This document shows positions 1-64,000 of a stretch of DNA of 64,000 bases, one piece after another. Origin of the DNA: Rhodovulum bhavnagarense (GTDB taxonomy: Bacteria; Pseudomonadota; Alphaproteobacteria; Rhodobacterales; Rhodobacteraceae); the NCBI RefSeq assembly GCF_004343505.1, contig NZ_SLXU01000005.1, positions 62,001-126,000 of the forward strand, written 5' to 3'. Positions within the stretch are counted from its first letter, which is position 1. Each line of letters starts with the position of its first letter. Position numbers and translations under genes: made by a program. The notes under the pieces are model-generated. The model saw only the letters and a program-made list of their open reading frames with translations, had not been told where the DNA came from and searched no databases.

Positions 1-30
1 CACCGAGGACAGAAGGAAGGCATATCGCAT
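1..30 (-). CDS. Start of a secreted protein, probably FlgH (partial)
   Basis: On the minus strand an ATG is followed by nine open codons (MRYAFLLSSV) up to the window edge. The start lies 19 bases beyond the flgG stop and has an AAAGG motif about 9 bases upstream. The short hydrophobic beginning fits a signal peptide. In flgBCDEFGHI operons the gene after flgG is usually flgH, the L-ring lipoprotein, so that is the best guess. Only ten codons are visible, so the identity is inference from gene order. Confidence 0.35.
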   Translation of the reverse strand, partial: MRYAFLLSSV

Positions 31-49
31 TGAAACTGGCCTTTAACGC

Positions 50-838
50 CTAGAGGTTGTTGGACAGGAAGCGCATCATCTCGTCCGAGGCCGAGATCGA
101 CTTGGAGTTCACCTCATAGGCGCGCTGTGCCTCGATCATGTCGACGAGTTCCTGCACCACGTTGACGTTCGATGATTCCAACATGCCTTGCGTCAGCTTG
201 CCCGCCGCATCGGCCATCGGCGCGCTGATCGCGGGCGCGCCGCTTGCAACCGTTTCCACCGCCAGTGTCTCGCCCACCGGTTGCAGACCGCGGGGATTGG
301 CAAAGGTCGCCAGCGTCAACTGGCCGACCTCCTGGGCATCGACCTCGCCGGGCAGCATCACGCTGACGATGCCGTCGCCGGAAATGGTGATCGACTGCGC
401 ATCGGCCGGGATCTGTATCTCGGGCTGAACGACATAGCCCGAGGCGGTGGTCAGCGTGCCCTCGGCATTCATCGACAGCGCCCCGTTGCGGGTATAGCCG
501 ATGCGCCCATCCGGCATCAGGACCTGGAAAAAGCCCTTTCCATCGACAGCGAGATCCAGCGCGTTGCCGGTATTGCTGAGTCCGCCCTGGGTATAGAGCT
601 TGTCAGTCGACACCATCCGCACGCCCGTACCGATAGCCGAAGGCGTGGTCAGACGCGTCGCCTCGGAGGTCTGCGCGCCCGCCGGACGATGAACCTGGTA
701 CAGCAAGGATTCAAAATTCGCCCGGTCACGCTTGAACCCCGTGGTGTTCACGTTTGCCAGGTTGTTCGAAATGACCTGGATGCGGGATTGCTGTGCGTTC
801 AACCCGGTCTTTGCGACATGCATCGCGTTTGCAGACAT
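50..838 (-). CDS. flgG: Flagellar distal rod protein FlgG
   Basis: FlgG builds the distal rod, the drive shaft from the MS ring to the hook. The 262-residue protein has the family's usual length. The N-terminal rod motif (residues 11-36, with the signature around ISNNLANVNTTGFKRD), the central FlgE/F/G-type region with ALDLAVDGKGFFQV, and the C-terminal motif ending in MMRFLSNNL are all present. The helical ends are the parts known to polymerise. The start has a strong AGGAGG ribosome-binding site. It is the last complete gene of a minus-strand flgBCDEFG operon and would be exported by the type III apparatus encoded elsewhere in the window. Confidence 0.97.
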   Translation of the reverse strand: MSANAMHVAKTGLNAQQSRIQVISNNLANVNTTGFKRDRANFESLLYQVHRPAGAQTSEATRLTTPSAIGTGVRMVSTDKLYTQGGLSNTGNALDLAVDGKGFFQVLMPDGRIGYTRNGALSMNAEGTLTTASGYVVQPEIQIPADAQSITISGDGIVSVMLPGEVDAQEVGQLTLATFANPRGLQPVGETLAVETVASGAPAISAPMADAAGKLTQGMLESSNVNVVQELVDMIEAQRAYEVNSKSISASDEMMRFLSNNL

Positions 839-920
839 CGGTCGACCCTCCTGATCGTTAGCTTGCAGGTATCACTGCAACTGCCGTGCCATGCCGACGC
901 GGCAGCGCGATATCGCCACC

Positions 921-1682
921 TCAACCCTGCGGAACCTGCAACAACCGCGCGCCGCCCTCGTCAATCTCGCGCGCGGCAGAGACCAGTTTGAAATTCAACT
1001 CGAAGCGGCGCTGCATCTCGATCGAGTCGATCAGTTCCTCGACCGCGTTGACATTGCTGCCCTCCAGCACGCCCTGGCTGATCCGCGCGCCCTGGTCGGG
1101 CGGCGGCAGGTCATCACCGGGAACGCGGATATTACCGTCCAGGGATTTTTGCAGCCTGACATCCGGGCCCGGAATCACCGTGCCCAGAGTCGCGGCCAGA
1201 ATACGCTCGTCTTCTTGGCCATTCATGGGCTGAACCCAGATTTCGCCCAACTCGTTGACGACGATATCGCGATGCGGCGGCAAGGTGATCTGCTGTCCAT
1301 CCATGTCCAGCATCGCATCGCCTGCACCGTTGCGCAGCACCCCCTCAGCATCCAGCCGCAGGTCGCCGCGACGGCTGAGGGCCGGCTCGCCATTATCGGG
1401 CAGGATGAAGAAATACCCCTCGTCCGCGATCGCGATATCCATCGCATCGCCCGTCGCCGTCAACGGTCCGGGTTCTTGCGAAAAACCGCGACTGGTGCGT
1501 TCCTGCTGAAAGGCCCGGGTCGAAAACGACCCGACCAGTTCGGCAAAGACCGTTGCCCCCTCGTCGGGCAGGTCGCGCCGATACCCCGGAACGCTCTGGT
1601 TTGCCAGGTTCTGGGCCTGGCTGACCTGGTTGTCGCGCATTCCGCCGATGGCGTTCAGCGCGGTAAAGATCATCCGGTCCAT
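921..1682 (-). CDS. flgF: Flagellar proximal rod protein FlgF
   Basis: FlgF is a proximal rod subunit. The 253-residue protein begins with a divergent rod motif (AQNLANQSVPGYRRD) and has the central GDAMDIAIADEGYFFI segment shared by FlgE, FlgF and FlgG. It ends with the rod/hook C-terminal helix (SNVNAVEELIDSIEMQRRFE). It lies 12 bases after flgE and 82 bases before flgG in the same operon. Expression should come from the sigma-54 promoter in front of flgB. The call over FlgG rests on the shorter N-terminal motif, the position before flgG and overall similarity. Confidence 0.95.
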   Translation of the reverse strand: MDRMIFTALNAIGGMRDNQVSQAQNLANQSVPGYRRDLPDEGATVFAELVGSFSTRAFQQERTSRGFSQEPGPLTATGDAMDIAIADEGYFFILPDNGEPALSRRGDLRLDAEGVLRNGAGDAMLDMDGQQITLPPHRDIVVNELGEIWVQPMNGQEDERILAATLGTVIPGPDVRLQKSLDGNIRVPGDDLPPPDQGARISQGVLEGSNVNAVEELIDSIEMQRRFELNFKLVSAAREIDEGGARLLQVPQG

Positions 1683-1694
1683 GGCCTCTTACCC

Positions 1695-2927
1695 CTAGCC
1701 GCGCATGTTGATGATGGTCTGCGCAAGGCTCGACGAAGTCTCCAGCGCCTTGGCCGAAGCCTGGTAGTTGCGTTGCGAGGTGATGAGATCAACCATCTGC
1801 TGTGTCAGGTCGATATTCGAACTTTCCAGGGCCGCCGAGCGCAGGCTGCCCATACCCTTGCTGTTTGCCCCGCCAAACAGCGCGGCCCCCGAATCCGAGG
1901 TGGCCGAAAAGGCCGCACTGCCGATCGGGCGCAAGCCTTCGGGGTTGTTGAAATTGGCCATCGCCACCATGCCAAGCGCCTTGGCCTGTTGATCGCCATA
2001 GCTGGCCCAGATAACGCCGTCGGCATCGACCTCCAGCCCGGTCAGCATCTCGCTGGTCTCACCGTCATGGGCATAGCGCGTGACCGCGAAACCGCCCGCG
2101 CCAAGCGTCGAACCGCCCAGGTCGAGTGTGAATGCCGCGCCATCGGGCAAGGTCAGGTTCAGCGGCGCCGACGGTGTCAACTGTGCGCCATCGGCATCAA
2201 ACCCGAGGGTCTGGCCCGCGGGATCAACCAGCGTGGTGCCATCGACCACCACGTACGGCGTATAGAGGGTTTCAGGCGCGGTGGCGCCGGGAACCTGGGT
2301 CAGCGCGAAATAGACCGTGGCATCCATCGGCTGGCCGTCGCCATCGAACATTTCGATCGGCGTACTGGACGCATAGCTAGCCGGATCGGAAGGGCTGAAG
2401 GGTGTGGCCGACAGCGCATCGCCGCTGGCCAGGTTGACGGCCATTTCCACCGAGGCGGTCGCTTCGGACGTGCCTGAATACATCGGAACCTGAAGTGCAG
2501 AAAGCTGCGGCGCCGCCCCGCCCAGACCTGCACCGTTCTGGGCAACCGGAAGCGTCATCAGCATGTCGCCCGAGGAATTGACGATATGGCCCCCGGCATC
2601 TAGGCCGAACGCGCCGGCCCGCGTGTAGCTCATGTCACCCTCGCCGTTTTGCAGCGTGAAAAAGCCGCTGCCCTGGATCGCAAGATCGAGCGTGTTTCCC
2701 GTGCTGCTAAGGGCGCCTTGCTGGAAACTGCGTCGCACGCCCAGCAACTCTGTACCATTGCCAGATTGCGTATTGGTCGGCGCGTAGGGCGAACTGGTAA
2801 AGATATCGCCGAACTCGGTGCGTCCCCCGCGATAGCCGATCGTCCCGGCATTGGCGATATTGTTCGAGGTATTGTTGATCGCGGCCTGCGCCGCGTTGAG
2901 GCCCATCAGGGCGATGCTCATCGACAT
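1695..2927 (-). CDS. flgE: Flagellar hook protein FlgE
   Basis: FlgE polymerises into the hook, the universal joint between rod and filament. The 410-residue product is close to the enterobacterial length. It starts with the hook/rod motif (MGLNAAQAAINNTSNNIANA) and carries the FlgE D1 signature around NTLDLAIQGSGFFTL. It ends with SSNIDLTQQMVDLITSQRNYQ, the conserved C-terminal helix. It is exported after the rod, capped by FlgD and measured by FliK (encoded at 33090). The middle, roughly residues 130-330, is the variable surface part. Confidence 0.97.
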   Translation of the reverse strand: MSMSIALMGLNAAQAAINNTSNNIANAGTIGYRGGRTEFGDIFTSSPYAPTNTQSGNGTELLGVRRSFQQGALSSTGNTLDLAIQGSGFFTLQNGEGDMSYTRAGAFGLDAGGHIVNSSGDMLMTLPVAQNGAGLGGAAPQLSALQVPMYSGTSEATASVEMAVNLASGDALSATPFSPSDPASYASSTPIEMFDGDGQPMDATVYFALTQVPGATAPETLYTPYVVVDGTTLVDPAGQTLGFDADGAQLTPSAPLNLTLPDGAAFTLDLGGSTLGAGGFAVTRYAHDGETSEMLTGLEVDADGVIWASYGDQQAKALGMVAMANFNNPEGLRPIGSAAFSATSDSGAALFGGANSKGMGSLRSAALESSNIDLTQQMVDLITSQRNYQASAKALETSSSLAQTIINMRG

Positions 2928-2969
2928 TGCATTCTCCGTGTTGCTGTTCGCGGTAAAGGTGCCGTGGCC

Positions 2970-3650
2970 CTAGCGAACCGCGGTGACTTCAAGACTGTTG
3001 AGCGGGCCATAATCCTGGATCTGCAAAAGCATCTCTCCGCCGCCTGCCGACATTTCGACGGCGGTGACATCAGCATAGACCGAGGGCGTCAAAACGGCCG
3101 TTCCCTCTGCGGTTTCGGCGCTGACCGTCACACGAACCAGGCTGTTGTCGCGCATCGTCTCGTCCGGCAACTCGTCCCAGGAAAACCCGATCAGGCCGGG
3201 CGGCTGACTGCCAAGCTCTTGCACGTTCAGCACCTCGCCGGTTTCGGCGTCTGAATAGGTGATGCTCAGGCCATTGACCGCCGTGGCAAGATCGACCACG
3301 CCGGCAATCTCTCCGGCCTCGCCGGGGCGCGCGCGGGTACCAGGCACGAGCACCTGTTGCCCGAGAAAACTGGTGGCCGTTGCCACCCGGAACTGTCCCA
3401 GCCCGGCATCGAGCCCGACAAGCGTGCCGTTCATCTGTTCGATCCCCGACAGGGTCGAGAATTGTGCCATCTGCCCAAGGAACTCGGTGTTTTCCATCGG
3501 CGCGAACGGATCCTGGTTCTGAAGCTGCGCGGTCAATAGCGCCAGGAAATCCTGTTGTCCCAGCACCGTGTCGCCCCCGACGCCGGTTGCGGCCTGCGTA
3601 TCCGCGTAAGTGGTCAGCGATAACGGTGCGGGTGTCCCTATCGTGCTCAT
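2970..3650 (-). CDS. flgD: Hook-cap / hook assembly protein FlgD
   Basis: FlgD sits on the growing hook tip and directs FlgE insertion, then is discarded. The 226-residue protein contains the diagnostic N-terminal segment LGQQDFLALLTAQLQNQDPF near residues 27-46, followed by MENTEFLGQMAQFS. The C-terminal half is the Tudor/FlgD-Ig-like region. It lies between flgC and flgE, as in most flg operons, so the assignment is secure. Confidence 0.96.
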   Translation of the reverse strand: MSTIGTPAPLSLTTYADTQAATGVGGDTVLGQQDFLALLTAQLQNQDPFAPMENTEFLGQMAQFSTLSGIEQMNGTLVGLDAGLGQFRVATATSFLGQQVLVPGTRARPGEAGEIAGVVDLATAVNGLSITYSDAETGEVLNVQELGSQPPGLIGFSWDELPDETMRDNSLVRVTVSAETAEGTAVLTPSVYADVTAVEMSAGGGEMLLQIQDYGPLNSLEVTAVR

Positions 3651-3672
3651 TTCCCAACTCTCCCAAAGGCGA

Positions 3673-4089
3673 TCAGCGGCCCATCGAAACGGTTCGCGCC
3701 ATCAATTCGCGCACGGTCGAAACCACTTCGAGGTTGTTCTGGTACTGGCGGCTGGCCTCCAGCATCTCGACCATCTCCTCGTCGGGATTGACCGTGGACT
3801 GATAGACAAAACCCTCCTGGTCGGCCGATGGGTGGTCGGGGCGGTAAACCCTTGCGGGCGTGCGCGGCAGCGCGGCGATCTCGGTTACATCGACACCCGC
3901 GAGGCCCGGATCGTCGATCCGGTCGGCATAGACGGCGGCAAAAACCGGGCGCATCGGGCGATAGGCGCCCTCGGCGTTTGTGCTGACGGAATCGGCATTC
4001 GCGAGGTTGCTGGCGACGGTATTCAACCGCGTCATCTGCGCCGACATCGCCCGGCCGGCCACGTCGAAAAGGTTCTGGATATCTGACAT
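3673..4089 (-). CDS. flgC: Flagellar proximal rod protein FlgC
   Basis: FlgC is a proximal rod component. The 138-residue product has the usual FlgC size, an N-terminal rod motif (LNTVASNLANADSVSTNAEG) and the typical C-terminal helix (EMVEMLEASRQYQNNLEVV). It follows flgB by 10 bases and precedes flgD by 22, so co-translation of the set is likely. It has no signal peptide because export is through the flagellar type III system. Confidence 0.96.
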   Translation of the reverse strand: MSDIQNLFDVAGRAMSAQMTRLNTVASNLANADSVSTNAEGAYRPMRPVFAAVYADRIDDPGLAGVDVTEIAALPRTPARVYRPDHPSADQEGFVYQSTVNPDEEMVEMLEASRQYQNNLEVVSTVRELMARTVSMGR

Positions 4090-4099
4090 TTTTATTCCC

Positions 4100-4489
4100 C
4101 TATTCGCCCTTGATCGCCTTTGTCAGACCCGAGATCTTGCGGTTAAGCAGGGTCAGGCTGACCTGGTAACGAAGGGTATTCTCGGCAAATTCCATCTGTT
4201 CGACGGCCAGTTCGACGGTATTGCCGTCAAGCGAGGGATTAACCGGAACGCGATACCCCATCTCGCCCGACGCAAGCCCGCCAGAGCCGGAAAGGTGCCT
4301 GGAATGGGTGCGCATCGTCGCCTCGGGCTCGCCGCGCGCCTCGTCCAGCGCGCGGGTGAAATCGAAATCTCTTGCCTTGAAATTCGGCGTGGCGGCGTTG
4401 GCTATGTTCGAGCCAAGCACCCTCGTGCGCGCTTCGCGCAGGATCAGGGCGTCGGCATGGATACCCAGGTGATCGCGGATCGCAGTCAT
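4100..4489 (-). CDS. flgB: Flagellar proximal rod protein FlgB
   Basis: FlgB is the first rod protein, attaching the rod to FliE and the MS ring. I take the start at the ATG giving MTAIRDHLG. The rod motif ([20 protein letters not shown]) then begins near residue 24 and the protein is 129 residues, as expected. The open frame runs about 190 bases further upstream, but that stretch holds the promoter and has no FlgB-like residues. The sigma-54 promoter lies about 60 bases ahead. This is the first gene of flgBCDEFG. Confidence 0.94.
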
Positions 4490-4539
4490 CTTGGCTTTTC
4501 CCGGTCTCGTCCATTTTTTCAAAGGCGCAGCGCGCCGAC

Positions 4540-4555
4540 TGGACCGGTATTTGCA
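4540..4555 (+). promoter_or_regulatory. Sigma-54 promoter for the 275-residue gene
   Basis: TGGACC-GGTAT-TTGCA matches the sigma-54 form TGGCAC-N5-TTGCA with exact spacing and invariant GG and GC. The predicted transcript starts near 4566, about 35 bases before the ATG at 4601. Its -12 TGCA is shared with the opposing flgB promoter. Confidence 0.7.
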
Positions 4556-4567
4556 AGGAAGATGCCA
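4552..4567 (-). promoter_or_regulatory. Sigma-54 promoter for the flgB operon
   Basis: Read on the minus strand, TGGCAT-CTTCC-TTGCA is a near-perfect sigma-54 promoter. Predicted transcription starts near 4541, about 50 bases before the flgB start codon. It overlaps the plus-strand promoter at 4540-4555 by the palindromic TGCA, so the two cannot both be occupied by holoenzyme. Confidence 0.85.
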
Positions 4568-4600
4568 ACCTTGTTCCATCGCCATGGAGAAATCCGAGAC

Positions 4601-5428
4601 ATGACCAACCCCCAAGGCCTGCCCGGCGCCGGATGCTGGGCGCCCGACGTGAGCCGGATGATGAAACGGCTGCGAAAACACGACCCTCTTGACCTGAGCA
4701 GGACGCTGGGTGCGACGGCTGCGGCAGAACAGAATTCAGGGCGCCGCCGGCTGCTGATGGCAACCCGGCTGCACGTGATTGCAACCGCGTTGGACAGCGG
4801 GCTTTCGACGCAGGAAAAGCCCGAGGAAAGACCGAGGCGCAAAACGGCGCGAAAGCCCCGCAAGAGCACACCGGACATCCCGGCAGAGAACGCGCCACAC
4901 GCCCAGCCGGAAAGTGAAACATCCCCGAACCCGACCCGCAAACCGCGCAAGAAACCCACGATGTCCACACTCGCCCTTGAAGACGCCGCCGCGTTTCTGG
5001 GTTCGGGGATAATGGATGCCGATACCGACCCGGATCAGTCCGACGACATGCCGCCGCGCGCAATGGACGCGTCAGCCGATCGCGACGCACTTTCCCGGCC
5101 CGACAGGCCCTCCTCGACCATCGACCAGATGAACATCGAAAGCCGGACAGAGCAGGCACCCAGGACGCCCGGCCCCCAGGCCGGAATGGCAAGGGACCGC
5201 TCCGACCAGGCCGATCCCGGCAGTGGATTTGTCACCGTGCCGCAAGAACCCGTCGAATCCGCGCAGGCACTACCCGAAGCGGTCGCGCACGGCAACGCCT
5301 TTGCCGCCGCAGGCTCTAGACGGCGAAAAGGACAGGTCGCGACAATCGATCTGGGCGCCGCGGCGGCGCTGCTGGCCAGCGACGCGATCGGCGGGCGGCA
5401 GGGCGATGACGACCAGGACGAGGATTGA
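4601..5428 (+). CDS. Unknown protein, sigma-54-controlled, flagellar locus
   Basis: I do not recognise this 275-residue protein. After a short N-terminal region it has a basic, proline-rich stretch (residues about 75-120) with two similar segments ([14 protein letters not shown] and [11 protein letters not shown]). It has a weak internal repeat: [18 protein letters not shown] near 124-141 resembles [17 protein letters not shown] near 249-265, and both run into Asp/Gln-rich tails. No membrane segment or signal peptide is visible. The ATG was chosen because the frame upstream overlaps flgB and the promoter. A six-codon ORF (MEKSET, 4584-4604) ends in the ATGA overlap with this start. The promoter makes a flagellar role plausible; the function is unknown. 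Confidence 0.65.
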
Positions 5429-5434
5429 ATGCAA

Positions 5435-5482
5435 GGCACCGGCCCGATCGCGCTACACTAGGGGCGCTGCGTGCCCGGTGCC
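5435..5482. terminator. Inverted repeat between converging genes
   Basis: GGCACCGG at 5435-5442 pairs with CCGGTGCC at 5475-5482 across a 32-base loop, in the 81-base gap between the ends of the 275-residue gene and fliA. There is no T tract. It could help end both transcripts, but the long loop makes this weak. Confidence 0.25.
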
Positions 5483-5509
5483 ATCGCCGCGCGAACGCCA
5501 CGCGAAGGT

Positions 5510-6235
5510 TCAGCCCTCCAGATCCATACCGTCGCGCATCAGGTCGCGCAGCCGGGTGATCGCGGCCTTCTTGATCTGCGACACCCGCCCCGTTGTCACC
5601 CCCAGGATCGACGCGACCTCGTAGATATTCAGCTCTTCGACGTAATAAAGTTGAAGAACCAGCGCCTCGCGCTCGGGCAGTCGGGTCAGGGCCTGTCGCA
5701 ACAGAGCACGCACCTGACGGTTCTGGGTATGATCCTCGGGTGTGGGCTCGTTGCCCTGGAACAGGATCGAATGATCCGAATAGACCTCGTCCAACGACGC
5801 CATACGGTTGACCTGGAAACGGGCCGTCCAACTGTCGTATTCCTCAAGCGACAGCCCCAGCTCGGCGGCGATCTCAGCCGGCTCGGGGTCGCGCTGCAAC
5901 TTGCGTGAAAGCCGCGCCTCGGCCTGTTTGGCCCGCGACTGCATCGCGATCGTGTTCCGGCATAGATTGGAGTTCAACCGCAGGAAATCGATGATTGCTC
6001 CACGCACCCGTATCGCGGCATAGGCCGAAAACGCCACGCCCTCTTGCTCGGCATAGCGCTGCGCAGCATCGACGAGACCGAGGTGCCCTGCCTGAAGGAT
6101 ATCGTCGATCTCGATGAAACGGCCGACGCGACCATGGAAATGCCAGGCTAGGCGGCGCACCATTTCCATGTTTTCCTCGATGCGCCTTCCCACGGGCGTG
6201 GCCTGTTGTTCGCGATATGCTTTCAACGCGATCAT
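5510..6235 (-). CDS. fliA: Flagellar sigma factor FliA (sigma-28)
   Basis: FliA directs RNA polymerase to late flagellar promoters and is held inactive by FlgM until the hook is complete. The 241-residue protein has sigma region 2 (RFIEIDDILQAGHLGLVDAA near residue 40), region 3, and a clear region 4 helix-turn-helix (YEVASILGVTTGRVSQIKKA). The start at 6235 follows a GGAGGAG ribosome-binding site; the frame further upstream overlaps the FlhF-like gene. It is the third gene of flhA - flhF-like - fliA with a 4-base start/stop overlap. Predicted targets here are fliC and the gene at 39640. Confidence 0.96.
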   Translation of the reverse strand: MIALKAYREQQATPVGRRIEENMEMVRRLAWHFHGRVGRFIEIDDILQAGHLGLVDAAQRYAEQEGVAFSAYAAIRVRGAIIDFLRLNSNLCRNTIAMQSRAKQAEARLSRKLQRDPEPAEIAAELGLSLEEYDSWTARFQVNRMASLDEVYSDHSILFQGNEPTPEDHTQNRQVRALLRQALTRLPEREALVLQLYYVEELNIYEVASILGVTTGRVSQIKKAAITRLRDLMRDGMDLEG

Positions 6236-7398
6236 GTCCGCTCCTCCCAGGGCGAGCGCATGCGCGGGGGTGCGGGCGGATCGCAGGGGGCGCCAAAGGC
6301 TGCCCGGCGAAAGACCCTTGTCGTGGCATTGCGCGGCTTGCCGTCGTGGGCGGGTTCGGCCACGCTCGCGCGCGCAGGAGCATCGGCAAGGTCGTCCCCC
6401 TGCCCCGTGGCAGCAGGCAAGGCCATTGCGCGCAGCCAGTCGCGTGCCCATCTCTGGAAGGTTGCCCGATCGATACGGCCCGCCCCCGGCGCGCCTACAA
6501 GCTGCAAGCCGCGCGCCGCGATCGCGGCAAGTTCCTCTGGACCGGGTGCCATATGCGCAGGTCCGGTCAGGAAGATAACCGGACGAAACCGCGCCCAGGC
6601 CGACAGATGGCGGGCCAACACGCGCGGATGCAACCCGGCGGGCAGCACCAGGACCGGCTGTACGGACGCGGCTTCGGCCATCCGCGAAAGAACCTGTTGC
6701 GGCTCGGAAAGTTCCGCCGACAGGACGGTGATACGTCCCGGTCCGCGCGGGCCAGACTGCGCGTCGAGCGCAGCGGCGAGTTCATCCTCTTCGTCACTGA
6801 GCGTGACCGGCCAGCCCTGTGCCCCTGCGCCCGCGATCAGCCAGGCGGCATCGGCCGCGGTCGTGCCGCAAACCGCAAGCGAGGGCAAGGCGGCGGGTGC
6901 GCGTGCCTCGGCCAGGTACAGGGCCAGGCGGGCCTTGCCCGCCCCTGCCGGCCCGCATAGCGCAAGCCGGGGCGCCGCGAGGGCCAGGGCGCCGTCCCGT
7001 CCGGTCAGGCTGCCCTCAAGCACCGCCAGGAATCCTCCTACCCCACCCGACAGTTCGTCCTCCAGCGCGCGGGCAAAGGCGGGCGAGAGGCCGGGCCACC
7101 CCCCCATCCGGGCAAAGGGATCCGGCACGATGCCCGCGGCGCTCTCGGCCCGGACGGGGCGCGAGATCTCTGCTGCAAAGACGGCCCCGAACCCGGTCAT
7201 CGACGTTGGGGCACGGTCGGAATTGGCATGGTCTGCGCGCGCCAGGGCCGTGTCTGCATCCAGCGGCCGCTCGGCCACGATCTCGAAGATCTCGCCGATG
7301 CTGCGCGTGGACAGGATCAGCGCATCTTCGCCAAGCGTTTCGGCCACGCGGCGCATTGCGATGCGCATGTTAGGGCCATGCACGGTCACGGGTGCCAT
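6232..7398 (-). CDS. FlhF-like protein with a degenerate GTPase site
   Basis: FlhF is an SRP-type GTPase that sets the number and place of polar flagella. This 388-residue protein starts like FlhF (MRIAMRRVAETLGEDALILSTR, residues 11-32) and sits between flhA and fliA, the normal flhF position. The P-loop (residues 149-156) reads GPAGAGKA instead of the usual GxxGxGKTT, so the Ser/Thr that coordinates magnesium is absent, and I see no clear G3 or G4 motif. Short overlaps with flhA and fliA point to translational coupling. It may be a GTPase-dead FlhF acting by protein contact. The family call rests on position and the N-terminus. Confidence 0.75.
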   Translation of the reverse strand: MAPVTVHGPNMRIAMRRVAETLGEDALILSTRSIGEIFEIVAERPLDADTALARADHANSDRAPTSMTGFGAVFAAEISRPVRAESAAGIVPDPFARMGGWPGLSPAFARALEDELSGGVGGFLAVLEGSLTGRDGALALAAPRLALCGPAGAGKARLALYLAEARAPAALPSLAVCGTTAADAAWLIAGAGAQGWPVTLSDEEDELAAALDAQSGPRGPGRITVLSAELSEPQQVLSRMAEAASVQPVLVLPAGLHPRVLARHLSAWARFRPVIFLTGPAHMAPGPEELAAIAARGLQLVGAPGAGRIDRATFQRWARDWLRAMALPAATGQGDDLADAPARASVAEPAHDGKPRNATTRVFRRAAFGAPCDPPAPPRMRSPWEERT

Positions 7399-9530
7399 CA
7401 GCTATCTCCCATTTTGTCGTTAAGGGCGGCGCGGCCATCGCCCAGGCTGCCCACCACCTCGATCCGGCGGTTGTCGGGCAATTCGTTGACCCCCAGCACG
7501 ATGGCGTCGTTGCCATGGGCACGCAGGAAGGCCGAAAGCGGCGCACGCAACGGCGGCGAGACCACCACGAAACCCTGCCGTCCCTTGCCGGCCAGGTCCT
7601 CTGACAGGCGGGTCAGCGCCGACAATAGCCGCTCTGTCAGGCTGGGTTCGACGATCAGAACGCCCTCGCCCCCTTGCGCCCGGCTGCGCGAAAGAAGTTG
7701 CTCCAATTCCGGGTCCAGCGTGATCAGGGCAAGAGACTGGGTCATCGGCACCATTTGCTGGATCAGCATCGGCACAAGGTCAGGGCGCAGTTCCTCGGCA
7801 AGCTGGCGAGGGCTTGCGTCGCGGCCCCCGCGTTCGGCCAGCCCCTCCAGGATGCGGCGCAGATCGGATACCGGAACACGCTCTGCCAAGAGCGCACGCA
7901 ACACGCCGGTCAGCACATGCAGCGGCACCAGCTTGGGGACAACCGCCTCGACCAGGGCGGGACTGACCTGGTGCAAGCGGTCAAGCAGAACCTGAACGTC
8001 GTCGGTGCCGATCAGTTGGCCCGCGTATTTGTAAAGCATCTGGCTGAGATGCGTGGCGATGACCGAATCCGGCTCGATCACGACATGATCATCTGCCTCG
8101 GCCTCGGCGACCTGGTGCGGTTGCACCCAGACCGCGTCGATCCCGAAGGACGGGTCCTTGACGTCGATCCCCTTCAGCTTGCGCCGTGACAAGCCGCCCG
8201 GCAGCGCCAGCTTGCGATCGGGATAGGCCATATCCTCGGCCACGATGGTCTGGCCGATGCGGATGCGATACTGGTTTGCCGGCATCGCCAGATCGTCGCG
8301 CACCCTAACGCCGGGCACCACGAAACCCATCGCGCGGCTGACCTCTTTTCGGATCGAGGTGATACGCGAGATCAGCGGCCCGCCATTGCCCTCCTCGATC
8401 ATGCCGATCAGGGCATAGCCGATCTGGATCGACACCTGGCTGTAATCCGTCACATCCTCCGCGGTGAGGACGCCGGGGCGTTGCGCGGCGGCCAGATCCT
8501 CAGCGGATGGGCGGGCGGCGGTCTCAGCGGAAACATTGCCCCGGGCCTTGTCGGTGCGGGCCGCCGACCACGCCAGCGCCCCGGCCGCACCGGCCGCCAC
8601 GAGAAACAGCAAGTTCGGCATCCCCGGAACCAGCCCGAGGATTGCCATGACGGCGGCCACAGGCACCCAGGCGCGCGAGATGTTGACCTGCGCACCGATC
8701 TGGTCTGCCATGTCAGCAGAGGACGAAACACGTGTCACGATGATCGCCGTGGCGATCGACAGCAACAGCGAGGGTATCTGGGCCACAAGCCCATCACCGA
8801 TGGACAGCAGGACATAGGTCTCTGCCGCCTGGCCGACCGCCATGCCATGCTGGGCGACACCGATCACGATGCCCCCCAGAATGTTGATGACCAGGATCAG
8901 GATACCGGCAACCGCATCGCCCTTGACGAACTTGGAGGCCCCGTCCATCGCACCGTAGAAATCGGCCTCTTCGCCGATTTCCTTTCGCCGCGCGCGTGCC
9001 TCGTCCTGTGTCAGGACACCGGCGTTCAGATCGGCGTCGATCGCCATCTGCTTGCCGGGCATGGCATCCAGCGTAAAGCGCGCCGACACCTCGGACACAC
9101 GGCCAGCGCCCTTGGTGATCACCACGAGGTTGATGATGACGAGGATGGCGAAAACGAAGATGCCGACAACGAAATTGCCCGCGATCACGAACTCGCCAAA
9201 GGCCTGGATCACCTGACCGGCCGCGTCGCCACCGGTATGCCCATTACTCAGAACAATCCGTGTCGAGGCTACGTTCAGCGCCAGCCGCAGCACGGCGGCA
9301 ATCAGCAAAAGACTCGGAAAACTGGAAAAATCGAGCGGGCGATAGCTGTGCATCGCCACCATAAGGATCAAGAGCGACAGCAGGATATTGAAGACGAAGA
9401 AAACATCCAGCAGTGCCACCGGCAGGGGCAGCACCATCATTGCAACCATGGCCAGTATGCCGAACGGCAGCGCCAAACCGCCCAGCCGATTGACCGGCGC
9501 GGTCGGCTTCAGGATGGCGGCATCGCTCAT
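7398..9530 (-). CDS. flhA: Flagellar type III export protein FlhA
   Basis: FlhA is the large export-gate protein, with eight N-terminal membrane helices and a cytoplasmic platform for chaperone-substrate complexes. The 710-residue product has the FHIPEP family signature (RLALNVASTRIVL, near residue 85). It also has the conserved cytoplasmic loop between helices (SARFTLDAMPGKQMAIDADL) and a soluble C-terminal half. The start at 9530 sits 7 bases after GGAGGG; an in-frame ATG two codons earlier is too close to that site. It is the first gene of the operon with the FlhF-like gene and fliA, about 70 bases after a sigma-54 start site. Confidence 0.97.
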   Translation of the reverse strand: MSDAAILKPTAPVNRLGGLALPFGILAMVAMMVLPLPVALLDVFFVFNILLSLLILMVAMHSYRPLDFSSFPSLLLIAAVLRLALNVASTRIVLSNGHTGGDAAGQVIQAFGEFVIAGNFVVGIFVFAILVIINLVVITKGAGRVSEVSARFTLDAMPGKQMAIDADLNAGVLTQDEARARRKEIGEEADFYGAMDGASKFVKGDAVAGILILVINILGGIVIGVAQHGMAVGQAAETYVLLSIGDGLVAQIPSLLLSIATAIIVTRVSSSADMADQIGAQVNISRAWVPVAAVMAILGLVPGMPNLLFLVAAGAAGALAWSAARTDKARGNVSAETAARPSAEDLAAAQRPGVLTAEDVTDYSQVSIQIGYALIGMIEEGNGGPLISRITSIRKEVSRAMGFVVPGVRVRDDLAMPANQYRIRIGQTIVAEDMAYPDRKLALPGGLSRRKLKGIDVKDPSFGIDAVWVQPHQVAEAEADDHVVIEPDSVIATHLSQMLYKYAGQLIGTDDVQVLLDRLHQVSPALVEAVVPKLVPLHVLTGVLRALLAERVPVSDLRRILEGLAERGGRDASPRQLAEELRPDLVPMLIQQMVPMTQSLALITLDPELEQLLSRSRAQGGEGVLIVEPSLTERLLSALTRLSEDLAGKGRQGFVVVSPPLRAPLSAFLRAHGNDAIVLGVNELPDNRRIEVVGSLGDGRAALNDKMGDS

Positions 9531-9610
9531 TTCCATACCCTCCGGGGGGCTATCGCAGATCTGGGCGGGGTCATGCGGGGCGGTCTCCGTTCTGTCACCT
9601 GCCCCGGTGA

Positions 9611-9626
9611 TGCAAACCGCGTGCCA
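9611..9626 (-). promoter_or_regulatory. Sigma-54 promoter for flhA - flhF-like - fliA
   Basis: On the minus strand TGGCAC-GCGGT-TTGCA is a consensus sigma-54 promoter. Predicted transcription starts near 9600, leaving a leader of about 70 bases. It is back to back with the flgP promoter at 9664; 37 bases separate the two -24 elements, so one activator-bound site could serve both. Confidence 0.88.
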
Positions 9627-9663
9627 GTCCGCCCGGTTGACGGGCCTGTCGATGGGGCCGGAT

Positions 9664-9679
9664 TGGCATGGCACTTGCA
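9664..9679 (+). promoter_or_regulatory. Sigma-54 promoter for flgP-flgT-flgA-flgM
   Basis: TGGCAT-GGCAC-TTGCA matches the sigma-54 consensus with the right spacing. The predicted start is near 9690, about 32 bases before the flgP ATG. Confidence 0.87.
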
Positions 9680-9721
9680 GGCTGTCGCGCAAATCCATCC
9701 GCACCCCGCCAAGGAGATCAC

Positions 9722-10249
9722 ATGCCCCGTTTTCATAACTTGCTGACGGCCCTGCTATTGCCCGCGCTGGCCGGGTGCATGGCCATGCCCAAATCGGCCA
9801 GCGATGCGCTGCCCGCCGATGCCGGCCCCGGCGCGACCCAGCTTGCGCAGGTCAAGGACGATCTTGATGGATTGTCGGTCCAGACCGGCACGCGGCTGCT
9901 CAAGACCGACGAGGCCGCCCCCGCGATCCGGGGGCTGGGGTTTTCACAGGTGTCCACGCAACCCGGAAAATCCACGAACGAAAAACGACTGATGGCAATC
10001 CGCGCCGCGCGACTGGACGCGATGCGTGACCTGGCCGAGCAGGTCCATGGCATCCGGCTGAGCGGCGAATCCACGCTGCGCGACACGGCGATGCGCAACG
10101 ATCTACTGTTTGCGCAAGTGCAGGGCGAGATCCGCGGCGCGCGCACGGTGCGCATAACCCCAAAGGATGGCGACACCTTCGAGGTGGTGCTGGAACTCGA
10201 CGCCGACACGGTTGCCTATATCGTGCGCGCCGCCAAGGGACAGGCGTAA
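9722..10249 (+). CDS. flgP: FlgP-like flagellar outer-membrane lipoprotein (LPP20 family)
   Basis: The 175-residue protein starts with a lipoprotein signal ending in LPALAGC (Cys19), so it should be lipidated and exported to the outer membrane. The later part contains an LPP20/FlgP-type segment (NEKRLMAIRAARLDAMRDLAEQ cluster). FlgP is known from Vibrio and Campylobacter, where it forms basal disk structures, and a homologue is described for R. sphaeroides Fla1. It follows an AAGGAG ribosome-binding site and precedes flgT by 4 bases. This pairing supports a role in the outer ring of the motor. Substrate contacts are inferred from the family only. Confidence 0.82.
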   Translation: MPRFHNLLTALLLPALAGCMAMPKSASDALPADAGPGATQLAQVKDDLDGLSVQTGTRLLKTDEAAPAIRGLGFSQVSTQPGKSTNEKRLMAIRAARLDAMRDLAEQVHGIRLSGESTLRDTAMRNDLLFAQVQGEIRGARTVRITPKDGDTFEVVLELDADTVAYIVRAAKGQA

Positions 10250-10253
10250 TCCC

Positions 10254-11357
10254 ATGTGCCGCCACGTCCGGGGCATCCTGCTGTTCTGTCTTATCGCCTG
10301 CGCGACACCCGCCGCACTGGCCTCTTCGGCGGGGCGAGATGGCGCAATCTGGGTCGAGGCGGAGGGATTTGGCACGATCGCTGGCGGCGCGGATAGTGAC
10401 AGCGCGCGCCGAAACGCGCTGGCCGAGGCGCTGATCGCGGCCGGTCTATCGGGCGGGGTCAAGATGTCCGGCTATACCGCTATTGACAAGGCTGCCGTCA
10501 CCGCCGACCTGGCAATCCTGCGCGCCTCGGCCGAGATCGTCGAACATCGCGTGATCGCGGCCGAGCGAAGCCATGACACCTGGCGCGTGAAGGTCCGCGC
10601 ACGCGTTGCCCCACGCCCGCTGGGTGCCTGCCCGGCCCGGCGCCGGCTGGATATCCTGGCCTATGCGCCGGAATTCGTGGTCGCCCCGACCGCGCCGGCC
10701 TGGTCGGTTCCGCTGGCGCAAGACATCTGGACAGACCTGCAAACCACGTTGGAGGCACATCCCCGCGCGCGCCTGACGCGCGTCACCGACCGGCCCTATT
10801 CCGCCCAGCTTTCGTCGGCACGCGCCGGTTTCGATTACGACACGCTGACACGGGGGGCGGTGCCACGCGGCGGTGGCGAACATGCGCTGCTGACGCGGAT
10901 AGAGGTTCAGCCCCTGCCACGACGCGAACTCGCACTGTCGATCAGCATGACGCTGCGCGACGCCCGCCGCGACGAGGCCAGCGTCACGATCACCCGTCGC
11001 GTGCGTCAGCCGATGCGGGGCGATCTGGGCGCAGCAATCGGGCCCCGCCGCGCAAGCATGGTGCAGGATCTGACGCAGGGGATTGACGCGGCCGCGGCGG
11101 GTTTGCTTGACCGAATGGCCTGCCGCGCGCCCGCGGCGCGACTGGAAATTGCGGGCGAGGCGCTGATCGTTCCCTTGGGCAGCGCGAACGGCATCACGAG
11201 ATCCAGCCTTGGTTTCGTCGAGGGGAATGACCGGTTCGGGGTTCTGGAAATCGTTCGGCTGGACCGCGAACGCACGGTGTTGCGCCCGCTGGACCGCAGC
11301 CGCCCCCTTGGTGCGTTTGCCGAGCGGGACGTGACATTTCTCGAAACCGGGGGCTGA
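10254..11357 (+). CDS. flgT: FlgT-like flagellar H-ring protein
   Basis: FlgT is a periplasmic protein that builds the H ring around the LP ring in Vibrio and helps hold stators; a distant homologue works with MotB and FliL in R. sphaeroides. This 367-residue protein has a Sec signal ending near TPAALA. Its N-terminal domain has the FlgT pattern WVEAEGFGTIAGG then SARRNALAEALIAAGL. The C-terminal domain has PLGSANGITRSSLGFV, resembling FlgT's SH3-like end. Two cysteines (GACPARR and MACRAP) might form a disulphide. It lies between flgP and flgA in a sigma-54 operon. The start was chosen for its signal peptide. Confidence 0.82.
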   Translation: MCRHVRGILLFCLIACATPAALASSAGRDGAIWVEAEGFGTIAGGADSDSARRNALAEALIAAGLSGGVKMSGYTAIDKAAVTADLAILRASAEIVEHRVIAAERSHDTWRVKVRARVAPRPLGACPARRRLDILAYAPEFVVAPTAPAWSVPLAQDIWTDLQTTLEAHPRARLTRVTDRPYSAQLSSARAGFDYDTLTRGAVPRGGGEHALLTRIEVQPLPRRELALSISMTLRDARRDEASVTITRRVRQPMRGDLGAAIGPRRASMVQDLTQGIDAAAAGLLDRMACRAPAARLEIAGEALIVPLGSANGITRSSLGFVEGNDRFGVLEIVRLDRERTVLRPLDRSRPLGAFAERDVTFLETGG

Positions 11358-11360
11358 GAA

Positions 11361-12080
11361 ATGATGCGCGCCGCCTTGATCGCCGTTCTGCCCCTGATCG
11401 TCGCGCCACCCGCCCATGGCGAGGCCACGTTCAGGAACGGGATCGACGGCAAAAGGATGCAAAGTCTGATCGCGGCCGAACTGGAGCTGGCAGGGCTTGC
11501 GGGCATCCCCCAGATCGCCGCCTCTCGCCGCTATCCCGGCTGCGACCATGTCCCCCGGATAGCTCCGCGCGATGGCAGTTGGGCAACAGCCGAGATACGA
11601 TGTAGCGCACCACAATGGACGCGTGCCGTGCGAACCGGCATCCCCCCGGGCGCGCAGCCGCGCGAGGGCGGTGCCCCGGACGCCCCCGCAGGTGGACCCG
11701 TCATCGTGATGCGCAAGAGCCTGGGCCGGGGCAGCGTCCTGACAGCCGAAGATATCGCACTGGCCCCAGCCCCCGCCGCCACCCCCCCCACGGCCATCGG
11801 CAGCCTCGAAAATGCGATCGGACGACGCCTTTCACAGGCCGTCGGGATCGGTCAGCCGCTTTTGGCACGCCATCTCGACCCCGACTGGCTGGTGGTCGAG
11901 GGCGCGCCCGTGGTCATTGCATTGGAACTCGATGGGATCAGCGTCGCCATGTCGGGCACCGCGCTTGAGCCGGGCCAGCGCCACCAGTTGATCAAGGTGC
12001 GCAACCTGTCGAGCGGCCGAACCGTTCGGGGCCACGTGACTGATCGGAATAAAATCAGCGTCACAGCTAAAATACGCTGA
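11361..12080 (+). CDS. flgA: P-ring assembly chaperone FlgA
   Basis: FlgA is a periplasmic chaperone that helps FlgI assemble into the P ring. The 239-residue protein has an N-terminal signal peptide (ending near PPAHG) and a C-terminal SAF/FlgA domain. The domain begins around residue 113 with PVIVMRKSLGRGSVLTAEDI and ends with RNLSSGRTVRGHVTDRNKI, the usual FlgA C-terminal pattern. It is 3 bases after flgT and 38 before flgM. A flgA-flgM neighbourhood is common in gammaproteobacterial-type clusters. Confidence 0.92.
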   Translation: MMRAALIAVLPLIVAPPAHGEATFRNGIDGKRMQSLIAAELELAGLAGIPQIAASRRYPGCDHVPRIAPRDGSWATAEIRCSAPQWTRAVRTGIPPGAQPREGGAPDAPAGGPVIVMRKSLGRGSVLTAEDIALAPAPAATPPTAIGSLENAIGRRLSQAVGIGQPLLARHLDPDWLVVEGAPVVIALELDGISVAMSGTALEPGQRHQLIKVRNLSSGRTVRGHVTDRNKISVTAKIR

Positions 12081-12118
12081 GAAAGTACCGTTCGAGTCAG
12101 CGGAAGAAGGAGAGCGAC

Positions 12119-12430
12119 ATGGTCGACAGCCTGGGCCCGATGTCGGGCCGTCCCAAGACTCAGAGGATCGCGAACGATCCAGCCGAAACACCCGGCACCC
12201 AAGTGCAACGCGGCCCGGCCGCGTCGCGCGCTGTGCCCGTGACAGCGGGTGATCAGGTCAGCCTCAGCCAGGAGGCGCGTCAACTGCCTGCCGGGCTTGA
12301 GGCCGGCCCGCCATTGGACCTGCCCCTGGTCAAGAAGATCAAGGATGCGATAACCGAAGGACGTTATCCGATCAACTATGACCGGATCGCCGATAGCCTG
12401 TTCGAAAGCTACCAGGAAATGATGCGATGA
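12119..12430 (+). CDS. flgM: Anti-sigma-28 factor FlgM
   Basis: FlgM binds FliA and blocks late-gene transcription until it is exported through the finished hook. The 103-residue protein has a disordered N-terminal half and the typical C-terminal sigma-binding segment, residues about 66-103 (core LVKKIKDAITEGRYPINYDR, then IADSLF). A GAAGGAGAG site precedes the ATG. It belongs to the flgP-flgT-flgA-flgM operon. Its target fliA is driven by the opposite sigma-54 promoter of the same control region, so sigma factor and anti-sigma factor should be made together. Confidence 0.95.
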   Translation: MVDSLGPMSGRPKTQRIANDPAETPGTQVQRGPAASRAVPVTAGDQVSLSQEARQLPAGLEAGPPLDLPLVKKIKDAITEGRYPINYDRIADSLFESYQEMMR

Positions 12431-12744
12431 TCTCGACATCGATCATGCTCGCCGCTGGTGCCGGGGCCTGCGCCTCGGGCCTTGCCGCGGCGCTTGGAGT
12501 GCGCCTTTGGCTGCTGCGGTTCGAACAGCGCTTTGGACAGATCGAAAAACGGATGGTCATTGTCAGTTCACAGATGGACGAGCTGACCGAACTGTCGCGC
12601 GACCTTGGCCGGATGCGCCCCGATATCGAATGGCTGGCAAACGAATACGTCGTCGATCGCGCCATAGCGATGGTGCAAAACGATTTCGACGAGGACGCGC
12701 CCGGCCCGATAACCGATCCCGGCCCCTGCCTGCGGCGCCACTAG
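12427..12744 (+). CDS. Small bitopic membrane protein after flgM, unknown
   Basis: This 105-residue protein starts in a 4-base ATGA overlap with the flgM stop, so it is probably translationally coupled. One N-terminal membrane helix (about residues 5-30) is followed by a predicted coiled coil (EQRFGQIEKRMVIVSSQMDE) and a short acidic tail. Many flagellar clusters have the chaperone FlgN here. FlgN has no membrane helix and I see no FlgN similarity, so I do not use that name. Position and coupling suggest a flagellar role. Function unknown. Confidence 0.7.
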   Translation: MISTSIMLAAGAGACASGLAAALGVRLWLLRFEQRFGQIEKRMVIVSSQMDELTELSRDLGRMRPDIEWLANEYVVDRAIAMVQNDFDEDAPGPITDPGPCLRRH

Positions 12745-12762
12745 GCGCCTGGGCGGCCGGCC

Positions 12763-13395
12763 TCAGTGTCCACAGCTTTCCGCGCCCGGCCCGGCACACC
12801 AGTCAGCGAACAATTCCTGTGCTCGGGCCTGGGCCGCAAGCCGATCCTGGTCGGACAGTTCCAGACCCAGCGCGTCGCGCAGCGCGCGCGCTCCAGCGAC
12901 GTCAAAGGCCGAGGCGAGCGTCGCCCAGGCCAACGCCTCGACGCGATCGGGCGCCGGTGACAAAGTGATCTGCACGCGCGCAACGCCCAGCATCGCGTCG
13001 GCCTTGCCCCCCGCGACATCGGCCTTGAGATCCTCGAAAAGCTGGCCCGCGACATCTGCCACGACTTCTGCCGGCAGGATACGCCCGATCATGTCGGAGA
13101 GTGCCACGGCCTCTGGCACGGTGTTCAGACGCGCCCGCCAGGCCCAGTAGAACGCCGCACGATCATTTCGCGGCAGGCCAGCGCCCTTGAGAAAAAGCAG
13201 GGCAAGATTGAATTGCGCCGCTCCGTCGCCCTGCTCTGCAAGCGTGCGAAAGCCCATGACCGCGCGCGCTGCATCGCCATCCTGGTAGGCCTCGAGCGCC
13301 TCGCGGAATTCCGGCGTGGACTGCGCAGGCGCCGCGCCAGACACAAGCGAGCCGACCACCGCCAAAGACAGGATATGCGGCGCCAGTCTTCTCAT
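12763..13395 (-). CDS. Periplasmic Sel1-like repeat protein
   Basis: The 210-residue product has a Sec signal (cleavage likely after APAQ) and at least one clear Sel1/TPR-like unit (AVMGFRTLAEQGDGAAQFNLALLFLKG, residues about 45-71), with more helical pairs following. Sel1 repeats are protein-protein contact modules. R. sphaeroides is reported, from memory, to need a Sel1-like protein (MotK) for Fla1 rotation; this gene could be its counterpart, which needs a sequence comparison. The start overlaps the end of the next upstream minus-strand gene by 4 bases, suggesting a two-gene operon. Confidence 0.78.
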   Translation of the reverse strand: MRRLAPHILSLAVVGSLVSGAAPAQSTPEFREALEAYQDGDAARAVMGFRTLAEQGDGAAQFNLALLFLKGAGLPRNDRAAFYWAWRARLNTVPEAVALSDMIGRILPAEVVADVAGQLFEDLKADVAGGKADAMLGVARVQITLSPAPDRVEALAWATLASAFDVAGARALRDALGLELSDQDRLAAQARAQELFADWCAGPGAESCGH

Positions 13396-13784
13396 TGATC
13401 AGCCGTCATGATCAGCTTGAGGCTCAGAAGACGCCGCTTGCGGCCCACGCGGTCGCGTTCGTAAACGATGACGCGCGGACGTAGCGTGTCAGTCAGGCCG
13501 ACTTCGATCGAGATCGTATCGGGCAACTGGACGCGGTAATCGGCCAGTGTACCCACCGGGTCGAGCGTGAAGCGACCGCGGAAATCCTGGTCAATCCAGC
13601 TTCGCGCGAGTGCGCGGCCAAGAATATCGGGCAATAGCCGCTCGACATCGCCGCGGTTGTCCATCTGAACCGGGCCATGGGCCAGGCGCATACGATCCTG
13701 GCCTGGCGCGCCCTCATCGACACGCCCAGCCTGGCCGGCGCTGAGTTCTGCCCATGCACGCCCGAGACTGTGCCAGAGATTCAT
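13392..13784 (-). CDS. Small unknown protein paired with the Sel1-like gene
   Basis: I chose the ATG giving MNLWHSLGRAWAEL (130 residues), which has GGA 5 bases upstream; an ATG 15 codons earlier lacks a ribosome-binding site. There is no signal peptide or membrane helix. The middle (LPDILGRALARSWIDQDFRG then LPDTISIEV) has a weak look of the helical leader domain related to the nitrile hydratase alpha subunit; I cannot confirm this by eye. The C-terminus is rich in Lys and Arg. A 4-base overlap with the Sel1-like gene suggests joint function. No promoter is obvious on this strand. Confidence 0.6.
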   Translation of the reverse strand: MNLWHSLGRAWAELSAGQAGRVDEGAPGQDRMRLAHGPVQMDNRGDVERLLPDILGRALARSWIDQDFRGRFTLDPVGTLADYRVQLPDTISIEVGLTDTLRPRVIVYERDRVGRKRRLLSLKLIMTADQ

Positions 13785-13861
13785 CCGTTCCACGTTCTGC
13801 CCTTGCCTGAACCAGCTTCCCTTACGCATAAACGGCAGCTCGCGGCATCATCTTAGCCGCG

Positions 13862-13877
13862 TGGCACAGCTCTTGCA
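13862..13877 (+). promoter_or_regulatory. Sigma-54 promoter with no large downstream gene
   Basis: TGGCAC-AGCTC-TTGCA is a full consensus sigma-54 promoter. Downstream on the same strand there is only a 56-codon ORF (13940-14110) before converging minus-strand genes. Predicted transcription starts near 13888. Confidence 0.8.
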
Positions 13878-13939
13878 GGGAACCTGCGGGGAGACTCGAT
13901 CCCCTCGCAACAGAACCCTAAAGCCACAGGACCACCATC

Positions 13940-14110
13940 ATGTTTACCCTTGTCCGCCGCCTGCGCGCGCGCCACGCCCTGCGCCGGTCCCGCCCGCGGG
14001 TCGCGATCGAAATCGTGCATTATCACCCCGACGGCGGCGTTTCGCACAGCCGGCGCGAGATGCTAGACAGGTTCCTGACGCGCCCTATCGCACCGCGTTC
14101 CCAGATCTGA
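13940..14110 (+). CDS. 56-residue basic protein behind a sigma-54 promoter
   Basis: This short ORF starts about 52 bases after the predicted sigma-54 start site. It encodes a very basic N-terminus (MFTLVRRLRARHALRRSRPR) followed by a conserved-looking core (VAIEIVHYHPDGGVSHSRRE, residues 21-40). Only a weak ribosome-binding site (AGGA) is seen. Its last 26 bases overlap the end of the converging 79-residue membrane gene. It may encode a small regulatory or assembly protein, or the transcript itself may act as RNA. I do not recognise it. Confidence 0.5.
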   Translation: MFTLVRRLRARHALRRSRPRVAIEIVHYHPDGGVSHSRREMLDRFLTRPIAPRSQI

Positions 14111-14324
14111 GCGCATGGCGGTACGCCGCAAGGCGCCATGCAAACCCCAGCACACAGGCCAGCGCGATTCCGCCACCGATCCAGCCGGACGAGGGCATCA
14201 GCCCCGCGATATTCTCTGCCCCCGAGGGCCGCAGGCCGATCAGGGCAATCAGCGTCAACGCCGTCAAGAGATAGGCGCGAAGCCCGCGGCAAGACCGGCA
14301 AGGCCCCGATGCCATGACGCTCAC
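14085..14324 (-). CDS. Small two-helix membrane protein, unknown
   Basis: The 79-residue product has two hydrophobic segments, about residues 17-31 (AYLLTALTLIALIG) and 47-65 (GWIGGGIALACVLGFAWRL), and a short basic tail. It starts in a 4-base overlap with the FliT-like gene, so it is the last gene of the run cheB - fliS - fliT-like. No family recognised; a role at the flagellar membrane is only inferred from position. Confidence 0.6.
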   Translation of the reverse strand: MSVMASGPCRSCRGLRAYLLTALTLIALIGLRPSGAENIAGLMPSSGWIGGGIALACVLGFAWRLAAYRHALRSGNAVR

Positions 14325-14653
14325 TCCGCCTCGGCGCGGCTGTAGACCAGCCGCAGCCTGCGTTCGCGCGCCCGGCCTGCCTCAAGGGCCTGACGGTCCT
14401 TTTCCAGGTCTTCGGCAATGCCCCGCAGCATCGCGATCGCATGGCCCAGCACGCGGATATCGGCCTCGGCGGCCTCTTCACTCCAGGTCATCGCACCGAC
14501 CATTGCAAGCGCATGAGCGCGTAGCGCATGGTCGAGTTCTGCCACCCTGCGCACATCATGCGCGCGGGATGCCTGGCACAACTCGCCTGCCAGGTGGATC
14601 AACCTTTCACCGTTGGGACTGATATCTTCGGGAACGATGATGTCGGTCATCAT
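14321..14653 (-). CDS. FliT-like export chaperone candidate
   Basis: This 110-residue protein looks all-helical, with no signal or membrane helix, and directly follows fliS with a 4-base overlap. In many clusters fliS is followed by fliT, the chaperone for the filament cap FliD. Size, helical content and position fit. The primary sequence (LIHLAGELCQASRAHDVRRV, then LGHAIAMLRGIAEDLEKDRQ) has no strong FliT signature to the eye. FlgN-type chaperones have the same general look and cannot be excluded. Its possible client FliD is at 47088. Confidence 0.55.
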   Translation of the reverse strand: MMTDIIVPEDISPNGERLIHLAGELCQASRAHDVRRVAELDHALRAHALAMVGAMTWSEEAAEADIRVLGHAIAMLRGIAEDLEKDRQALEAGRARERRLRLVYSRAEAE

Positions 14654-15045
14654 CCGCCGCCTCCGGCACCCGGCGCGATCCCGCGCCAGGCGGCAAGAAT
14701 TCCCGCGACCGCCTGCGCGGCATTGTCAAGTTCCGTGGTCTGCGCCTTTCGCATCGCAGCCAGAACCTGTTGGCGACAATATTCATACACCCGGAACAGG
14801 TCGACCGCCAGTTCGCCACCGACCTCGAAATCGAGGCTGGATTGCAAGATATAAATCGCGGTCAGCGCACGCGTGGTCTGCGCCTCTGGCAAGGGGCTGC
14901 CGCCCGAATGCGCCGCAGAGATCACGCGCAATGCCCGTTCCAGTTCGGAAAGGGTCGTGGAAACGATCCGGTGAGGATCATCCACCGGCGGCGCGCTGGC
15001 GCTTTCGGTGCGGCGATAGAAACTGCGCGCTGCTGCAATGTGCAT
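14650..15045 (-). CDS. fliS: Flagellin export chaperone FliS
   Basis: FliS binds the C-terminal helix of flagellin and keeps it unfolded for export. The 131-residue protein has the FliS pattern: an AARSFYRR start, DDPHRIVSTTLSELERALR in place of the usual helix 1, and YILQSSLDFEVGGELAVDLF, the conserved helix 3 with the LD-GGE-A-L core. The start at 15045 has GGGAG 7 bases upstream; a longer start at 15081 has none. It lies 62 bases after cheB. Confidence 0.9.
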   Translation of the reverse strand: MHIAAARSFYRRTESASAPPVDDPHRIVSTTLSELERALRVISAAHSGGSPLPEAQTTRALTAIYILQSSLDFEVGGELAVDLFRVYEYCRQQVLAAMRKAQTTELDNAAQAVAGILAAWRGIAPGAGGGG

Positions 15046-15107
15046 TCCAGTCTCCCGGTCGGTAAAGTGGTGCGTTGTCATTGGTAACGGCCCGGTTCGC
15101 GAAACTG

Positions 15108-16193
15108 TTAGCCGTTGCGGGCCGCCGCGACTCCAATCCGCGACAAAAGAAAGGCAGGAACCTGGTCAAGCGGCAAAACCGCCTGTGCCGCGCCGATCGT
15201 CACGGCTGCGCCCGGCATCCCGAAGACCACGCTGCTTGCCTCGTCCTGGGCACATGTCCGTCCCCCGGCCTGCCGGATCGCCAGCAATCCCTCGGCCCCG
15301 TCCTTGCCCATCCCGGTGAGTAGGGCCGCACGAAGCCCAAGCGAAGGCAGTCGTGCCGCCGAGTGGAACAGCACATCGACGGCGGGACGGGAGTATTTCA
15401 CCGGCGCCCCCTCGACCAGCCGGACCTTGGGACGCGTTCGCGTCTTTTCCAATGCCATATGGCGCAAACCGCCCGGCGCGATCAGTGCAATACCCGGCAC
15501 AAGGTCATCACCATCGACCGCCTCGCGCACACCTATCTGACACAGCGAATCCAGCCGTCGCGCGAAAGGCGCGGTAAATCCGGCGGGCATGTGCTGAACC
15601 ACCAGGATCGGCGGGCAGCCGGCCGGAAACATCGGCAGGATGCGGCTCAGGGCCTCGACGCCACCGGTCGAGCAACCGATGCAGATCAACCCACTTGCCC
15701 CGTCATCTGGTGCCGTCAGCGGCTGCGGCTGCGGCCTTGGTGGCGCGGGTATGCCCGGCCTGGCGCACTGGCGCAGCCGGGTCCGGCCCGCGGCGTGGAC
15801 CCGGTCGCAGATTTCCTGCATCTGCAACGGCCAGCCGTCGGCCAGACCGATCGTGGGCTTGCCGATCACATCGACCGCCCCCGCAGCCAGCGCATCGAGG
15901 CTGAGTTGGGTGCCTTGCTGGGTAAGGGACGAGATCATGACCGTCGGCGTTGGCGCCACGGGCATGAAACGACGCAGGAATTCGACCCCATTCATACGCG
16001 GCATCTCTACGTCCAACGTGATCACGTCCGGCTCGAGTTCAACCAGCAGATCGCGCGCCTGGTAAGGGTTGGAGGCCTGGCCAACCACCTTGATCCGCCG
16101 GTCTTGCGACAGGCCGCGCACAAGTATGTGGCGAACAAGCGCGGAATCATCCACGACGAGCACCCGGACCGGATCAATCGATGTCTTTTCCAT
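15108..16193 (-). CDS. cheB: Chemotaxis methylesterase / deamidase CheB
   Basis: CheB removes methyl groups from chemoreceptor glutamates, opposing CheR, and is activated by phosphorylation from CheA. The 361-residue protein has an N-terminal receiver (phospho-acceptor Asp61 in ITLDVEMPRMNG), a proline-rich linker (about 146-160) and a C-terminal methylesterase domain. The catalytic triad appears intact: Ser175 (GCSTGG), His201 (VVQHMP) and Asp298 (GMGKDGAEG). It follows the CheA3-like gene by 24 bases. Confidence 0.96.
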   Translation of the reverse strand: MEKTSIDPVRVLVVDDSALVRHILVRGLSQDRRIKVVGQASNPYQARDLLVELEPDVITLDVEMPRMNGVEFLRRFMPVAPTPTVMISSLTQQGTQLSLDALAAGAVDVIGKPTIGLADGWPLQMQEICDRVHAAGRTRLRQCARPGIPAPPRPQPQPLTAPDDGASGLICIGCSTGGVEALSRILPMFPAGCPPILVVQHMPAGFTAPFARRLDSLCQIGVREAVDGDDLVPGIALIAPGGLRHMALEKTRTRPKVRLVEGAPVKYSRPAVDVLFHSAARLPSLGLRAALLTGMGKDGAEGLLAIRQAGGRTCAQDEASSVVFGMPGAAVTIGAAQAVLPLDQVPAFLLSRIGVAAARNG

Positions 16194-16217
16194 GTGGTGT
16201 CCCGCCCTGCCCCGCCG

Positions 16218-19200
16218 TCAAGCCGCCGCCGCGCGCTCGGCCTCGAAAAGGCTCGGCACCGCAAGCGCAAGCCCGACATCGCCGTTGCCCAGCAGAGCAC
16301 AGCCCGTCATCCCGCGAATACCCGCCAGCGCACCGCGCAGCGGACGGACCAGAACCACCTGTTGCCCCACGAGATCCTCGACCATGATCGCCACGCGGCG
16401 CCCGGCGTGACCAACGATCAGGAAAAGCATCTTTTCCGCCCCGGCGCGACGGTCGGCGCCAATGACCGCGAGGGCGCGTTGACGTCGGCTGTCTTGCAGG
16501 AATCCGATATCGACGATTTCCTCGTTCCCGAGCTTGAGGATACAGCGATCGCCCTCGGCCGAGATGCGGCTGATCTGGTCAGGATCACAATGCACGATCC
16601 GGTGGATCGCATCGGTAGGCACGATATAGCTGACCTCGCCATCGCGCACGACCATGCCTTCCATCACCACCATCGCTACTGGCAGCGTTATCGTCAGCCG
16701 CGTACCCGAGCCCGGCAGCAGGCTCTGGCGAATGTCACCGGCCATTGCACCGATGGCCCGGCCAGCCGTCTCCAGCGCCTCGACTGCATGACCTGCGGCC
16801 ATGTCGTCCTCTATCCCGACACCGATGCTGTCATCCTTGCGATGCACCCATACATGAAGCCGGTGCGGCCCGTCCCCATCCTGGGTCAGGCGCTTTTCAA
16901 GCAACGCGCAAAGTGCAGGGTAAAGCCGCGAAAGCACCCGATCATCGACCCGCGTATCCTGCCCGGTCAACGTGACCGCCACCCGCCGCCCAGAGGATCG
17001 CGCCACCTTGGCAATATGCTCGGCCAGCGCCTGCAACAGTGCCTCGGCCTCGGCCTGGCCAAGCTCGATCATGTCTTCCTGCAACTGGACCAGTCGACTT
17101 TGCAATTGCGATCCGGTCTGCTGCGCCTGGCGCAGCCGATCCATGATGTCGTCCCCGGCTCGCTCAAGCGCACCGCGGATCAGCCGCCAGCTATCGCTTG
17201 CGACGATCTCAGCGGGAAGGTTCGCAGCCACCATATCGCCCAGATCCCCTTGCAAGAGGTCCAGCAACACGTTGTGGACACGAGAATGACCGGCGACGAT
17301 CTCGCCCAGCTCCTCGCGCAGGTTCGAGCCCAGCCCACCCCCCAGGACAAGCCCAGCGCCAGCGGATGCACCCTGTCGCACCCGGCTGCCGCGGTCATAG
17401 GGCAGCTCGGTATCGACATGGACAAGCTTGCCCGTCGGGTCGATCCCGCTCAGCGCCTCGCGCAGGGCGGGGTCGCTCATCCGGCTGCATAGCAAGAAAT
17501 CGAACAACACCTTTTCGCCGACAAAGACCGTGACCGACGTAATCAGCCGGGCCTGTCCGCTTTCAAGCCATTGCAGGAAAGCCTGCGCGACATCCTCGCG
17601 ATCGTTGAAATCGGTTCGGACGATAAAGAAATTCTGTCCCAGGTCCATTGCCCGGCTGGCTGCCTTGACGCTTTCGGGCGAGAGCACCCGATGGAACGAG
17701 TCCGGCAGGCCTAGGCGTTCCTCCACCGCCGCCGCGGTCGGTGCGTTCGTGATCACGAAGGTCGCGCGCGAGGCCTCGTCGAACAACCTTTCCAGCCCCT
17801 CGGTATCGGGCGTCTCGCCCGCGTCGATGGCATCGAACACAACCTCAAGCAGATCAACGAAACTGCGCGCGATGTGCAATAGCACCGTGTCAGGGCCGAT
17901 CTGGCCGGTCGGTGCCCGGTCGAACAGGTCGAACAAAGACATCGCGAGATAGGCGGCGGTCTCTATCTGGTAATGGCGACAGGCATGGTTGATGCGCCGC
18001 AACAGACGCGTCAGCCTGGCAATGTTGGCCTCTATATCGCGACGCGCGCGCAGATCATCGATCAGTTCCGAGGTTTCCATCAAGGTGGCATAGGCGTTTT
18101 CCGCACACCAAGTCCGCAGGAAAGAGAGCGGTTGCAGCGCGAGGCCGTCCAACGCCTCGCCAAAGGCATTTTCAAGCGTCACGAGCTGTTCGTAGAGATC
18201 AAGCTCTGCATCGCGGAAATCGCGCTGGGTCTGCACGATGCCAAAACGCGTCGCGACATCGGCCACACCGCCAAACCCGGCGGCGCGCGCGTCCTGAACG
18301 ATCCGTTCGGCGGCAATCGCGATCTCTTCGGGCGAAACCATCGCTGCCTCGCCCAACCGCTCGCCAAGAGCGGCGAGCTCTGCAAGCGGCCCTTCCAGCC
18401 CCTCTAGAAAATCGCGCGCCTCTCGCGCACGGCCACAGATCGCAGAACCGTCAGCTTCATCACTCTGGGCGTGAGATGCAACGGCGAAACTTTCCGCCGG
18501 GGCCGAGGTTTCGCAGGGTCCGGCCCCTGCCGCGCATGCGTCTGGCGCGGCGGGCGCCTGACCCTCTATATCCTCGGCGAACCGCTGCGACAGCCGATCC
18601 AGCATAAGGTCAAGATCGGCACCTTCGGGCTTGTCCATCCCGGCAAAGTCGTCCACGGCCTCGGTCCAGGCCGACAGCCCCATCTGTCCAGCGGCATTGC
18701 GCAGGCGTCCCGCCCGCTGTTTCACGCGCATGACATGAGCAGCAGGCTCGTTCGTGAACTCGTCGCGGGTCTGTCGCAACTCGTCGAGTGTTTCGCGCGC
18801 GATCTTGATAAAGATCCGGCGATAGGTTGGATCGTCCAGCGACGCGCCCAGCGTCCTCGCGCCCTCGGCGGGTGCGACACCGGGCCGGGTTTCGGCCCCT
18901 GGTTCGGGCGCGGGGGCCGGTCCGACGGGGACGGGTTGCAAGGCGGGTGCGGATGGCGTGGCATCGCCATCCAGGTCTATGGCGCGGCAACGTTCCAGCG
19001 CGGCGATCATGTGCTCGGCGCCGGCCGTGTCGTGTTCCGGGGCATCGAGATAGCCATCGATGGCTGAAATCCAGTCCGTCAACCCGACCTTGGCCGCACC
19101 ATTGCGCAGCTTGGCCGCATCCTCGCGCAACAGTTCAAGGGCCTGATCGGCGTCGGAATGCAACAGCGCGCGGTGAGCGGTCATCGCGTCAAGCGTCTTG

Positions 19201-19814
19201 CGTGCCATCTTTTCGAAAACCCGCCTGAAGGTCGGATCATCGAACAGCCGGGCGGTGCGCTCTTGATCGGGAACGGGGGGCTCGGCCGTGACGGCCGGGC
19301 ATGTCGGTTCCGGGCTCGTGGGATCTTCCTGCCCGGAATGTTGCATGGCGTTGTCCTCGTCATGCGATGCGCGCGTTTGCGGTGCGCGTTCGTCTGCGTC
19401 GGGCTGCGGGGTCATGCAGTCGGCGATCTTGGCCTTGAGCCGGGCAAGCAGATCCTCGGTTTCCGCCGGATCGGCATCGCGACGTTCTTCGGCAGCGAAT
19501 TCCAGCATCAGGCGCAGTTCGTCCGAGACCTCGATCAACAGGTCGAGGATTTCCTCGTCCAACGCCACACCGTCGTCGCGCACCAGCCCGATGAGGTCTT
19601 CGGCGACATGGGCGCGGCTTTCGATCGTGGCCAGTCCCAGAACGCGCGCATTACCCTTGAACGTATGGATTCCACGGAACAGCGCCGAGATCGTTTCGCC
19701 CCCGGCAGATTCCGCATCCTGCCGCAACGCCATCAGCGCGGCCTCGACCGCGTCAAGCGCCTGTCCCCCGTCATCTGCGAACAGGGCCCAGATTTCATCC
19801 ATCTCGTCGGACAT
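16218..19814 (-). CDS. cheA3: CheA3-like split chemotaxis kinase half (HPt and CheW-like ends)
   Basis: This 1198-residue protein begins with an HPt (P1) domain whose phospho-acceptor is His50 (ALFRGIHTFKGNARVLG). It ends with a CheW-like P5 domain from about residue 1048 (EGMVVRDGEVSYIVPTDAI). The roughly 900 residues between lack the N-box and G1/G2 ATP-binding motifs of CheA. Only a GSGTRLTITLPV remnant precedes P5. Two segments near 180-260 and 310-390 look like HPt-type helical bundles without the His. This is the plan of R. sphaeroides CheA3, whose middle region dephosphorylates CheY6; here the middle is longer. It must be phosphorylated in trans, presumably by the product of 24116-25333. 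Confidence 0.88.
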   Translation of the reverse strand: MSDEMDEIWALFADDGGQALDAVEAALMALRQDAESAGGETISALFRGIHTFKGNARVLGLATIESRAHVAEDLIGLVRDDGVALDEEILDLLIEVSDELRLMLEFAAEERRDADPAETEDLLARLKAKIADCMTPQPDADERAPQTRASHDEDNAMQHSGQEDPTSPEPTCPAVTAEPPVPDQERTARLFDDPTFRRVFEKMARKTLDAMTAHRALLHSDADQALELLREDAAKLRNGAAKVGLTDWISAIDGYLDAPEHDTAGAEHMIAALERCRAIDLDGDATPSAPALQPVPVGPAPAPEPGAETRPGVAPAEGARTLGASLDDPTYRRIFIKIARETLDELRQTRDEFTNEPAAHVMRVKQRAGRLRNAAGQMGLSAWTEAVDDFAGMDKPEGADLDLMLDRLSQRFAEDIEGQAPAAPDACAAGAGPCETSAPAESFAVASHAQSDEADGSAICGRAREARDFLEGLEGPLAELAALGERLGEAAMVSPEEIAIAAERIVQDARAAGFGGVADVATRFGIVQTQRDFRDAELDLYEQLVTLENAFGEALDGLALQPLSFLRTWCAENAYATLMETSELIDDLRARRDIEANIARLTRLLRRINHACRHYQIETAAYLAMSLFDLFDRAPTGQIGPDTVLLHIARSFVDLLEVVFDAIDAGETPDTEGLERLFDEASRATFVITNAPTAAAVEERLGLPDSFHRVLSPESVKAASRAMDLGQNFFIVRTDFNDREDVAQAFLQWLESGQARLITSVTVFVGEKVLFDFLLCSRMSDPALREALSGIDPTGKLVHVDTELPYDRGSRVRQGASAGAGLVLGGGLGSNLREELGEIVAGHSRVHNVLLDLLQGDLGDMVAANLPAEIVASDSWRLIRGALERAGDDIMDRLRQAQQTGSQLQSRLVQLQEDMIELGQAEAEALLQALAEHIAKVARSSGRRVAVTLTGQDTRVDDRVLSRLYPALCALLEKRLTQDGDGPHRLHVWVHRKDDSIGVGIEDDMAAGHAVEALETAGRAIGAMAGDIRQSLLPGSGTRLTITLPVAMVVMEGMVVRDGEVSYIVPTDAIHRIVHCDPDQISRISAEGDRCILKLGNEEIVDIGFLQDSRRQRALAVIGADRRAGAEKMLFLIVGHAGRRVAIMVEDLVGQQVVLVRPLRGALAGIRGMTGCALLGNGDVGLALAVPSLFEAERAAAA

Positions 19815-19862
19815 TGCTGCGTCTCCCTTGCGCGGCGAACCGCTTTGCCAGGCGTGGCCCGA

Positions 19863-20270
19863 TCAGGCCGCGCCAACCAGCTTGCGCATCGTTTCGGCCA
19901 GTTCCACGCCGGCCTTTTCCTCAAGATCGTGCGACACCGTCCCCGAAGGTTTGGCCACGACCGCATCGGCCCCAAGTTCACGCACCTTGGCTGCATGCTT
20001 TGAGCCGCTGACCGCAACCGAGGACAGCACGCAGATTTTGGCGCTGGTATTCGGGCGGGCATGGCGGAGGAATTCCAGCCCGTCCATTACGGGCATCTCG
20101 ATATCGAGAAGCACCAGATCGATGTCGGGATTTTCCAGAAGTTTTTCCAGCGCTTCCTCGCCGTTCGCGGCCTGGGCGGCCACCTTGAACCCCTTCTGGG
20201 AGTTGATGAAACTCGAGATGTAAAGACGCATCATCGCCGCGTCATCAACGATCATCACCTTGTAAGCCAT
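19863..20270 (-). CDS. cheY: Chemotaxis response regulator CheY (CheY6-like)
   Basis: This single-domain receiver is phosphorylated from the CheA pair and binds the motor switch (FliM at 34806). The 135-residue protein has the acidic pair Asp9/Asp10, phospho-acceptor Asp56 (LVLLDIEMP), Ser83 and Lys107. Instead of ending after helix 5 in the usual way, it has a KPSGTVSHDLEEKAG insertion before the last helix. The ATG at 20270 follows AGGAG. It lies between the receptor gene and the CheA3-like gene, as cheY6 does in R. sphaeroides, but that sub-family call is by gene order. Confidence 0.92.
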   Translation of the reverse strand: MAYKVMIVDDAAMMRLYISSFINSQKGFKVAAQAANGEEALEKLLENPDIDLVLLDIEMPVMDGLEFLRHARPNTSAKICVLSSVAVSGSKHAAKVRELGADAVVAKPSGTVSHDLEEKAGVELAETMRKLVGAA

Positions 20271-20304
20271 GGGTTTTCTCCTTGGATGAAACCTGCGTTG
20301 TGAT

Positions 20305-20333
20305 GCCGGGCCGCCACGGGGCAACGGCCCGGC
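20305..20333 (-). other. Strong hairpin between mcp and cheY
   Basis: GCCGGGCCG (20305-20313) pairs perfectly with CGGCCCGGC (20325-20333) around an 11-base loop. It lies in the 71-base gap after the receptor stop and before cheY. No T run follows on either strand, so it is more likely a stability, processing or partial attenuation element than a full terminator. Confidence 0.4.
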
Positions 20334-20341
20334 CTGACGGA

Positions 20342-22627
20342 TCAGAACCCGCCGTAGCCGCGTTCGTCATGATCGAGCGGGATACGATCCTGTGGCCGCT
20401 GCGCGCCGTTGACCTGGACCTTTGCCCGAGGTGCGGCATTGCCGTTCACCGGTGCGGCGCGCAAATCGGGACGGGCCTCTGCCAGAACCCGGATCGACGC
20501 ACCAGTGCCCACGGCAGATGCACCCGCGGCCTCGTTGGCGGTCTCTGCCAACATGTTTGCCCGCTCGCCGCTCAGGCGGAAACTGCGCACCTGATCGAGC
20601 ATCGAATCGGTCGATTTCGACAATTCCTCGGCGGTCGCGGCCAGTTCCTCGGATTGCTGGCTGGTTTCCTGCGCGGTCTTCGACACCTCGCCGATCGCGG
20701 TATTGATTTGCGAGACGCCACGGGCCTGCTCCTCGCTGGCCGCCGCGATCTCGGCGACAAGGTCTTTCATGCGCGCAACGTCATCAGCGACGCTCTGGAA
20801 GGACCGAGAGGCCAGCGCGGCGATCTCGACACCGTTATTCACACGCTGGGCCGATCCTTCGATCAGGTCAGAGGTTTCCTTGGCCGCCTTGGCAGAACGC
20901 CCGGCAAGGTTGCGCACTTCCTGCGCGACCACCGCGAAGCCGCGCCCATGCTGACCGGCACGGGCTGCCTCGACTGCGGCGTTCAGCGCCAAAAGGTTGG
21001 TCTGGAAGGCAATATCGTCGATCACCTTGATGATCTTTGCGATATCCTGTGACGCGGATGAAATCTGGTCCATCGCCACAACCATTTCCTCGATCTTCTT
21101 CTTGCCTTCGGTTGCCACCTCTGTGGTGTTGTTGACCAGGCTGTTGGCCTCGCGCGCGGATTCGGCATTGGCCTTGACCTGGCTGTCGGTTTCCTCGACC
21201 GACGAGGATACTTCCTCGACCGAGGACGACTGGATCTCGGAGTTCGAGGCCGTTGCCTGGGCCGCGTCGCTGAGTTGCCCGGCCACCTCGCCGGCCTGTT
21301 CTGCCGAGGCGCGGATGTTGCGCAGCGCGTCCTCGATAAAGTTCAGGATGTCATCGACCGATTGCGTAGACTGGCCGATCTCGTCGCGCGTGCCGATCCC
21401 CACGCGCACGCTCAGATCGCGCGTCTCGCTGATTCGGGCCAGACCGGCCTGCATCGCCTTGAGCGGCTTCACGATGCCGCGGGCAAACAACAGCCCGATC
21501 AACGCCACGATCAGGGAAATTGCCGTCACGATGGCAAGGATGACATTGCGCATGGCGACCGCGGGCGCATGTATCTCGGCCATGTCCATCTCGGCGATCA
21601 CCGCCCAGTTGTAACCGAATACATCAAGCGGCCGATAGGCGGCCAGCGTTTCGTGATCGCGGTAGTTCACCGTCCGCATGACACCGGTCCGACCCTCGAC
21701 GGCGTTGCGCACGGCTTCGGTCTCGACCCTGCGTTTCAGGGCTGTTTCTTCCCAGGACTGCCCGCCATGGCGCAGGTTGGTGCGCATCAGGTAGTCGCCA
21801 CCGACAAGATAGATGTCGCCGGTTTCGCCCAGCCCATCATTGGAGTCGGTCATGTCCTCGAACACGGCTAGAGAGATCTGAAAGATCAGCGTTCCAACGG
21901 GCTTGCCGGCGGCATCGTACACCGCGCGCCCGACAAAGGCCGAGGGCAATCCGCCGCTGGGCGCGTATTCGGCGAAATAGTCAAAGATCGGATCGGCATC
22001 GGGCTTGGCCGACATCGCGGCCCGGAACGTCCGTCCAAGCCCCGTATCGGCCCATTCGCCGGTTTTCACGTTGGTCGCGAAATCCCGTTCCTTGGTGACC
22101 GTGTAGACAACATTGCCATCGGCATCGATCAGGAACATGTCATGGAATCCGCGACGTTCGATGATCTCGCGGAAACGCATATGCGAACGGGCGTGGACGC
22201 TTGCATAGGCACTGTCCTCGGCGGGGTTCACCAGCTTTGCGCGATCTTCTGCCGCATAGGGGTTTTCATCGACGAAGACACGGCGAAGTTCACGCTTGGA
22301 AATTTCCGGGTCGGCACCGCCAAAGGTAGTAGTATCCATGCCCAGGGCCTTGAACCCGGCAGAAAAGTCCCGGATGGCAGCATTCATGCCAGTATCAAGG
22401 GACAGGATCACCACCTCGTCCTGCAATGATTTGAAATAGCGGGCGAATTCATCCGCCGGTGCGCCAGAGATCGCGATCAGAGCCTGGCTTTCCTTATGGA
22501 ACATGGCGCTCTGGATTCGGTTATAGGCGATCCAGCCCGTCGCGGTTGCCGCGGCAAAGCTGAGACCCGCGATGACAAGCGGCAATTTTCTTGCGATTGG
22601 GATGTTACGGAAGGTCGAAACGATCAT
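20342..22627 (-). CDS. Transmembrane methyl-accepting chemotaxis protein
   Basis: The 761-residue receptor has membrane helices at about 16-36 and 361-383. A periplasmic domain of about 320 residues lies between them (FLIDADGNVVYT and GKPVGTLIFQIS suggest a double-Cache fold). A HAMP region (KPLKAMQAGLARI) and a long signalling coiled coil follow. The coiled-coil tip is the invariant receptor hairpin (FQTNLLALNAAVEAARAG). Gln/Glu pairs such as SSSVEEVSSSVEE are likely methylation sites for CheR and CheB. The tail ends in GYGGF, not a typical CheR-tethering pentapeptide. In R. sphaeroides this operon position holds the cytoplasmic receptor TlpT; here it is a membrane receptor. Ligand unknown. 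Confidence 0.95.
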   Translation of the reverse strand: MIVSTFRNIPIARKLPLVIAGLSFAAATATGWIAYNRIQSAMFHKESQALIAISGAPADEFARYFKSLQDEVVILSLDTGMNAAIRDFSAGFKALGMDTTTFGGADPEISKRELRRVFVDENPYAAEDRAKLVNPAEDSAYASVHARSHMRFREIIERRGFHDMFLIDADGNVVYTVTKERDFATNVKTGEWADTGLGRTFRAAMSAKPDADPIFDYFAEYAPSGGLPSAFVGRAVYDAAGKPVGTLIFQISLAVFEDMTDSNDGLGETGDIYLVGGDYLMRTNLRHGGQSWEETALKRRVETEAVRNAVEGRTGVMRTVNYRDHETLAAYRPLDVFGYNWAVIAEMDMAEIHAPAVAMRNVILAIVTAISLIVALIGLLFARGIVKPLKAMQAGLARISETRDLSVRVGIGTRDEIGQSTQSVDDILNFIEDALRNIRASAEQAGEVAGQLSDAAQATASNSEIQSSSVEEVSSSVEETDSQVKANAESAREANSLVNNTTEVATEGKKKIEEMVVAMDQISSASQDIAKIIKVIDDIAFQTNLLALNAAVEAARAGQHGRGFAVVAQEVRNLAGRSAKAAKETSDLIEGSAQRVNNGVEIAALASRSFQSVADDVARMKDLVAEIAAASEEQARGVSQINTAIGEVSKTAQETSQQSEELAATAEELSKSTDSMLDQVRSFRLSGERANMLAETANEAAGASAVGTGASIRVLAEARPDLRAAPVNGNAAPRAKVQVNGAQRPQDRIPLDHDERGYGGF

Positions 22628-22679
22628 GTTGGGGGTCCTTTCGGTCGCGGCGACACGTCACCGCCGGTTTGGGAAAAGC

Positions 22680-23267
22680 TCAGGCAATCGCCGCCAGCCC
22701 GGTTTCACGGGCCGCATCCCCGGTCGGAGGGACGGCGTCGGCACCGGCCAGGGCGGTTGCGGCCCGTTTCACCGGGTCTGCGTTGCTTTGCATCAGGTTC
22801 TGAACGTCGATCAGGATCGCCACCTGATCGCCATGCCGGCCCAGTCCGCGGGTGATCGGCAGCGCCGTGCTGTCGCGCCCCTTGGGGGCAGGATCGACGC
22901 AATCCTCGGGAATTTCACGCACGTCGCGCACCCCGTCGACCACCAGCCCGATGGGCGCGTCGCCCACCTCGAGCACGACGATCACCGTGCGCGAGTCATG
23001 CGCGCGCTCTGCCATGCCGAACCTCAGCCGCACATCCATCACCGGAATGACGTTGCCGCGCAGGTTGATCACGCCCTTGATGAAATCGGGCACGTCGGGC
23101 ACGGACATGATCCGTTGAAGGCCGACGATCTCGGTCACGTATTCGATGCCGACCCCGTATTCCTCATCCTCGACGATAAAGATCAGGTACATGTCACGGA
23201 TCGAATTCTCGTCGCTTGCGAGGTCGGATGCGGCCGGTTCAGGGTCAAGTTCTGTGAAATCGGTCAT
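22680..23267 (-). CDS. cheW: Chemotaxis coupling protein CheW
   Basis: CheW links receptors to CheA. The 195-residue protein has an acidic N-terminal extension of about 25 residues and a single CheW domain (YLIFIVEDEEYGVGIEYVTE, then FIKGVINLRGNVIPVMDVRL, the conserved core). An Ala-rich tail of about 40 residues makes it longer than the usual 150-170. It lies between cheR and the receptor gene. Confidence 0.95.
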   Translation of the reverse strand: MTDFTELDPEPAASDLASDENSIRDMYLIFIVEDEEYGVGIEYVTEIVGLQRIMSVPDVPDFIKGVINLRGNVIPVMDVRLRFGMAERAHDSRTVIVVLEVGDAPIGLVVDGVRDVREIPEDCVDPAPKGRDSTALPITRGLGRHGDQVAILIDVQNLMQSNADPVKRAATALAGADAVPPTGDAARETGLAAIA

Positions 23268-23306
23268 TGGCGGGCTCCTTTCATGGATACGGACAAGAAC
23301 GCACGC

Positions 23307-24119
23307 CTAGCCCGGCTTGCGGTAAACGCCGGTGCTGACGGGTTGCCAGTCTGTCTTGAGGTCACGAACGGACTCGGTGACGCTGGTCAGCAGCCAGCCC
23401 CCGGGAACCGTCACCTGGTAAAGCGCCATCAGGATCTGGCGCTGCGTGTCGCGATCGAAATAATAGAGAATGTTACGGCAAAAGATCGTGTGGAACTGTT
23501 TCTGAAACGGGTAGGGCAGCGCCTTGAGGTTCATCCGCCGAAACGTGCAGATCCTGCGCAACCCCTGGGCCACCTGGTATTGCTGCATCCCCACCGGCGA
23601 AAAATAACGCGCCCGCAGGTCGGCTGGCAGCTTGCCAAGATGGCTGGGGCCATAGACGCCGGTCTCTGACTGCGCGACAACGGGCGCCGAGATATCGGTG
23701 CCCAGGATGGCCAGCTTTTTCTGCGCCGCCGTCATCCCCATGGCCTCGGCCGCGATGATTGCAAGCGTGTAGGCCTCGTCACCCGTGGAAGAGGCCGCGC
23801 TCCAGATGCGGATGTCGTCGTGCACAGCCAGCGAGGGCAGGATTTCGTCGCGAAACACGTCGAGGATTTGCTGTTCCCGGAAAAAGAACGTGTGGTTGGT
23901 CGAGGCGGCATGGGTCGTTGCAAGACGCACACCGTTATCGGCCTTTTCGACCAGGCGCCGGGCAAGCTCGTCGTAATCGGAAATCTCGCACTGGCGCAGG
24001 ACGCGGTCCATACGCTGGCGGAACAGGTCGAACTTGCGGTCCGGATAATGGATGCCGCAGCTTTCGCGCAACCAGTCGCGCACGGTTCGAAGGGAGTCGA
24101 CATCAGCCACCCCGGTCAT
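23307..24119 (-). CDS. cheR: Chemoreceptor methyltransferase CheR
   Basis: CheR transfers methyl groups from S-adenosylmethionine to receptor glutamates. The 270-residue protein has the N-terminal helical domain, then the SAM-binding fold with STNHTFFFREQQILD, WSAASSTGDEAYTLAI (motif I), ILGTDIS and FCRNILYYFDRDTQRQ. These are the landmarks of the family, and the length is normal. It overlaps the end of the upstream cheA4-like gene by 4 bases. Confidence 0.96.
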   Translation of the reverse strand: MTGVADVDSLRTVRDWLRESCGIHYPDRKFDLFRQRMDRVLRQCEISDYDELARRLVEKADNGVRLATTHAASTNHTFFFREQQILDVFRDEILPSLAVHDDIRIWSAASSTGDEAYTLAIIAAEAMGMTAAQKKLAILGTDISAPVVAQSETGVYGPSHLGKLPADLRARYFSPVGMQQYQVAQGLRRICTFRRMNLKALPYPFQKQFHTIFCRNILYYFDRDTQRQILMALYQVTVPGGWLLTSVTESVRDLKTDWQPVSTGVYRKPG

Positions 24120-25333
24120 CGCTGTTCTCCTTCGTGCAGCCGCTCGGGATCAAGGATCATCGCGATATCGCCCGTTCCCAGAAGCGCGCAGCCCAGCGTG
24201 CCGCGCATCGACCGGAGCGGCCCGGTCAGCGGTTTCATCACCACCTGTTGCTGGTCCAGCAATTCGTCGACCGGCAAGCCCACGGGACCGCGCGCAGTGC
24301 CCAGCACCACCACCACCGAACGCTCCAGCGCCCCAACCGGTCCTGCCTCGTCGAACAGCGTTTCCAACCGTCGGACCGGGATCAGCTTGTCGCGTACCGT
24401 CAAAACCTCGGCGCCGTCGGCGGCAGATATATGTTGAACCGCCTCGTTGCGCGGGCGAAACACCTCTTGGATCGTGTCGATGGGCGCGGCGTAAAGGCGG
24501 GCGCCCAGGCGCATGATCATGCAATCCAGAAACGCCAGGCTGACCGGGATCGACAGCACCACGTCGGCGCCCCTGCCCGGCCGGCTGGTCACGCTGATCC
24601 GACCGCGCAATTCCCGCATGGTCGCGTTCAGCACATCCATACCGACGCCGCGGCCCGAAACCTCGGTCACCGCCTCGGCAGTGGAAAAGCCCGGCTCGAA
24701 AATCACTTTCCAGAGTTGGTCGTCGGAGGGGGTCTCGCCCTCGGGGATCAGGCCACGCTGACGCGCGCGTGCAAGGATCTTGTCGCGGTTCAGCCCCCGT
24801 CCATCGTCGCGCACACGGATCTGGACATCCTGCCCGACCTGGCGCGCGGACAGCTCGATGCGGCCGGTTTCGGGCTTGCCCGCTGCCTTGCGCTCGTCGG
24901 GACGTTCCAGCCCGTGATCGGCGGCATTGCGCAGCACGTGTACCAGCGGTTCGTACAACCGGTCCGCCACCACCTTGTCGATGGCGGTCTGCTCGCCATC
25001 AAGCGCAAGCTCGATCTTCTTGCCGGTGGCCCTTTCCAGTTCGCGCACCATCCGGCGCAGCCGCCGAAAGGTTTCCGCGACTTCGACCAGCCGCAATTCC
25101 AATGCCGAATCCTGCACCTCGCGCAAGATCTTGCGCAGCCGGTGCATCGCCATCTCGACGCCTTCGATCTCTTCCAGGCGCGGACCGGCGGCATGTTCAA
25201 GTTCGGCAAGTCCCAGCGACAGCTCGGCGACCTGGGCCATGACCCGGTTCACCTTGTCGGAAGATACGCGCAGCATCGCCGCGCCTTGGCGCGTCTCGGG
25301 CAGAGGCGCGGAAGCTGTTTCGCTGACCGACAT
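24116..25333 (-). CDS. cheA4: CheA4-like kinase half without HPt domain
   Basis: This 405-residue CheA lacks both P1 (the phosphorylated His domain) and P2. It starts directly with the P3 dimerisation helices (about 20-95). It has a full P4 kinase domain: N-box HVLRNAADHG (131-141), G1 DDGRG (176-180), F-box FEPGFST and G2 GRGVGMD (227-233). A CheW-like P5 follows (about 265-405). It can bind ATP but cannot phosphorylate itself at a P1, so the expected substrate is His50 of the 1198-residue partner. R. sphaeroides CheA4 has the same architecture. First gene of cheA4-cheR-cheW-mcp-cheY-cheA3-cheB, behind a sigma-54 promoter. Confidence 0.93.
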   Translation of the reverse strand: MSVSETASAPLPETRQGAAMLRVSSDKVNRVMAQVAELSLGLAELEHAAGPRLEEIEGVEMAMHRLRKILREVQDSALELRLVEVAETFRRLRRMVRELERATGKKIELALDGEQTAIDKVVADRLYEPLVHVLRNAADHGLERPDERKAAGKPETGRIELSARQVGQDVQIRVRDDGRGLNRDKILARARQRGLIPEGETPSDDQLWKVIFEPGFSTAEAVTEVSGRGVGMDVLNATMRELRGRISVTSRPGRGADVVLSIPVSLAFLDCMIMRLGARLYAAPIDTIQEVFRPRNEAVQHISAADGAEVLTVRDKLIPVRRLETLFDEAGPVGALERSVVVVLGTARGPVGLPVDELLDQQQVVMKPLTGPLRSMRGTLGCALLGTGDIAMILDPERLHEGEQR

Positions 25334-25428
25334 CTGTCAACCTCGTTCGGGCCGGGGCATGGCCCGCGGGGAGTGCAGTTGAATGTTCAAGGCAGGTGAT
25401 CCGGAATGACGAGGCTCGGACCACGTTC

Positions 25429-25444
25429 TGCAAGGAACGCGCCA
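25429..25444 (-). promoter_or_regulatory. Sigma-54 promoter for the chemotaxis operon
   Basis: On the minus strand TGGCGC-GTTCC-TTGCA differs from consensus at one -24 position. The predicted start is near 25418, about 85 bases before the cheA4 ATG and just after the stop of the 103-residue gene. Confidence 0.78.
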
Positions 25445-25451
25445 AGCGCGT

Positions 25452-25763
25452 TCAGGCCGCGTCCTCATCGTCGGTGCCGTCGAAATTAAAGATGCAAACG
25501 CCGTCAAACCCGGTGGACTTGAACAGGAAGGTCCGCTTCATCGTGTCCACGAAGTCACCGTATTTCTTTTCGAACATCTTCATCTCGTTCAGGCCCGAAA
25601 AGAATATGTTGACCGATATGTCGCCTTCCTTGCCGATGAGGATCGTCAGGCCGGACAACTTGCATTCGGGGATCGCCGCCCCAAGCGTGTCGGTCATGAA
25701 GGGCGCTGCGATCTGGGCAGCATCAAGGTCTGGAAATCTCAAGTGATAGGTTTTCGACAGCAT
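25452..25763 (-). CDS. Conserved-looking 103-residue cytoplasmic protein, unknown
   Basis: I take the ATG after GGGAGG, giving MLSKTYHLRFPDL. The protein has no signal or membrane helix and looks like a mixed alpha/beta domain with an acidic tail (FNFDGTDDEDAA). It sits between the fleT control region and the cheA4 promoter, in the che direction. A read-through transcript could join it to the che operon, but the sigma-54 promoter after it allows separate expression. No family recognised; a chemotaxis-accessory role is a guess from position. Confidence 0.65.
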   Translation of the reverse strand: MLSKTYHLRFPDLDAAQIAAPFMTDTLGAAIPECKLSGLTILIGKEGDISVNIFFSGLNEMKMFEKKYGDFVDTMKRTFLFKSTGFDGVCIFNFDGTDDEDAA

Positions 25764-26121
25764 GACGCCTCCCAATCTTACGCACAAATACGACCCAAAG
25801 GGTATCGAAGGTGACAGACGACCCGGCCCGGCGAAATGTTAGAAAATCCTGGGTGTTTTTTCGTCTGACGCGGGCCATTTTCATCAAACCGGTCCGCTAT
25901 CGGCCAAAACGTCAAATTTCCGACGCCCAAAGCGCCGGAAAACCGTCACCTGTCTGCTTTTACGACACCTGAACCGGACGAATGCGCCAATGCGAAACAC
26001 GGTGCCGGGATTGGCGGAAAAACCCGACATGTCGGTGGAAAACCCGACCACAGTTAAAAACCCGCGGTTCGGATGCGGACCTGTCCACATGGGCAAATAA
26101 ATCGGGCCAGGCGAACGGAAT
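25764..26121. promoter_or_regulatory. Control region between the che side and the fli operons
   Basis: This is the only gene-free stretch over 300 bases. It is richer in A and T runs than its surroundings. It holds three phased repeats (26016-26067) and a fourth looser copy, GGAAAACCGTC, at 25937-25947. A minus-strand GCCGATAG octamer at 25897-25904 resembles a sigma-28 -10 but has no matching -35. The minus-strand sequence TTTTCTAACATTTC near 25845 resembles TTTTCTAAACATTTC ahead of fliC. No ORF of interest is seen. Confidence 0.5.
26016..26067 (+). repeat. Three phased AAAACCCG repeats, candidate activator binding site
   Basis: GGAAAAACCCGAC (26016), GGAAAACCCGAC (26037) and TTAAAAACCCGCGG (26054) place CCCG cores 20 and 18 bases apart, about two helical turns. 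A perfect 12-base palindrome CCGACATGTCGG (26024-26035) joins the first two. They lie about 80-130 bases upstream of the predicted fleT start site, the usual place for an enhancer-binding protein such as FleQ. The function is inferred. Confidence 0.5.
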
Positions 26122-26137
26122 TGGCACGCTTCCTGCC
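26122..26137 (+). promoter_or_regulatory. Sigma-54 promoter for fleT-fliEFGHIJ
   Basis: TGGCAC-GCTTC-CTGCC keeps the full -24 and the invariant GC of the -12, with CTGC instead of TTGC. The predicted start is near 26148, 30 bases before the ATG. Confidence 0.78.
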
Positions 26138-26177
26138 TTCTTGGGGCTGATACGTGAATCCCGCCAAGGAGCCGACC

Positions 26178-27353
26178 ATGTCCGATATCCTGCTGCTGTC
26201 GCCGAATTTCGTGCGTGCCGATGGCCTTGCCGATCTACTGACCCGGCGCCGCTGTGCCTGCACCGTCGTGGACCGCATCGAGGACCGAAAAGCGGCCATC
26301 CTGGTCTGCGCGCAAGCCCAAGAGGCGGCGCTGGGCGCACGCGAACTTGTCGAGGCGGCGCGCAGCACTGGGGCACGGCAATTGGTCATCGTCGGCGACA
26401 GCCCTCTGGATGCCGGACCGGCACCGCGGATCACCACCGAACTTGGCGGGCGCCTCGTGCGCGTGGGGCTGCCGGCTCCGGCATTGGTCCCGCACATGCT
26501 GCGCGATGGTGGGCTGATGATGCTTGCTGACATGCTGGCTGCACAGATCCAGCCCATGGTGGCCGCCGCCGCCCAAACCGGTCGGCTGATCGACATGGCA
26601 AGCCGGGTGGCAAGAACCGATGTCACCGTGTTCATCAACGGACCGACAGGCACCGGCAAGGAAGTGCTGGGCCGGCTGATCCACGCCCACTCGCCCCGCG
26701 CAGAGGCGCCGTTTATCGCGATCAATTGCGCCGCCATCCCCGGCAACATGCTGGAGGCAATGCTGTTCGGGCATGAAAAGGGCGCCTTTACCGGGGCCTC
26801 GGCCGCCAACAAGGGCCTGATCCGCGCGGCGGAGGGCGGCACGCTGATGCTGGACGAGGTAACGGAAATGTCGCTGGAATTGCAGGCCAAACTGTTGCGG
26901 GTACTTCAAGAGAAAACGGTTACGCCGCTGGGGGCACAGAAGGAACAGAAGGTCGATATCCGCGTCGTCGCCACCTCGAACCGCGACATGATGGAGGCCG
27001 TGCGCGAGGGCAGCTTCCGCGAGGACCTTTATTATCGGCTCAACGTTTTCCCGCTTTCCACCCAGGCGCTGAGACAACGGCGCGAGGACATCCCGGCCCT
27101 TGCTGCCGCCATGGTACGCCGTCATTGCCCCGAAGGTGTCCCCCTGCCCGCGCTGATGCCCGACGCGATCGACACGCTGGTCAGCCATGACTGGCCGGGA
27201 AACGTGCGCGAACTGGAAAACGTCATCCAGCGCGCGCTTGTGTTGCACGATAATGGCCAGATCCGTGCCGATGACATCATGATCGTGGGCTATGACGGGC
27301 TTGAGATGCATCCCGGCGCAGCCCTTGGCGCGCTGAACGCGCAGGCCGCCTGA
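26178..27353 (+). CDS. fleT: FleT-like sigma-54 activator lacking a DNA-binding domain
   Basis: This AAA+ enhancer-binding protein of the FleQ family remodels sigma-54 RNA polymerase. The 391 residues comprise a divergent FleQ-like N-terminal domain (1-125) and an intact AAA+ core. The core shows Walker A GPTGTGKE (155-162), the sigma-54 contact loop GAFTGA (202-207), Walker B GTLMLDE and arginine-finger segment REDLYYRLN. WPGNVREL (339-346) follows. It stops about 45 residues later with no Fis-type helix-turn-helix. R. sphaeroides FleT likewise works with FleQ rather than by binding DNA alone. The ATG after AAGGAG is preferred over a GTG eight codons earlier. FleQ is not in the window. Confidence 0.88.
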   Translation: MSDILLLSPNFVRADGLADLLTRRRCACTVVDRIEDRKAAILVCAQAQEAALGARELVEAARSTGARQLVIVGDSPLDAGPAPRITTELGGRLVRVGLPAPALVPHMLRDGGLMMLADMLAAQIQPMVAAAAQTGRLIDMASRVARTDVTVFINGPTGTGKEVLGRLIHAHSPRAEAPFIAINCAAIPGNMLEAMLFGHEKGAFTGASAANKGLIRAAEGGTLMLDEVTEMSLELQAKLLRVLQEKTVTPLGAQKEQKVDIRVVATSNRDMMEAVREGSFREDLYYRLNVFPLSTQALRQRREDIPALAAAMVRRHCPEGVPLPALMPDAIDTLVSHDWPGNVRELENVIQRALVLHDNGQIRADDIMIVGYDGLEMHPGAALGALNAQAA

Positions 27354-27366
27354 GCCGGAGCCCCGC

Positions 27367-27696
27367 ATGAGCATTTCCGGACCCACCGGCGGCGCGGGCC
27401 TCTCTCTGGCCGCGCTTCAGGCCCAGAACGACACGCGCGCCGCGGCTCCCAGGGCCGCCGATGCGGCCACCGAGGCGCCCAGTTTCGCGCAACGGCTGGG
27501 CCAGGCGGTCGACCAGGTCGCACAGGCACAGCAGACGGCGTCGCAATCGGCCAGCGACTTCGAGGCCGGCCGCACCGACGACCTTGCCCGCGTAATGGTG
27601 GATCAACAGGTCGCCTCGCTGGGGTTCGAACTGACCTTGCAGGTCCGAAACAAGGCGCTGACCGCCTATCGCGACATCATGAACATGCCGGTCTGA
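27367..27696 (+). CDS. fliE: MS ring-rod adaptor FliE
   Basis: FliE joins the MS ring to the first rod subunits and is the first protein exported. The 109-residue product has the typical FliE C-terminal half (SFAQRLGQAVDQVAQAQQTA and the ending VRNKALTAYRDIMNMPV). It follows the activator gene by 13 bases and begins the fliEFGHIJ series. Confidence 0.95.
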   Translation: MSISGPTGGAGLSLAALQAQNDTRAAAPRAADAATEAPSFAQRLGQAVDQVAQAQQTASQSASDFEAGRTDDLARVMVDQQVASLGFELTLQVRNKALTAYRDIMNMPV

Positions 27697-27733
27697 CCCG
27701 GCCCAGACACACAGACCGACAGGGCATCAAAGA

Positions 27734-29449
27734 ATGAGCAGCACCCCCAATACCCCGGTTCCCAGAGGATCCTCGGCATTGATGGCCCGTGGCACCAGCC
27801 TCGTGGCGCAACTGCGTGGGTTGAGCGCGCAGCCGGGCCTGCGCCGGGCAATGCCCGCGATCGCACTGGTTTTGTCGGCGGCGGCCGCGCTGGGCCTGTA
27901 CCTGATGCTGGCCCAACCCGCACAGATGACGCTTGCCCCGAACCTGCCCGAGGCCGAGAAGGGCCGCGCGCTCGACCTGCTGACGGCGGGCGGGATCGCG
28001 GCGAGCCTCGACCCGGCCACCGGCGCGCTGAGGGTCGCCACCACCGATTACCACCGCGCGCGCATGATGCTGGCAAGCGAGGGTCTACCCCAGGCGCTGG
28101 GCGCCGCCGGCCCCTCGCCGCTTGCAGATATGCCGCTGGGTGCCAGCCGATCCGTCGAAAGCGCAAGACTGCGCCAGTTGCACGAACACGACCTCGCGCG
28201 GTCGATCATGGAAATCGAGGCGATCCATGCCGCGCGTGTTCACCTCGCCCTGCCCGAGCGCACGGCCTTCATCCGCGAACAGGTGCCCCCGCGCGCCTCG
28301 GTATTTGTCCAGCTTGCGCCGGGGCGGGCGCTGGACGAGGCGCAGGTGCGCGCCATCGTCAGCCTCGTCAGCGCCTCCGTCACCGGGCTGACGCAGGGAA
28401 ATGTCTCTGTCGTCGACCAGAGCGGACGGCTGTTGTCGATGTCGGGTGATGATCCAGTTGCCTTCATGACCGACCAGCAGACGCGCCACAGGATGCGCAT
28501 GGAGGGTCTTTACCGCAACCGTATCGAGGCGCTGTTGACCCCGATCGTAGGGCTGGGAAACGCCGCGGTCGAGGTTACGCTCGACATGGATTTCACACGC
28601 TCCGAGATCACCCGCGAACAGTATGATCCAGACAGCGGCGTATTGCGCAGCGAGCGCGCGGAAAGCGACGAAAACACCCGCACAGAGGCACGGGGTATAC
28701 CCGGCGCCGTCGCCAACACGCCCCCCGCACAGCCACAACTGGCCCCGGCAGAGACGGACGAGGAGGGCGCGGCCAGTCCGCCTCCGGCGGAGTCCAATCC
28801 GAACCAGGGCAGACGCAGCAGCTCTTTCACCCGAAATTACGAACTGAACCGGCAAGTCGAGACGATCCGTCCCTCGGGGGCACAGCTACGTAAGATCCAC
28901 GCAGCCATCGTGCTGAGTGCCCCCGTAGGCGCAAATGGCGCCGAGACGCTATCGGCCGAGACACTGGCCGATGTCGAACGGCTGATCCGTACCGCCATCG
29001 GCTTTGATGCCGAACGCGGCGACACGGTAACGGTCACGAGTCATCCGTTCCGTGACCTGTTTCCCGATGTCGCGCAGCCCTGGCATACCCAGCCCTGGCT
29101 GCAAGCGGTGGCAAGACAGGCAGCGCAGATCGCCATCGTCGCCATCGTGATCCTCGGGATCATGCGTCCGATCCTGTCGCGCGTTCTGCCGCCCGCCCCA
29201 GGCCAGGCGCTGTCAAGCCCCGCCCTGGCTGGCCTCGGCACGGGGGGCGCGGTCGAGGTTGCCGAGGGCGATAGCCTGGCCGAGTTGCGCCGCCGTCTCA
29301 GTCGCCCGCTCGATCCCGACGATTTCGACGGGGCCTTCACCTACGAAGAGAAAGTCATGCTGGCGCGCCGCCTGGCGCAAAACGACACGGACCGCATCGC
29401 AAGCGCCTTTCGCACGATGATTTCCTCTGAACGAGAAATGGTGCGCTGA
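27734..29449 (+). CDS. fliF: Flagellar MS-ring protein FliF
   Basis: FliF forms the membrane MS ring on which the rod, switch and export gate assemble. The 571-residue protein has a first membrane helix at about 39-59 (AMPAIALVLSAAAALGLYLM). The YscJ/FliF ring-building domains follow (ARVHLALPERTAFI near 170), then a periplasmic linker rich in Pro and Glu. A second membrane helix lies near 465-480 (QIAIVAIVILGIMRP), and the C-terminal cytoplasmic tail should bind FliG. The length is normal. Its stop overlaps the fliG start by one base. Confidence 0.97.
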   Translation: MSSTPNTPVPRGSSALMARGTSLVAQLRGLSAQPGLRRAMPAIALVLSAAAALGLYLMLAQPAQMTLAPNLPEAEKGRALDLLTAGGIAASLDPATGALRVATTDYHRARMMLASEGLPQALGAAGPSPLADMPLGASRSVESARLRQLHEHDLARSIMEIEAIHAARVHLALPERTAFIREQVPPRASVFVQLAPGRALDEAQVRAIVSLVSASVTGLTQGNVSVVDQSGRLLSMSGDDPVAFMTDQQTRHRMRMEGLYRNRIEALLTPIVGLGNAAVEVTLDMDFTRSEITREQYDPDSGVLRSERAESDENTRTEARGIPGAVANTPPAQPQLAPAETDEEGAASPPPAESNPNQGRRSSSFTRNYELNRQVETIRPSGAQLRKIHAAIVLSAPVGANGAETLSAETLADVERLIRTAIGFDAERGDTVTVTSHPFRDLFPDVAQPWHTQPWLQAVARQAAQIAIVAIVILGIMRPILSRVLPPAPGQALSSPALAGLGTGGAVEVAEGDSLAELRRRLSRPLDPDDFDGAFTYEEKVMLARRLAQNDTDRIASAFRTMISSEREMVR

Positions 29450-30510
29450 TGCCGCTTCCTGCCCGGACCACGCCGACCGCCCCCGCCGCACCTCTGCCCG
29501 GCAGCCTGACCTTCGAACGGCTGACCGGCCCACAGAAGGTGGGTATCCTGATGACACTGTTCGGCGAGGAATGTGCCGCCGAAGTGCTTAAACGCATCTC
29601 GCCGCGGGAGGTGCAGGAACTGGGCACCGCGATGTATTCGGTTGCCGGCGTTGATCACGAAACCGTGGACAAGGTACTGGACGAGTTCCTTGACCTGATG
29701 CGCCGCCAGACCGCCGTCGGGGTCGGCACCGCGGCCTATCTTGGCAACATGATGTCGCGCGCGCTGGGCGAGGACCGGGCGCAATCGGTTCTTGGCCGGA
29801 TCACGCGGCAGGGCGCGGAGCGTCCGATCGAGATCCTCGACTGGATGGACCCGCCATCGTTGCTCAAGCTGATCGAGGACGAACATCCCCAGATCATCGC
29901 GACAGTGATCGCGGCAATGGATTGCGACCAGGCCGCGAAAGTCCTGTTGCTGCTGCCCCCCGAACAGCAGCCCGATATCGTCTTTAGAATCTCGCGGCTG
30001 AATGATGTCGAGCCAAGCGCCCTTGAAGAGTTAGAACGCGTCCTGCACGGCAAGTTCAAGCAGAACACTACCCTGCGCTCGTCGCAGATCGGTGGCATCA
30101 AGGCAGCCGCCCGGATCATCAACCACACCAAGCAGGCCGACGAACAACGCATCCTCAAGGAGGTGCGCAGGCTGGACCGCGATCTGACCCAGGATATCCT
30201 CGAAAACATGTTCGTTTTCGAAAACCTGGTGAAATCGGACGACCGGGCCTTGCAAACCCTGCTGCGCGAGGTCGCCCAGGACCGCCTGGTGCTGGCGCTG
30301 AAGGGTGCGGATGAAACGCTTTGCAACCGGCTTCTCAGCTGCGTGTCGTCGCGCGCCGCGGCCAATATCCGTGACGAGATGGAGGCGCTGGGCCCGGTCA
30401 AGCTGAGCGAGGTGCAGACCGCACAGCGTGAAATCACGAATGTCGCCCGGCGTCTTGCCGATGAGGGCAAGATCGTCCTGGCCGGGCGCGGAGGGGAGGA
30501 ACTGATATGA
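29449..30510 (+). CDS. fliG: Flagellar motor switch protein FliG
   Basis: FliG is the torque-generating rotor protein, bound to FliF on one side and FliM on the other. The 353-residue protein has the N-terminal FliF-binding domain (LTGPQKVGILMTLFGEE), the EHPQ motif of the middle domain (EDEHPQIIATVI) and the C-terminal torque helix (FVFENLVKSDDRALQTLLRE). The charged residues that face the stator are present. Overlaps at both ends suggest translational coupling to fliF and fliH. Confidence 0.97.
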   Translation: MPLPARTTPTAPAAPLPGSLTFERLTGPQKVGILMTLFGEECAAEVLKRISPREVQELGTAMYSVAGVDHETVDKVLDEFLDLMRRQTAVGVGTAAYLGNMMSRALGEDRAQSVLGRITRQGAERPIEILDWMDPPSLLKLIEDEHPQIIATVIAAMDCDQAAKVLLLLPPEQQPDIVFRISRLNDVEPSALEELERVLHGKFKQNTTLRSSQIGGIKAAARIINHTKQADEQRILKEVRRLDRDLTQDILENMFVFENLVKSDDRALQTLLREVAQDRLVLALKGADETLCNRLLSCVSSRAAANIRDEMEALGPVKLSEVQTAQREITNVARRLADEGKIVLAGRGGEELI

Positions 30511-31268
30511 ATCCGCAAGACCTTCACGGCCAAGAGCCTGCAACTCGCCGACTGAGCCATGACGATATCATCGCGCTGGTGCGCGAGGCGCAAAAACGTG
30601 GTTTCTCGCCCGAAACGCCCATCCGCGCCCAGCCCGATGGGGTTGAGTTTCACCGGGCCGACCCGCTGGCCCGCGCCGATCAGGACACAGCCGCGCATCC
30701 TGTTTCCCCCGCGCCGCCGCCCGAGCCCGAACCGGCGATCGGTTCGGCCGAGATCGATGCCGCGCGCGAGGCCGCCTACCTTGAGGGGCTGGCGGCAGGT
30801 CGCGCCGAGGCACAGCAGGCCGCCCGTGCAGAAGGCGAACGGATCGGCCATGCCGCCGCGCGTGCCGAAATCGAGGCCGAACTGGCCGACGCAAGGCAGG
30901 TCTTTGCCGCCGCGCTGGCGCGACTGACCCATGCCGATTGCCATGTGATCGAGGGTCTGACCACTCAGATTGCAGAGGCCGTCTGTCGCCTTGCAAGCGC
31001 GCGCGCGGGCCATGTAATCGACGATCTGCCCGAGGGCCTCTATCGCCGCGTCATCGATCTAGCCGATCAGATCACGCAAGGGCTACGCGGTGCAACGATC
31101 CGACTCAACCCCGCCGACCGGGCGGCCCTGATGCGGTATCTCGATGGCGCGGGTGATATCGCGCCCGAACAGTTATGCGCCGACGATACACTGGCACGCG
31201 GCGATATCGAAATCCGCGCAGATAGCGTCCGCCTGCGTGACACCGTGCTGCGGGAGGCCGCGGAATGA
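30507..31268 (+). CDS. fliH: Export ATPase regulator FliH
   Basis: FliH is the stator-like regulator of the FliI ATPase and anchors it to the switch. The 253-residue protein has an N-terminal segment, a Pro-rich linker (about 60-80), a long helical region with Ala/Glu-rich repeats (AAYLEGLAAGRAEAQQAARA) and a C-terminal FliI-binding domain. It starts in a 4-base overlap with fliG and ends in one with fliI. FliH is weakly conserved, so gene order carries much of the assignment. Confidence 0.92.
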   Translation: MNPQDLHGQEPATRRLSHDDIIALVREAQKRGFSPETPIRAQPDGVEFHRADPLARADQDTAAHPVSPAPPPEPEPAIGSAEIDAAREAAYLEGLAAGRAEAQQAARAEGERIGHAAARAEIEAELADARQVFAAALARLTHADCHVIEGLTTQIAEAVCRLASARAGHVIDDLPEGLYRRVIDLADQITQGLRGATIRLNPADRAALMRYLDGAGDIAPEQLCADDTLARGDIEIRADSVRLRDTVLREAAE

Positions 31269-32599
31269 ATGCCGTACTCCAGTCGCTCGGCGACAGCCTC
31301 GGCGCGATGTCGGACCGTGGGCACCTGGCCATCGAGGGACGCGCGCTGCGCTATGACGGGTTGGTGCTGGAAGGGTCGGGTTTTCCCGCCAGCCCCGGCG
31401 CGATCTGCGAGGTTGCGACCGAAAGCGGCCCGCCTGCGCGGGCAGAGGTTGTCGGCTTTTCGGATGGGCGTACATTGCTGTTCCTGGATCATCCGGGGGC
31501 GGAAATCCGGGCCGGAGCCCGAATCCGCGTCATTGCCCGTGGCCACCATGCCGAAACCGGCGATGCCCTTCTGGGCCGGGTAATCGACGCCGACGGCCGG
31601 CCTCTGGACGAGGGGGCAGCAATCGGGGCGACGGGCCGCTGGCCGCTGGCCGGGCAACAGACCAACCCGCTGATCCGTCAGCCGGTCGATCATCCGCTTG
31701 ACGTAGGCGTGCGCGCGATCAACGCCGCGCTCACCGTGGGCCGGGGCCAGCGGATCGGCATCATCGCCGGCTCCGGGGTCGGCAAGTCGGTGCTGATCGA
31801 GATGATGACGCACAACACCGATGCAGACGTGATCGTCGTTGGCCTGATCGGCGAACGGGCACGCGAGGTCGGCGCCTTCGTGCGCGCCGTAATGGCCGAC
31901 GACAATGCGCGCCGTGTTTGCACCGTGGCCACCCCCGCGGACCGCTCGCCGCTGCAACGGCTGCGCGCCGCGCACCGTGCCACGGCAATTGCCGAAGCAT
32001 TTCGCGCCGAAGGACGGCAGGTTCTCTTGATACTCGATTCATTGACCCGCGTGGCCCATGCACGGCGCGAAGTGGGCCTTGCCCTGGGCGAACAGCCAAC
32101 CGCAAAAGGCTATACCCCTTCGGTGATCTCGCTGATCCCCGCCCTGATCGAACGAGCAGGGCCGGGCCTGCCCGGCGAGGGGTCAATCACCGCCTTTTAT
32201 ACCATCCTGGCCGATGGCGACGATACCAACGACCCGGTCGTCGATTCAGCCCGTGCGATCCTTGACGGGCACCTCGTGCTGTCGCGCAAACTGGCACAGA
32301 TGGGGATGTATCCCGCCATCGACATCCCGCAATCGGTCAGTCGGGTGATGAACGACATCGTTTCGTCCGAACACAAGGCCGCCGCGCGTCAATTGCGGCG
32401 GATGATTTCGATTTATATGGATAACCGTGACCTGATGCTGATGGGAGGCTACACGCCCGGTCAGGACGCCGAACTGGACCGCGCCGTGCGGCTTTGGCCC
32501 AGGATCACCGAATTCCTGGGCCAGGACATGGCCGAACCATCCAGCCTGGATAACAGCATCGCCGCCCTTCTGGCCCTCGAAAACGAGGAAAGCGCGTGA
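31265..32599 (+). CDS. fliI: Flagellum-specific export ATPase FliI
   Basis: FliI hydrolyses ATP to release chaperones and help load export substrates. The 444-residue protein is of usual length and F1-beta-like, with Walker A GSGVGKSV near residues 165-172 and Walker B LLILDSLTRVA. The family stretch GEQPTAKGYTPSVISLIPAL follows. The C-terminal domain contains MISIYMDNRDLMLMGGYTPG. It is flanked by fliH and fliJ with 4-base overlaps. Confidence 0.97.
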   Translation: MNAVLQSLGDSLGAMSDRGHLAIEGRALRYDGLVLEGSGFPASPGAICEVATESGPPARAEVVGFSDGRTLLFLDHPGAEIRAGARIRVIARGHHAETGDALLGRVIDADGRPLDEGAAIGATGRWPLAGQQTNPLIRQPVDHPLDVGVRAINAALTVGRGQRIGIIAGSGVGKSVLIEMMTHNTDADVIVVGLIGERAREVGAFVRAVMADDNARRVCTVATPADRSPLQRLRAAHRATAIAEAFRAEGRQVLLILDSLTRVAHARREVGLALGEQPTAKGYTPSVISLIPALIERAGPGLPGEGSITAFYTILADGDDTNDPVVDSARAILDGHLVLSRKLAQMGMYPAIDIPQSVSRVMNDIVSSEHKAAARQLRRMISIYMDNRDLMLMGGYTPGQDAELDRAVRLWPRITEFLGQDMAEPSSLDNSIAALLALENEESA

Positions 32600-33015
32600 A
32601 ACGAAGGGCAGAATTGCTTGCGCTGCTGGCCCGGCGCGAACAGGTCCGCCTGTCGCATGCTGCGCTGCGCCTTCGCGCTGCCGAACAGGCAGAACAAGAA
32701 GCGGCAGAGCGTATCGCCCATGTCGAGAGACTTCTTGGCGAAAAGCGCAGCGCGATCGGCGATACGACCTGTCCAGCGCAATTGCGCGCGCTGCTGATCT
32801 TTGGCACGGCGCTGGTCGCACATGAAACCGACTGCCGCATCCGCGGCCAGTCGCTCGCCGCCGCCACCCAGGCCGCTCAGCTTGACCTGGGTTCGGCCGA
32901 TGCACGTAGCCGCATCGTGGACGACCGCCGCGCAACCACCGCCAGGCAGGTCCGGGCCGAAATCGACGAGTCGACCCATCTCGTGCCATCGCGCCCGACC
33001 GCCCGTCGCGTCTGA
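32596..33015 (+). CDS. fliJ: Export chaperone escort FliJ
   Basis: FliJ is a coiled-coil stalk-like protein that links FliI to FlhA and recycles chaperones. This 139-residue protein is almost all helix and rich in Arg, Ala and Glu (RLRAAEQAEQEAAERIAHVE). It directly follows fliI with an overlap. FliJ sequences diverge strongly, so the call relies on length, coiled coil and position. It is the last gene of the fleT-fliE-J unit; the next sigma-54 promoter begins 8 bases after its stop. Confidence 0.88.
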   Translation: MKRRAELLALLARREQVRLSHAALRLRAAEQAEQEAAERIAHVERLLGEKRSAIGDTTCPAQLRALLIFGTALVAHETDCRIRGQSLAAATQAAQLDLGSADARSRIVDDRRATTARQVRAEIDESTHLVPSRPTARRV

Positions 33016-33023
33016 AGACCGCT

Positions 33024-33039
33024 TGGCATCGAACTTGCA
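33024..33039 (+). promoter_or_regulatory. Sigma-54 promoter for fliKLMN
   Basis: TGGCAT-CGAAC-TTGCA matches consensus with correct spacing. The predicted start is near 33050, 40 bases before the fliK ATG. Confidence 0.85.
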
Positions 33040-33089
33040 CCCCAGAGCGCAACAGCCCCGCGAGGGCAAGGGACGATCAGAGGACCGGG

Positions 33090-34238
33090 ATGCTCAGGAT
33101 TTCCATTTGCGATCTGCCGTGTGCCGGACAAGCGCCCGATGCCATGCGGCGTTCGAATGGCGCCGAGCGGGAAATGCGCGTGGGCTTTGCCGCGCTCATG
33201 GTTCCCCCCGGTGACATGACGATGGCCCCGCGCATCGGGGAGGCAATCGGCAATGCCCCCCTGCCCGGCATCACCCCTGCCGATCCTGCACCGGCAGGGG
33301 CCGTTATCGTGCAAAAGGCCGGGCCGGAACCACAGGGTCAGGCCACCATTCCCGACCGCATCGAACAGGGGCGGCTTCGGGCCTTGGCGTTGGCCTTGCC
33401 CTTAGACCAGCCCACGCGCCCCGCGCATGTATCGCCCCGCGCAGACGAACGTGACAAGGCCCCGGCCGAAACCGGCCCCGAGCTGCCGCCGGTCGCGGGC
33501 GATATTCTCGTGCCGCTGGTGGTGCCACCGACAGCCCCCCCCGACAGCCCGCTACCCGCACCGAACGGCATCACCCCATCCCCCCCGGGCGCGGGCACGC
33601 GCCCCCTGCCCGCGGCAAGCGATCAGTCTGAGGATGCGCCACTCAGCGAAAGGCAAGGCGACACGCGCCCAATTACGGGCGAGCCCCATGCCGCGGCGCC
33701 ACGGGGCATGGCCGACACCGTGCTGACCGCCCCGTCGCGCCCCGAGGCAATACCGGCAGCAGTCGGCGCAGTGGCGCCTACACCCCAATCAACCGCGCCA
33801 CAAACGTTCCCGGCCGCGCCACCGACGCTGGACACCTCGAGACCGGACTGGCCCGCGACGCTTGTCGAGGAAATCCGCCAGCGCCGCGACGGCCAGATGC
33901 GCCAGGTCGACCTCGTGCTGATGCCGGACCGACTGGGTCGCGTCGAGGTCCAGATCGGCCTGTCCGAGGGAACCGCAACTATTCGCATCGTGACAGAAAC
34001 GCCCGAGGCTGCGCGGCTGTTCACGGATGCGCAACACCGCCTTTCAGAGATGATGACCCGCGCGGGACTGGACCTTGCGGGGCACCAGGCCGGCACCAGC
34101 ACCGGCGGCGGGCATGGCCATGAGCGCGGCACGACGCGCGGCCTGCCACAGACGTCACCCGATGGCGGCACCGACCCCGACGCAGCGGTGCCGACTTACC
34201 TGTTCCGTCCCGAGGGGCGGATCGACCTGATTGCCTGA
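33090..34238 (+). CDS. fliK: Hook-length control protein FliK
   Basis: FliK measures the hook and switches export from hook to filament proteins. The 382-residue protein has a long Pro/Ala-rich, low-complexity N-terminal ruler region (about 1-250). The globular C-terminal domain runs from about 265 to 345 (QVDLVLMPDRLGRVEVQIGL, then the segment ending AQHRLSEMMTRAGLDL). A Gly/His-rich tail follows. It has no signal peptide because it is itself an export substrate. First gene of a sigma-54 operon with fliL, fliM and fliN. Confidence 0.93.
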   Translation: MLRISICDLPCAGQAPDAMRRSNGAEREMRVGFAALMVPPGDMTMAPRIGEAIGNAPLPGITPADPAPAGAVIVQKAGPEPQGQATIPDRIEQGRLRALALALPLDQPTRPAHVSPRADERDKAPAETGPELPPVAGDILVPLVVPPTAPPDSPLPAPNGITPSPPGAGTRPLPAASDQSEDAPLSERQGDTRPITGEPHAAAPRGMADTVLTAPSRPEAIPAAVGAVAPTPQSTAPQTFPAAPPTLDTSRPDWPATLVEEIRQRRDGQMRQVDLVLMPDRLGRVEVQIGLSEGTATIRIVTETPEAARLFTDAQHRLSEMMTRAGLDLAGHQAGTSTGGGHGHERGTTRGLPQTSPDGGTDPDAAVPTYLFRPEGRIDLIA

Positions 34239-34250
34239 CGAGGCCGCTAA

Positions 34251-34796
34251 ATGACTGACAAAACGGACGGAAAGACCAAGAAATCCCCCCTCAAGCTGAT
34301 CCTTCTGGCGCTGGGTGCGCTGGCCTTTTCGGGCGGCGGGTTCGCGGCCGGGCAGTTCATGTCCGGCCCCAAGCTCAGTCCTTCCGAAGAAGTTTTGCGA
34401 CTGATCGAGTCCTCTTCGCTGGCCGGTGCCGCCGTCACGGGCGGCAGCCTTGCAAGCGGGGAGGCCCGCCCGAACGGCTTGCCGACGCTTTACCATGAAT
34501 TCCCCGAACCTTTGCTCAGCAATCTGGCCGGATCGCGGCGGTTCTTGCAGGTCGGTGTCGGCATCGCGACCCGGCAGGACGAGCAGGTGATCGCCCATCT
34601 CGTGACCCACGAGATGGCGCTGCGCTCGGACATGCTGGGCGTGATCAGCGGCTTTTCCGAAGAGGACATCGCCGGCACCGAGGGCAGAACGCGCCTGGCC
34701 GACGCGATCAAGACCGCTATCAACACCCGCCTTGAACAGCTCACCGGACGAGCCGGGATCGAGGATGTGTTCTTCAAAAGTTTCGTTCTGCAATAG
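34251..34796 (+). CDS. fliL: Flagellar basal-body protein FliL
   Basis: FliL is a single-pass inner-membrane protein that forms a ring around stators and supports torque. The 181-residue product has a short basic cytoplasmic N-terminus, one membrane helix (about 14-36, LKLILLALGALAFSGGG) and a periplasmic stomatin-like domain ending in VFFKSFVLQ. In R. sphaeroides FliL is essential for rotation and works with MotB, MotF and FlgT; homologues of all are in this window. It is 12 bases after fliK. Confidence 0.95.
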   Translation: MTDKTDGKTKKSPLKLILLALGALAFSGGGFAAGQFMSGPKLSPSEEVLRLIESSSLAGAAVTGGSLASGEARPNGLPTLYHEFPEPLLSNLAGSRRFLQVGVGIATRQDEQVIAHLVTHEMALRSDMLGVISGFSEEDIAGTEGRTRLADAIKTAINTRLEQLTGRAGIEDVFFKSFVLQ

Positions 34797-34805
34797 GTCG
34801 CCCCG

Positions 34806-35834
34806 ATGAAAAGCACGCGCAAACTTAGCAGCCGCGAGGTCGCGGCCCTGTTCAGCGGGCTGGAGGACGCCGACAGCGGCAGCGCCCAGTTCAGCGCCAG
34901 CGGCGCCAAGGTGCGCCCCTACAAGTTGGGCGAAAACGATCTCGGCATCATGGGCGAGTTCCATGGACTGCGCATGATAAACGAGCGGTTCTGCCGCCTT
35001 GCGCGCACGGTCTTTTTGCCGATGCTGCGCATCCAGCCTCGGATTTCGGCCTTTCCGCCGACCTTCAAGAGTTTCGAGAGCTATGCCGACGAGCTTGAGA
35101 ATTTCGTCTCGCTCACGACTTCCAGTGTCGAGGCGCTGCGCGGCACCTCGCTGCTGGTGATGACGCCGGGTTTCGTTTCGATGCTGACGGAGTCCTATTA
35201 CGGCGGCACGATTCGGAACCTTTCGCACCAGCGCAAGGAATTCACCGCCACCGAGTTGCGGGTGATCAGGATCGTCTGCGAAGGGCTGAACGCGGCCCTG
35301 TCGTCGGCATGGGAAGAACTTCTTCCCGCCAAGTTCGAGATCCAGGCCCACGAGGATAACCTGCAATTCGCAGGTTTCGTGGACTCCAGCGAGATGGTGG
35401 TGGTCTGTTCGTTCCTGGTACAGATCCCGGGCGCGAGCCCGGCGGAACTGGACATTCTCTACCCGCTCCAGACCCTCAAGCCCCTGGGGGCGCGGCTGCG
35501 TGCGCGCACCCAGACCGACCGGGTCCAAAGCGACAGGACATGGCGCGAAAGGCTGGAACAGGCTGTGCTTGGCGTGCCGCTGACACTGAGTGCGCAACTG
35601 GCAGAGCCCGAGGTGACGCTTCGCGCGCTAAAATGCGCCGGGGCGGGCGATTGCCTGCCCGTTGCGCTGGCACCACGGCCCATCCTGCTGGTCGAAGGCC
35701 GGCCCATCTTCCGTGTCGATATCGGCCGCTCGGGCACGCAATCGGCCGTTCATGTAACCCGCCCGATCACGGGCTTACATCGCCTTGGCGAAAGGAAATG
35801 CCATGACCGACGCGCCTTCGGAATCCTCCCATGA
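34806..35834 (+). CDS. fliM: Flagellar motor switch protein FliM
   Basis: FliM is the switch protein that binds CheY-P and forms the C ring with FliG and FliN. The 342-residue protein starts with a CheY-binding-type helix (LSSREVAALFSGLEDAD). It has the middle domain with LVMTPGFVSMLTESYYGG, where the GG-type FliG contact motif is altered, and ends with a SpoA-like domain. Length is slightly above the enterobacterial protein. Its last 32 bases overlap the likely fliN start in another frame. Confidence 0.95.
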   Translation: MKSTRKLSSREVAALFSGLEDADSGSAQFSASGAKVRPYKLGENDLGIMGEFHGLRMINERFCRLARTVFLPMLRIQPRISAFPPTFKSFESYADELENFVSLTTSSVEALRGTSLLVMTPGFVSMLTESYYGGTIRNLSHQRKEFTATELRVIRIVCEGLNAALSSAWEELLPAKFEIQAHEDNLQFAGFVDSSEMVVVCSFLVQIPGASPAELDILYPLQTLKPLGARLRARTQTDRVQSDRTWRERLEQAVLGVPLTLSAQLAEPEVTLRALKCAGAGDCLPVALAPRPILLVEGRPIFRVDIGRSGTQSAVHVTRPITGLHRLGERKCHDRRAFGILP

Positions 35835-36102
35835 CCTGGCCCCTCTTTCCGGTCTGGGTCCGCTGGAAAACATCAAGGTCAAGCTGGCCGTCGAGGTCGG
35901 CCGAACCGAGATGACGATCCGCGACATCCTTAACCTCAAGGAAGGATCAGTGGTCGAACTCGAACAGCTCGCGGGCGACCCCCTGGATATCCTGGTCAAC
36001 GGCACCCCGATCGCCCGTGGCGAAGTCGTGGTTGCCGGCGAACGTTATGGTATCCGCTTTTCCAGCATCGTCGATCCGGCCGATCGCGTCGCCACGGGCT
36101 AA
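35803..36102 (+). CDS. fliN: Flagellar motor switch protein FliN
   Basis: FliN completes the C ring and docks FliH. I choose the ATG at 35803, with AAAGGA about 7 bases upstream; an in-frame ATG six codons earlier has no such site. The 99-residue protein has a variable N-terminus and the SpoA domain (KVKLAVEVGRTEMTIRDILN, then GSVVELEQLAGDPLDILVNG), the standard FliN core. The start lies inside the end of fliM, an overlap that suggests coupling. Last gene of fliKLMN. Confidence 0.94.
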   Translation: MTDAPSESSHDLAPLSGLGPLENIKVKLAVEVGRTEMTIRDILNLKEGSVVELEQLAGDPLDILVNGTPIARGEVVVAGERYGIRFSSIVDPADRVATG

Positions 36103-36115
36103 GACGCGCGCAATT

Positions 36116-36131
36116 TGGCACGATCCCTGCA
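36116..36131 (+). promoter_or_regulatory. Sigma-54 promoter for fliOPQR-flhB
   Basis: TGGCAC-GATCC-CTGCA keeps all invariant positions, with CTGC in the -12 as at the fleT promoter. The predicted start is near 36142, about 26 bases before the fliO GTG. Confidence 0.82.
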
Positions 36132-36167
36132 CGCGAACCTGCATGTGCCGATCAAAGGAGAATGCGC

Positions 36168-36446
36168 GTGCAGATCGTGGGGATGGAACAATGGACAACC
36201 GCCGCGGCCTTTCTGGCCGCGCTGGGAGCTGTCTGGCTGTTGGTTCAGGTCAACCGCAGGGCATTGGCGGGCCGCGTCGCCAAGGGCCGGCGCATGCAGG
36301 TCCAAGAGGTTCACAGCCTGCCGGGCGATGCCCGCGCGGTGCTGATGCGCATCGACGGGCATGATCACCTTGTGATCTGCCCGCGCCGGGGCAGCCCCGT
36401 CGTGACCGCCCTGACTGTCCTCGACAACGCGCAGGCCCCGGCATGA
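36168..36446 (+). CDS. fliO: Flagellar export apparatus protein FliO
   Basis: FliO is a small membrane chaperone for assembly of the FliP ring. I prefer the GTG start (MQIVGMEQW) because AAAGGAG lies 7 bases before it; the ATG two codons earlier is almost on top of that site. The 92-residue protein has one membrane helix (about 11-28) and a short basic cytoplasmic domain with the FliO-like pattern MQVQEVHSLPGDARAVLMRI. Length is at the short end of the family. It overlaps fliP by 4 bases. Confidence 0.88.
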   Translation: MQIVGMEQWTTAAAFLAALGAVWLLVQVNRRALAGRVAKGRRMQVQEVHSLPGDARAVLMRIDGHDHLVICPRRGSPVVTALTVLDNAQAPA

Positions 36447-37186
36447 ACCGGCTCGTCCTGTTTGCCGTTGGTGCCTTTTTTCTGCCGGCTGGCATGGCCG
36501 CGGCACAGGGGATTCCAGCGCTGATCCTCGAAGGCGGCGAGGGCGGCACCTCTTACTCGCTGTCATTGCAAATCCTGTTCCTGATGACGGCACTGACGGT
36601 GCTGCCCTCCATCGTTTTGGGGATGAGTGCCTTTACCCGGATCATCATAGTGCTGTCGATCCTGCGCCAGGCGCTGGGCACGCAACAGACACCGCCCAAC
36701 CAGGTCCTGATCGCGGTGGCCTTGTTCCTGAGCTTTTTCGTGATGCAGCCGGTCCTCGACGAGATCCACGATACCGCGCTGTCGCCCTTTCTTGAGGGTC
36801 AGATGGAACCACAGGCGGCGCTGGAACAGGCGCGTGGACTGATCTCGGGTTTCATGCTGGAAAACACCCGGCAGAACGACCTGCTGATGTTCACCGACCT
36901 GGCGGGCAATGGCGGGTATGAAAACCCAACTGACGTGCCGCTCTCGGTGCTGCTGCCCGCGTTCATCACCTCCGAGCTCAAGACCGCGTTCCAGATCGGG
37001 TTCCTGCTGTTCCTGCCATTCCTGGTGATCGACATGGTGATCGCCTCGATCCTGATGGCGCTTGGGATGATGATGCTCTCGCCGATGCTGGTTTCGCTTC
37101 CGTTCAAGCTTTTGCTGTTCGTACTTGTCGACGGCTGGGCCTTGACGATGGGATCGCTTGCCAGCGGCTTTGGCACGGGGGTCTGA
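36443..37186 (+). CDS. fliP: Flagellar export gate protein FliP
   Basis: FliP forms, with FliQ and FliR, the helical export gate. The 247-residue protein has an N-terminal signal peptide (ending near GMAAAQG). Membrane segments follow (QILFLMTALTVLPSIVLGMS), with the FliP signature FTRIIIVLSILRQALGTQQT and the later FLVIDMVIASILMALGM. Length and motifs are typical. Confidence 0.97.
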   Translation: MNRLVLFAVGAFFLPAGMAAAQGIPALILEGGEGGTSYSLSLQILFLMTALTVLPSIVLGMSAFTRIIIVLSILRQALGTQQTPPNQVLIAVALFLSFFVMQPVLDEIHDTALSPFLEGQMEPQAALEQARGLISGFMLENTRQNDLLMFTDLAGNGGYENPTDVPLSVLLPAFITSELKTAFQIGFLLFLPFLVIDMVIASILMALGMMMLSPMLVSLPFKLLLFVLVDGWALTMGSLASGFGTGV

Positions 37187-37189
37187 ACA

Positions 37190-37456
37190 ATGGATTTCGA
37201 CGCCAATATCGAGAATCTGCGCCTCGCGTTCTGGAACATCCTGCTGACCGCCGGGCCGGTCCTGGCGGTGGCGCTGGCGGTGGGCCTGCTGATCGGCATC
37301 CTCCAGGCGGCGACCTCAATCAACGAGGCAACGCTGAGTTTCGTGCCGAAGCTGGCGGTGGTGCTGATGACCATGGCGCTGGCCTCGGGGTTCATGCTGA
37401 CGGTGATGACCGACTATTTCCTCACGATCTTCGAAACCATCGCATTGATCCGTTAA
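37190..37456 (+). CDS. fliQ: Flagellar export gate protein FliQ
   Basis: FliQ has two membrane helices and wraps the FliP/FliR gate. The 88-residue protein has both helices (about 16-38 and 54-76) and the conserved LIGILQAATSINEATLSFVP between them. It lies 3 bases after fliP and 4 before fliR. Confidence 0.96.
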   Translation: MDFDANIENLRLAFWNILLTAGPVLAVALAVGLLIGILQAATSINEATLSFVPKLAVVLMTMALASGFMLTVMTDYFLTIFETIALIR

Positions 37457-37460
37457 TCTG

Positions 37461-38279
37461 ATGGGCAACGCGGCAGATATCGCATCGGGCATTCCGGGGT
37501 TGGACTTGCCGGCGCTGTTCGCGCAAGCCTTGCAATTGCTGTTTTCGATGCTGCGGATCGGGGCATTCCTGATCGCGTCGCCCCTGTTCGGGGCGCGTTA
37601 CGTCCCGTTGCAGGTGCGCATCATTGCATCGGTAATCCTGGCCTTGCCCGCGATGTCGCTCTACACACCGCCCCCGGTCGGGGTGCTGGCCAGCCTGGAG
37701 GTTGTGCCGCTGGTCGTGGTCGAAATATGCATCGGCGCGGCGGCCGGGACGCTATTGTCGGTGATCTTTGGCGCGGCGGCGATCGCGGGGGACCGGATCG
37801 CCAACACAGCCGGGCTCGGCTTTGCCTCGCAGATCGACCCGGCCGCGGGCACGAATACACCGGTGGTCAGCCAGATCTTTACCATTTTCCTGCTGGTCGT
37901 GTTCATGTCCGAGGACGGCCACCTGGCCGCACTCCAAAGCGTCCTGGAAAGCTACCGCACACTGCCGCCCGGACAGGCGACGGACCTGGCCACGGGCGCG
38001 GCCAAGGGGCTAGAGGCGGCTGGGCTGATGTTCTTGGCCGGGGCGCAGTTGATGATGCCGGCGGTGGCGGTACTGTTGCTGGTCAACGTGGTGGTGGGCG
38101 TGGTCACTCGCTCGGCACCCCAACTCAACATTTTCTCGGTCGGCTTCCCGCTGACGCTGTTGGTTTCGGTGGGTTTGCTTTACATTGGCGCGCCAACCAT
38201 GGGCCGCGCGTTCTCGGCGCTGTCAGAGGAGAGCCTGTCGCGTCTGGTCGACCTTCTGGGGGGGCTTGCGGGTGGCTGA
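37461..38279 (+). CDS. fliR: Flagellar export gate protein FliR
   Basis: FliR is the single-copy gate subunit that pairs with FlhB. The 272-residue protein has about six hydrophobic segments. Conserved features include MLRIGAFLIASPLFGARYVP near the N-terminus, FGAAAIAGDRIANTAGLGFA, and a C-terminal LNIFSVGFPLTLLVSVGLLY. Its end overlaps the GTG start of flhB by 8 bases. Confidence 0.96.
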   Translation: MGNAADIASGIPGLDLPALFAQALQLLFSMLRIGAFLIASPLFGARYVPLQVRIIASVILALPAMSLYTPPPVGVLASLEVVPLVVVEICIGAAAGTLLSVIFGAAAIAGDRIANTAGLGFASQIDPAAGTNTPVVSQIFTIFLLVVFMSEDGHLAALQSVLESYRTLPPGQATDLATGAAKGLEAAGLMFLAGAQLMMPAVAVLLLVNVVVGVVTRSAPQLNIFSVGFPLTLLVSVGLLYIGAPTMGRAFSALSEESLSRLVDLLGGLAGG

Positions 38280-39432
38280 GGAAGGCGGCGACGGCCAGGA
38301 AAAGACCGAAGAGCCGACACCGAAACGGCGCCAGCAGGCGCGCGAGGACGGCCAGATCATCACCTCGAAAGAGACTTTCGTCTTTGTGTCGATGGCCGGC
38401 GCGGTGGGCCTTCTGGCGCTGGCCTTTGCGCTGATGCCGCGCGCGGCCTCGGCCTGGGCGGGATATTTCCGCTTTGACGGGATCGCCCATCTCGACAGCC
38501 TGATCGCGGGCAGAACCGTGGACGCACTGGTGGCCGTGGTGATGGTCACGCTTGCCGCGGGGCTGCCGCTGGCCGCGCTGACGCTTTTTGCGCAGGCGGC
38601 GACGGGTGGTCTGAACTTTGCGCCCAAGGCTCTCGGTCTCAAGATGAACAAGCTCGACCCGCTCAAGGGGATGCAGCGCATGATCTCGATGCGCTCGCTG
38701 GTCGAACTGGTCAAGGCCGTCCTCAAGGTCACGCTTTTGATCGGGGCGGCGGCGGCGATCATGATCCCGCAATTGCCCATACTGGACAGGCTTGTCTTTT
38801 CCGCCCCTGGCGACGCGTTGGACGGCTTTGGGGTGGTGCTTCTCAAGGTTCTGGGCGCACAATGTGCGGGGCTGTTGCTGATCGGTGGCATAGACCTAGC
38901 CTACCAGGTCCACAGCCACGGGAAAAAGCTGCGGATGTCCCGCCAGGAAATCAAGGATGAGGCCAAGCAGACCGAAGGCTCGCCAGAGGTCAAGGGACAG
39001 ATCCGCCGCCGCCAGATCGAAGCCTCGCGCAAGGGGGCGCGGCGGCGCAAGGCACTGGAAGATGTGCCCAACGCCACAAGCATCGTGACCAACCCCACCC
39101 ATTTCGCGGTGGCGCTGCGTTATGAACCCGGAAAAACCGACGCACCGGTGATCGTGGCGATGGGCGACGGGGCAATGGCGCACCGGATCATGGCCATCGG
39201 GCAAGAGGCGGGCGTGCATGTCCTGCGCGTGCCGCTATTGGCGAGGGCGCTTTATTTCACCGGCGAGATCGGCCGGGAAATCACGCCCGAGCTATACGTC
39301 GCCGTTGCCGCGATAGAGGCGCATGTCTATCGACTCAACCAGGGCCTGGATGTCAGCCTGCCCGATATCGAGGTACCAAGCGACCTGCGCTTTGACGAAA
39401 CCGGACATCCCCTGAAAGGAACCAGAACATGA
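38272..39432 (+). CDS. flhB: Export specificity switch protein FlhB
   Basis: FlhB has four membrane helices and a cytoplasmic domain that cleaves itself to change export from hook to filament proteins. I take the GTG at 38272 (then AEEGGDGQEKTEEPTPKR), which matches the conserved FlhB start; upstream codons lie in fliR. The product is 386 residues. The NPTH cleavage motif is intact (TNPTHFAVAL), followed by RYEPGKTDAPVIVAMGDG. Near the membrane-cytoplasm junction it has the conserved HGKKLRMSRQEIKDE segment. It ends in a 4-base overlap with a small gene. Confidence 0.95.
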   Translation: MAEEGGDGQEKTEEPTPKRRQQAREDGQIITSKETFVFVSMAGAVGLLALAFALMPRAASAWAGYFRFDGIAHLDSLIAGRTVDALVAVVMVTLAAGLPLAALTLFAQAATGGLNFAPKALGLKMNKLDPLKGMQRMISMRSLVELVKAVLKVTLLIGAAAAIMIPQLPILDRLVFSAPGDALDGFGVVLLKVLGAQCAGLLLIGGIDLAYQVHSHGKKLRMSRQEIKDEAKQTEGSPEVKGQIRRRQIEASRKGARRRKALEDVPNATSIVTNPTHFAVALRYEPGKTDAPVIVAMGDGAMAHRIMAIGQEAGVHVLRVPLLARALYFTGEIGREITPELYVAVAAIEAHVYRLNQGLDVSLPDIEVPSDLRFDETGHPLKGTRT

Positions 39433-39635
39433 CCCCGAAGGAAACCCGCGGGCCGGGCGACATGATCTCTACGCTGGTGTTTGCCGGTACCGGTCTTTGG
39501 CTGGCCTCGGCCGCTCTGGAGGGGCTACGCCCCTTGTCCCTGACCCTGCTCTTGTGGCTAAGCGCGCTGATGTGTCTTGCCGCCGCCGCGCGCCACTTGA
39601 TCGCCCGAGTGGTCGCACGCTGGCGGGCGCGTTAG
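39429..39635 (+). CDS. Small two-helix membrane protein after flhB, unknown
   Basis: The 68-residue product starts in an ATGA overlap with the flhB stop and so belongs to the fliOPQR-flhB operon. It has two hydrophobic segments (about 12-31 and 34-58) and ends RVVARWRAR, a positively charged cytoplasmic tail. No family recognised. Its coupling to flhB suggests a role near the export gate or stability of FlhB, which is inference. Confidence 0.65.
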   Translation: MTPKETRGPGDMISTLVFAGTGLWLASAALEGLRPLSLTLLLWLSALMCLAAAARHLIARVVARWRAR

Positions 39636-39639
39636 ACTG

Positions 39640-40170
39640 TCACCAGACCGGTTCGATCCGCAATCCCGCGGACAGGCGCAGCGCCCAGGCCTCTACATCC
39701 TCTGCAAACAAGAGCGCGATCTCGGGATAGCCTCGTAACAGCGCGTCGATTGCACGCTCTCGTCCTGTCAGGGGCGGTTCCTGCTCGGGCAGGTTCAACG
39801 CGACCCAATCTTGGTCGGGCAACCGCAGTTCGATCCCGGCCGGCGTAATGTCGCGGTAGGCGAAGACAAAACCGAAGAGGTCGTATTCAAAGGGGCCGTT
39901 CGTGTCGGGATCGCCCGAAATGCGGATCAGGTGCATCCGCACGAAATCCAGAAGCGCATCGCTGGAACGCTGCATGATCTCGGACGCGATCTGATGCCAG
40001 CCATCCTCGCGCGTGGCATCCAGCGCCTCCCAGGACTCTTCGCCCGAGGCGCGGAACGACACCTTGCCCGGTGCGATCTCTGCAATCTCATAGGCCCTTG
40101 CGCAAACGGTCAGGCGTGCAAAGGGGCGGATCTGCTCGGCAGGGTTGGCAATCGCCGTGGCGGCTTGCAT
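39640..40170 (-). CDS. Unknown 176-residue protein behind a sigma-28-like promoter
   Basis: The ATG giving MQAATAIANPAEQIRP has AAAGGAA about 9 bases upstream; the frame extends much further but that part lies opposite the next plus-strand gene. The protein is soluble, acidic and has no signal. It contains ELRLPDQDWVALNLPEQEPP and ends in SAGLRIEPVW. I do not recognise the family. It converges on orf68 (stops 5 bases apart). The promoter ahead matches sigma-28 well, so it should be a late flagellar gene, possibly post-assembly or motility-linked. Confidence 0.7.
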   Translation of the reverse strand: MQAATAIANPAEQIRPFARLTVCARAYEIAEIAPGKVSFRASGEESWEALDATREDGWHQIASEIMQRSSDALLDFVRMHLIRISGDPDTNGPFEYDLFGFVFAYRDITPAGIELRLPDQDWVALNLPEQEPPLTGRERAIDALLRGYPEIALLFAEDVEAWALRLSAGLRIEPVW

Positions 40171-40223
40171 GTGGTCATTCCTTTTCGATGAAAATCGGGG
40201 CCGCGCGTTTCGGGCTTTGATCG

Positions 40224-40250
40224 TGAACGGCGCAAGAACGCGGCGTTTTA
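40224..40250 (-). promoter_or_regulatory. Sigma-28 promoter for the 176-residue gene
   Basis: On the minus strand TAAA (40250-40247), a 15-base spacer and GCCGTTCA (40231-40224) fit the FliA pattern TAAA-N15-GCCGATAA. The start codon is about 50 bases downstream. Confidence 0.65.
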
Positions 40251-40281
40251 GGGGGTCGTCGTCGGACCCGGCCTGGGGAAA

Positions 40282-40297
40282 TGGCACGAAACCTGCA
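40282..40297 (+). promoter_or_regulatory. Sigma-54 promoter for the MotF-like gene
   Basis: TGGCAC-GAAAC-CTGCA matches consensus apart from CTGC at -12. The predicted start is near 40308, 23 bases before the ATG. It is back to back with the sigma-28 promoter of the opposite gene. Confidence 0.83.
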
Positions 40298-40330
40298 AGC
40301 AACTTGCCCAAACGCCCGCAGGAGCCCGCG

Positions 40331-41068
40331 ATGACCCGAAGGAAACCGACCGTCGAAGACAGCATCAAGCTGGCGCTTGAGGCCGCCGAGGCCGCCAATG
40401 CCGTGGCCGCGGATGGCGAACGCGGCGCCGCAGAGATCGCCGAGGCCAGCGCGCGGGTCGAGCGCATCGCGCGGCGGGCAACCCTTGCATCTGGCGGAGT
40501 TGCCGCGCTGGGGCTGATCGCGGTGGCCCTGGGCGGGCTGATGCACCTGCGTTCGCAGGCCGACCTGCGCCATGCCAGCGAAACCATGGTCGAGGCGCTG
40601 GATGTCTTCGCCGGGACGGTAAGCGATCTCAGGACCGCGGTGCAGGAAAGCCAGGCAATCCTGAAGGCGGTCGAAACCGATCCCGATGCCGAAACCCGCA
40701 GCGCCATCCTTGCGCGGCTGGACGAGATGCAGGTCGCATTGGGTGCGCATGTCTCGACCGAACTGGCCGGGTTCGAGGGCGATGCTGCATTGTTGCAACC
40801 CCAGATCGCAAGCGCCCTGACGCGCCACATGGACGAGATCGAAGAGCGCCTCCAGGATGGGCTGCTGCAAAATTCAGAGGACATGAAGGCAGAGGTAACA
40901 GCGCTTTTCGCCGCGCAGACCGACATGTTGATAAATCGGCGCGCGGCCGCTGCGCCAGCGCCCAAAACAGCGCGAGAGACAGCCGCGCCCGCCACCCCTG
41001 CCCCCACACCGCGCCCGGCCAGAACAACGCCGCCCGTCCGCTCGGTCAATCCTTTCGTCTATCCATAA
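40331..41068 (+). CDS. Bitopic coiled-coil protein, MotF candidate
   Basis: The 245-residue protein has a cytoplasmic N-terminus (about 1-48), one membrane helix (about 51-73, VAALGLIAVALGGLMHL) and a periplasmic C-terminal region. That region has long helices (heptad-like stretch near 85-200) and a Pro/Ala-rich tail ending in RSVNPFVYP. Length, topology and place at the head of a two-gene unit in a Fla1-type locus fit MotF, a bitopic protein needed for Fla1 rotation in R. sphaeroides together with FliL and MotB. I infer this from architecture, not from recognised sequence motifs. GGAG lies 6 bases before the ATG. Confidence 0.65.
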   Translation: MTRRKPTVEDSIKLALEAAEAANAVAADGERGAAEIAEASARVERIARRATLASGGVAALGLIAVALGGLMHLRSQADLRHASETMVEALDVFAGTVSDLRTAVQESQAILKAVETDPDAETRSAILARLDEMQVALGAHVSTELAGFEGDAALLQPQIASALTRHMDEIEERLQDGLLQNSEDMKAEVTALFAAQTDMLINRRAAAAPAPKTARETAAPATPAPTPRPARTTPPVRSVNPFVYP

Positions 41069-41082
41069 GCGGCCGCACGCTG

Positions 41083-41808
41083 ATGACATCCGCCATCGAC
41101 CCCACCGCGCCCGGAGCGCCCCCCACCTGCCTTGTGCTGAACAGCGTCGGACCCGCCGGGCGGGCGCTTGGCCTCAGGCCGGGCGACCGGTTGATCGCGT
41201 TAAACGGGCTGCCCCTGACCGGCACCGCGCGCGATCTTGATGCGCGCCTGGGACCGGACCGGCCCGCACAATTGCTGGTATTCCGGCGTGACGAGATCAC
41301 CCTGCCGGTTCTCAGCGATACCGCACGTCTGGGCCGGTGGGACGAGATCATGCCGCCAGACCCTGCGCCCGAGGCCCGGCACATCCCGCCCGAGACGATG
41401 CGCAACTGGGAACTGTTCCGCGATGGCGGGACACGATACGATCTGCAACCGCTTGACCGGCCCATTCTGGCGCTTGTCGCCACGCCCTTATGGCTGGCCC
41501 ATCATCGGCTGTGGCAGCCGCTGGCCGCGCATGTCGCCGCATCGGCCTGTGCCTTGCCGGGGGGGGCGTGGCTATCTATCTTGGTCTACCTTCTGGGAGC
41601 GGTCTATGTGTGGCGCGCGGCGCGCACTTTGTTCCGGGTCAACCGGATGGCGCGGGGCTTTGTCCCGTTTGCGGTGGTTGCCGCGCCCGATGGTCCTGGC
41701 GCACAGACGCTATGCGATGTTCTGGCACCCGGATGCCGGCATGCATATGCCGCCCCGCCAAAAGCGCAATCGGCGTCGGTCCTTCCTCTGACAGAGCTAG
41801 CCGGGTAA
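41083..41808 (+). CDS. PDZ-like membrane protein, partner of the MotF candidate
   Basis: The 241-residue protein has an N-terminal PDZ-like segment (VGPAGRALGLRPGDRLIALN, residues about 23-42). Two hydrophobic segments lie near 127-141 and 155-175 (WLSILVYLLGAVYVW), followed by a cytoplasmic or periplasmic tail. There is no signal peptide before the PDZ-like part, so that part is probably cytoplasmic. It lies 14 bases after the MotF-like gene and should be co-transcribed. Possible role: membrane adaptor for motor proteins. Function unknown. Confidence 0.68.
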   Translation: MTSAIDPTAPGAPPTCLVLNSVGPAGRALGLRPGDRLIALNGLPLTGTARDLDARLGPDRPAQLLVFRRDEITLPVLSDTARLGRWDEIMPPDPAPEARHIPPETMRNWELFRDGGTRYDLQPLDRPILALVATPLWLAHHRLWQPLAAHVAASACALPGGAWLSILVYLLGAVYVWRAARTLFRVNRMARGFVPFAVVAAPDGPGAQTLCDVLAPGCRHAYAAPPKAQSASVLPLTELAG

Positions 41809-41854
41809 GATGGGCCGTCGCGCGCAGCCCCGAAACAGCCCGCGTCGGCGGGGC

Positions 41855-43204
41855 TCAGCCTGCCGCCAGCCGGGCCGCGCGACGGCGCTGGAACGAGGAC
41901 GGAATACCGAGCCCCTCGCGATACTTGGCCACGGTGCGACGGGCCAGCCGGATACCATCGCCAGATACGATGCGCGCGATCTCGTCATCGGATAACGGCG
42001 CACCGGGCCGTTCCTCGCGGATCAGGTTCTGGATGCGGTGGCGCACGGCGGCGGCCGATTGGGCCTCGTCGCCCTCTTCGGCCCCCGCCAACGCGGCAGA
42101 GAAAAAGGTCTTTAGCGGGAATGTCCCCTGCGGTGTGGCGATCATCAACCCGGTGGTCACCCGCGAGACCGTGCTTTCATGGACCCCCACCGCCGCGGCG
42201 ACATCGCGCAGGATCATCGGCCGGATACGCGCGGGGCCATATTCCAGGAACTCGGCCTGGCGGCGCACGATTTCGGCCCCCACCTTCAAGGTGGTCTGGT
42301 TGCGGTGCTCGACCGCCCGGCGGAACCAGCGCGCGCTCGACAGCCTCTCGGCCACATAGGGGGCCGCGGCGCGGTCGGCACCGAACATCTCGGCGGCCCG
42401 TTCGTCGACGATCACGGTGGGCAGGGTAGAGTTGTTCAACTCGACCCCCCAGGCCCCCGGACGACCGGTCACGATCAGGTCGGGCGCGCGTTCGGCAGGC
42501 TCTTCCGCGTCAAAGCCCGCGCCCGGCTTGGGGTCGAGGCATCGCAGCAGGCGAAGCTGCGGACGCAAGGCCTCCATGTCGCATTCGCAGGCCCGGCACA
42601 GCGCCTTGAGATCGGCCCGCGCCAAAAGGGATAGATTTTCCAGAAGCCTCTCGAAAAGCGGCGTCAGAAAGCCCCGGTCTGCCGCCTGAAGTTCAAGACA
42701 CTCGGCCAGTGAACGGGCAAACAGCCCGGCCGGTTCGACGCGCTGGACGCGGTTCAGCATTTCTTCGGCGGCATAGATATCCAGCCCCGCGCGCGCGGCG
42801 ATCACCTCAAGCCGATCGCCCAGCCAGCCCGACGGCTCAAGCGCCTCTAGAAACACCTCTGCGGCGATACGCTCGGCGGGGAGATCGAACATCATGTCGA
42901 ACTGCGCCGAGACATGCGCATAAAGCGATTTCTGCCTCTCTTCGGCGCGCATCTGGATAAAGTCGAAATCACCCTCTGCACCGCCGCGTGACATCGGCAA
43001 GGCGGGCGCGACCTCCTGGCGTTTGCGTTCCTGCACCTGCGCGGCCAGCTCTGCCTCGAAAAAGGGATTCTCGGCGGCCTCGGTTTCGAGAAACGACCGC
43101 AGGTCGGCATTGCTCATCTGCAACATGCAGATCGCCTGCTGAAGCTGCGCAGTCACGACAAGCGACTGGCGCTGGCTGACGGACTGGATGGTTTGCAGTT
43201 GCAT
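41855..43204 (-). CDS. rpoN: RNA polymerase sigma-54 factor RpoN (flagellar-locus copy)
   Basis: RpoN directs RNA polymerase to -24/-12 promoters and needs an AAA+ activator. The 449-residue protein has region I (LVVTAQLQQAICMLQMSNAD), an acidic region II, the core-binding domain, the helix-turn-helix-like part (HESTVSRVTTGLMIATPQGT) and the RpoN box ARRTVAKYRE (421-430). It follows an AAAGGAG site. Rhodobacterales often keep several rpoN copies with separate tasks, and RpoN2 of R. sphaeroides serves flagellar genes. Its place among eleven sigma-54 promoters suggests the same here. Confidence 0.96.
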   Translation of the reverse strand: MQLQTIQSVSQRQSLVVTAQLQQAICMLQMSNADLRSFLETEAAENPFFEAELAAQVQERKRQEVAPALPMSRGGAEGDFDFIQMRAEERQKSLYAHVSAQFDMMFDLPAERIAAEVFLEALEPSGWLGDRLEVIAARAGLDIYAAEEMLNRVQRVEPAGLFARSLAECLELQAADRGFLTPLFERLLENLSLLARADLKALCRACECDMEALRPQLRLLRCLDPKPGAGFDAEEPAERAPDLIVTGRPGAWGVELNNSTLPTVIVDERAAEMFGADRAAAPYVAERLSSARWFRRAVEHRNQTTLKVGAEIVRRQAEFLEYGPARIRPMILRDVAAAVGVHESTVSRVTTGLMIATPQGTFPLKTFFSAALAGAEEGDEAQSAAAVRHRIQNLIREERPGAPLSDDEIARIVSGDGIRLARRTVAKYREGLGIPSSFQRRRAARLAAG

Positions 43205-43324
43205 GGTCAGGCTCCTTTCACGGGCAAACCTGCGCCCATGTTAGCCTCGTTTCAAATTTTCTATTTGACGCTTGGGGCGTCGGTTTTTTGACACCCCTTC
43301 CTTCCCGCACAAGCCCCTGCCGAA

Positions 43325-43359
43325 CAAGAAAAAGGCCCCGGCGCACAAGCGCCGGGGCC
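43325..43359 (-). terminator. Rho-independent terminator of fliC
   Basis: GGCCCCGGCGC pairs perfectly with GCGCCGGGGCC (11-base stem, 4-base loop, 43334-43359). On the minus strand it is followed by TTTTTCTTG. It begins 24 bases after the flagellin stop. Confidence 0.9.
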
Positions 43360-43382
43360 GATTTCACAGTGTCGGTTTTACG

Positions 43383-44864
43383 TCAGCCGCGAAGCAGGCT
43401 GAGCACGTTCTGTTGCGAGGTATTGGCCTGCGCCAGCATCGCCGTGGCCGCCTGCGAGAGAATCTTGCCCCGCGCCAGTTCGGTCGATTCCTTGGCAAAA
43501 TCGGCATCCATGATGCCCGACTTGGCCGCCTCGACGTTGACCGTGATATTGGTCAGGTTCGAGATCGTGCTGTCCAGGCGGTTCGACACGGCACCGAGAT
43601 CAGAGCGCGACTGCGAGATCTTGGCGATGGCCGCATCGATGACCTTGATCGCGTCCGAGGCGGATGTTGCCGTCGTCAGGTCGATCGAGGCCACGTCTTC
43701 CAGTTTCGACGAGTTCGCCGCAGTTTCCCCGAAAGTCGCACCGGCGGTCGTATCGCCCGAGGTCACGGTAAAGGCCTTGGTCGAGGTCATCTCGATCTGG
43801 CCGGTCACGTAGGTGTTGGTGTCCGTGTCGGTGAGCGTGGCGGTGCCATCAGCGGTTTCGTCCGCTTTCAGCGCGGTAACGGTCAGGTTCTTGTCGCTGC
43901 CCTGCGATTTGAAGTTCTCGATGCCGATATCGTCGCCATTGGCGTCGGTCAGGATGACCTCGGCATTGGTGTCGCCCATCTTTGCGGTGATGCCGGTCCG
44001 ACCCGACACCGCGTTCACCGCGTCGCGCACGGCACGCAGGTCATTGACATCGGTGATCGTGACGTTGCCCACCGAAACCTGGCCGTCTCCGGTTTTGTTG
44101 CCCAGCGAAAAGGAAATCGTGTCGGCCGCGTCCAGCGTCAGCTTGGCCTTGGTCACGGCAGAGGCCTCGACCCCGGTGGCCGCGGACACGTCGTTGATCG
44201 CCCTTGCCATGTCACTGGCAGATGCGCCGGCGGCGGGCGTCAGGGTTTGGCTGCCGGCAAAGCCCGAAACAGTGAGCGTCGCGGCGGCGGCGATGCCCGA
44301 ATCGGTGACCGCGGCGCCAGCGGCGGCAATCTGCACGTCCGACTCGAAGGTATGGGCACCGATCGCGGTCGCCGATGCACTGTCGACGTCGACGTTCAGA
44401 ACCTGGCCGGTATCGGCACCGATCTGGAACTGCTTGCCGGTAAACGAGCCGTCGAGGATGTTCATGCCGTTGAACGTCGTGTTCTCGGCCACGCGATTGA
44501 TCTCGGTGATCAACTGGTTGGCTTCCGACATCAGGTTGTTACGGTCAGCGGCGGTGTTGGTGTCGTTCGAGGATTGCACGGCCAGTTCGCGCATACGCTG
44601 AAGCATGTTGGACACTTCGACATGCGCGCCTTCGGTGGTGTCAACCAGGCTTTTTGCGTCGGTGGCGTTGCGCACGGCCTGGTTCAGGCCCTTGATCTGG
44701 GCGGTCATCTTTTCGCCGATGGCCATGCCTGCCGCGTCGTCCTTGGCCGCGTTGATCCGCTGGCCCGAGGACAGGCGGGTCATCGCCAGGTTGGATTCCT
44801 CGTTCACGCGCGCCATGTTCGCCTGAGCGTTGATCGCGCCGATATTGGTGTTGATCGTGGTCAT
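43383..44864 (-). CDS. fliC: Flagellin FliC
   Basis: Flagellin is the filament subunit. The 493-residue protein has the conserved N-terminal D0/D1 part (MTTINTNIGAINAQANMARV, LSSGQRINAAKDDAAGMAIG). A variable Thr/Ala/Asp-rich centre spans about 165-395, and the C-terminal D1/D0 part ends SQQNVLSLLRG. The start is the MTTINTN ATG after AAGGAG; a start six codons earlier is not flagellin-like. A single flagellin gene is seen here. A sigma-28-like promoter lies about 45 bases ahead and a strong terminator follows. FliS (14650) should be its chaperone. Confidence 0.97.
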   Translation of the reverse strand: MTTINTNIGAINAQANMARVNEESNLAMTRLSSGQRINAAKDDAAGMAIGEKMTAQIKGLNQAVRNATDAKSLVDTTEGAHVEVSNMLQRMRELAVQSSNDTNTAADRNNLMSEANQLITEINRVAENTTFNGMNILDGSFTGKQFQIGADTGQVLNVDVDSASATAIGAHTFESDVQIAAAGAAVTDSGIAAAATLTVSGFAGSQTLTPAAGASASDMARAINDVSAATGVEASAVTKAKLTLDAADTISFSLGNKTGDGQVSVGNVTITDVNDLRAVRDAVNAVSGRTGITAKMGDTNAEVILTDANGDDIGIENFKSQGSDKNLTVTALKADETADGTATLTDTDTNTYVTGQIEMTSTKAFTVTSGDTTAGATFGETAANSSKLEDVASIDLTTATSASDAIKVIDAAIAKISQSRSDLGAVSNRLDSTISNLTNITVNVEAAKSGIMDADFAKESTELARGKILSQAATAMLAQANTSQQNVLSLLRG

Positions 44865-44908
44865 TGCACTTTCTCCTTGCATCCTGCGCCGCTCGGCGCC
44901 TGTGAAGG

Positions 44909-44934
44909 GAAACGGCGGGCTGAAGAAATGTTTA
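44909..44934 (-). promoter_or_regulatory. Sigma-28 promoter for fliC
   Basis: On the minus strand TAAA (44934-44931), a 14-base spacer and GCCGTTTC (44916-44909) resemble TAAA-N15-GCCGATAA; taking CTAA as the -35 gives 15. The -10 shares GCCGTT with the promoter at 40224. Confidence 0.6.
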
Positions 44935-44974
44935 GAAAATTTCTGCCCCGGAATCCGACCTCTCTTGGAAAGCT

Positions 44975-44990
44975 TGGTATGTTTCTTGCC
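44975..44990 (+). promoter_or_regulatory. Sigma-54 promoter for motA-motB-fliD
   Basis: TGGTAT-GTTTC-TTGCC keeps the invariant GG and GC with correct spacing. The predicted start is near 45001, about 31 bases before the motA ATG. Confidence 0.75.
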
Positions 44991-45031
44991 GTACCTCTCG
45001 CGAACGTAATGTCGGGAAAGGGTCTCGCAAG

Positions 45032-45793
45032 ATGGATATCGCCTCGATCATCGGAATGCTTGGCGCGGTCGGAATGGTCGTTGGGGGGATGGCCATGGCC
45101 GGGGGGATTGGCCCCTATATCGATCCACCTTCGATCCTGATCGTGTTCGGCGGCACCTTTTTTGCCGTCATGTACAAGGTGCCGATGGCCAATTTCCTCG
45201 GCAGCTTCAAGGCGATGGCCAAGGCGTTCTCGCCCAAGCCCCCCAGCCACGAAAGCCTGATCGAGACCATGGTCGAGATGTCGGACCGCGCCCGCAAGGA
45301 GGGCATCATGGCGCTGGACGGCGCCGACGGGCCCGATCCCTTTTTCAAGAAGGGCCTGCAAATGCTGGTCGACGGCGCCGATGAAACCAAGCTTGTCAAA
45401 CAGATGAAGGACGAGATCCGGGCCATGAAGCGCCGGCATGGGGAATACCAGGCCGTCCTGAAAGGCTGGATAGACATCGCGCCAGCCATGGGCATGATCG
45501 GCACGCTGATCGGCCTGGTGCAGATGCTGGGCAACATGGAAGACCCCAAGGCCATCGGTCCGGCAATGGCGGTGGCACTCTTGACGACGCTTTACGGTGC
45601 CTTCATCGCCAACATCGTGTTCTTGCCGCTGCTGTCCAAGCTGGAACACTATTCCGCCCAGGAAAGCGTCTATCGCGATCTCGTGGTCGAGGGCCTGCGC
45701 CACATCGCCCGCGGCGGATCAGGCCGCCACGTGCAAGAACAGATGGTGGCCAGCCTGCCGCCCAAGCTTCAGACCAAGCTGATGGCCGCCTGA
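45032..45793 (+). CDS. motA: Stator protein MotA (PomA-like)
   Basis: MotA and MotB form the ion-driven stator. The 253-residue protein has four membrane helices, the conserved cytoplasmic loop, and helices 3-4 reading IAPAMGMIGTLIGLVQMLGN and IGPAMAVALLTTLYGAFIAN. These two segments are closer to Vibrio PomA (sodium-driven) than to enterobacterial MotA as I know them. The length also fits PomA. Ion choice cannot be read safely from this alone. It lies 16 bases before motB. Confidence 0.95.
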   Translation: MDIASIIGMLGAVGMVVGGMAMAGGIGPYIDPPSILIVFGGTFFAVMYKVPMANFLGSFKAMAKAFSPKPPSHESLIETMVEMSDRARKEGIMALDGADGPDPFFKKGLQMLVDGADETKLVKQMKDEIRAMKRRHGEYQAVLKGWIDIAPAMGMIGTLIGLVQMLGNMEDPKAIGPAMAVALLTTLYGAFIANIVFLPLLSKLEHYSAQESVYRDLVVEGLRHIARGGSGRHVQEQMVASLPPKLQTKLMAA

Positions 45794-45809
45794 CAGGGAC
45801 CCCCGCATC

Positions 45810-47036
45810 ATGGCCAAGACCCCGATCCCCCTACCCGTCCCAGACCCCACGATCGAGCAAGAGCCCGAGGAGGAGCGCAAATGCCCCGATCCGGGCGCGC
45901 CAGCCTGGATGGCGACCTTTGCCGATATCGCAACTCTGCTGATGGCGTTTTTCGTGCTGATCCTGTCCTTCGCCGATTTCAACCAGCCGAAATTCAAACA
46001 GATCGCGGGATCTTTGCGTAACTCCTTCGGGGTTCAGCGCGACGTGCCGGTTTTGGAACAGCCGCTCGGCACGACCTCGCTTGAGCTGACATTCAGTCCA
46101 TCTCCCACGATCAGCATTACCGAACAGCTTCGTCAGCAGACGACAGAAGTCGAACGACAGCAGATCGAAACCCGCGAACGCGATGGCGAAACCGATAGCC
46201 AGGACATTGCCCAGCTCGCCCAGGAACTGACCGAGGCGATGATGGACGCGCTTCAATCCGGGGCGGTGACCCCCGAACAGGTCGAAAACGCGATCACGTT
46301 GCGGGTGGATGCAGGGCTCGAAACTGGTCGCGAGAGCGCCCCGGAACAGGACGCAACCGATCCGGCCGAGGCATCCGAACCGGATGAGGCCGACGCGCTG
46401 CGCGAAAAACTCGCCCAAGCGATAAAGACCGCGCGCGAGGCCCCCCTGCCCTCTGCACAAAGCGGAAAAGAGGGCGCCGATCCGGCAGCGACCCGGCCAA
46501 CAGATCCCGGCACGGAGGCGCGCGAGGCGGGCAAGATCGCGGATTCGGGCGGATTACTGTCCGGCGAGCGGGCCGCGCGTCGCAACGCCCAGATGACCGA
46601 GTTGCAGTTGCGCATCGCCCTGCGCGAAGAGATCGACAAGGGCCTCGTGACCGTGGAAAATGTCAAGGACAAGGTGCGCGTGACCGTGGGTGCGGGAGGG
46701 GCGTTTGAATCTGGCTCGGCGGATCTGACCGTCGAGGCCCAGGACATCCTTGGCCGCGTTGCCTATGCCAACCTCGACAAGGCCAGCCGGATCGAGGTGA
46801 CCGGCCACACGGATGACCGCCCGCTGGGCGCTGGCGCGGTCTTTGGTGACAACTGGGGCCTGGCGGCCGCACGCGCCTCTGCCGTGGTCCGCGTGATAGA
46901 GGCAAGCGGCGCGGTCGGTTCCGACCGGTTGCGTGCCGTTTCAATGGGACAGAGCCAGCCCGTTGCCGAAAATACCACACCCGAGGGACGCGCGGAAAAC
47001 CGCCGGATCGAGATTGAAATCGAATATCCAAAGTAA
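45810..47036 (+). CDS. motB: Stator protein MotB (PomB-like)
   Basis: This is the partner stator subunit, anchored to peptidoglycan. The 408-residue protein has a short N-terminus and one membrane helix with the ion-binding Asp39 (PAWMATFADIATLLMAFFVL). A PomB-like plug region follows (FNQPKFKQIAGSLRNSFGVQ). A long acidic, Pro-rich linker spans about 100-250, and the C-terminal OmpA domain (GHTDDRPLGAG, NWGLAAARASAVVRVI) ends RRIEIEIEYPK. The linker is longer than in E. coli MotB (308 residues), perhaps matching a wider periplasmic ring system with FlgT, FlgP and MotF. Confidence 0.95.
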   Translation: MAKTPIPLPVPDPTIEQEPEEERKCPDPGAPAWMATFADIATLLMAFFVLILSFADFNQPKFKQIAGSLRNSFGVQRDVPVLEQPLGTTSLELTFSPSPTISITEQLRQQTTEVERQQIETRERDGETDSQDIAQLAQELTEAMMDALQSGAVTPEQVENAITLRVDAGLETGRESAPEQDATDPAEASEPDEADALREKLAQAIKTAREAPLPSAQSGKEGADPAATRPTDPGTEAREAGKIADSGGLLSGERAARRNAQMTELQLRIALREEIDKGLVTVENVKDKVRVTVGAGGAFESGSADLTVEAQDILGRVAYANLDKASRIEVTGHTDDRPLGAGAVFGDNWGLAAARASAVVRVIEASGAVGSDRLRAVSMGQSQPVAENTTPEGRAENRRIEIEIEYPK

Positions 47037-47087
47037 ACCCTGCCGGCGCCGCGCCGTTCCAGACGCAAAGCCGCGAAAGGACTTACC

Positions 47088-48725
47088 ATGGTTCAGGACA
47101 TCCTGAGCAGCCTCAACACATCGGGATCAGGGATCAATCTGGCCGAGATGGCAACCGATCTCGTCGAGGCAGAGATCGCGCCGCGCCGCGCCATTATCGA
47201 CGCCCGTATCGAGACATCCGAGGCCACGATTTCAGAGCTGGGCGAACTGCGCGCCCAACTGGGCGCGCTTGGCACGGCGCTGGACGGGCTTTCGGGGCTC
47301 AGCGCGCTGACCTTCACCGGAAGCATAGAGGGAATTTCGGCCGAGGTCTCCGATCTGTCGCGAGCCAGGGCCGGGGCGCACACACTTGAGGTCCAGGCCC
47401 TGGCCAAGGCGCAGGTTCTGGATATCGCGGGCTTCATGTCAGCCGACGAGAACATCGCCGAGGGCACCCTGACTCTGGATTTCGGAGCATGGGACGACAC
47501 CTCGTTTACCGCCGATCCGGCACGCGCGTCGGTGGTGATCGCCGTGACCGCGGGCACGACGCTGGCGCAACTGGCAGAGCAGATTGACGCTGTGCCCGGC
47601 GTGAATGCGGGTCTGGTAGACGTGGGCAACGGCACGCTGTCGTTGAGCATCGTCAGCCAAACCGGCGCGGGCAACGCCCTGCGCCTGAGCGCGTCCCCCG
47701 ACCCGGCGGGCACCGGCACAGACCTGGCCCGGTTCGATACCTCGGCCGACAACGCCCAGCAGGTTCAGGCGGCAAGCGATGCGCTTGTGACCTATAACGG
47801 GATCGCCGTATCGCGACCTTCCAATGAAATAGACAACCTCATTTCCGGCGTCACGCTGTTCCTGGACGCGGTCACACCGGGACCGCAGACTCTGGAACTG
47901 GATCACGATATCGAGGCGGCCTTTTTCACGCTTGAGGGCTTTATCGATCAGGTCAACACGCTGAAGAGTTATCTGTCAGACGTCACCGCGCGCGGGATCG
48001 CCGATACGGATGTCGGTGCGCTGGCCGCAGAACAATCCGCCGACCAGGTAAAGACCTTTCTCGACGGGCTGACCTCGCGCGCGCTGGCCGGATTCGCATC
48101 GGGCGAAATCCGGCTGTCGGAAATGGGCGTGGCCACGGGGCGGGACGGGATGCTGACGCTGAACCGCGATGCCTTTGACGCCGCATTCGCGCGCGATCCC
48201 TCGCGTTTCGATGCGTTGCTGGGCGACCGGCTTGCCAGTTCTGCCCCGGACATAAGCCTTGCACTGTCGGCCACTGCCGACGCGGTTCCCGGCCTGTACC
48301 GGTTCGAACGCGATCCTGCGACGGGTGTGGCAACGCTGGACGGGATCGCGCTGGCGGGCAGCCCTAGCGGCGATGGCGGAACGCGCTATACCGTCACTTC
48401 GGGACCGATGCAGGGGCTGAGCCTGACCGTGGGCGCGGATGTGATACAGGCCGAAATCGGCTATGGACGCAGTCTCGTCAGCCTCATGGCCGAGGACCTA
48501 GATGCCATTCTGTCCGCCGATGGCGTGATTGCCCGGCGTCAAAGCGCCCTTGAGAACGGAATCTTGAACGACCAGAGCGGGCTGAGCGATCTTGAGGACC
48601 GCGCAACGACGCTTGAGGCGCGCTATCTCAAGCAGTTCACCGCAATGGAACAGATCGTATCCGAAATGAACTCGACCGCTGAATACCTCGACAACCTGGT
48701 GGCGGCATGGAATGCGGATAGCTGA
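47088..48725 (+). CDS. fliD: Filament cap protein FliD
   Basis: FliD caps the filament and helps flagellin fold into place. The 545-residue protein has the N-terminal FliD domain (GSGINLAEMATDLVEAEIAP) and a central variable region. The C-terminal domain ends with LEARYLKQFTAMEQIVSEMN and TAEYLDNLVAAWNAD, the usual coiled-coil tail. GCGAAAGGA precedes the start. It is the third gene of motA-motB-fliD and the last flagellar gene on the right. Confidence 0.95.
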   Translation: MVQDILSSLNTSGSGINLAEMATDLVEAEIAPRRAIIDARIETSEATISELGELRAQLGALGTALDGLSGLSALTFTGSIEGISAEVSDLSRARAGAHTLEVQALAKAQVLDIAGFMSADENIAEGTLTLDFGAWDDTSFTADPARASVVIAVTAGTTLAQLAEQIDAVPGVNAGLVDVGNGTLSLSIVSQTGAGNALRLSASPDPAGTGTDLARFDTSADNAQQVQAASDALVTYNGIAVSRPSNEIDNLISGVTLFLDAVTPGPQTLELDHDIEAAFFTLEGFIDQVNTLKSYLSDVTARGIADTDVGALAAEQSADQVKTFLDGLTSRALAGFASGEIRLSEMGVATGRDGMLTLNRDAFDAAFARDPSRFDALLGDRLASSAPDISLALSATADAVPGLYRFERDPATGVATLDGIALAGSPSGDGGTRYTVTSGPMQGLSLTVGADVIQAEIGYGRSLVSLMAEDLDAILSADGVIARRQSALENGILNDQSGLSDLEDRATTLEARYLKQFTAMEQIVSEMNSTAEYLDNLVAAWNADS

Positions 48726-48785
48726 CGCGCACCGCGCGCATTCACGACATCGAAAGGTGCCGTCAGCCCTGCCGACAGCCCGTCG

Positions 48786-49970
48786 CTAGGCGGTGAGGCT
48801 CGCCGCCACCCCGCGCGCCATTTCCTCCATCAGCGTCTCGACCGGTTCAATCCCGACCGAGACGCGGAAAAACCCCTCTCCGATTCCCATCGCCGCCCGC
48901 CCCTCGGCCCCAAGCGCCCGGTGCGAGGACGAGGCCGGATGTGACAGCGTCGTGGAAATGTCCCCCAATGTCGGGGCAAAGGCGATATTCGGACAGGCGC
49001 GGGTAAAGGCGTTGGCCGCCGCGCGCCCTCCCTTAATCTCGAAACTCAGCATGTTGCCGAACCGGCACCCGAACAGCTCCCCCGCCCGCGCGTGATCGGG
49101 GTGGTCGGCCCGTCCGGGATAGAGAACCCGCGCCACACCGGCCTGCCCCGCCAGGTGATCGGCCAGCCGCGCGGCATTTTCAGAGGCCCGGTCGTGGCGT
49201 AATTCAAACGATAACAGGCCGCGCTCGGCCAGCCAGCAATCGAAGGGGCTGGGCGTCAGGCCCCAGGTCGTCGCGGCGGTACGCATCGCCGCCCCCAACA
49301 GCGGATCGCGTGCCACGACATAACCCAGCGTGGCATCCGCGTGACCCGCCAGAAGCTTTGTAACCGACTGGATCACGATATCCGCGCCATGCGCAAGCGG
49401 ACGGATCGCCCGCGGCGTGGTAAAGGTATTGTCGACCGCCAGCAGGATGCCGCGTTCTTTCGCCAGCTCCGCAATGCCCGCGATATCGGCAACGCGCAGC
49501 GTCGGATTAGAGACCGTCTCGACAAGGATCATACGCGTTTCAGGACGCAGCGCGGCGGCAAAGCGTTCGGCATCGGTCGGATCGGCAAGGCTCGAGGCGA
49601 TACCCAGCCGCGGCAAATCCTCGGCCAGCATCCGCAGGCTGCGCCCGTAAAGCTGATCTCCCCCGAGAACGTGATCCCCAGCCCGCAACGAGGCCAGAAC
49701 CGCCGCCCCCAGCGCGGCCATGCCAGAGCCGGTCAAGACCCCGCCAGTGCCGCCCTCCAACCGGTCAAGCATCTGTGCAAGAACATCGGCATTCGGATGC
49801 CCCTCGCGAGCATAGGAATAGCCCGGGCTGCGGCCCTCGTACTGCGCATCCAGCGCGTCGGGATCGGGCGTGGCATAGACCACCGAGGGATTCAGCGGCG
49901 TGGCAACCGGGCGCGAACCGCCCTCGGGCCAGCGGCGCCGCCGGGCGGGGATATGGGGATCGTTGCTCAT
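48786..49970 (-). CDS. Cys/Met metabolism PLP-dependent enzyme
   Basis: This is a member of the trans-sulfuration enzyme family (cystathionine gamma-synthase / gamma-lyase, O-acylhomoserine sulfhydrylase, methionine gamma-lyase), which acts on sulfur amino acids using pyridoxal phosphate. The 394-residue protein has the family landmarks: GSGMAALGAAVLASLRAGDH, LAVDNTFTTPRAIRPL and PLP lysine Lys205 (QSVTKLLAGHADATLG). The exact reaction cannot be fixed by eye. The MSNDPHIPARR start is preferred; the frame extends 32 codons further without similarity. It follows the gamma-carbonic-anhydrase gene by 4 bases, possibly in one operon with yicC and gmk. Confidence 0.88.
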   Translation of the reverse strand: MSNDPHIPARRRRWPEGGSRPVATPLNPSVVYATPDPDALDAQYEGRSPGYSYAREGHPNADVLAQMLDRLEGGTGGVLTGSGMAALGAAVLASLRAGDHVLGGDQLYGRSLRMLAEDLPRLGIASSLADPTDAERFAAALRPETRMILVETVSNPTLRVADIAGIAELAKERGILLAVDNTFTTPRAIRPLAHGADIVIQSVTKLLAGHADATLGYVVARDPLLGAAMRTAATTWGLTPSPFDCWLAERGLLSFELRHDRASENAARLADHLAGQAGVARVLYPGRADHPDHARAGELFGCRFGNMLSFEIKGGRAAANAFTRACPNIAFAPTLGDISTTLSHPASSSHRALGAEGRAAMGIGEGFFRVSVGIEPVETLMEEMARGVAASLTA

Positions 49971-49974
49971 GCTG

Positions 49975-50502
49975 TCAAAGCGCTTTGAGGCCGTCGCGAT
50001 AGCGGCGCATGTTGTCGCGATAGTTGCGTGCAGACCGGCGCAATCCCTCGATAGCTGCAGCATCAAGATCGCGCACGACGCGACCCGGTGCGCCCATCAC
50101 GAGACTGCCATCGGGGATTTCCTTGCCCTCGGTGACCAGCGCCCCCGCCCCGATGAGGCAATTCTTGCCGATCTTGGCACCATTCAAGACTGTGGCCCCC
50201 ATGCCGATCAAACTGTTCTCACCGATCACGCAGCCATGCAACATGGCCTTGTGCCCGATGGTGCAGCCTGCCCCGATCACCAGCGGAAAGCCCATATCGG
50301 TATGACAGACCACGTTTTCCTGCACGTTGCTGCCCGCGCCGACCGTGATCGGTTCATTGTCGCCGCGCAGAGTGCAGCCGAACCAGACCGAGGCACCGGG
50401 CTCCAGGATCACGTTGCCGATCAGGTTGGCGTCCGGCGCGACCCAGAAATCCCCGTCCACGGGAAGTGTCGGGGCGACACCGTCAAGCAGGTAAAGCGGC
50501 AT
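49975..50502 (-). CDS. Gamma-class carbonic anhydrase family protein
   Basis: This is a left-handed beta-helix (hexapeptide repeat) protein of the YrdA/PaaY gamma-carbonic anhydrase group. The 175 residues include the repeat region from about 20 to 140 and the putative zinc histidines in [10 protein letters not shown] and [10 protein letters not shown]. Whether it is an active carbonic anhydrase or a related thioesterase-like protein is uncertain. The start is MPLYLLDG; an earlier ATG overlaps gmk. It lies 1 base after the gmk stop. Confidence 0.9.
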
Positions 50503-50503
50503 G

Positions 50504-51142
50504 TCATTGTCCCTCGAATTCGGCCTGAAGCGCGCGCACATGGGCCGTCAGGCCGGGCTGCTGGCTGCGCCGCAGGCGGGTTGCGGTCAGGATGGTCTTC
50601 AGCTTTTCCTCGGTCGCGTCCAGATCGTCATTGACCAGTACGAAATCGTAGCCATCCCAGTGGCTGATCTCGTCCCAGCTTTTCTGCATCCGCCTTGCGA
50701 TGGTGTCCTCGGCATCCTGCCCGCGCGAGACCAGCCGCCGGTGCAACTCGGCGATCGAGGGCGGCAGCAGAAAGATCGACAGCGTGTGCTGCCCAAGCGA
50801 GGAGTTGCGGATCTGCTGAGCACCCTGCCAATCAATGTCGAACAGCACGTCGCGTCCGGCCTCGATCGCGGCGCGCACCGGCCCCTCGGGCGAGCCGTAG
50901 AAATTGCCGAAGACATGGGCATGTTCCAGCATTGCGCCGCGGGCCACCTCGGCCTTGAAACCGGCCTCGGTCAGGAAATGATAATCCTGCCCGTCCACCT
51001 CGCCCGCGCGCGGCGCGCGCGTCGTGGCAGAAACGGAAAAGACGATGTCGTGATCCCAGTCGCGCAGACGCCGGGCCAGCGTGGATTTTCCAGCGCCCGA
51101 GGGCGAAGAGAGGATAATAAGAAGCCCCCGACGGTCGTCCAT
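50504..51142 (-). CDS. gmk: Guanylate kinase
   Basis: Guanylate kinase converts GMP to GDP with ATP. The 212-residue protein has the P-loop [10 protein letters not shown] (12-21), the GMP-binding segment [20 protein letters not shown] and the lid region [20 protein letters not shown]. The length is typical. It follows yicC by 3 bases; the yicC-gmk pair is common in alphaproteobacteria. Confidence 0.97.
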
Positions 51143-51145
51143 GCC

Positions 51146-52042
51146 CTACTCCACGTTCTGAACCTGTTCGCGCATCTGGTCGATGACGTGTTTGAGGTCA
51201 AGCCCGATCCGGGTAAGGGCGTTGGACTGTGCCTTGGAACACAGCGTGTTGGCCTCGCGGTTGAATTCCTGCATCAGAAAATCCAGCTTGCGGCCGACCG
51301 GCCCCTCGGCATTCAGCAACTGGCTCGCGGCTTCGACATGGGCGTGCAGCCGGTCGATTTCCTCTCGCACGTCCGACTTGACCGCGATCAGCGCCAGTTC
51401 CTGCGCCACCCGGTCGGGATCGGCGCCCTCGGAATTGTCCAGCACGCGGACGAGGTTGGCGCGCATGGCATCGGCCATCTGGTCGCGGCGGGCCTCGGCC
51501 TCGGCGGCGGCCAGTTCGGTCAGTTCGGAAATCGTGGCCAACTGGTCCGACAACGCCGCGCGCAGCGCCGCGCCCTCGCCCGCCCGCATGGCAACAAAAG
51601 CGTCAAGAAGCGGCGCCAGATCTGCCGTCAGAGCCGCAACCAGGGCCACGGTATCGGCCTCGGGCCCAGCCGCACCCGCAACCCCCGGCCGCGACAGGAT
51701 GTCAAGCGCGCTCGGCCGGGTCAATTCAAGACCCTGCTCTTTTGCCGCCTTCTCGACATGCGCGATCTGGATCAGAACCGCCTCCAGCGCGTTTTCGTCC
51801 AGTTGCACACCAGCCGCCGAGGTCCCCGCCCGCGCGATCTTTAGGCCAAGTGTCAGGTTCCCGCGCGCCACGCGCGTCTGAACCACGGCACGCGCAGCCT
51901 GTTCCAGCCCTCCGCCGATCCAGTCGGGCAGGCGCAGCCGCAGGTCCAGCCCCTTGCCGTTGACCCCGCGCAGATCCCAGGTCCAGGCAAAGCCATGTGC
52001 CTCACCGCTTTGTGCCGCGAAGGCGGTCATCGAGTTAGTCAT
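51146..52042 (-). CDS. YicC family endoribonuclease-like protein
   Basis: The 298-residue protein begins MTNSMTAFAAQSGEAHGF, the usual YicC start (M-SMTAF/Y). It has WDLRGVNGKGLDLRLRLPDW and the C-terminal domain with EFNREANTLCSKAQSNALTR ending near VQNVE. E. coli YicC acts in RNA turnover. It is the first gene of a minus-strand set with gmk, gamma-carbonic anhydrase and perhaps the PLP enzyme. Confidence 0.94.
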   Translation of the reverse strand: MTNSMTAFAAQSGEAHGFAWTWDLRGVNGKGLDLRLRLPDWIGGGLEQAARAVVQTRVARGNLTLGLKIARAGTSAAGVQLDENALEAVLIQIAHVEKAAKEQGLELTRPSALDILSRPGVAGAAGPEADTVALVAALTADLAPLLDAFVAMRAGEGAALRAALSDQLATISELTELAAAEAEARRDQMADAMRANLVRVLDNSEGADPDRVAQELALIAVKSDVREEIDRLHAHVEAASQLLNAEGPVGRKLDFLMQEFNREANTLCSKAQSNALTRIGLDLKHVIDQMREQVQNVE

Positions 52043-52190
52043 CGTGAACGTTAACCATTGGTAAATATTTCTCCCGTCCCACGCGACCGGTCATGGCATT
52101 CTGGTTCGGGCGCGGTTCGGACCCGCCTAGCACAGCGCGTTCCGGCGTCAAAGCCCGCCGGAGCACGGAGAAAAACCGGGAAAGACCATC

Positions 52191-52784
52191 ATGAAACAGC
52201 ACAGGAACCGCCCGAGGGCGGCGGTGATCTCTCTCGCGGCTGCCGATCAAAGCGGCGGCGGCGACGTGTTGACAGTCGTGGAACGTTATTGGGCCGGGCT
52301 GAAGGACCACACCACGAACAGGGGGGACAATCTGGACCCTGGCGGTTTCGTGCGGGCCCTATCGGACAGTTTCATTGCCGAACCAATGGCATCACAAGAC
52401 CTGCGTCTGCGCGTGGCCGGACAGAATATCGAGGCGCTGGCGGGCGTGGCACTGCGGGGCTTGCCGCTATCGGTTCTGTTCCAGCCCGAGGCACGGACAG
52501 AACTGGGCGGCATGGTGGCGCGGGTGCGGGCCGGGATGCCCCTGCGGATCGCGCTGAGCGCACCGCGCGGTGCGTTCCGAACCGAGCTATGCGCCGCAAT
52601 GGTATTGCTGCCGCTCGCTGGCGACGAGGGGCCAGCCAGCCGCGTACTGGGCGCGATCGCGTTCTGCGAACCGCCCGGCCGCCGGTTCTGCCGCTTTCGC
52701 ATCGTCAAGCCGGCAGAGACGAGGCGCCCGGACGGGCGGCTCGCCTTGCGGATAATCGAGGGCGGCCGATCAGCGCGCGTTTAG
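52191..52784 (+). CDS. PAS-domain protein (alphaproteobacterial PAS_5 type)
   Basis: The 197-residue protein has a basic start and one PAS-like domain at about 28-150 (VVERYWAGLKDHTTNRGDNL, then QDLRLRVAGQNIEALAGVAL and PLSVLFQPEA). This is the pattern of a small sensor-type family common in alphaproteobacteria that has no output domain. The C-terminus is Arg-rich. It may bind a small ligand or act as a partner protein. It faces the DAHP synthase gene tail to tail (8 bases between stops). Confidence 0.78.
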   Translation: MKQHRNRPRAAVISLAAADQSGGGDVLTVVERYWAGLKDHTTNRGDNLDPGGFVRALSDSFIAEPMASQDLRLRVAGQNIEALAGVALRGLPLSVLFQPEARTELGGMVARVRAGMPLRIALSAPRGAFRTELCAAMVLLPLAGDEGPASRVLGAIAFCEPPGRRFCRFRIVKPAETRRPDGRLALRIIEGGRSARV

Positions 52785-52791
52785 GCCGGCG

Positions 52792-54159
52792 TCAGGCGGT
52801 TGCCGCGACCGCATCGACATGGCGGGCCGAAAGCTCCTCGGCGACGAGGAAGGCAAGTTCCAGCGCCTGGGAGGCATTGAGACGGGGATCGCAGGCGGTG
52901 TGATAGCGCGAACTCAGATCCTCGTCGGTCACCGCGCGCACGCCGCCGGTGCATTCGGTCACATCCTTGCCGGTCATCTCGAAATGCACGCCGGCGGGGA
53001 TGGTTCCCTCGGCCTTGTGGACGGCAAAGAACTCTTGCACCTCGCGCAGCACCGATTCGAACGGGCGCGTCTTGAACCCGCTGGCCGACTTGATCGTGTT
53101 GCCATGCATCGGATCGCAGGACCAGACCACGTTCGCCCCCATCTCGCGCACCACCTTGACCAGGCGCGGCAGATGGTCCCCCACGGTCCCCGCACCGAAG
53201 CGCGCGATGAGGGTCAGGCGGCCCGGAACATTGCCGGGGTTCAAAGTTTCGATCAGGGTCTTGAGATCGTCATCGGTGATGGTCGGCCCGCATTTCAGTC
53301 CGATCGGGTTCATCACGCCGCGGCAGAATTCGACATGCGCCCCGCCGACCTGTCGGGTGCGATCACCGATCCACAGCATGTGTCCAGAGCCCGCCACCCA
53401 GTTACCCGAGGTCGAGTCGACCCGGCACAGCGCCTCTTCGTATTCCAGAAGCAGCGCCTCGTGCGATGTGAAGAAATCCACCACCGACAAGGAATTCATG
53501 GTGTCGCCATTGACCCCAGCCGCGGTCATGAAGGCCAGCGTGTCGCTGATGCGGCCCGCCATCTCTCGGTACTTCTCGGCCTCGTCGCGATCGGTGAACC
53601 CCAGCGTCCAGCTGTGCACGCGGTGGATATCGGCAAAACCGCCCTTTGAAAATGCACGTAGCAGGTTCAAAGAGGCCGCGGCCTGGGTGTAGGCCTGCAA
53701 CATGCGCTGGGGATCGGGGATGCGGGCCTCGGGCGTGAAATCGAACCCGTTGATGATGTCACCGCGATAGCTGGGCAATTCCACCCCGCCAATCACCTCC
53801 GTCGGTGCCGAGCGTGGCTTGGCGAACTGACCTGCCATGCGACCGACCTTGATCACGGGCAGTTTCGCACCGAAGGTCAGAACCACGGCCATCTGCAACA
53901 ACACCTTGAACGTGTCGCGAATGGAATCGGCGTTGAACTCGGCAAAGCTTTCGGCGCAATCCCCTCCCTGGAGCAGGAACGCCTCGCCACGCGCGGCCTG
54001 TCCAAGCTTGGCCGTCAGGTTGCGCGCCTCACCGGCAAAGACGAGCGGCGGGTACTTGGCAAGCTGGGCCTCGACACCGTTCAACGCCTCCTGGTCCGTA
54101 TAATCGGGCATCTGAACTCGGGGCTTGCTGCGCCAGTCGGATTTTCGCCACTCGTTCAT
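52792..54159 (-). CDS. aroG: Class II DAHP synthase
   Basis: It condenses phosphoenolpyruvate and erythrose 4-phosphate, the first step of aromatic amino acid synthesis. The 455-residue protein has plant/actinobacterial-type class II features: [49 protein letters not shown] and CDPMHGNT. The ATG giving MNEWRKSDW is chosen; the frame runs far upstream but overlaps the opposite gene. The gene symbol is the common label for this class in Rhodobacterales and could also be written aroF. Confidence 0.95.
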
Positions 54160-54318
54160 CGTTTCTGCTCCAGCACAATCGGTGTTGGCGGGGTTATAAG
54201 GACTGGGTGCCGCCACTGCCACCGTGAAATCCCGAAATCGCGCGGCCGGATGGCCTGGGCACTTGATCCCGGTCACCAAACCTGTTTCGGCTTGGCCGAT
54301 AAACTCGCGGAGAAGCGC

Positions 54319-55332
54319 ATGGCAGACCGGCTGCAAGATCAGTCCGTCATCGGGGTAGCCGGAACCGGGGCCCGGCCCCAGACACTTGTTTTCGTTTTGC
54401 TCGATCGTTTCACGATGATGAGTTTCGCCGGCGCGATCGAGCCGTTCCGGATCGCCAACCGCATCGCCGAGCGCACCCTTTACCGCTGGCGCCTGGTTGG
54501 CGAGGGTGCCACGCACGCCACCTGTTCCAACGGCGTCGAACTCAGGCTGGACAGCGCGCTTGATCCGGTGGATCGCGACGATATCGTGCTGGTCTGCGGC
54601 GGGATCGCGGTTCAGGCCGCGACCACGCGCAACCTGGTCAACTGGTTGCGACGTGAGGCGCGCAAGGGCTGCACCATGGGCGGGCTTTGCACCGGGTCTC
54701 ATGCGCTGGCACGCGCAGGGCTGCTGGAAGGGCGGCGCGCCACGATCCACTGGGAAAACCAGGACGGTTTTGCCGAGGACTTTCCGGATGTGAACCTGTC
54801 GAAATCGGTCTTCGTGGTTGACGGAAACCGGATCAGCGCCGCGGGCGGCACCGCATCGATAGACCTGGCGCTGAACCTTATCGCACAGGCGCATGGGGCG
54901 GACTTGGCAAATGCGGTGGCCGACCAGATGATCTATTCATCGATCCGCACCGACCAGGATACGCAGCGACTGTCCATCCCGACCCGAATCGGGGTGCGCC
55001 ATCCCAAGCTGAGCCAGGTCATCAAGGTAATGGAGCACAACCTGGAGGAACCGATCAGCCCCTCCGTCCTGGCGCGGGACGTGGGACTTTCGACGCGGCA
55101 GCTGGAACGCCTGTTCCGCCGCTATCTCAACCGAAGCCCCAAGCGCTATTACATGGAACTGCGCCTGCAAAAGGCGCGCAACCTGCTCATGCAGACCGAC
55201 ATGAGCGTGATCAACGTGGCCTTGGCCTGCGGATTTGCCTCGCCCAGCCATTTCTCGAAATGCTACCGGGCGCATTACAATACCACCCCCTACCGCGAGC
55301 GCGGCAGCCAGGGCGCGCGCGCCAAAAACTGA
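54319..55332 (+). CDS. GlxA-type AraC family transcriptional regulator
   Basis: The 337-residue regulator has an N-terminal DJ-1/PfpI-like domain (about 15-195, with [20 protein letters not shown] around the nucleophile-elbow Cys) and a C-terminal AraC helix-turn-helix pair ([40 protein letters not shown]). Such proteins control quaternary-amine, arginine or similar catabolism in other bacteria; the target here is not known. The start [10 protein letters not shown] follows GGAG; earlier codons are not family-like. It is divergent from the DAHP synthase gene. Confidence 0.92.
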
Positions 55333-55477
55333 TCAGGCGGGGGCCGGCATCCCGGCGGAGAACCGCCCCGCCGCCACAGCGCGCGCGCCCCGTCCTGCCG
55401 ATGCGTGCGCCCTTTTCTTTTGCCATTGCCGCGCATAATCTTCGGCCCGGAAAACAATCCAACACGGGAGTTAGAGA

Positions 55478-56662
55478 ATGAAAAAGCTTCTGATGGCAAG
55501 TGCCGCGCTGAGCCTCGTTGCCGGCGCCGCCGCGGCCGAAGAGGTCAAGATCGGGGTCGTCGCGGCCTTTACCGGCCCTCTTGAATCACTCGCACCGCCG
55601 ATTGCCGACGGCCATGAACTGGCCCTCAAGGAAGCCAGCGACTCGGGCCTGTTCCTGGGCGGGAGCACGATCACGACCATTCGCGGCGATTCCACCTGCG
55701 TGGATGCCGCCGCCGCTACGGCAGTGGTCGAGCGCCTTGTCACCTCGGATCGTGTCTCGGGCGTGCTGGGCCCGATGTGCTCGGGCGCCACGGGTGCCGT
55801 CGTGACCAATGTCGCCGTGCCCAACGGCGTGGTGGCGATCTCTGCCTCGGCGACCTCGCCCGCGCTGTCGGACATCGCGGATAATGGACTGTTCTTCCGC
55901 ACCGCGCCCTCGGACGCCCGCCAGGGCGACGTGATGGCCGACATCATCCTTGAAAAAGGCATCCAGAGCGTCGCGGTCACCTATACCAACAACGATTACG
56001 GCAAGGGCCTGAGCGATGCCTTCGTCTCGGCCTACTCGGCCAAGGGGGGCAAGGTCACGCTGACCGCCGCGCATGAGGACGGCAAGGCCGACTATTCTGC
56101 CGAAGTCGGTGCGCTGGCCTCTGCGGGGGGCGATGCGCTGGTCGTTGTGGGCTATGTCGACCAGGGCGGTGCAGGCGTGATCCAGGCCTCGCTGGATACC
56201 GGCGCCTTTGACACGTTCGTATTCCCTGACGGCATGGTCAGCGACACCCTGACGGAGCGGTTCGGCAGCGATATCGACGGATCGTTCGGGCAAAACCCCG
56301 CCTCGGCCGGCGAGGGCCGCGAAATATTCACCGCCATGGCCGAAGCAGCCGGTTTCGACGGCACCTCGGCCTTTTCGGCCGAGGCCTATGACGCTGGCGC
56401 ACTGATGGTCCTGGCGATGCAGGCGGCCGGCTCGTCCGATCCGCAGGTCTACAAGACCAAGATGATGGAGGTGGCGAACGCCCCCGGCGAGCCCATCCTG
56501 CCCGGTGAACTGGCCAAAGCGCTGGAAATCCTCGCCGCGGGTGGCGATGTGGATTACGTAGGCGCCTCTTCGATTGAACTGATTGGCCCCGGCGAAAGCG
56601 CCGGTTCTTACCGCGAAGTCGCCTTTGAAGGCGGCGAAATGAAGGTCGTCGGCTACCGCTGA
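55478..56662 (+). CDS. ABC transporter substrate-binding protein (LivK/branched-chain type)
   Basis: This periplasmic binding protein belongs to a HAAT-type importer. The 394 residues begin with a signal peptide (MKKLLMASAALSLVAGAAAA). A type I periplasmic-binding fold follows, with EVKIGVVAAFTGPLESLAPP at the mature start and VAVTYTNNDYGKGLSDAFVS at the lobe crossing. The ligand may be a branched-chain amino acid, amide or urea-like compound. It heads an operon with two ATPases and two permeases and is followed by a terminator that may raise its level over the membrane parts. Confidence 0.93.
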   Translation: MKKLLMASAALSLVAGAAAAEEVKIGVVAAFTGPLESLAPPIADGHELALKEASDSGLFLGGSTITTIRGDSTCVDAAAATAVVERLVTSDRVSGVLGPMCSGATGAVVTNVAVPNGVVAISASATSPALSDIADNGLFFRTAPSDARQGDVMADIILEKGIQSVAVTYTNNDYGKGLSDAFVSAYSAKGGKVTLTAAHEDGKADYSAEVGALASAGGDALVVVGYVDQGGAGVIQASLDTGAFDTFVFPDGMVSDTLTERFGSDIDGSFGQNPASAGEGREIFTAMAEAAGFDGTSAFSAEAYDAGALMVLAMQAAGSSDPQVYKTKMMEVANAPGEPILPGELAKALEILAAGGDVDYVGASSIELIGPGESAGSYREVAFEGGEMKVVGYR

Positions 56663-56693
56663 GGCCCTCGGCGCGGCCGATGTGAAAAAAATG

Positions 56694-56718
56694 ACGGCCC
56701 GGGGCTTTTCCGGGCCGT
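56694..56718 (+). terminator. Terminator/attenuator after the binding-protein gene
   Basis: ACGGCCCGG pairs with CCGGGCCGT (9-base stem, 7-base loop) and is followed by TCGTTT. The transporter genes continue downstream, so this probably works as a partial stop. Confidence 0.75.
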
Positions 56719-56762
56719 TCGTTTAAGCTAAGCACGCCCGCCATGACGCAGGGGGCAGACGC

Positions 56763-57548
56763 GTGATCAGGGTAGACAGCCTTCACAAGCATTTCGGCGG
56801 CTTTCGCGCGGTCGACGGGGCCTCGATCGAGATCGAGACCGGGTCGATCACCGGGCTCATCGGTCCGAACGGCGCGGGAAAATCGACACTGTTCAACGTG
56901 ATCGCGGGCGTCCTGCCGCCGACCAGCGGTACGGTCACCATGGATGGCGAGGACATCACCGGCCTGCCGCCGCATGAATTGTTCCACAAGGGGTTGCTCA
57001 GGACGTTCCAGATCGCCCACGAATTCTCGTCTATGACAGTGCGCGAGAATCTGATGATGGTACCCGCGCGCCAGACCGGCGAAAGGTTGTGGAATGCCTG
57101 GTTCAAGCGCGGGCGCGTGGCCGAGGAGGAACGCGCGCTGGCGCAGAAGGCCGACGAGGTTCTGGACTTTCTGACCATCGACCACCTGGCCGAGGAGAAG
57201 GCCGGCAACCTTTCGGGCGGGCAGAAAAAGCTGTTGGAGCTTGGCCGTACCATGATGGTCGATGCCAAGATCGTCTTTCTCGACGAGGTAGGTGCGGGCG
57301 TCAACCGTACGTTGCTGAACACCATAGGCGACGCGATCGTGCGGCTCAACCGCGAGCGTGGCTATACATTTTGCCTGATCGAGCATGACATGGATTTCAT
57401 CGCGCGGCTATGTGATCCGGTCATCGTGATGGCCGAGGGCAAGGTGCTTGCCCAGGGGCCTGCCGATCACATCATGGAAAACGAGGCCGTAATCGAGGCC
57501 TACCTGGGCACCGGGCTGAAAAACAAGATCAAGGACGGCACCCAATGA
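56763..57548 (+). CDS. ABC transporter ATP-binding protein (LivG-like)
   Basis: The 261-residue ATPase has Walker A GPNGAGKST, signature LSGGQKKLLELGR, Walker B KIVFLDEVGAG and the H-loop region. The long insert after the Q-loop is typical of LivG. The GTG start has AGGGGG about 9 bases before it. It would energise import of the ligand bound by the protein at 55478. Confidence 0.92.
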   Translation: MIRVDSLHKHFGGFRAVDGASIEIETGSITGLIGPNGAGKSTLFNVIAGVLPPTSGTVTMDGEDITGLPPHELFHKGLLRTFQIAHEFSSMTVRENLMMVPARQTGERLWNAWFKRGRVAEEERALAQKADEVLDFLTIDHLAEEKAGNLSGGQKKLLELGRTMMVDAKIVFLDEVGAGVNRTLLNTIGDAIVRLNRERGYTFCLIEHDMDFIARLCDPVIVMAEGKVLAQGPADHIMENEAVIEAYLGTGLKNKIKDGTQ

Positions 57549-57591
57549 GGGCGAATGAATTGGCGACGCTCTTTCCGAGAAACGCCCGGTC

Positions 57592-57651
57592 CGGTTTTTC
57601 TACGAAAAACCGCGCCTTCGGCGGGGGTATTTCGACCAAGAAGAAGCAGGA
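57592..57651 (+). repeat. Hairpin and possible interspersed repeat between the two ATPase genes
   Basis: A perfect hairpin (CGGTTTTTC, 3-base loop, GAAAAACCG, 57592-57612) is followed by CTTCGGCGGGGGTATTTCGA and AAGAAGAAG. I recall similar CGGCGGGGGTATTT...AAGAAGAAG strings between genes of many Rhodobacteraceae genomes, so this may be a scattered family element. This is from memory. Confidence 0.45.
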
Positions 57652-57662
57652 GATGCGCTGGC

Positions 57663-58373
57663 ATGGCTGAGCCCTTCCTGATCGGGGACGGGATGACCGG
57701 GGGCTATGGTGCCGCCGATATCCTGCATGGTTGTAGCGTTGCCGTGGAACGGGGCGAGATCGCGGTGATCGTGGGCCCCAACGGGGCGGGCAAGTCTACA
57801 GCGATGAAGGCCGTATTCGGCATGCTGAACCTGCGTGGCGGCGCGGTTCGGCTGAATGGCGAGAATATTACCGCGCTGAGCCCGCAGGCACGTGTGGCCA
57901 AGGGGATGGCATTCGTGCCGCAAACCAACAACATCTTCACCTCTATGACGGTAGAGGAGAACCTGGAGATGGGGGCATTCTTGCGCCGCGACGATATCGC
58001 GGGCACGATCGAGGAGGTCTATCGTCTGTTCCCCATCCTGCGCGAGAAGCGCCGACAGGCGGCGGGCGAACTGTCGGGCGGCCAGCGCCAGCAGGTTGCC
58101 GTGGGCCGCGCGCTGATGACGCGTCCAAGCGTTCTGATGCTGGACGAGCCGACCGCAGGCGTCAGCCCGATCGTGATGGACGAGTTGTTCGACCGGATCA
58201 TCGAGGTCGCGCGCACCGGGATCTCGATCCTCATGGTGGAACAGAACGCCCGGCAGGCGCTGGAAATCGCCGACAAGGGCTATGTCCTGGTGCAGGGGCG
58301 AAATGCCTACACCGATACCGGCAGGGCGCTGCTGGCCGATGCGGAGGTGCGTCGCACCTTCCTGGGGGGATGA
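57663..58373 (+). CDS. ABC transporter ATP-binding protein (LivF-like)
   Basis: The 236-residue ATPase has Walker A GPNGAGKSTAMKA, signature LSGGQRQQVAVGRAL and Walker B VLMLDEPTAGVSP, the LivF type. The ATG giving MAEPFLIGDG is chosen; an earlier in-frame ATG falls in the hairpin/repeat region. It pairs with the LivG-like ATPase. Confidence 0.92.
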   Translation: MAEPFLIGDGMTGGYGAADILHGCSVAVERGEIAVIVGPNGAGKSTAMKAVFGMLNLRGGAVRLNGENITALSPQARVAKGMAFVPQTNNIFTSMTVEENLEMGAFLRRDDIAGTIEEVYRLFPILREKRRQAAGELSGGQRQQVAVGRALMTRPSVLMLDEPTAGVSPIVMDELFDRIIEVARTGISILMVEQNARQALEIADKGYVLVQGRNAYTDTGRALLADAEVRRTFLGG

Positions 58374-58374
58374 T

Positions 58375-58791
58375 ATGCGCGTGGTATTGATGCTCTCGGT
58401 CTTGTGTGCCGGACCTGCCCAGGCAATGGAGCTGGATTGCGTGGCAAGGCTGGCTTGCGTAAGCAACCTGGAGGTCGGTGAGACCGAGTGCCAGAAGACG
58501 TCGATCGCCCATGGCCTGACAGTCGGGCGCGACACCGGTGACAAGGTCATCGTGAGTACGCCGGAGGGCGCGCAGTTTTACGAATTCCGCCGCCTGCCCG
58601 AGCGCGAAGGCCTGCGCGTGCAGGCCACTGGCGGCGGGCTTGAGGACGGTCAGGGTGCCGGAGCGCTGACAGTTTTCGACAGTCTCGATTTCATCGTGAC
58701 GCGGCATAGCCAGGTAAGGCTGGACCCGGCTGACGACGCGGTGCGCACCATCGCCATCTCGATCCATGGCACCTGCGAGGAGACCCCCTGA
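58375..58791 (+). CDS. Small secreted protein inside the Liv-type operon, unknown
   Basis: The 138-residue product has a short signal peptide (MRVVLMLSVLCAGPAQA) and a mature domain with four Cys (LDCVARLACV, TECQKT and HGTCEETP), which may form two disulphides. It begins 1 base after the LivF-like stop and overlaps the LivH-like start by one base, so it is clearly part of the operon. No family recognised. It may be a periplasmic accessory to the importer. Confidence 0.75.
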   Translation: MRVVLMLSVLCAGPAQAMELDCVARLACVSNLEVGETECQKTSIAHGLTVGRDTGDKVIVSTPEGAQFYEFRRLPEREGLRVQATGGGLEDGQGAGALTVFDSLDFIVTRHSQVRLDPADDAVRTIAISIHGTCEETP

Positions 58792-59801
58792 TGGAGCTGC
58801 TCAACGCTCTTGTGACACTCGCCAATTTCGTTCTGATCCCGGCCACGGCCTATGGCGCACAGCTCGCGCTCGGGGCGCTGGGCGTCACGCTGATCTATGG
58901 CATCCTGCGGTTTTCCAACTTCGCCCATGGCGACACGATGGCCTTTGGAACGATGGTGACCGTGCTGGGCACATGGTGGTTGCAGGCGCGCGGCATCGGG
59001 CTGGGCCCGTTGCCGACCGCGCTGTTGGCGCTGCCCCTCGGAATTGCGCTGACTGCCCTGTTGCTTTTGGGCACGGATCGGCTTGTCTACCGCTTCTACC
59101 GCGAACAGAGGGTCAAGCCGGTGATCCTGGTGATCGTGTCGATGGGGGTCATGTTCATTCTCAACGGCCTTGTCCGGTTCATCATCGGACCGGATGACCA
59201 GAGATTTGCCGATGGTGAGCGCTTCATCATCAGCGCGCGCGAGTTCAAGGCGATGACCGGGCTCGACGAGGGGCTTGCGATCCGTACCACGCAAGGATTG
59301 ACGATCGTGACGGCGGTGATCGTGGTCGGGCTTTTATTCTGGTTCCTGTCACATACGCGCACCGGGAAATCCATGCGCGCCTTTTCCGACAACGAGGACC
59401 TCGCGCTGCTCTCGGGCATCAATCCAGAGAGGGTCGTCGCCATCACCTGGATCATCGTGGCCGCGCTTGCCACGATTGCGGGCGTTCTTTACGGGCTGGA
59501 CAAGTCGTTCAAACCGTTCACGTATTTCCAACTTCTCTTGCCGATTTTTGCCGCTGCGATCGTGGGGGGCCTGGGCAATCCGCTGGGGGCGATCGCGGGC
59601 GGTTTCATCGTGGCCTATTCCGAGGTCACGATCACCTATGCCTGGAAGAAGGTTCTTGGCTATCTCGCGCCAGAAGGGCTTGCCCCCGACGGTCTGGTGC
59701 AACTGTTGTCGACCGATTACAAGTTCGCGGTCAGCTTCGTGATCCTTGTGATCGTGCTTCTGTTCCGCCCGACAGGCCTTTTCCGGGGGAAAGCGGTATG
59801 A
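58791..59801 (+). CDS. Branched-chain-type ABC permease (LivH-like)
   Basis: The 336-residue membrane permease has about eight hydrophobic segments and the LivH pattern LALGALGVTLIYGILRFSNF near the N-terminus, with GLGNPLGAIAGGFIVAYSEV later. It overlaps the next permease by 4 bases. Confidence 0.94.
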   Translation: MELLNALVTLANFVLIPATAYGAQLALGALGVTLIYGILRFSNFAHGDTMAFGTMVTVLGTWWLQARGIGLGPLPTALLALPLGIALTALLLLGTDRLVYRFYREQRVKPVILVIVSMGVMFILNGLVRFIIGPDDQRFADGERFIISAREFKAMTGLDEGLAIRTTQGLTIVTAVIVVGLLFWFLSHTRTGKSMRAFSDNEDLALLSGINPERVVAITWIIVAALATIAGVLYGLDKSFKPFTYFQLLLPIFAAAIVGGLGNPLGAIAGGFIVAYSEVTITYAWKKVLGYLAPEGLAPDGLVQLLSTDYKFAVSFVILVIVLLFRPTGLFRGKAV

Positions 59802-61096
59802 CGAAACGCGACGCGCTTTTGTTCCTTTTCGTGGGTGTGCTGATCCTTGGCACCGGCGTGGTGCAGAGCTGGAACTCGGCCTTGTTCATCCTGAATTACG
59901 GGCTGATTTCGGCGGTCATGGCGCTAGGGGTGAACATGCAGTGGGGCTATGCGGGCCTGTTCAACGTGGGCGTCATGGGCTTTACGGCATTGGGCGGCCT
60001 GGGCGCGGTTCTCGTGGCGATGCCGCCGGTGCGCGCGGCCTGGAGCGCGGGCGGCCTGGGGGTTCTGGGCGCACTGGCTCTTGGGCTTGCCGTCATCGTG
60101 GGGGCGATCTGGCTGTGGCGCACAATGCCGCGCGGGCGGCTGCGTGGGGTTGGACTCTTGGTCTGGCTTGTCGCGGGTTTTTTCCTTTACCGCGCGTTGT
60201 TCGATCCCGCCGTGCGGGCAATCGAAGCGGTTGATCCAGCCGCGACCGGCTATCTTGGCGGGCTGGGATTGCCGGTTCTGCTGGGCTGGCCCGTGGGCGC
60301 GGCGCTGGCCGCGGGCGCGGCCTGGATCATCGGCAAGACGGCACTGGGGCTGCGCTCTGATTACCTTGCCATCGCGACGCTGGGCATCGCGGAGATCGTG
60401 ATCGCGATCCTCAAGAACGAGGACTGGCTGAGCCGGGGTGTGAAAAATGTCATCGGCGTGCCGCGCCCCGTTCCCTACGAGGTCGACCTGCAACAGAATG
60501 CCGACTTCCTGGCGCTTGCCGGACGGCTGGGCCTTGACCCGGTGACGGCTTCGACGATCGCGGTCAAGCTGGCATACGCCGGTCTCTTCGCCGCGATCCT
60601 GCTGATGCTCTTGTGGCTTGCGCAGAACGCGCTGCATTCACCCTGGGGCCGGATGATGCGCGCGATCCGCGATAACGAGACCGCAGCCGAAGCCATGGGC
60701 AAAGACGTGACGCGTCGGCATTTGCAGGTTTTCATCCTCGGCAGTGCGATCTGCGGCCTGGCCGGCGCGATGATGGTCACCTATGATAGCCAGCTTACGC
60801 CCTCTTCGTACCAGCCGCTGCGCTATACCTTTCTGATCTGGGTGATGGTGATCGTCGGCGGCTCGGGCAATAATTTCGGGGCTGTTCTGGGCGGTTTCCT
60901 GATCTGGTTCCTGTGGGTACAGGTCGAACCGATGGGCATGGCGCTAATGCAGGTGATCACCTCGGGCATGGCCGATGGGTCAGCGTTGAAGGCGCATCTT
61001 ATGGATAGCGTGGCGCATATGCGGCTGTTGACCATGGGGGTAGTGCTGTTGCTGGTTCTGCGGTTCAATCCGCGCGGGCTGATCCCCGAACGCTGA
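59798..61096 (+). CDS. Branched-chain-type ABC permease (LivM-like)
   Basis: The 432-residue permease has the LivM features: GVNMQWGYAGLFNVGVMGFT, ALGLRSDYLAIATLGIAEIV, and MMRAIRDNETAAEAMGKDVT. It is longer than usual because of an insertion with extra hydrophobic segments after residue 80. It forms the channel with the LivH-like protein. Confidence 0.93.
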   Translation: MTKRDALLFLFVGVLILGTGVVQSWNSALFILNYGLISAVMALGVNMQWGYAGLFNVGVMGFTALGGLGAVLVAMPPVRAAWSAGGLGVLGALALGLAVIVGAIWLWRTMPRGRLRGVGLLVWLVAGFFLYRALFDPAVRAIEAVDPAATGYLGGLGLPVLLGWPVGAALAAGAAWIIGKTALGLRSDYLAIATLGIAEIVIAILKNEDWLSRGVKNVIGVPRPVPYEVDLQQNADFLALAGRLGLDPVTASTIAVKLAYAGLFAAILLMLLWLAQNALHSPWGRMMRAIRDNETAAEAMGKDVTRRHLQVFILGSAICGLAGAMMVTYDSQLTPSSYQPLRYTFLIWVMVIVGGSGNNFGAVLGGFLIWFLWVQVEPMGMALMQVITSGMADGSALKAHLMDSVAHMRLLTMGVVLLLVLRFNPRGLIPER

Positions 61097-61139
61097 TAGA
61101 CGCTGGAAGCAGGCATTACCCTGCGCTACGCTCGCGGCA

Positions 61140-61754
61140 ATGGTTCAGTTCGTGATCCTCATGCCCGCGGCCGGGAGATCCTCCCGAATGGGGGGGCGCG
61201 ACAAGCTGTTATTGGAGCTCGACGGCGTGCCCCTGCTGCACCGTCAGGCGGCCGCGGCGCTAAGCCTTGGCGCGCCGGTGCTGATCACCCTGCCGCGTGG
61301 CCGGGACCGGCGGCGAGGCAAGGCGCTTGGCGGGCTGAAGGGTCCGCTTTGGACCCGCGAAGTCGAGGGCGATGAAGGTATGGCAGCCTCGCTCCGCGCG
61401 GGTGCGTCATGGGCGCTGGGTCAAGGTGCGCGGGCGCTGATGGTCATGTTGCCCGATCTGCCGGGGATCGGTGCCCCCGAAATCGCCACACTGGCCCAGG
61501 CCTTTGCACAAGAGCCCGGCCGCTGTTTGCGGGCTACATCTCAAGACGGCGAGCCTGGCCATCCGGTGATCTTGCCGGCCCGACTGTTTACAGCTGTAGC
61601 GGACCTGCATGGGGATCAAGGGGCGCGAGCGCTTCTGGCCCGCGAATCCGTGCTCAGCCTGCCCCTGCCCGGCCGCGCCGCGGTAATGGACCTCGATACG
61701 CCCGATGCCTGGGCCGCATGGCAGACGCGCGACAACTCCACGCCGACGGTCTAG
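61140..61754 (+). CDS. MobA-like nucleotidyltransferase
   Basis: The 204-residue protein has the NTP-transferase fold and signature MPAAGRSSRMGGRDKLLLEL, then DEGMAASLRAGASWALGQGA and LMVMLPDLPGI. This is the pattern of molybdopterin cytidylyl- or guanylyltransferase-like proteins (MocA/MobA group). Its cofactor or target is unclear. It lies 43 bases after the transporter genes but is probably unrelated to transport. Its end overlaps the converging small membrane gene by 3 bases. Confidence 0.85.
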   Translation: MVQFVILMPAAGRSSRMGGRDKLLLELDGVPLLHRQAAAALSLGAPVLITLPRGRDRRRGKALGGLKGPLWTREVEGDEGMAASLRAGASWALGQGARALMVMLPDLPGIGAPEIATLAQAFAQEPGRCLRATSQDGEPGHPVILPARLFTAVADLHGDQGARALLARESVLSLPLPGRAAVMDLDTPDAWAAWQTRDNSTPTV

Positions 61755-62185
61755 CCCAACGCACCCGCCACCCGCATCTGCCGCGCGTAAACATAAAAGC
61801 CTAACGAGACGGCACAGGCTGTCCCCATGAGAACCGGCCCGCCGATCCCGGTCAGTTCTGCCAATGAGGGCGCGGCAAAGCCGATCAGGTAGGTACCAAG
61901 CACGACCAACCCGAAGGCGGCAATCCCGAGAACCCAGGGTGCGATTCCCGAACGGAGGAACAATAGCACCGCTCCCAGGAGGCCGCCCCAGACCGCCGTG
62001 GCCCATGCGGCATCAGCCAGCGCGGGCAGCGCCGTGAAAAAGGCAGATTGCGGCTGGGTGAACAGCACCAGGTAAGGCGCGACATTGTATTGGGTCAGCA
62101 GGTAATCGGCCGCCCCGGCGAGGTGCCAGAGGGTGGCCAGGATTGCCACCGGCATCAGGTGCCAAGGTTCGCTGTTGTCGGGCAT
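61751..62185 (-). CDS. Four-helix membrane protein, unknown
   Basis: The 144-residue protein starts at MPDNSEPWHLMPVA and has four hydrophobic segments (about 11-30, 48-68, 72-105 and 112-135). I recognise no function. The pattern (WHLAGAADYLLTQYN) resembles small membrane proteins annotated as hypothetical in many bacteria. The frame extends upstream through a GC-rich hairpin region with no similarity. Confidence 0.7.
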   Translation of the reverse strand: MPDNSEPWHLMPVAILATLWHLAGAADYLLTQYNVAPYLVLFTQPQSAFFTALPALADAAWATAVWGGLLGAVLLFLRSGIAPWVLGIAAFGLVVLGTYLIGFAAPSLAELTGIGGPVLMGTACAVSLGFYVYARQMRVAGALG

Positions 62186-62230
62186 GGCCGATTCCTTCGC
62201 GGAGGACGGGAAACGGGGCCAACTTGCCGG

Positions 62231-62260
62231 GTCGCACCGCACCTGTCCAGCCGGTGCGAC
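62231..62260. other. Inverted repeat upstream of the four-helix membrane gene
   Basis: GTCGCACCG pairs with CGGTGCGAC around a 12-base loop. A second hairpin (GGGGATG / CATCCCC, 62303-62324) lies nearer the RTX gene end. Neither has a T tract. One may end the RTX transcript. Confidence 0.35.
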
Positions 62261-62346
62261 GTTATGGGCGGGGCCACGCATGCCCCCCGCGCGGCCCCGC
62301 GAGGGGATGCAGGGAGCCATCCCCCGCATCCGTGCTGCATTCGGTG

Positions 62347-64000
62347 TCAGAATTCGCTACCCAGAAGAACCGCCTCATGGCGTCTCAGCGTCCGGCGGGC
62401 GGCAACGTAATCGCGCAGCCCCTCTTCGGTCTGAAGTTCGGGGAACAATTCGAAGATCTCGCCGCGCTGCGCGTTGCCCATGCCTCCGAGCGTGTAATCG
62501 CCCGGCTGGAAACTTTCGGTCCATGCCCCGTCCGACAAAACCACCTCGTGCTGGTCGAACATGAAGTGAAGATAGCTCAGCGCCCTGGGCGCAACCCGCT
62601 GGATCGAACGGTTGTTGACCAGGTGCTTGGCCGCGACCAGAACCTCGCGTTCCTCGAAATAGAGCGCAGTGCGATCATTTGCGACCAGCACACGGTGCTG
62701 CGGGCTCACCAGCATATCGCGTTCCGGCAGGCCATGCCCCAGCGCCCCGGCCCGGATCAGAACCGGCATCAGGTGCTTGTCGTGCGCCAGCCTCTCGGAC
62801 GAGACATTCGTGGTGCCGATCCAGCGGATTTCCTGGATGCCGTTGTCGCGGGTGATAACCTTGTCACCCTCGCGCAACTCTTCCACCGGCCGTTCCCCCT
62901 TGGGCGTCGCAATCAGCGTGCCGGGAGTGAAACAGGGAATGATTTCCTCGATATTGGTAAAGTTGATATTCGCATATTGCCCGCCCCCGTCCTGCAGGGT
63001 GATCTGGCCGTCCCAGCCCAACCCGTCAGGATCGCCATCGGGATTCTTGACAAGATGCGTGATTGTCCAGCCGCCAGATATGAGGGCGGAAAGGTTGAGG
63101 GTGTCCCAGTCCACCCCGGTATTGCCACCATGAACGGTCGTGTTGGTCGACCCTCCCGGCATCCCCACGGAATCGATGTAGAAGATGTCGCGATCCGCCC
63201 CGCCGGAAAGAACGTCGTTATCCCCCCCACCATGAATGGTGTCATCGCCATCGCCGCCTTCGATCGTGTCCGATCCGGCGCCCGAATAGATCACATCGGC
63301 ACCTTCGCCGCCATCGACGTAATCGTCATCGATCCCCGCGTCGATGGTGTCATTGCCCGCACCACCATAGATCGTGTCGTCGTCATCCTGACCGTAGATC
63401 AGGTCATTCCCGTCGCCCCCGTCGATCAGGTCACGACCGTTATCCGGAACGAGGTCGGTGTTGTCGGGGATGTTCAGGCTATCTGGATAGGCAGGGTCGA
63501 GCCCGCCGTAAATCGTATCGTCACCTGCACCGCCCGCGATCGTGTCGGAACCTTCGCCGCCGATGATGCTGTCATCTCCCGCGCCGCCATGGATTTCATC
63601 GGCATCGACACCAGCATCGATCGTGTCATTGCCCGTGCCGCCGTAAATCGTGTCAGCATCGTCACCGGTGGTGATGAGGTCATTTCCATCACCACCATCG
63701 ACGTAATCGCGGTCATCCTCGGGATCGGTGTCGGCATCGAACAAGCCGGGATAGCCCAAATCGGGGCTCTGTGAGGTCAGGCCCGAACCGGCGTGGATCG
63801 TGTCGTTTCCGCCACCGCCATAAATCACGTCCGCGCCGTCACCGCCGATCAGGCTGTCATCGCCCTCTGTCAAGATGTCGGCCGGGTTTTCCAGATCGAA
63901 ATGGGCGTTGTTCAGGCTACCGCCTGCACCCTCGATCGCGACAGTGAAAACCGGATCGTCGTAATCCTGATCCCCCAGGCCGTTGATATCCTCGAAGCCA
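62347..64000 (-). CDS. RTX calcium-binding protein with C-terminal Hint domain (5' end outside window)
   Basis: The frame is open to the right edge, so the N-terminus is missing; about 551 residues are seen. First comes FEDINGLGDQDYDDPVFTVA, like the calcium-binding motif of the DUF4114 family. Many RTX repeats follow (GGxGxDxxx, for example GGDGADVIYGGGGNDTIHAG). From about 62940 leftwards there is a Hint domain (CFTPGTLIATPKGERPVEEL, then SPQHRVLVANDRT), a form common in Rhodobacteraceae secreted proteins. Likely exported by a type I system and bound to the surface or medium. The Hint module may cleave the protein. Function otherwise unknown. Confidence 0.9.
   Translation of the reverse strand, partial: GFEDINGLGDQDYDDPVFTVAIEGAGGSLNNAHFDLENPADILTEGDDSLIGGDGADVIYGGGGNDTIHAGSGLTSQSPDLGYPGLFDADTDPEDDRDYVDGGDGNDLITTGDDADTIYGGTGNDTIDAGVDADEIHGGAGDDSIIGGEGSDTIAGGAGDDTIYGGLDPAYPDSLNIPDNTDLVPDNGRDLIDGGDGNDLIYGQDDDDTIYGGAGNDTIDAGIDDDYVDGGEGADVIYSGAGSDTIEGGDGDDTIHGGGDNDVLSGGADRDIFYIDSVGMPGGSTNTTVHGGNTGVDWDTLNLSALISGGWTITHLVKNPDGDPDGLGWDGQITLQDGGGQYANINFTNIEEIIPCFTPGTLIATPKGERPVEELREGDKVITRDNGIQEIRWIGTTNVSSERLAHDKHLMPVLIRAGALGHGLPERDMLVSPQHRVLVANDRTALYFEEREVLVAAKHLVNNRSIQRVAPRALSYLHFMFDQHEVVLSDGAWTESFQPGDYTLGGMGNAQRGEIFELFPELQTEEGLRDYVAARRTLRRHEAVLLGSEF

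Follow-up and report, generated by a model that had tools for sequence, protein, structure and literature searches.

At sigma-70 bidirectional promoters, as described by Warman, Grainger and colleagues (PMC12825309, PMC10268837), RNA polymerase can bind a pseudo-symmetrical element in either orientation; the divergent starts lie close together, and a fraction of these promoters drive two mRNAs of linked genes. Such promoters have a common -10, with starts usually 18 bp apart; PMC10268837 defines them by divergent starts separated by 7-25 bp and by the overlap, on opposite strands, of their key elements. The terms 'rpon' and 'sigma54' each have 0 occurrences in PMC12825309. For flagellar genes, PMC7277832 describes how FleQ/FleT and RpoN2 of C. 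sphaeroides drive class III genes, including those required for completing the basal body and the hook, and PMC11999139 reports four rpoN genes in C. sphaeroides.

Here we analyze a 64,000-nucleotide stretch of Rhodovulum bhavnagarense DNA, hereafter the window, that carries at 4540-4567 a 28-bp imperfect inverted repeat with the architecture TGG-N8-TTGCAA-N8-CCA (TGGACCGGTATTTGCAAGGAAGATGCCA). From its sequence and its conservation in relatives, we read this element as a bidirectional sigma-54 promoter, usable in either direction, and assign that reading a probability of about 0.82.

Two sigma-54 sites with a common -12 beside flgB

The flgB-facing site (TGGCATCTTCCTTGCA, TGGCAT-N5-TTGCA; 4552-4567, minus strand) is near consensus, and the opposite-facing site (TGGACCGGTATTTGCA, TGGACC-N5-TTGCA; 4540-4555, plus strand) has a weaker -24; compared with TGGCACNNNNNTTGCW, they contain one and two mismatches, respectively. 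Both have the GG-N10-GC spacing by which sigma-54 promoters are recognized (near consensus TGGCAC-N5-TTGC). Because the core they have in common, TTGCAA at 4551-4556, is self-complementary, one -12 serves both strands. The central observation of the initial annotation, two opposed sigma-54 sites with a shared palindromic -12, is thus borne out, as is their placement between flgB and an unknown 275-residue gene. The initial annotation had also proposed that the two transcripts converge and overlap for about 25 bases. Counting 12 nt beyond the C of the -12, however, we place the predicted starts at 4541 (leftward, flgB) and 4566 (rightward, the 275-residue gene), which makes them divergent and 25 positions apart, with each start on or beside the -24 of the opposite promoter. 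It is the DNA footprints that overlap instead, and this geometry rules out overlapping transcripts in the window. For the 275-residue gene, called here from 4601, another in-frame ATG is present upstream of the predicted plus-strand start, at 4562. On the minus strand, a poorer sigma-54-like match (TGGAACAAGGTTGGCA, 4563-4578) overlaps the flgB promoter, the TGGCA that forms its -12 doubling as the -24 of that promoter.

Matches to TGGN8TTGCA number 9 in the window, compared with 2.17 expected from shuffles. The double form TGGN8[TC]TGCA[AG]N8CCA is found once, and the much looser TGGN10GCN10CCA four times. The exact arrangement TGGN8TTGCAAN8CCA arose in 0 of 300 mononucleotide shuffles; the complete genome (3.15 Mb) has it at two places, each of them readable on either strand. 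These shuffle and whole-genome counts rule out a chance origin in the window. The second genomic match (L126), which sits inside a long open frame, was discarded as a further element.

We also searched 387 genomes of the class for TGGCAYN5TTGCAAN8CCA, with the reversed pattern as a control. Matches were found in 15 genomes, one in each, and the reversed pattern gave 0. By tblastn, flgB adjoins the element in 13 of the 15 matches (L139 and L140 are the two without it), and the divergent-gene family, represented by its L101 member, was matched in 12 of the 13 flgB-linked loci, the exception being the window's own. Given that 13 of 15 loci have flgB and 12 of those 13 the family protein, the bidirectional pattern is, within this sample of 387 genomes, nearly private to the pair formed by flgB and the divergent gene.

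The gene that the minus-strand site faces, flgB, encodes the proximal rod protein (4100-4489, minus strand; Pfam Flg_bb_rod 1.4e-05, alignment A1), has a predicted leader of 52 nt, and heads the run flgB-flgC-flgD-flgE-flgF-flgG, which extends leftward from 4489 on the minus strand; the identities of flgC to flgG are our own reading of the open reading frames. FlgB is 65% identical to the FlgB of genome G066 (alignment A1). Beyond the 275-residue gene, the minus strand carries a fliA-like sigma factor gene, an unassigned frame where flhF would be expected, and flhA, and the plus strand carries genes like those for LPP20, FlgT and FlgA; flgB, the sigma factor, flhA, LPP20, FlgT and FlgA were identified by Pfam. 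Positions 1-12 kb of the window are part of a flagellar cluster like Fla1 of C. sphaeroides. Near the 5' ends of flhA and of the LPP20/FlgT/FlgA genes, another two strong sigma-54 sites stand in divergent orientation (TGGCACGCGGTTTGCA, 9611-9626, minus strand; TGGCATGGCACTTGCA, 9664-9679, plus strand) and do not overlap.

The same cluster encodes candidate components for sigma-54 transcription. An rpoN gene lies inside it (41855-43204, minus strand; Pfam Sigma54_DBD 2.1e-58), and the second of the genome's two rpoN copies lies outside the flagellar cluster. A sigma-54 activator (AAA+) gene stands upstream of fliF (26154-27353, plus strand), identified as an open reading frame with a PF00158 match at 26565-27056 (88565-89056 on contig C5 of the genome); we infer that it is fleT-like from its position, as in R. 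sphaeroides. It accounts for the single match in the window among the 11 PF00158 matches over cut-off in the genome, and weak matches to this family need not be activators, because it also matches in all 14 control genomes. The cluster is of the Fla1 (fla3-type) kind: the flg operon, fliA, flhA and rpoN share a locus with an activator gene, and flgB is close to that of G066, which we take to be C. sphaeroides. Two more FlgB matches, both distant (29% identity), stand side by side on contig C6 of genome G000 (136193-136882) and probably mark a second flagellar system there.

Conservation, separation and loss of the element

A comparable flgB was found in none of the 15 other genomes of the genus, where the best matches reached only E 1.6e-7 to 4.5e-4, and the divergent gene was likewise absent from all 15 of those searched. 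At E<=1e-15, this type of flgB is present in 14 of 248 genomes of the family, the window's own included. Our sample of 94 loci consists of the window, 13 unnamed loci from the family, and the best 80 flgB loci from named genomes, in which more exist. By our own reading of the frames, 54 of the 94 have the same divergent gene (group A: the window, the 13 unnamed loci and 40 of the best 80 named ones), and the remaining 40 make up group B. The Flavobacteriaceae label of L065, and MAG labels like it, probably come from mis-binned contigs.

All 54 group A loci have a TGGCAY-type site upstream of flgB, TGGCAY being part of the search pattern. The initial annotation held that loss of either -24 element in close relatives would refute it, and most comparable loci show no such loss. 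In 37 of the 54 loci the two -24 elements stand at an unchanged distance, the reverse TGG being read as a mirror-position CCA; these loci account for 31 of the 48 distinct elements. The exact mirror TGG is absent from its usual position in the other 17 loci: in 3 it is displaced, the two promoters having become separated, and 14 lack it, at least 4 of which (L039, L048, L053 and L058) keep GG without the full TGG. As a control, we examined 28 other TGGCAYN5YTGC sites from the group A loci and the window, of which a single one has the mirror CCA, and 32 other flgB promoters of group B, again with one (L096); 8 more group B loci have no such promoter. The corresponding Fisher values, in which relatedness is ignored, are 5e-8 and 7e-9. 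The one control site with the mirror CCA, a match in L055 upstream of a flgG-like frame, was rejected as a further element.

Spacer positions 7-10 and 18-22 of the element have drifted (0.15-0.63 bits), so its conservation is not a matter of recent common descent alone. FlgB identity to the window goes down to 50% (alignment A1). In a FlgB tree of the 54 group A loci, the element is found on both sides of the midpoint root, and 5 changes are counted, of which well-supported branches force 4; this distribution fits an old element with several losses.

This distribution bears on the possibility that both promoters are real and adjacent merely because the intergenic space is short, their overlap having no regulatory meaning. 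The separation tolerated in three relatives and the missing exact reverse TGG in 14 loci would agree with such an arrangement. However, the exact overlap has been kept in 37 of 54 loci over deep divergence of FlgB and through the 5 changes on the tree, and space alone does not force it, because flgB leaders across the loci, measured to the start of the tblastn match and so possibly a few codons off, vary from 20 to 119 nt. We consider short spacing an unlikely explanation.

The three separated loci (L035, L049 and L051) have an insertion between the promoters, and each half retains its own -24 and -12. By coordinate arithmetic, the starts in L049 and L051 have passed each other, giving predicted 5' transcript overlaps of ~22 nt and ~10 nt; there is none in L035. 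Changes in the core are also linked to the reverse -24. An A at position 17 of the element, a base required by the reverse -12 alone, occurs in all 31 elements that have the reverse -24, in 8 of the 17 without it, and in 7 of the 28 control sites.

Loss of the reverse -24 can be followed in a hand-picked set of 22 SAR116-like loci, 16 with it and 6 without. In all six that lack it, a box resembling TGTCGTAA precedes the divergent gene, and the pattern for this box matches 0 of the other 16. Five of the boxes were caught by the pattern, which was written after the boxes had been seen, and that of L078 (TGTCGTAT) was found by eye. Because the six loci (L078, L086, L094, L097, L105 and L107) form one clade and the pattern is post hoc, the replacement of the reverse -24 by this box counts as one event at best; we read it as an exchange of promoters within that clade, the box being perhaps a sigma-28-like promoter. 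A TGTCGTAA / GCCGTAAT-like box is conserved in those six loci upstream of the divergent gene.

We also weighed whether the flgB promoter works alone, with the mirror TGG being either part of an inverted repeat for a dimeric regulator or a leftover. The element is indeed an imperfect inverted repeat, and of its two -24 elements the reverse one is the less complete, with positions 24-25 nearly random (0.11-0.12 bits). Yet its spacing is exactly that of sigma-54, and the split halves that each retain a -24 and a -12 would be unexpected for a dimer site. In addition, most loci have a short divergent leader with a ribosome-binding site, and loss of the mirror TGG accompanies an alternative box in the SAR116-like clade. 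A lone flgB promoter is, in our judgment, highly improbable, and we retain the bidirectional reading in what follows.

The divergent gene and its family

The divergent gene (275 aa; 4601-5428, plus strand) was called as an open reading frame and belongs to an unnamed family found beside flgB. In the window it has a predicted leader of 35 nt, with GGAG at 4586-4589. An ATG was assigned in 31 of the 37 loci, and there the distance from predicted start to divergent ATG is 19-37 nt, a statistic that is partly circular because the starts were chosen among in-frame candidates with weighting for a ribosome site. The annotated start in Octadecabacter is exempt from this: the element is present on a plasmid of Octadecabacter arcticus, and annotated starts give leaders of 22 nt for the divergent gene and 28 nt for flgB. 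NCBI annotates the neighbor gene there as a hypothetical protein.

The family as a whole is fast-evolving and uncharacterized. The N-domain of its members is short and closes with a motif of the type RLGxLAARxxILRxR; an acidic or proline-rich, disordered-looking stretch follows, and many members also have a small C-domain of the type WxRLxILExxEVNGVRFPxGxxIDVxxEDAxKLIxxGKAE. For the L101 member, an AlphaFold model built with 18 sequences (mean pLDDT 73.9, pTM 0.43), predicts three helices in residues 20-81, a low-confidence linker, and a small beta-alpha domain in residues 124-163. The window protein has a short helical N-domain and is otherwise mostly of low complexity. Repeated DLSAAFAAMGD-type motifs, which resemble tandem docking motifs, occur in low-complexity regions of the divergent proteins of L048, L053, L058 and other Rhodobacterales.

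Pfam gave nothing over cut-off for the window protein and 9 relatives, nor did NCBIfam for the window protein and 7 relatives, and a PDB sequence search with the family returned sub-cut-off matches only. The family's sub-cut-off matches were to DUF7210, DUF7302, and low-complexity or chance families. A Foldseek search with the L101 model (mfd98d4f243f4) found nothing at E<=0.001. Among its weak, partial matches, GINS subunits ranked first and the gpFI C-domain further down, a likeness that may reflect a shared small fold of one domain only.

Compared directly with the SAR-type profile A3, the window protein gives no significant match (hhalign probability 0.2). A chain of pairwise hhalign comparisons between hand-chosen groups, with values uncalibrated against a database, connects the window to intermediate Rhodobacterales (85%), these to a second Rhodobacterales group (99%), and the Rhodobacterales groups to the SAR-type proteins (82% and 91%). 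A direct search with the window protein was convincing beside flgB in only 1 of the 13 other family genomes that have this type of flgB (G054, E 8e-7), and the other 9 matches (E 2.6e-4 to 0.009) were in genomes without this flgB. A similar 12-residue stretch is common to the window protein and its relatives. Judged by the intermediates, G054 and synteny, the window protein is a diverged member of the family.

The element also occurs in genome G066 (TGGCATCGTCCTTGCAAGTCCCGGTCCA, L157), with a divergent frame of 388 residues; this genome has 4 rpoN genes, the number given for C. sphaeroides (PMC11999139), and we take it to be that species. Our assignment of RSP_0084 of R. sphaeroides as the divergent gene follows from the adjacency of its locus tag to that of flgB (RSP_0083) and from this identification of G066.

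Proposed operation and comparison with known promoters

The sequences show the paired sites, their conservation, the linked changes in the core and the conserved divergent gene; that both sites fire, where they start, which activator serves them, how unequal their outputs are and that they compete is our inference. What we propose for the element is as follows. RNA polymerase-sigma-54 would dock on it in either orientation, because TTGCAA is symmetric and a TGG is correctly spaced on each side. Docked one way, polymerase would start at about 4541 and transcribe flgBCDEFG; docked the other way, it would start at about 4566 and transcribe the divergent gene. The flgB direction should be favored, because its -24 is near consensus (TGGCAY) and the other has little beyond TGG; that the weaker -24 of the window is TGGACC, not TGGCAC, counts against the bidirectional reading. 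So do the 14 loci without the exact reverse TGG, the 3 with a displaced site, the in-frame ATG at 4562, and the direct search that placed the window protein beside flgB in G054 alone. The same flagellar activator, of the FleQ/FleT type, would be needed for both directions, so that both units would be on together, in one class of the hierarchy. Docking one way would exclude the other at any moment, and repeated firing would yield both transcripts. Competition for the one site, which is likely, would then set the ratio of the two outputs.

The initial annotation had expected flgB and the 275-residue gene to be mutually exclusive or at least to compete. Taken strictly, exclusion would mean a switch, in which occupancy of one direction shuts the other, so that either the rod operon or the divergent gene is expressed in a given cell or growth phase. 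The sites overlap fully, and two holoenzymes should not bind together; moreover, strong activation one way can repress the other way at sigma-70 bidirectional promoters, according to PMC12825309. However, basal activity at the five promoters tested there was reportedly too low to bring about competition, and here both directions presumably require the same activator. Expression data also speak against a switch. In the portion of a table available from PMC9779115, RSP_0083 and RSP_0084 rise together (log2FC 4.65 and 2.86) and also fall together (-2.19 and -1.81). The table is of genes rising most on UdsC overexpression, and their joint rise is therefore partly selection. Even so, this co-change fits coupling better than a switch, though it does not argue against competition. 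We thus keep from the earlier proposal that two holoenzymes should not fit at once, and set aside its on/off form; a switch seems to us quite improbable.

More speculatively, the bidirectional promoter could be ancient and act as a dosage clamp, in which two operons take turns at a single polymerase site with one enhancer and one activator between them, tying the uncharacterized flagellar protein to rod production and buffering it against noise, an arrangement kept across Rhodobacterales, SAR116 and other marine Alphaproteobacteria. We regard this as a tentative idea, possible but rather doubtful.

In bacteria, bidirectional promoters have come under study recently, and in the papers that we found they belong to sigma-70. 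A conserved sigma-54 case would extend the use of promoter symmetry, and selection for it, to activator-dependent transcription. Under sigma-54, the choice of orientation would precede melting and be amenable to study with closed complexes, and the natural split and lost versions are ready-made comparisons. The element would also tie an overlooked protein family to early flagellar assembly.

Our searches of an open-access library found no description of sigma-54 promoters with a common -12; subscription papers on R. sphaeroides flagellar promoters may show the sequence unremarked. The element, a sigma-54 counterpart with a shared -12, is present beside flgB in many Rhodobacter-type and marine bacteria. 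The zraSR/zraP and vnf-linked genes likewise have two divergent sigma-54 promoters and one activator, in one intergenic region, and a shared -12 is not stated in the accessible portions of their descriptions (PMC4987338, PMC9542535). Fla1 of C. sphaeroides (RpoN2, FleQ, FleT) resembles our cluster in content, in its in-cluster rpoN, and in its sigma-54 hierarchy, and the accessible portions of its accounts (PMC7277832, PMC11999139) mention neither a shared element nor a name for the divergent gene.

The principle itself, a symmetrical element that offers two orientations and is taken by one polymerase at a time, is already known for sigma-70 (PMC12825309, PMC10268837). Set against the definition in the accessible part of PMC10268837, the element at flgB has the overlap of key elements, and its predicted starts at 4541 and 4566 are 25 apart. 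In contrast to the promoters described in those portions, its symmetry lies in the sigma-54 -12 and not in the sigma-70 -10, and firing would need an activator ATPase. With its symmetry in the sigma-54 -12, the element would therefore work like the sigma-70 family, with another sigma factor.
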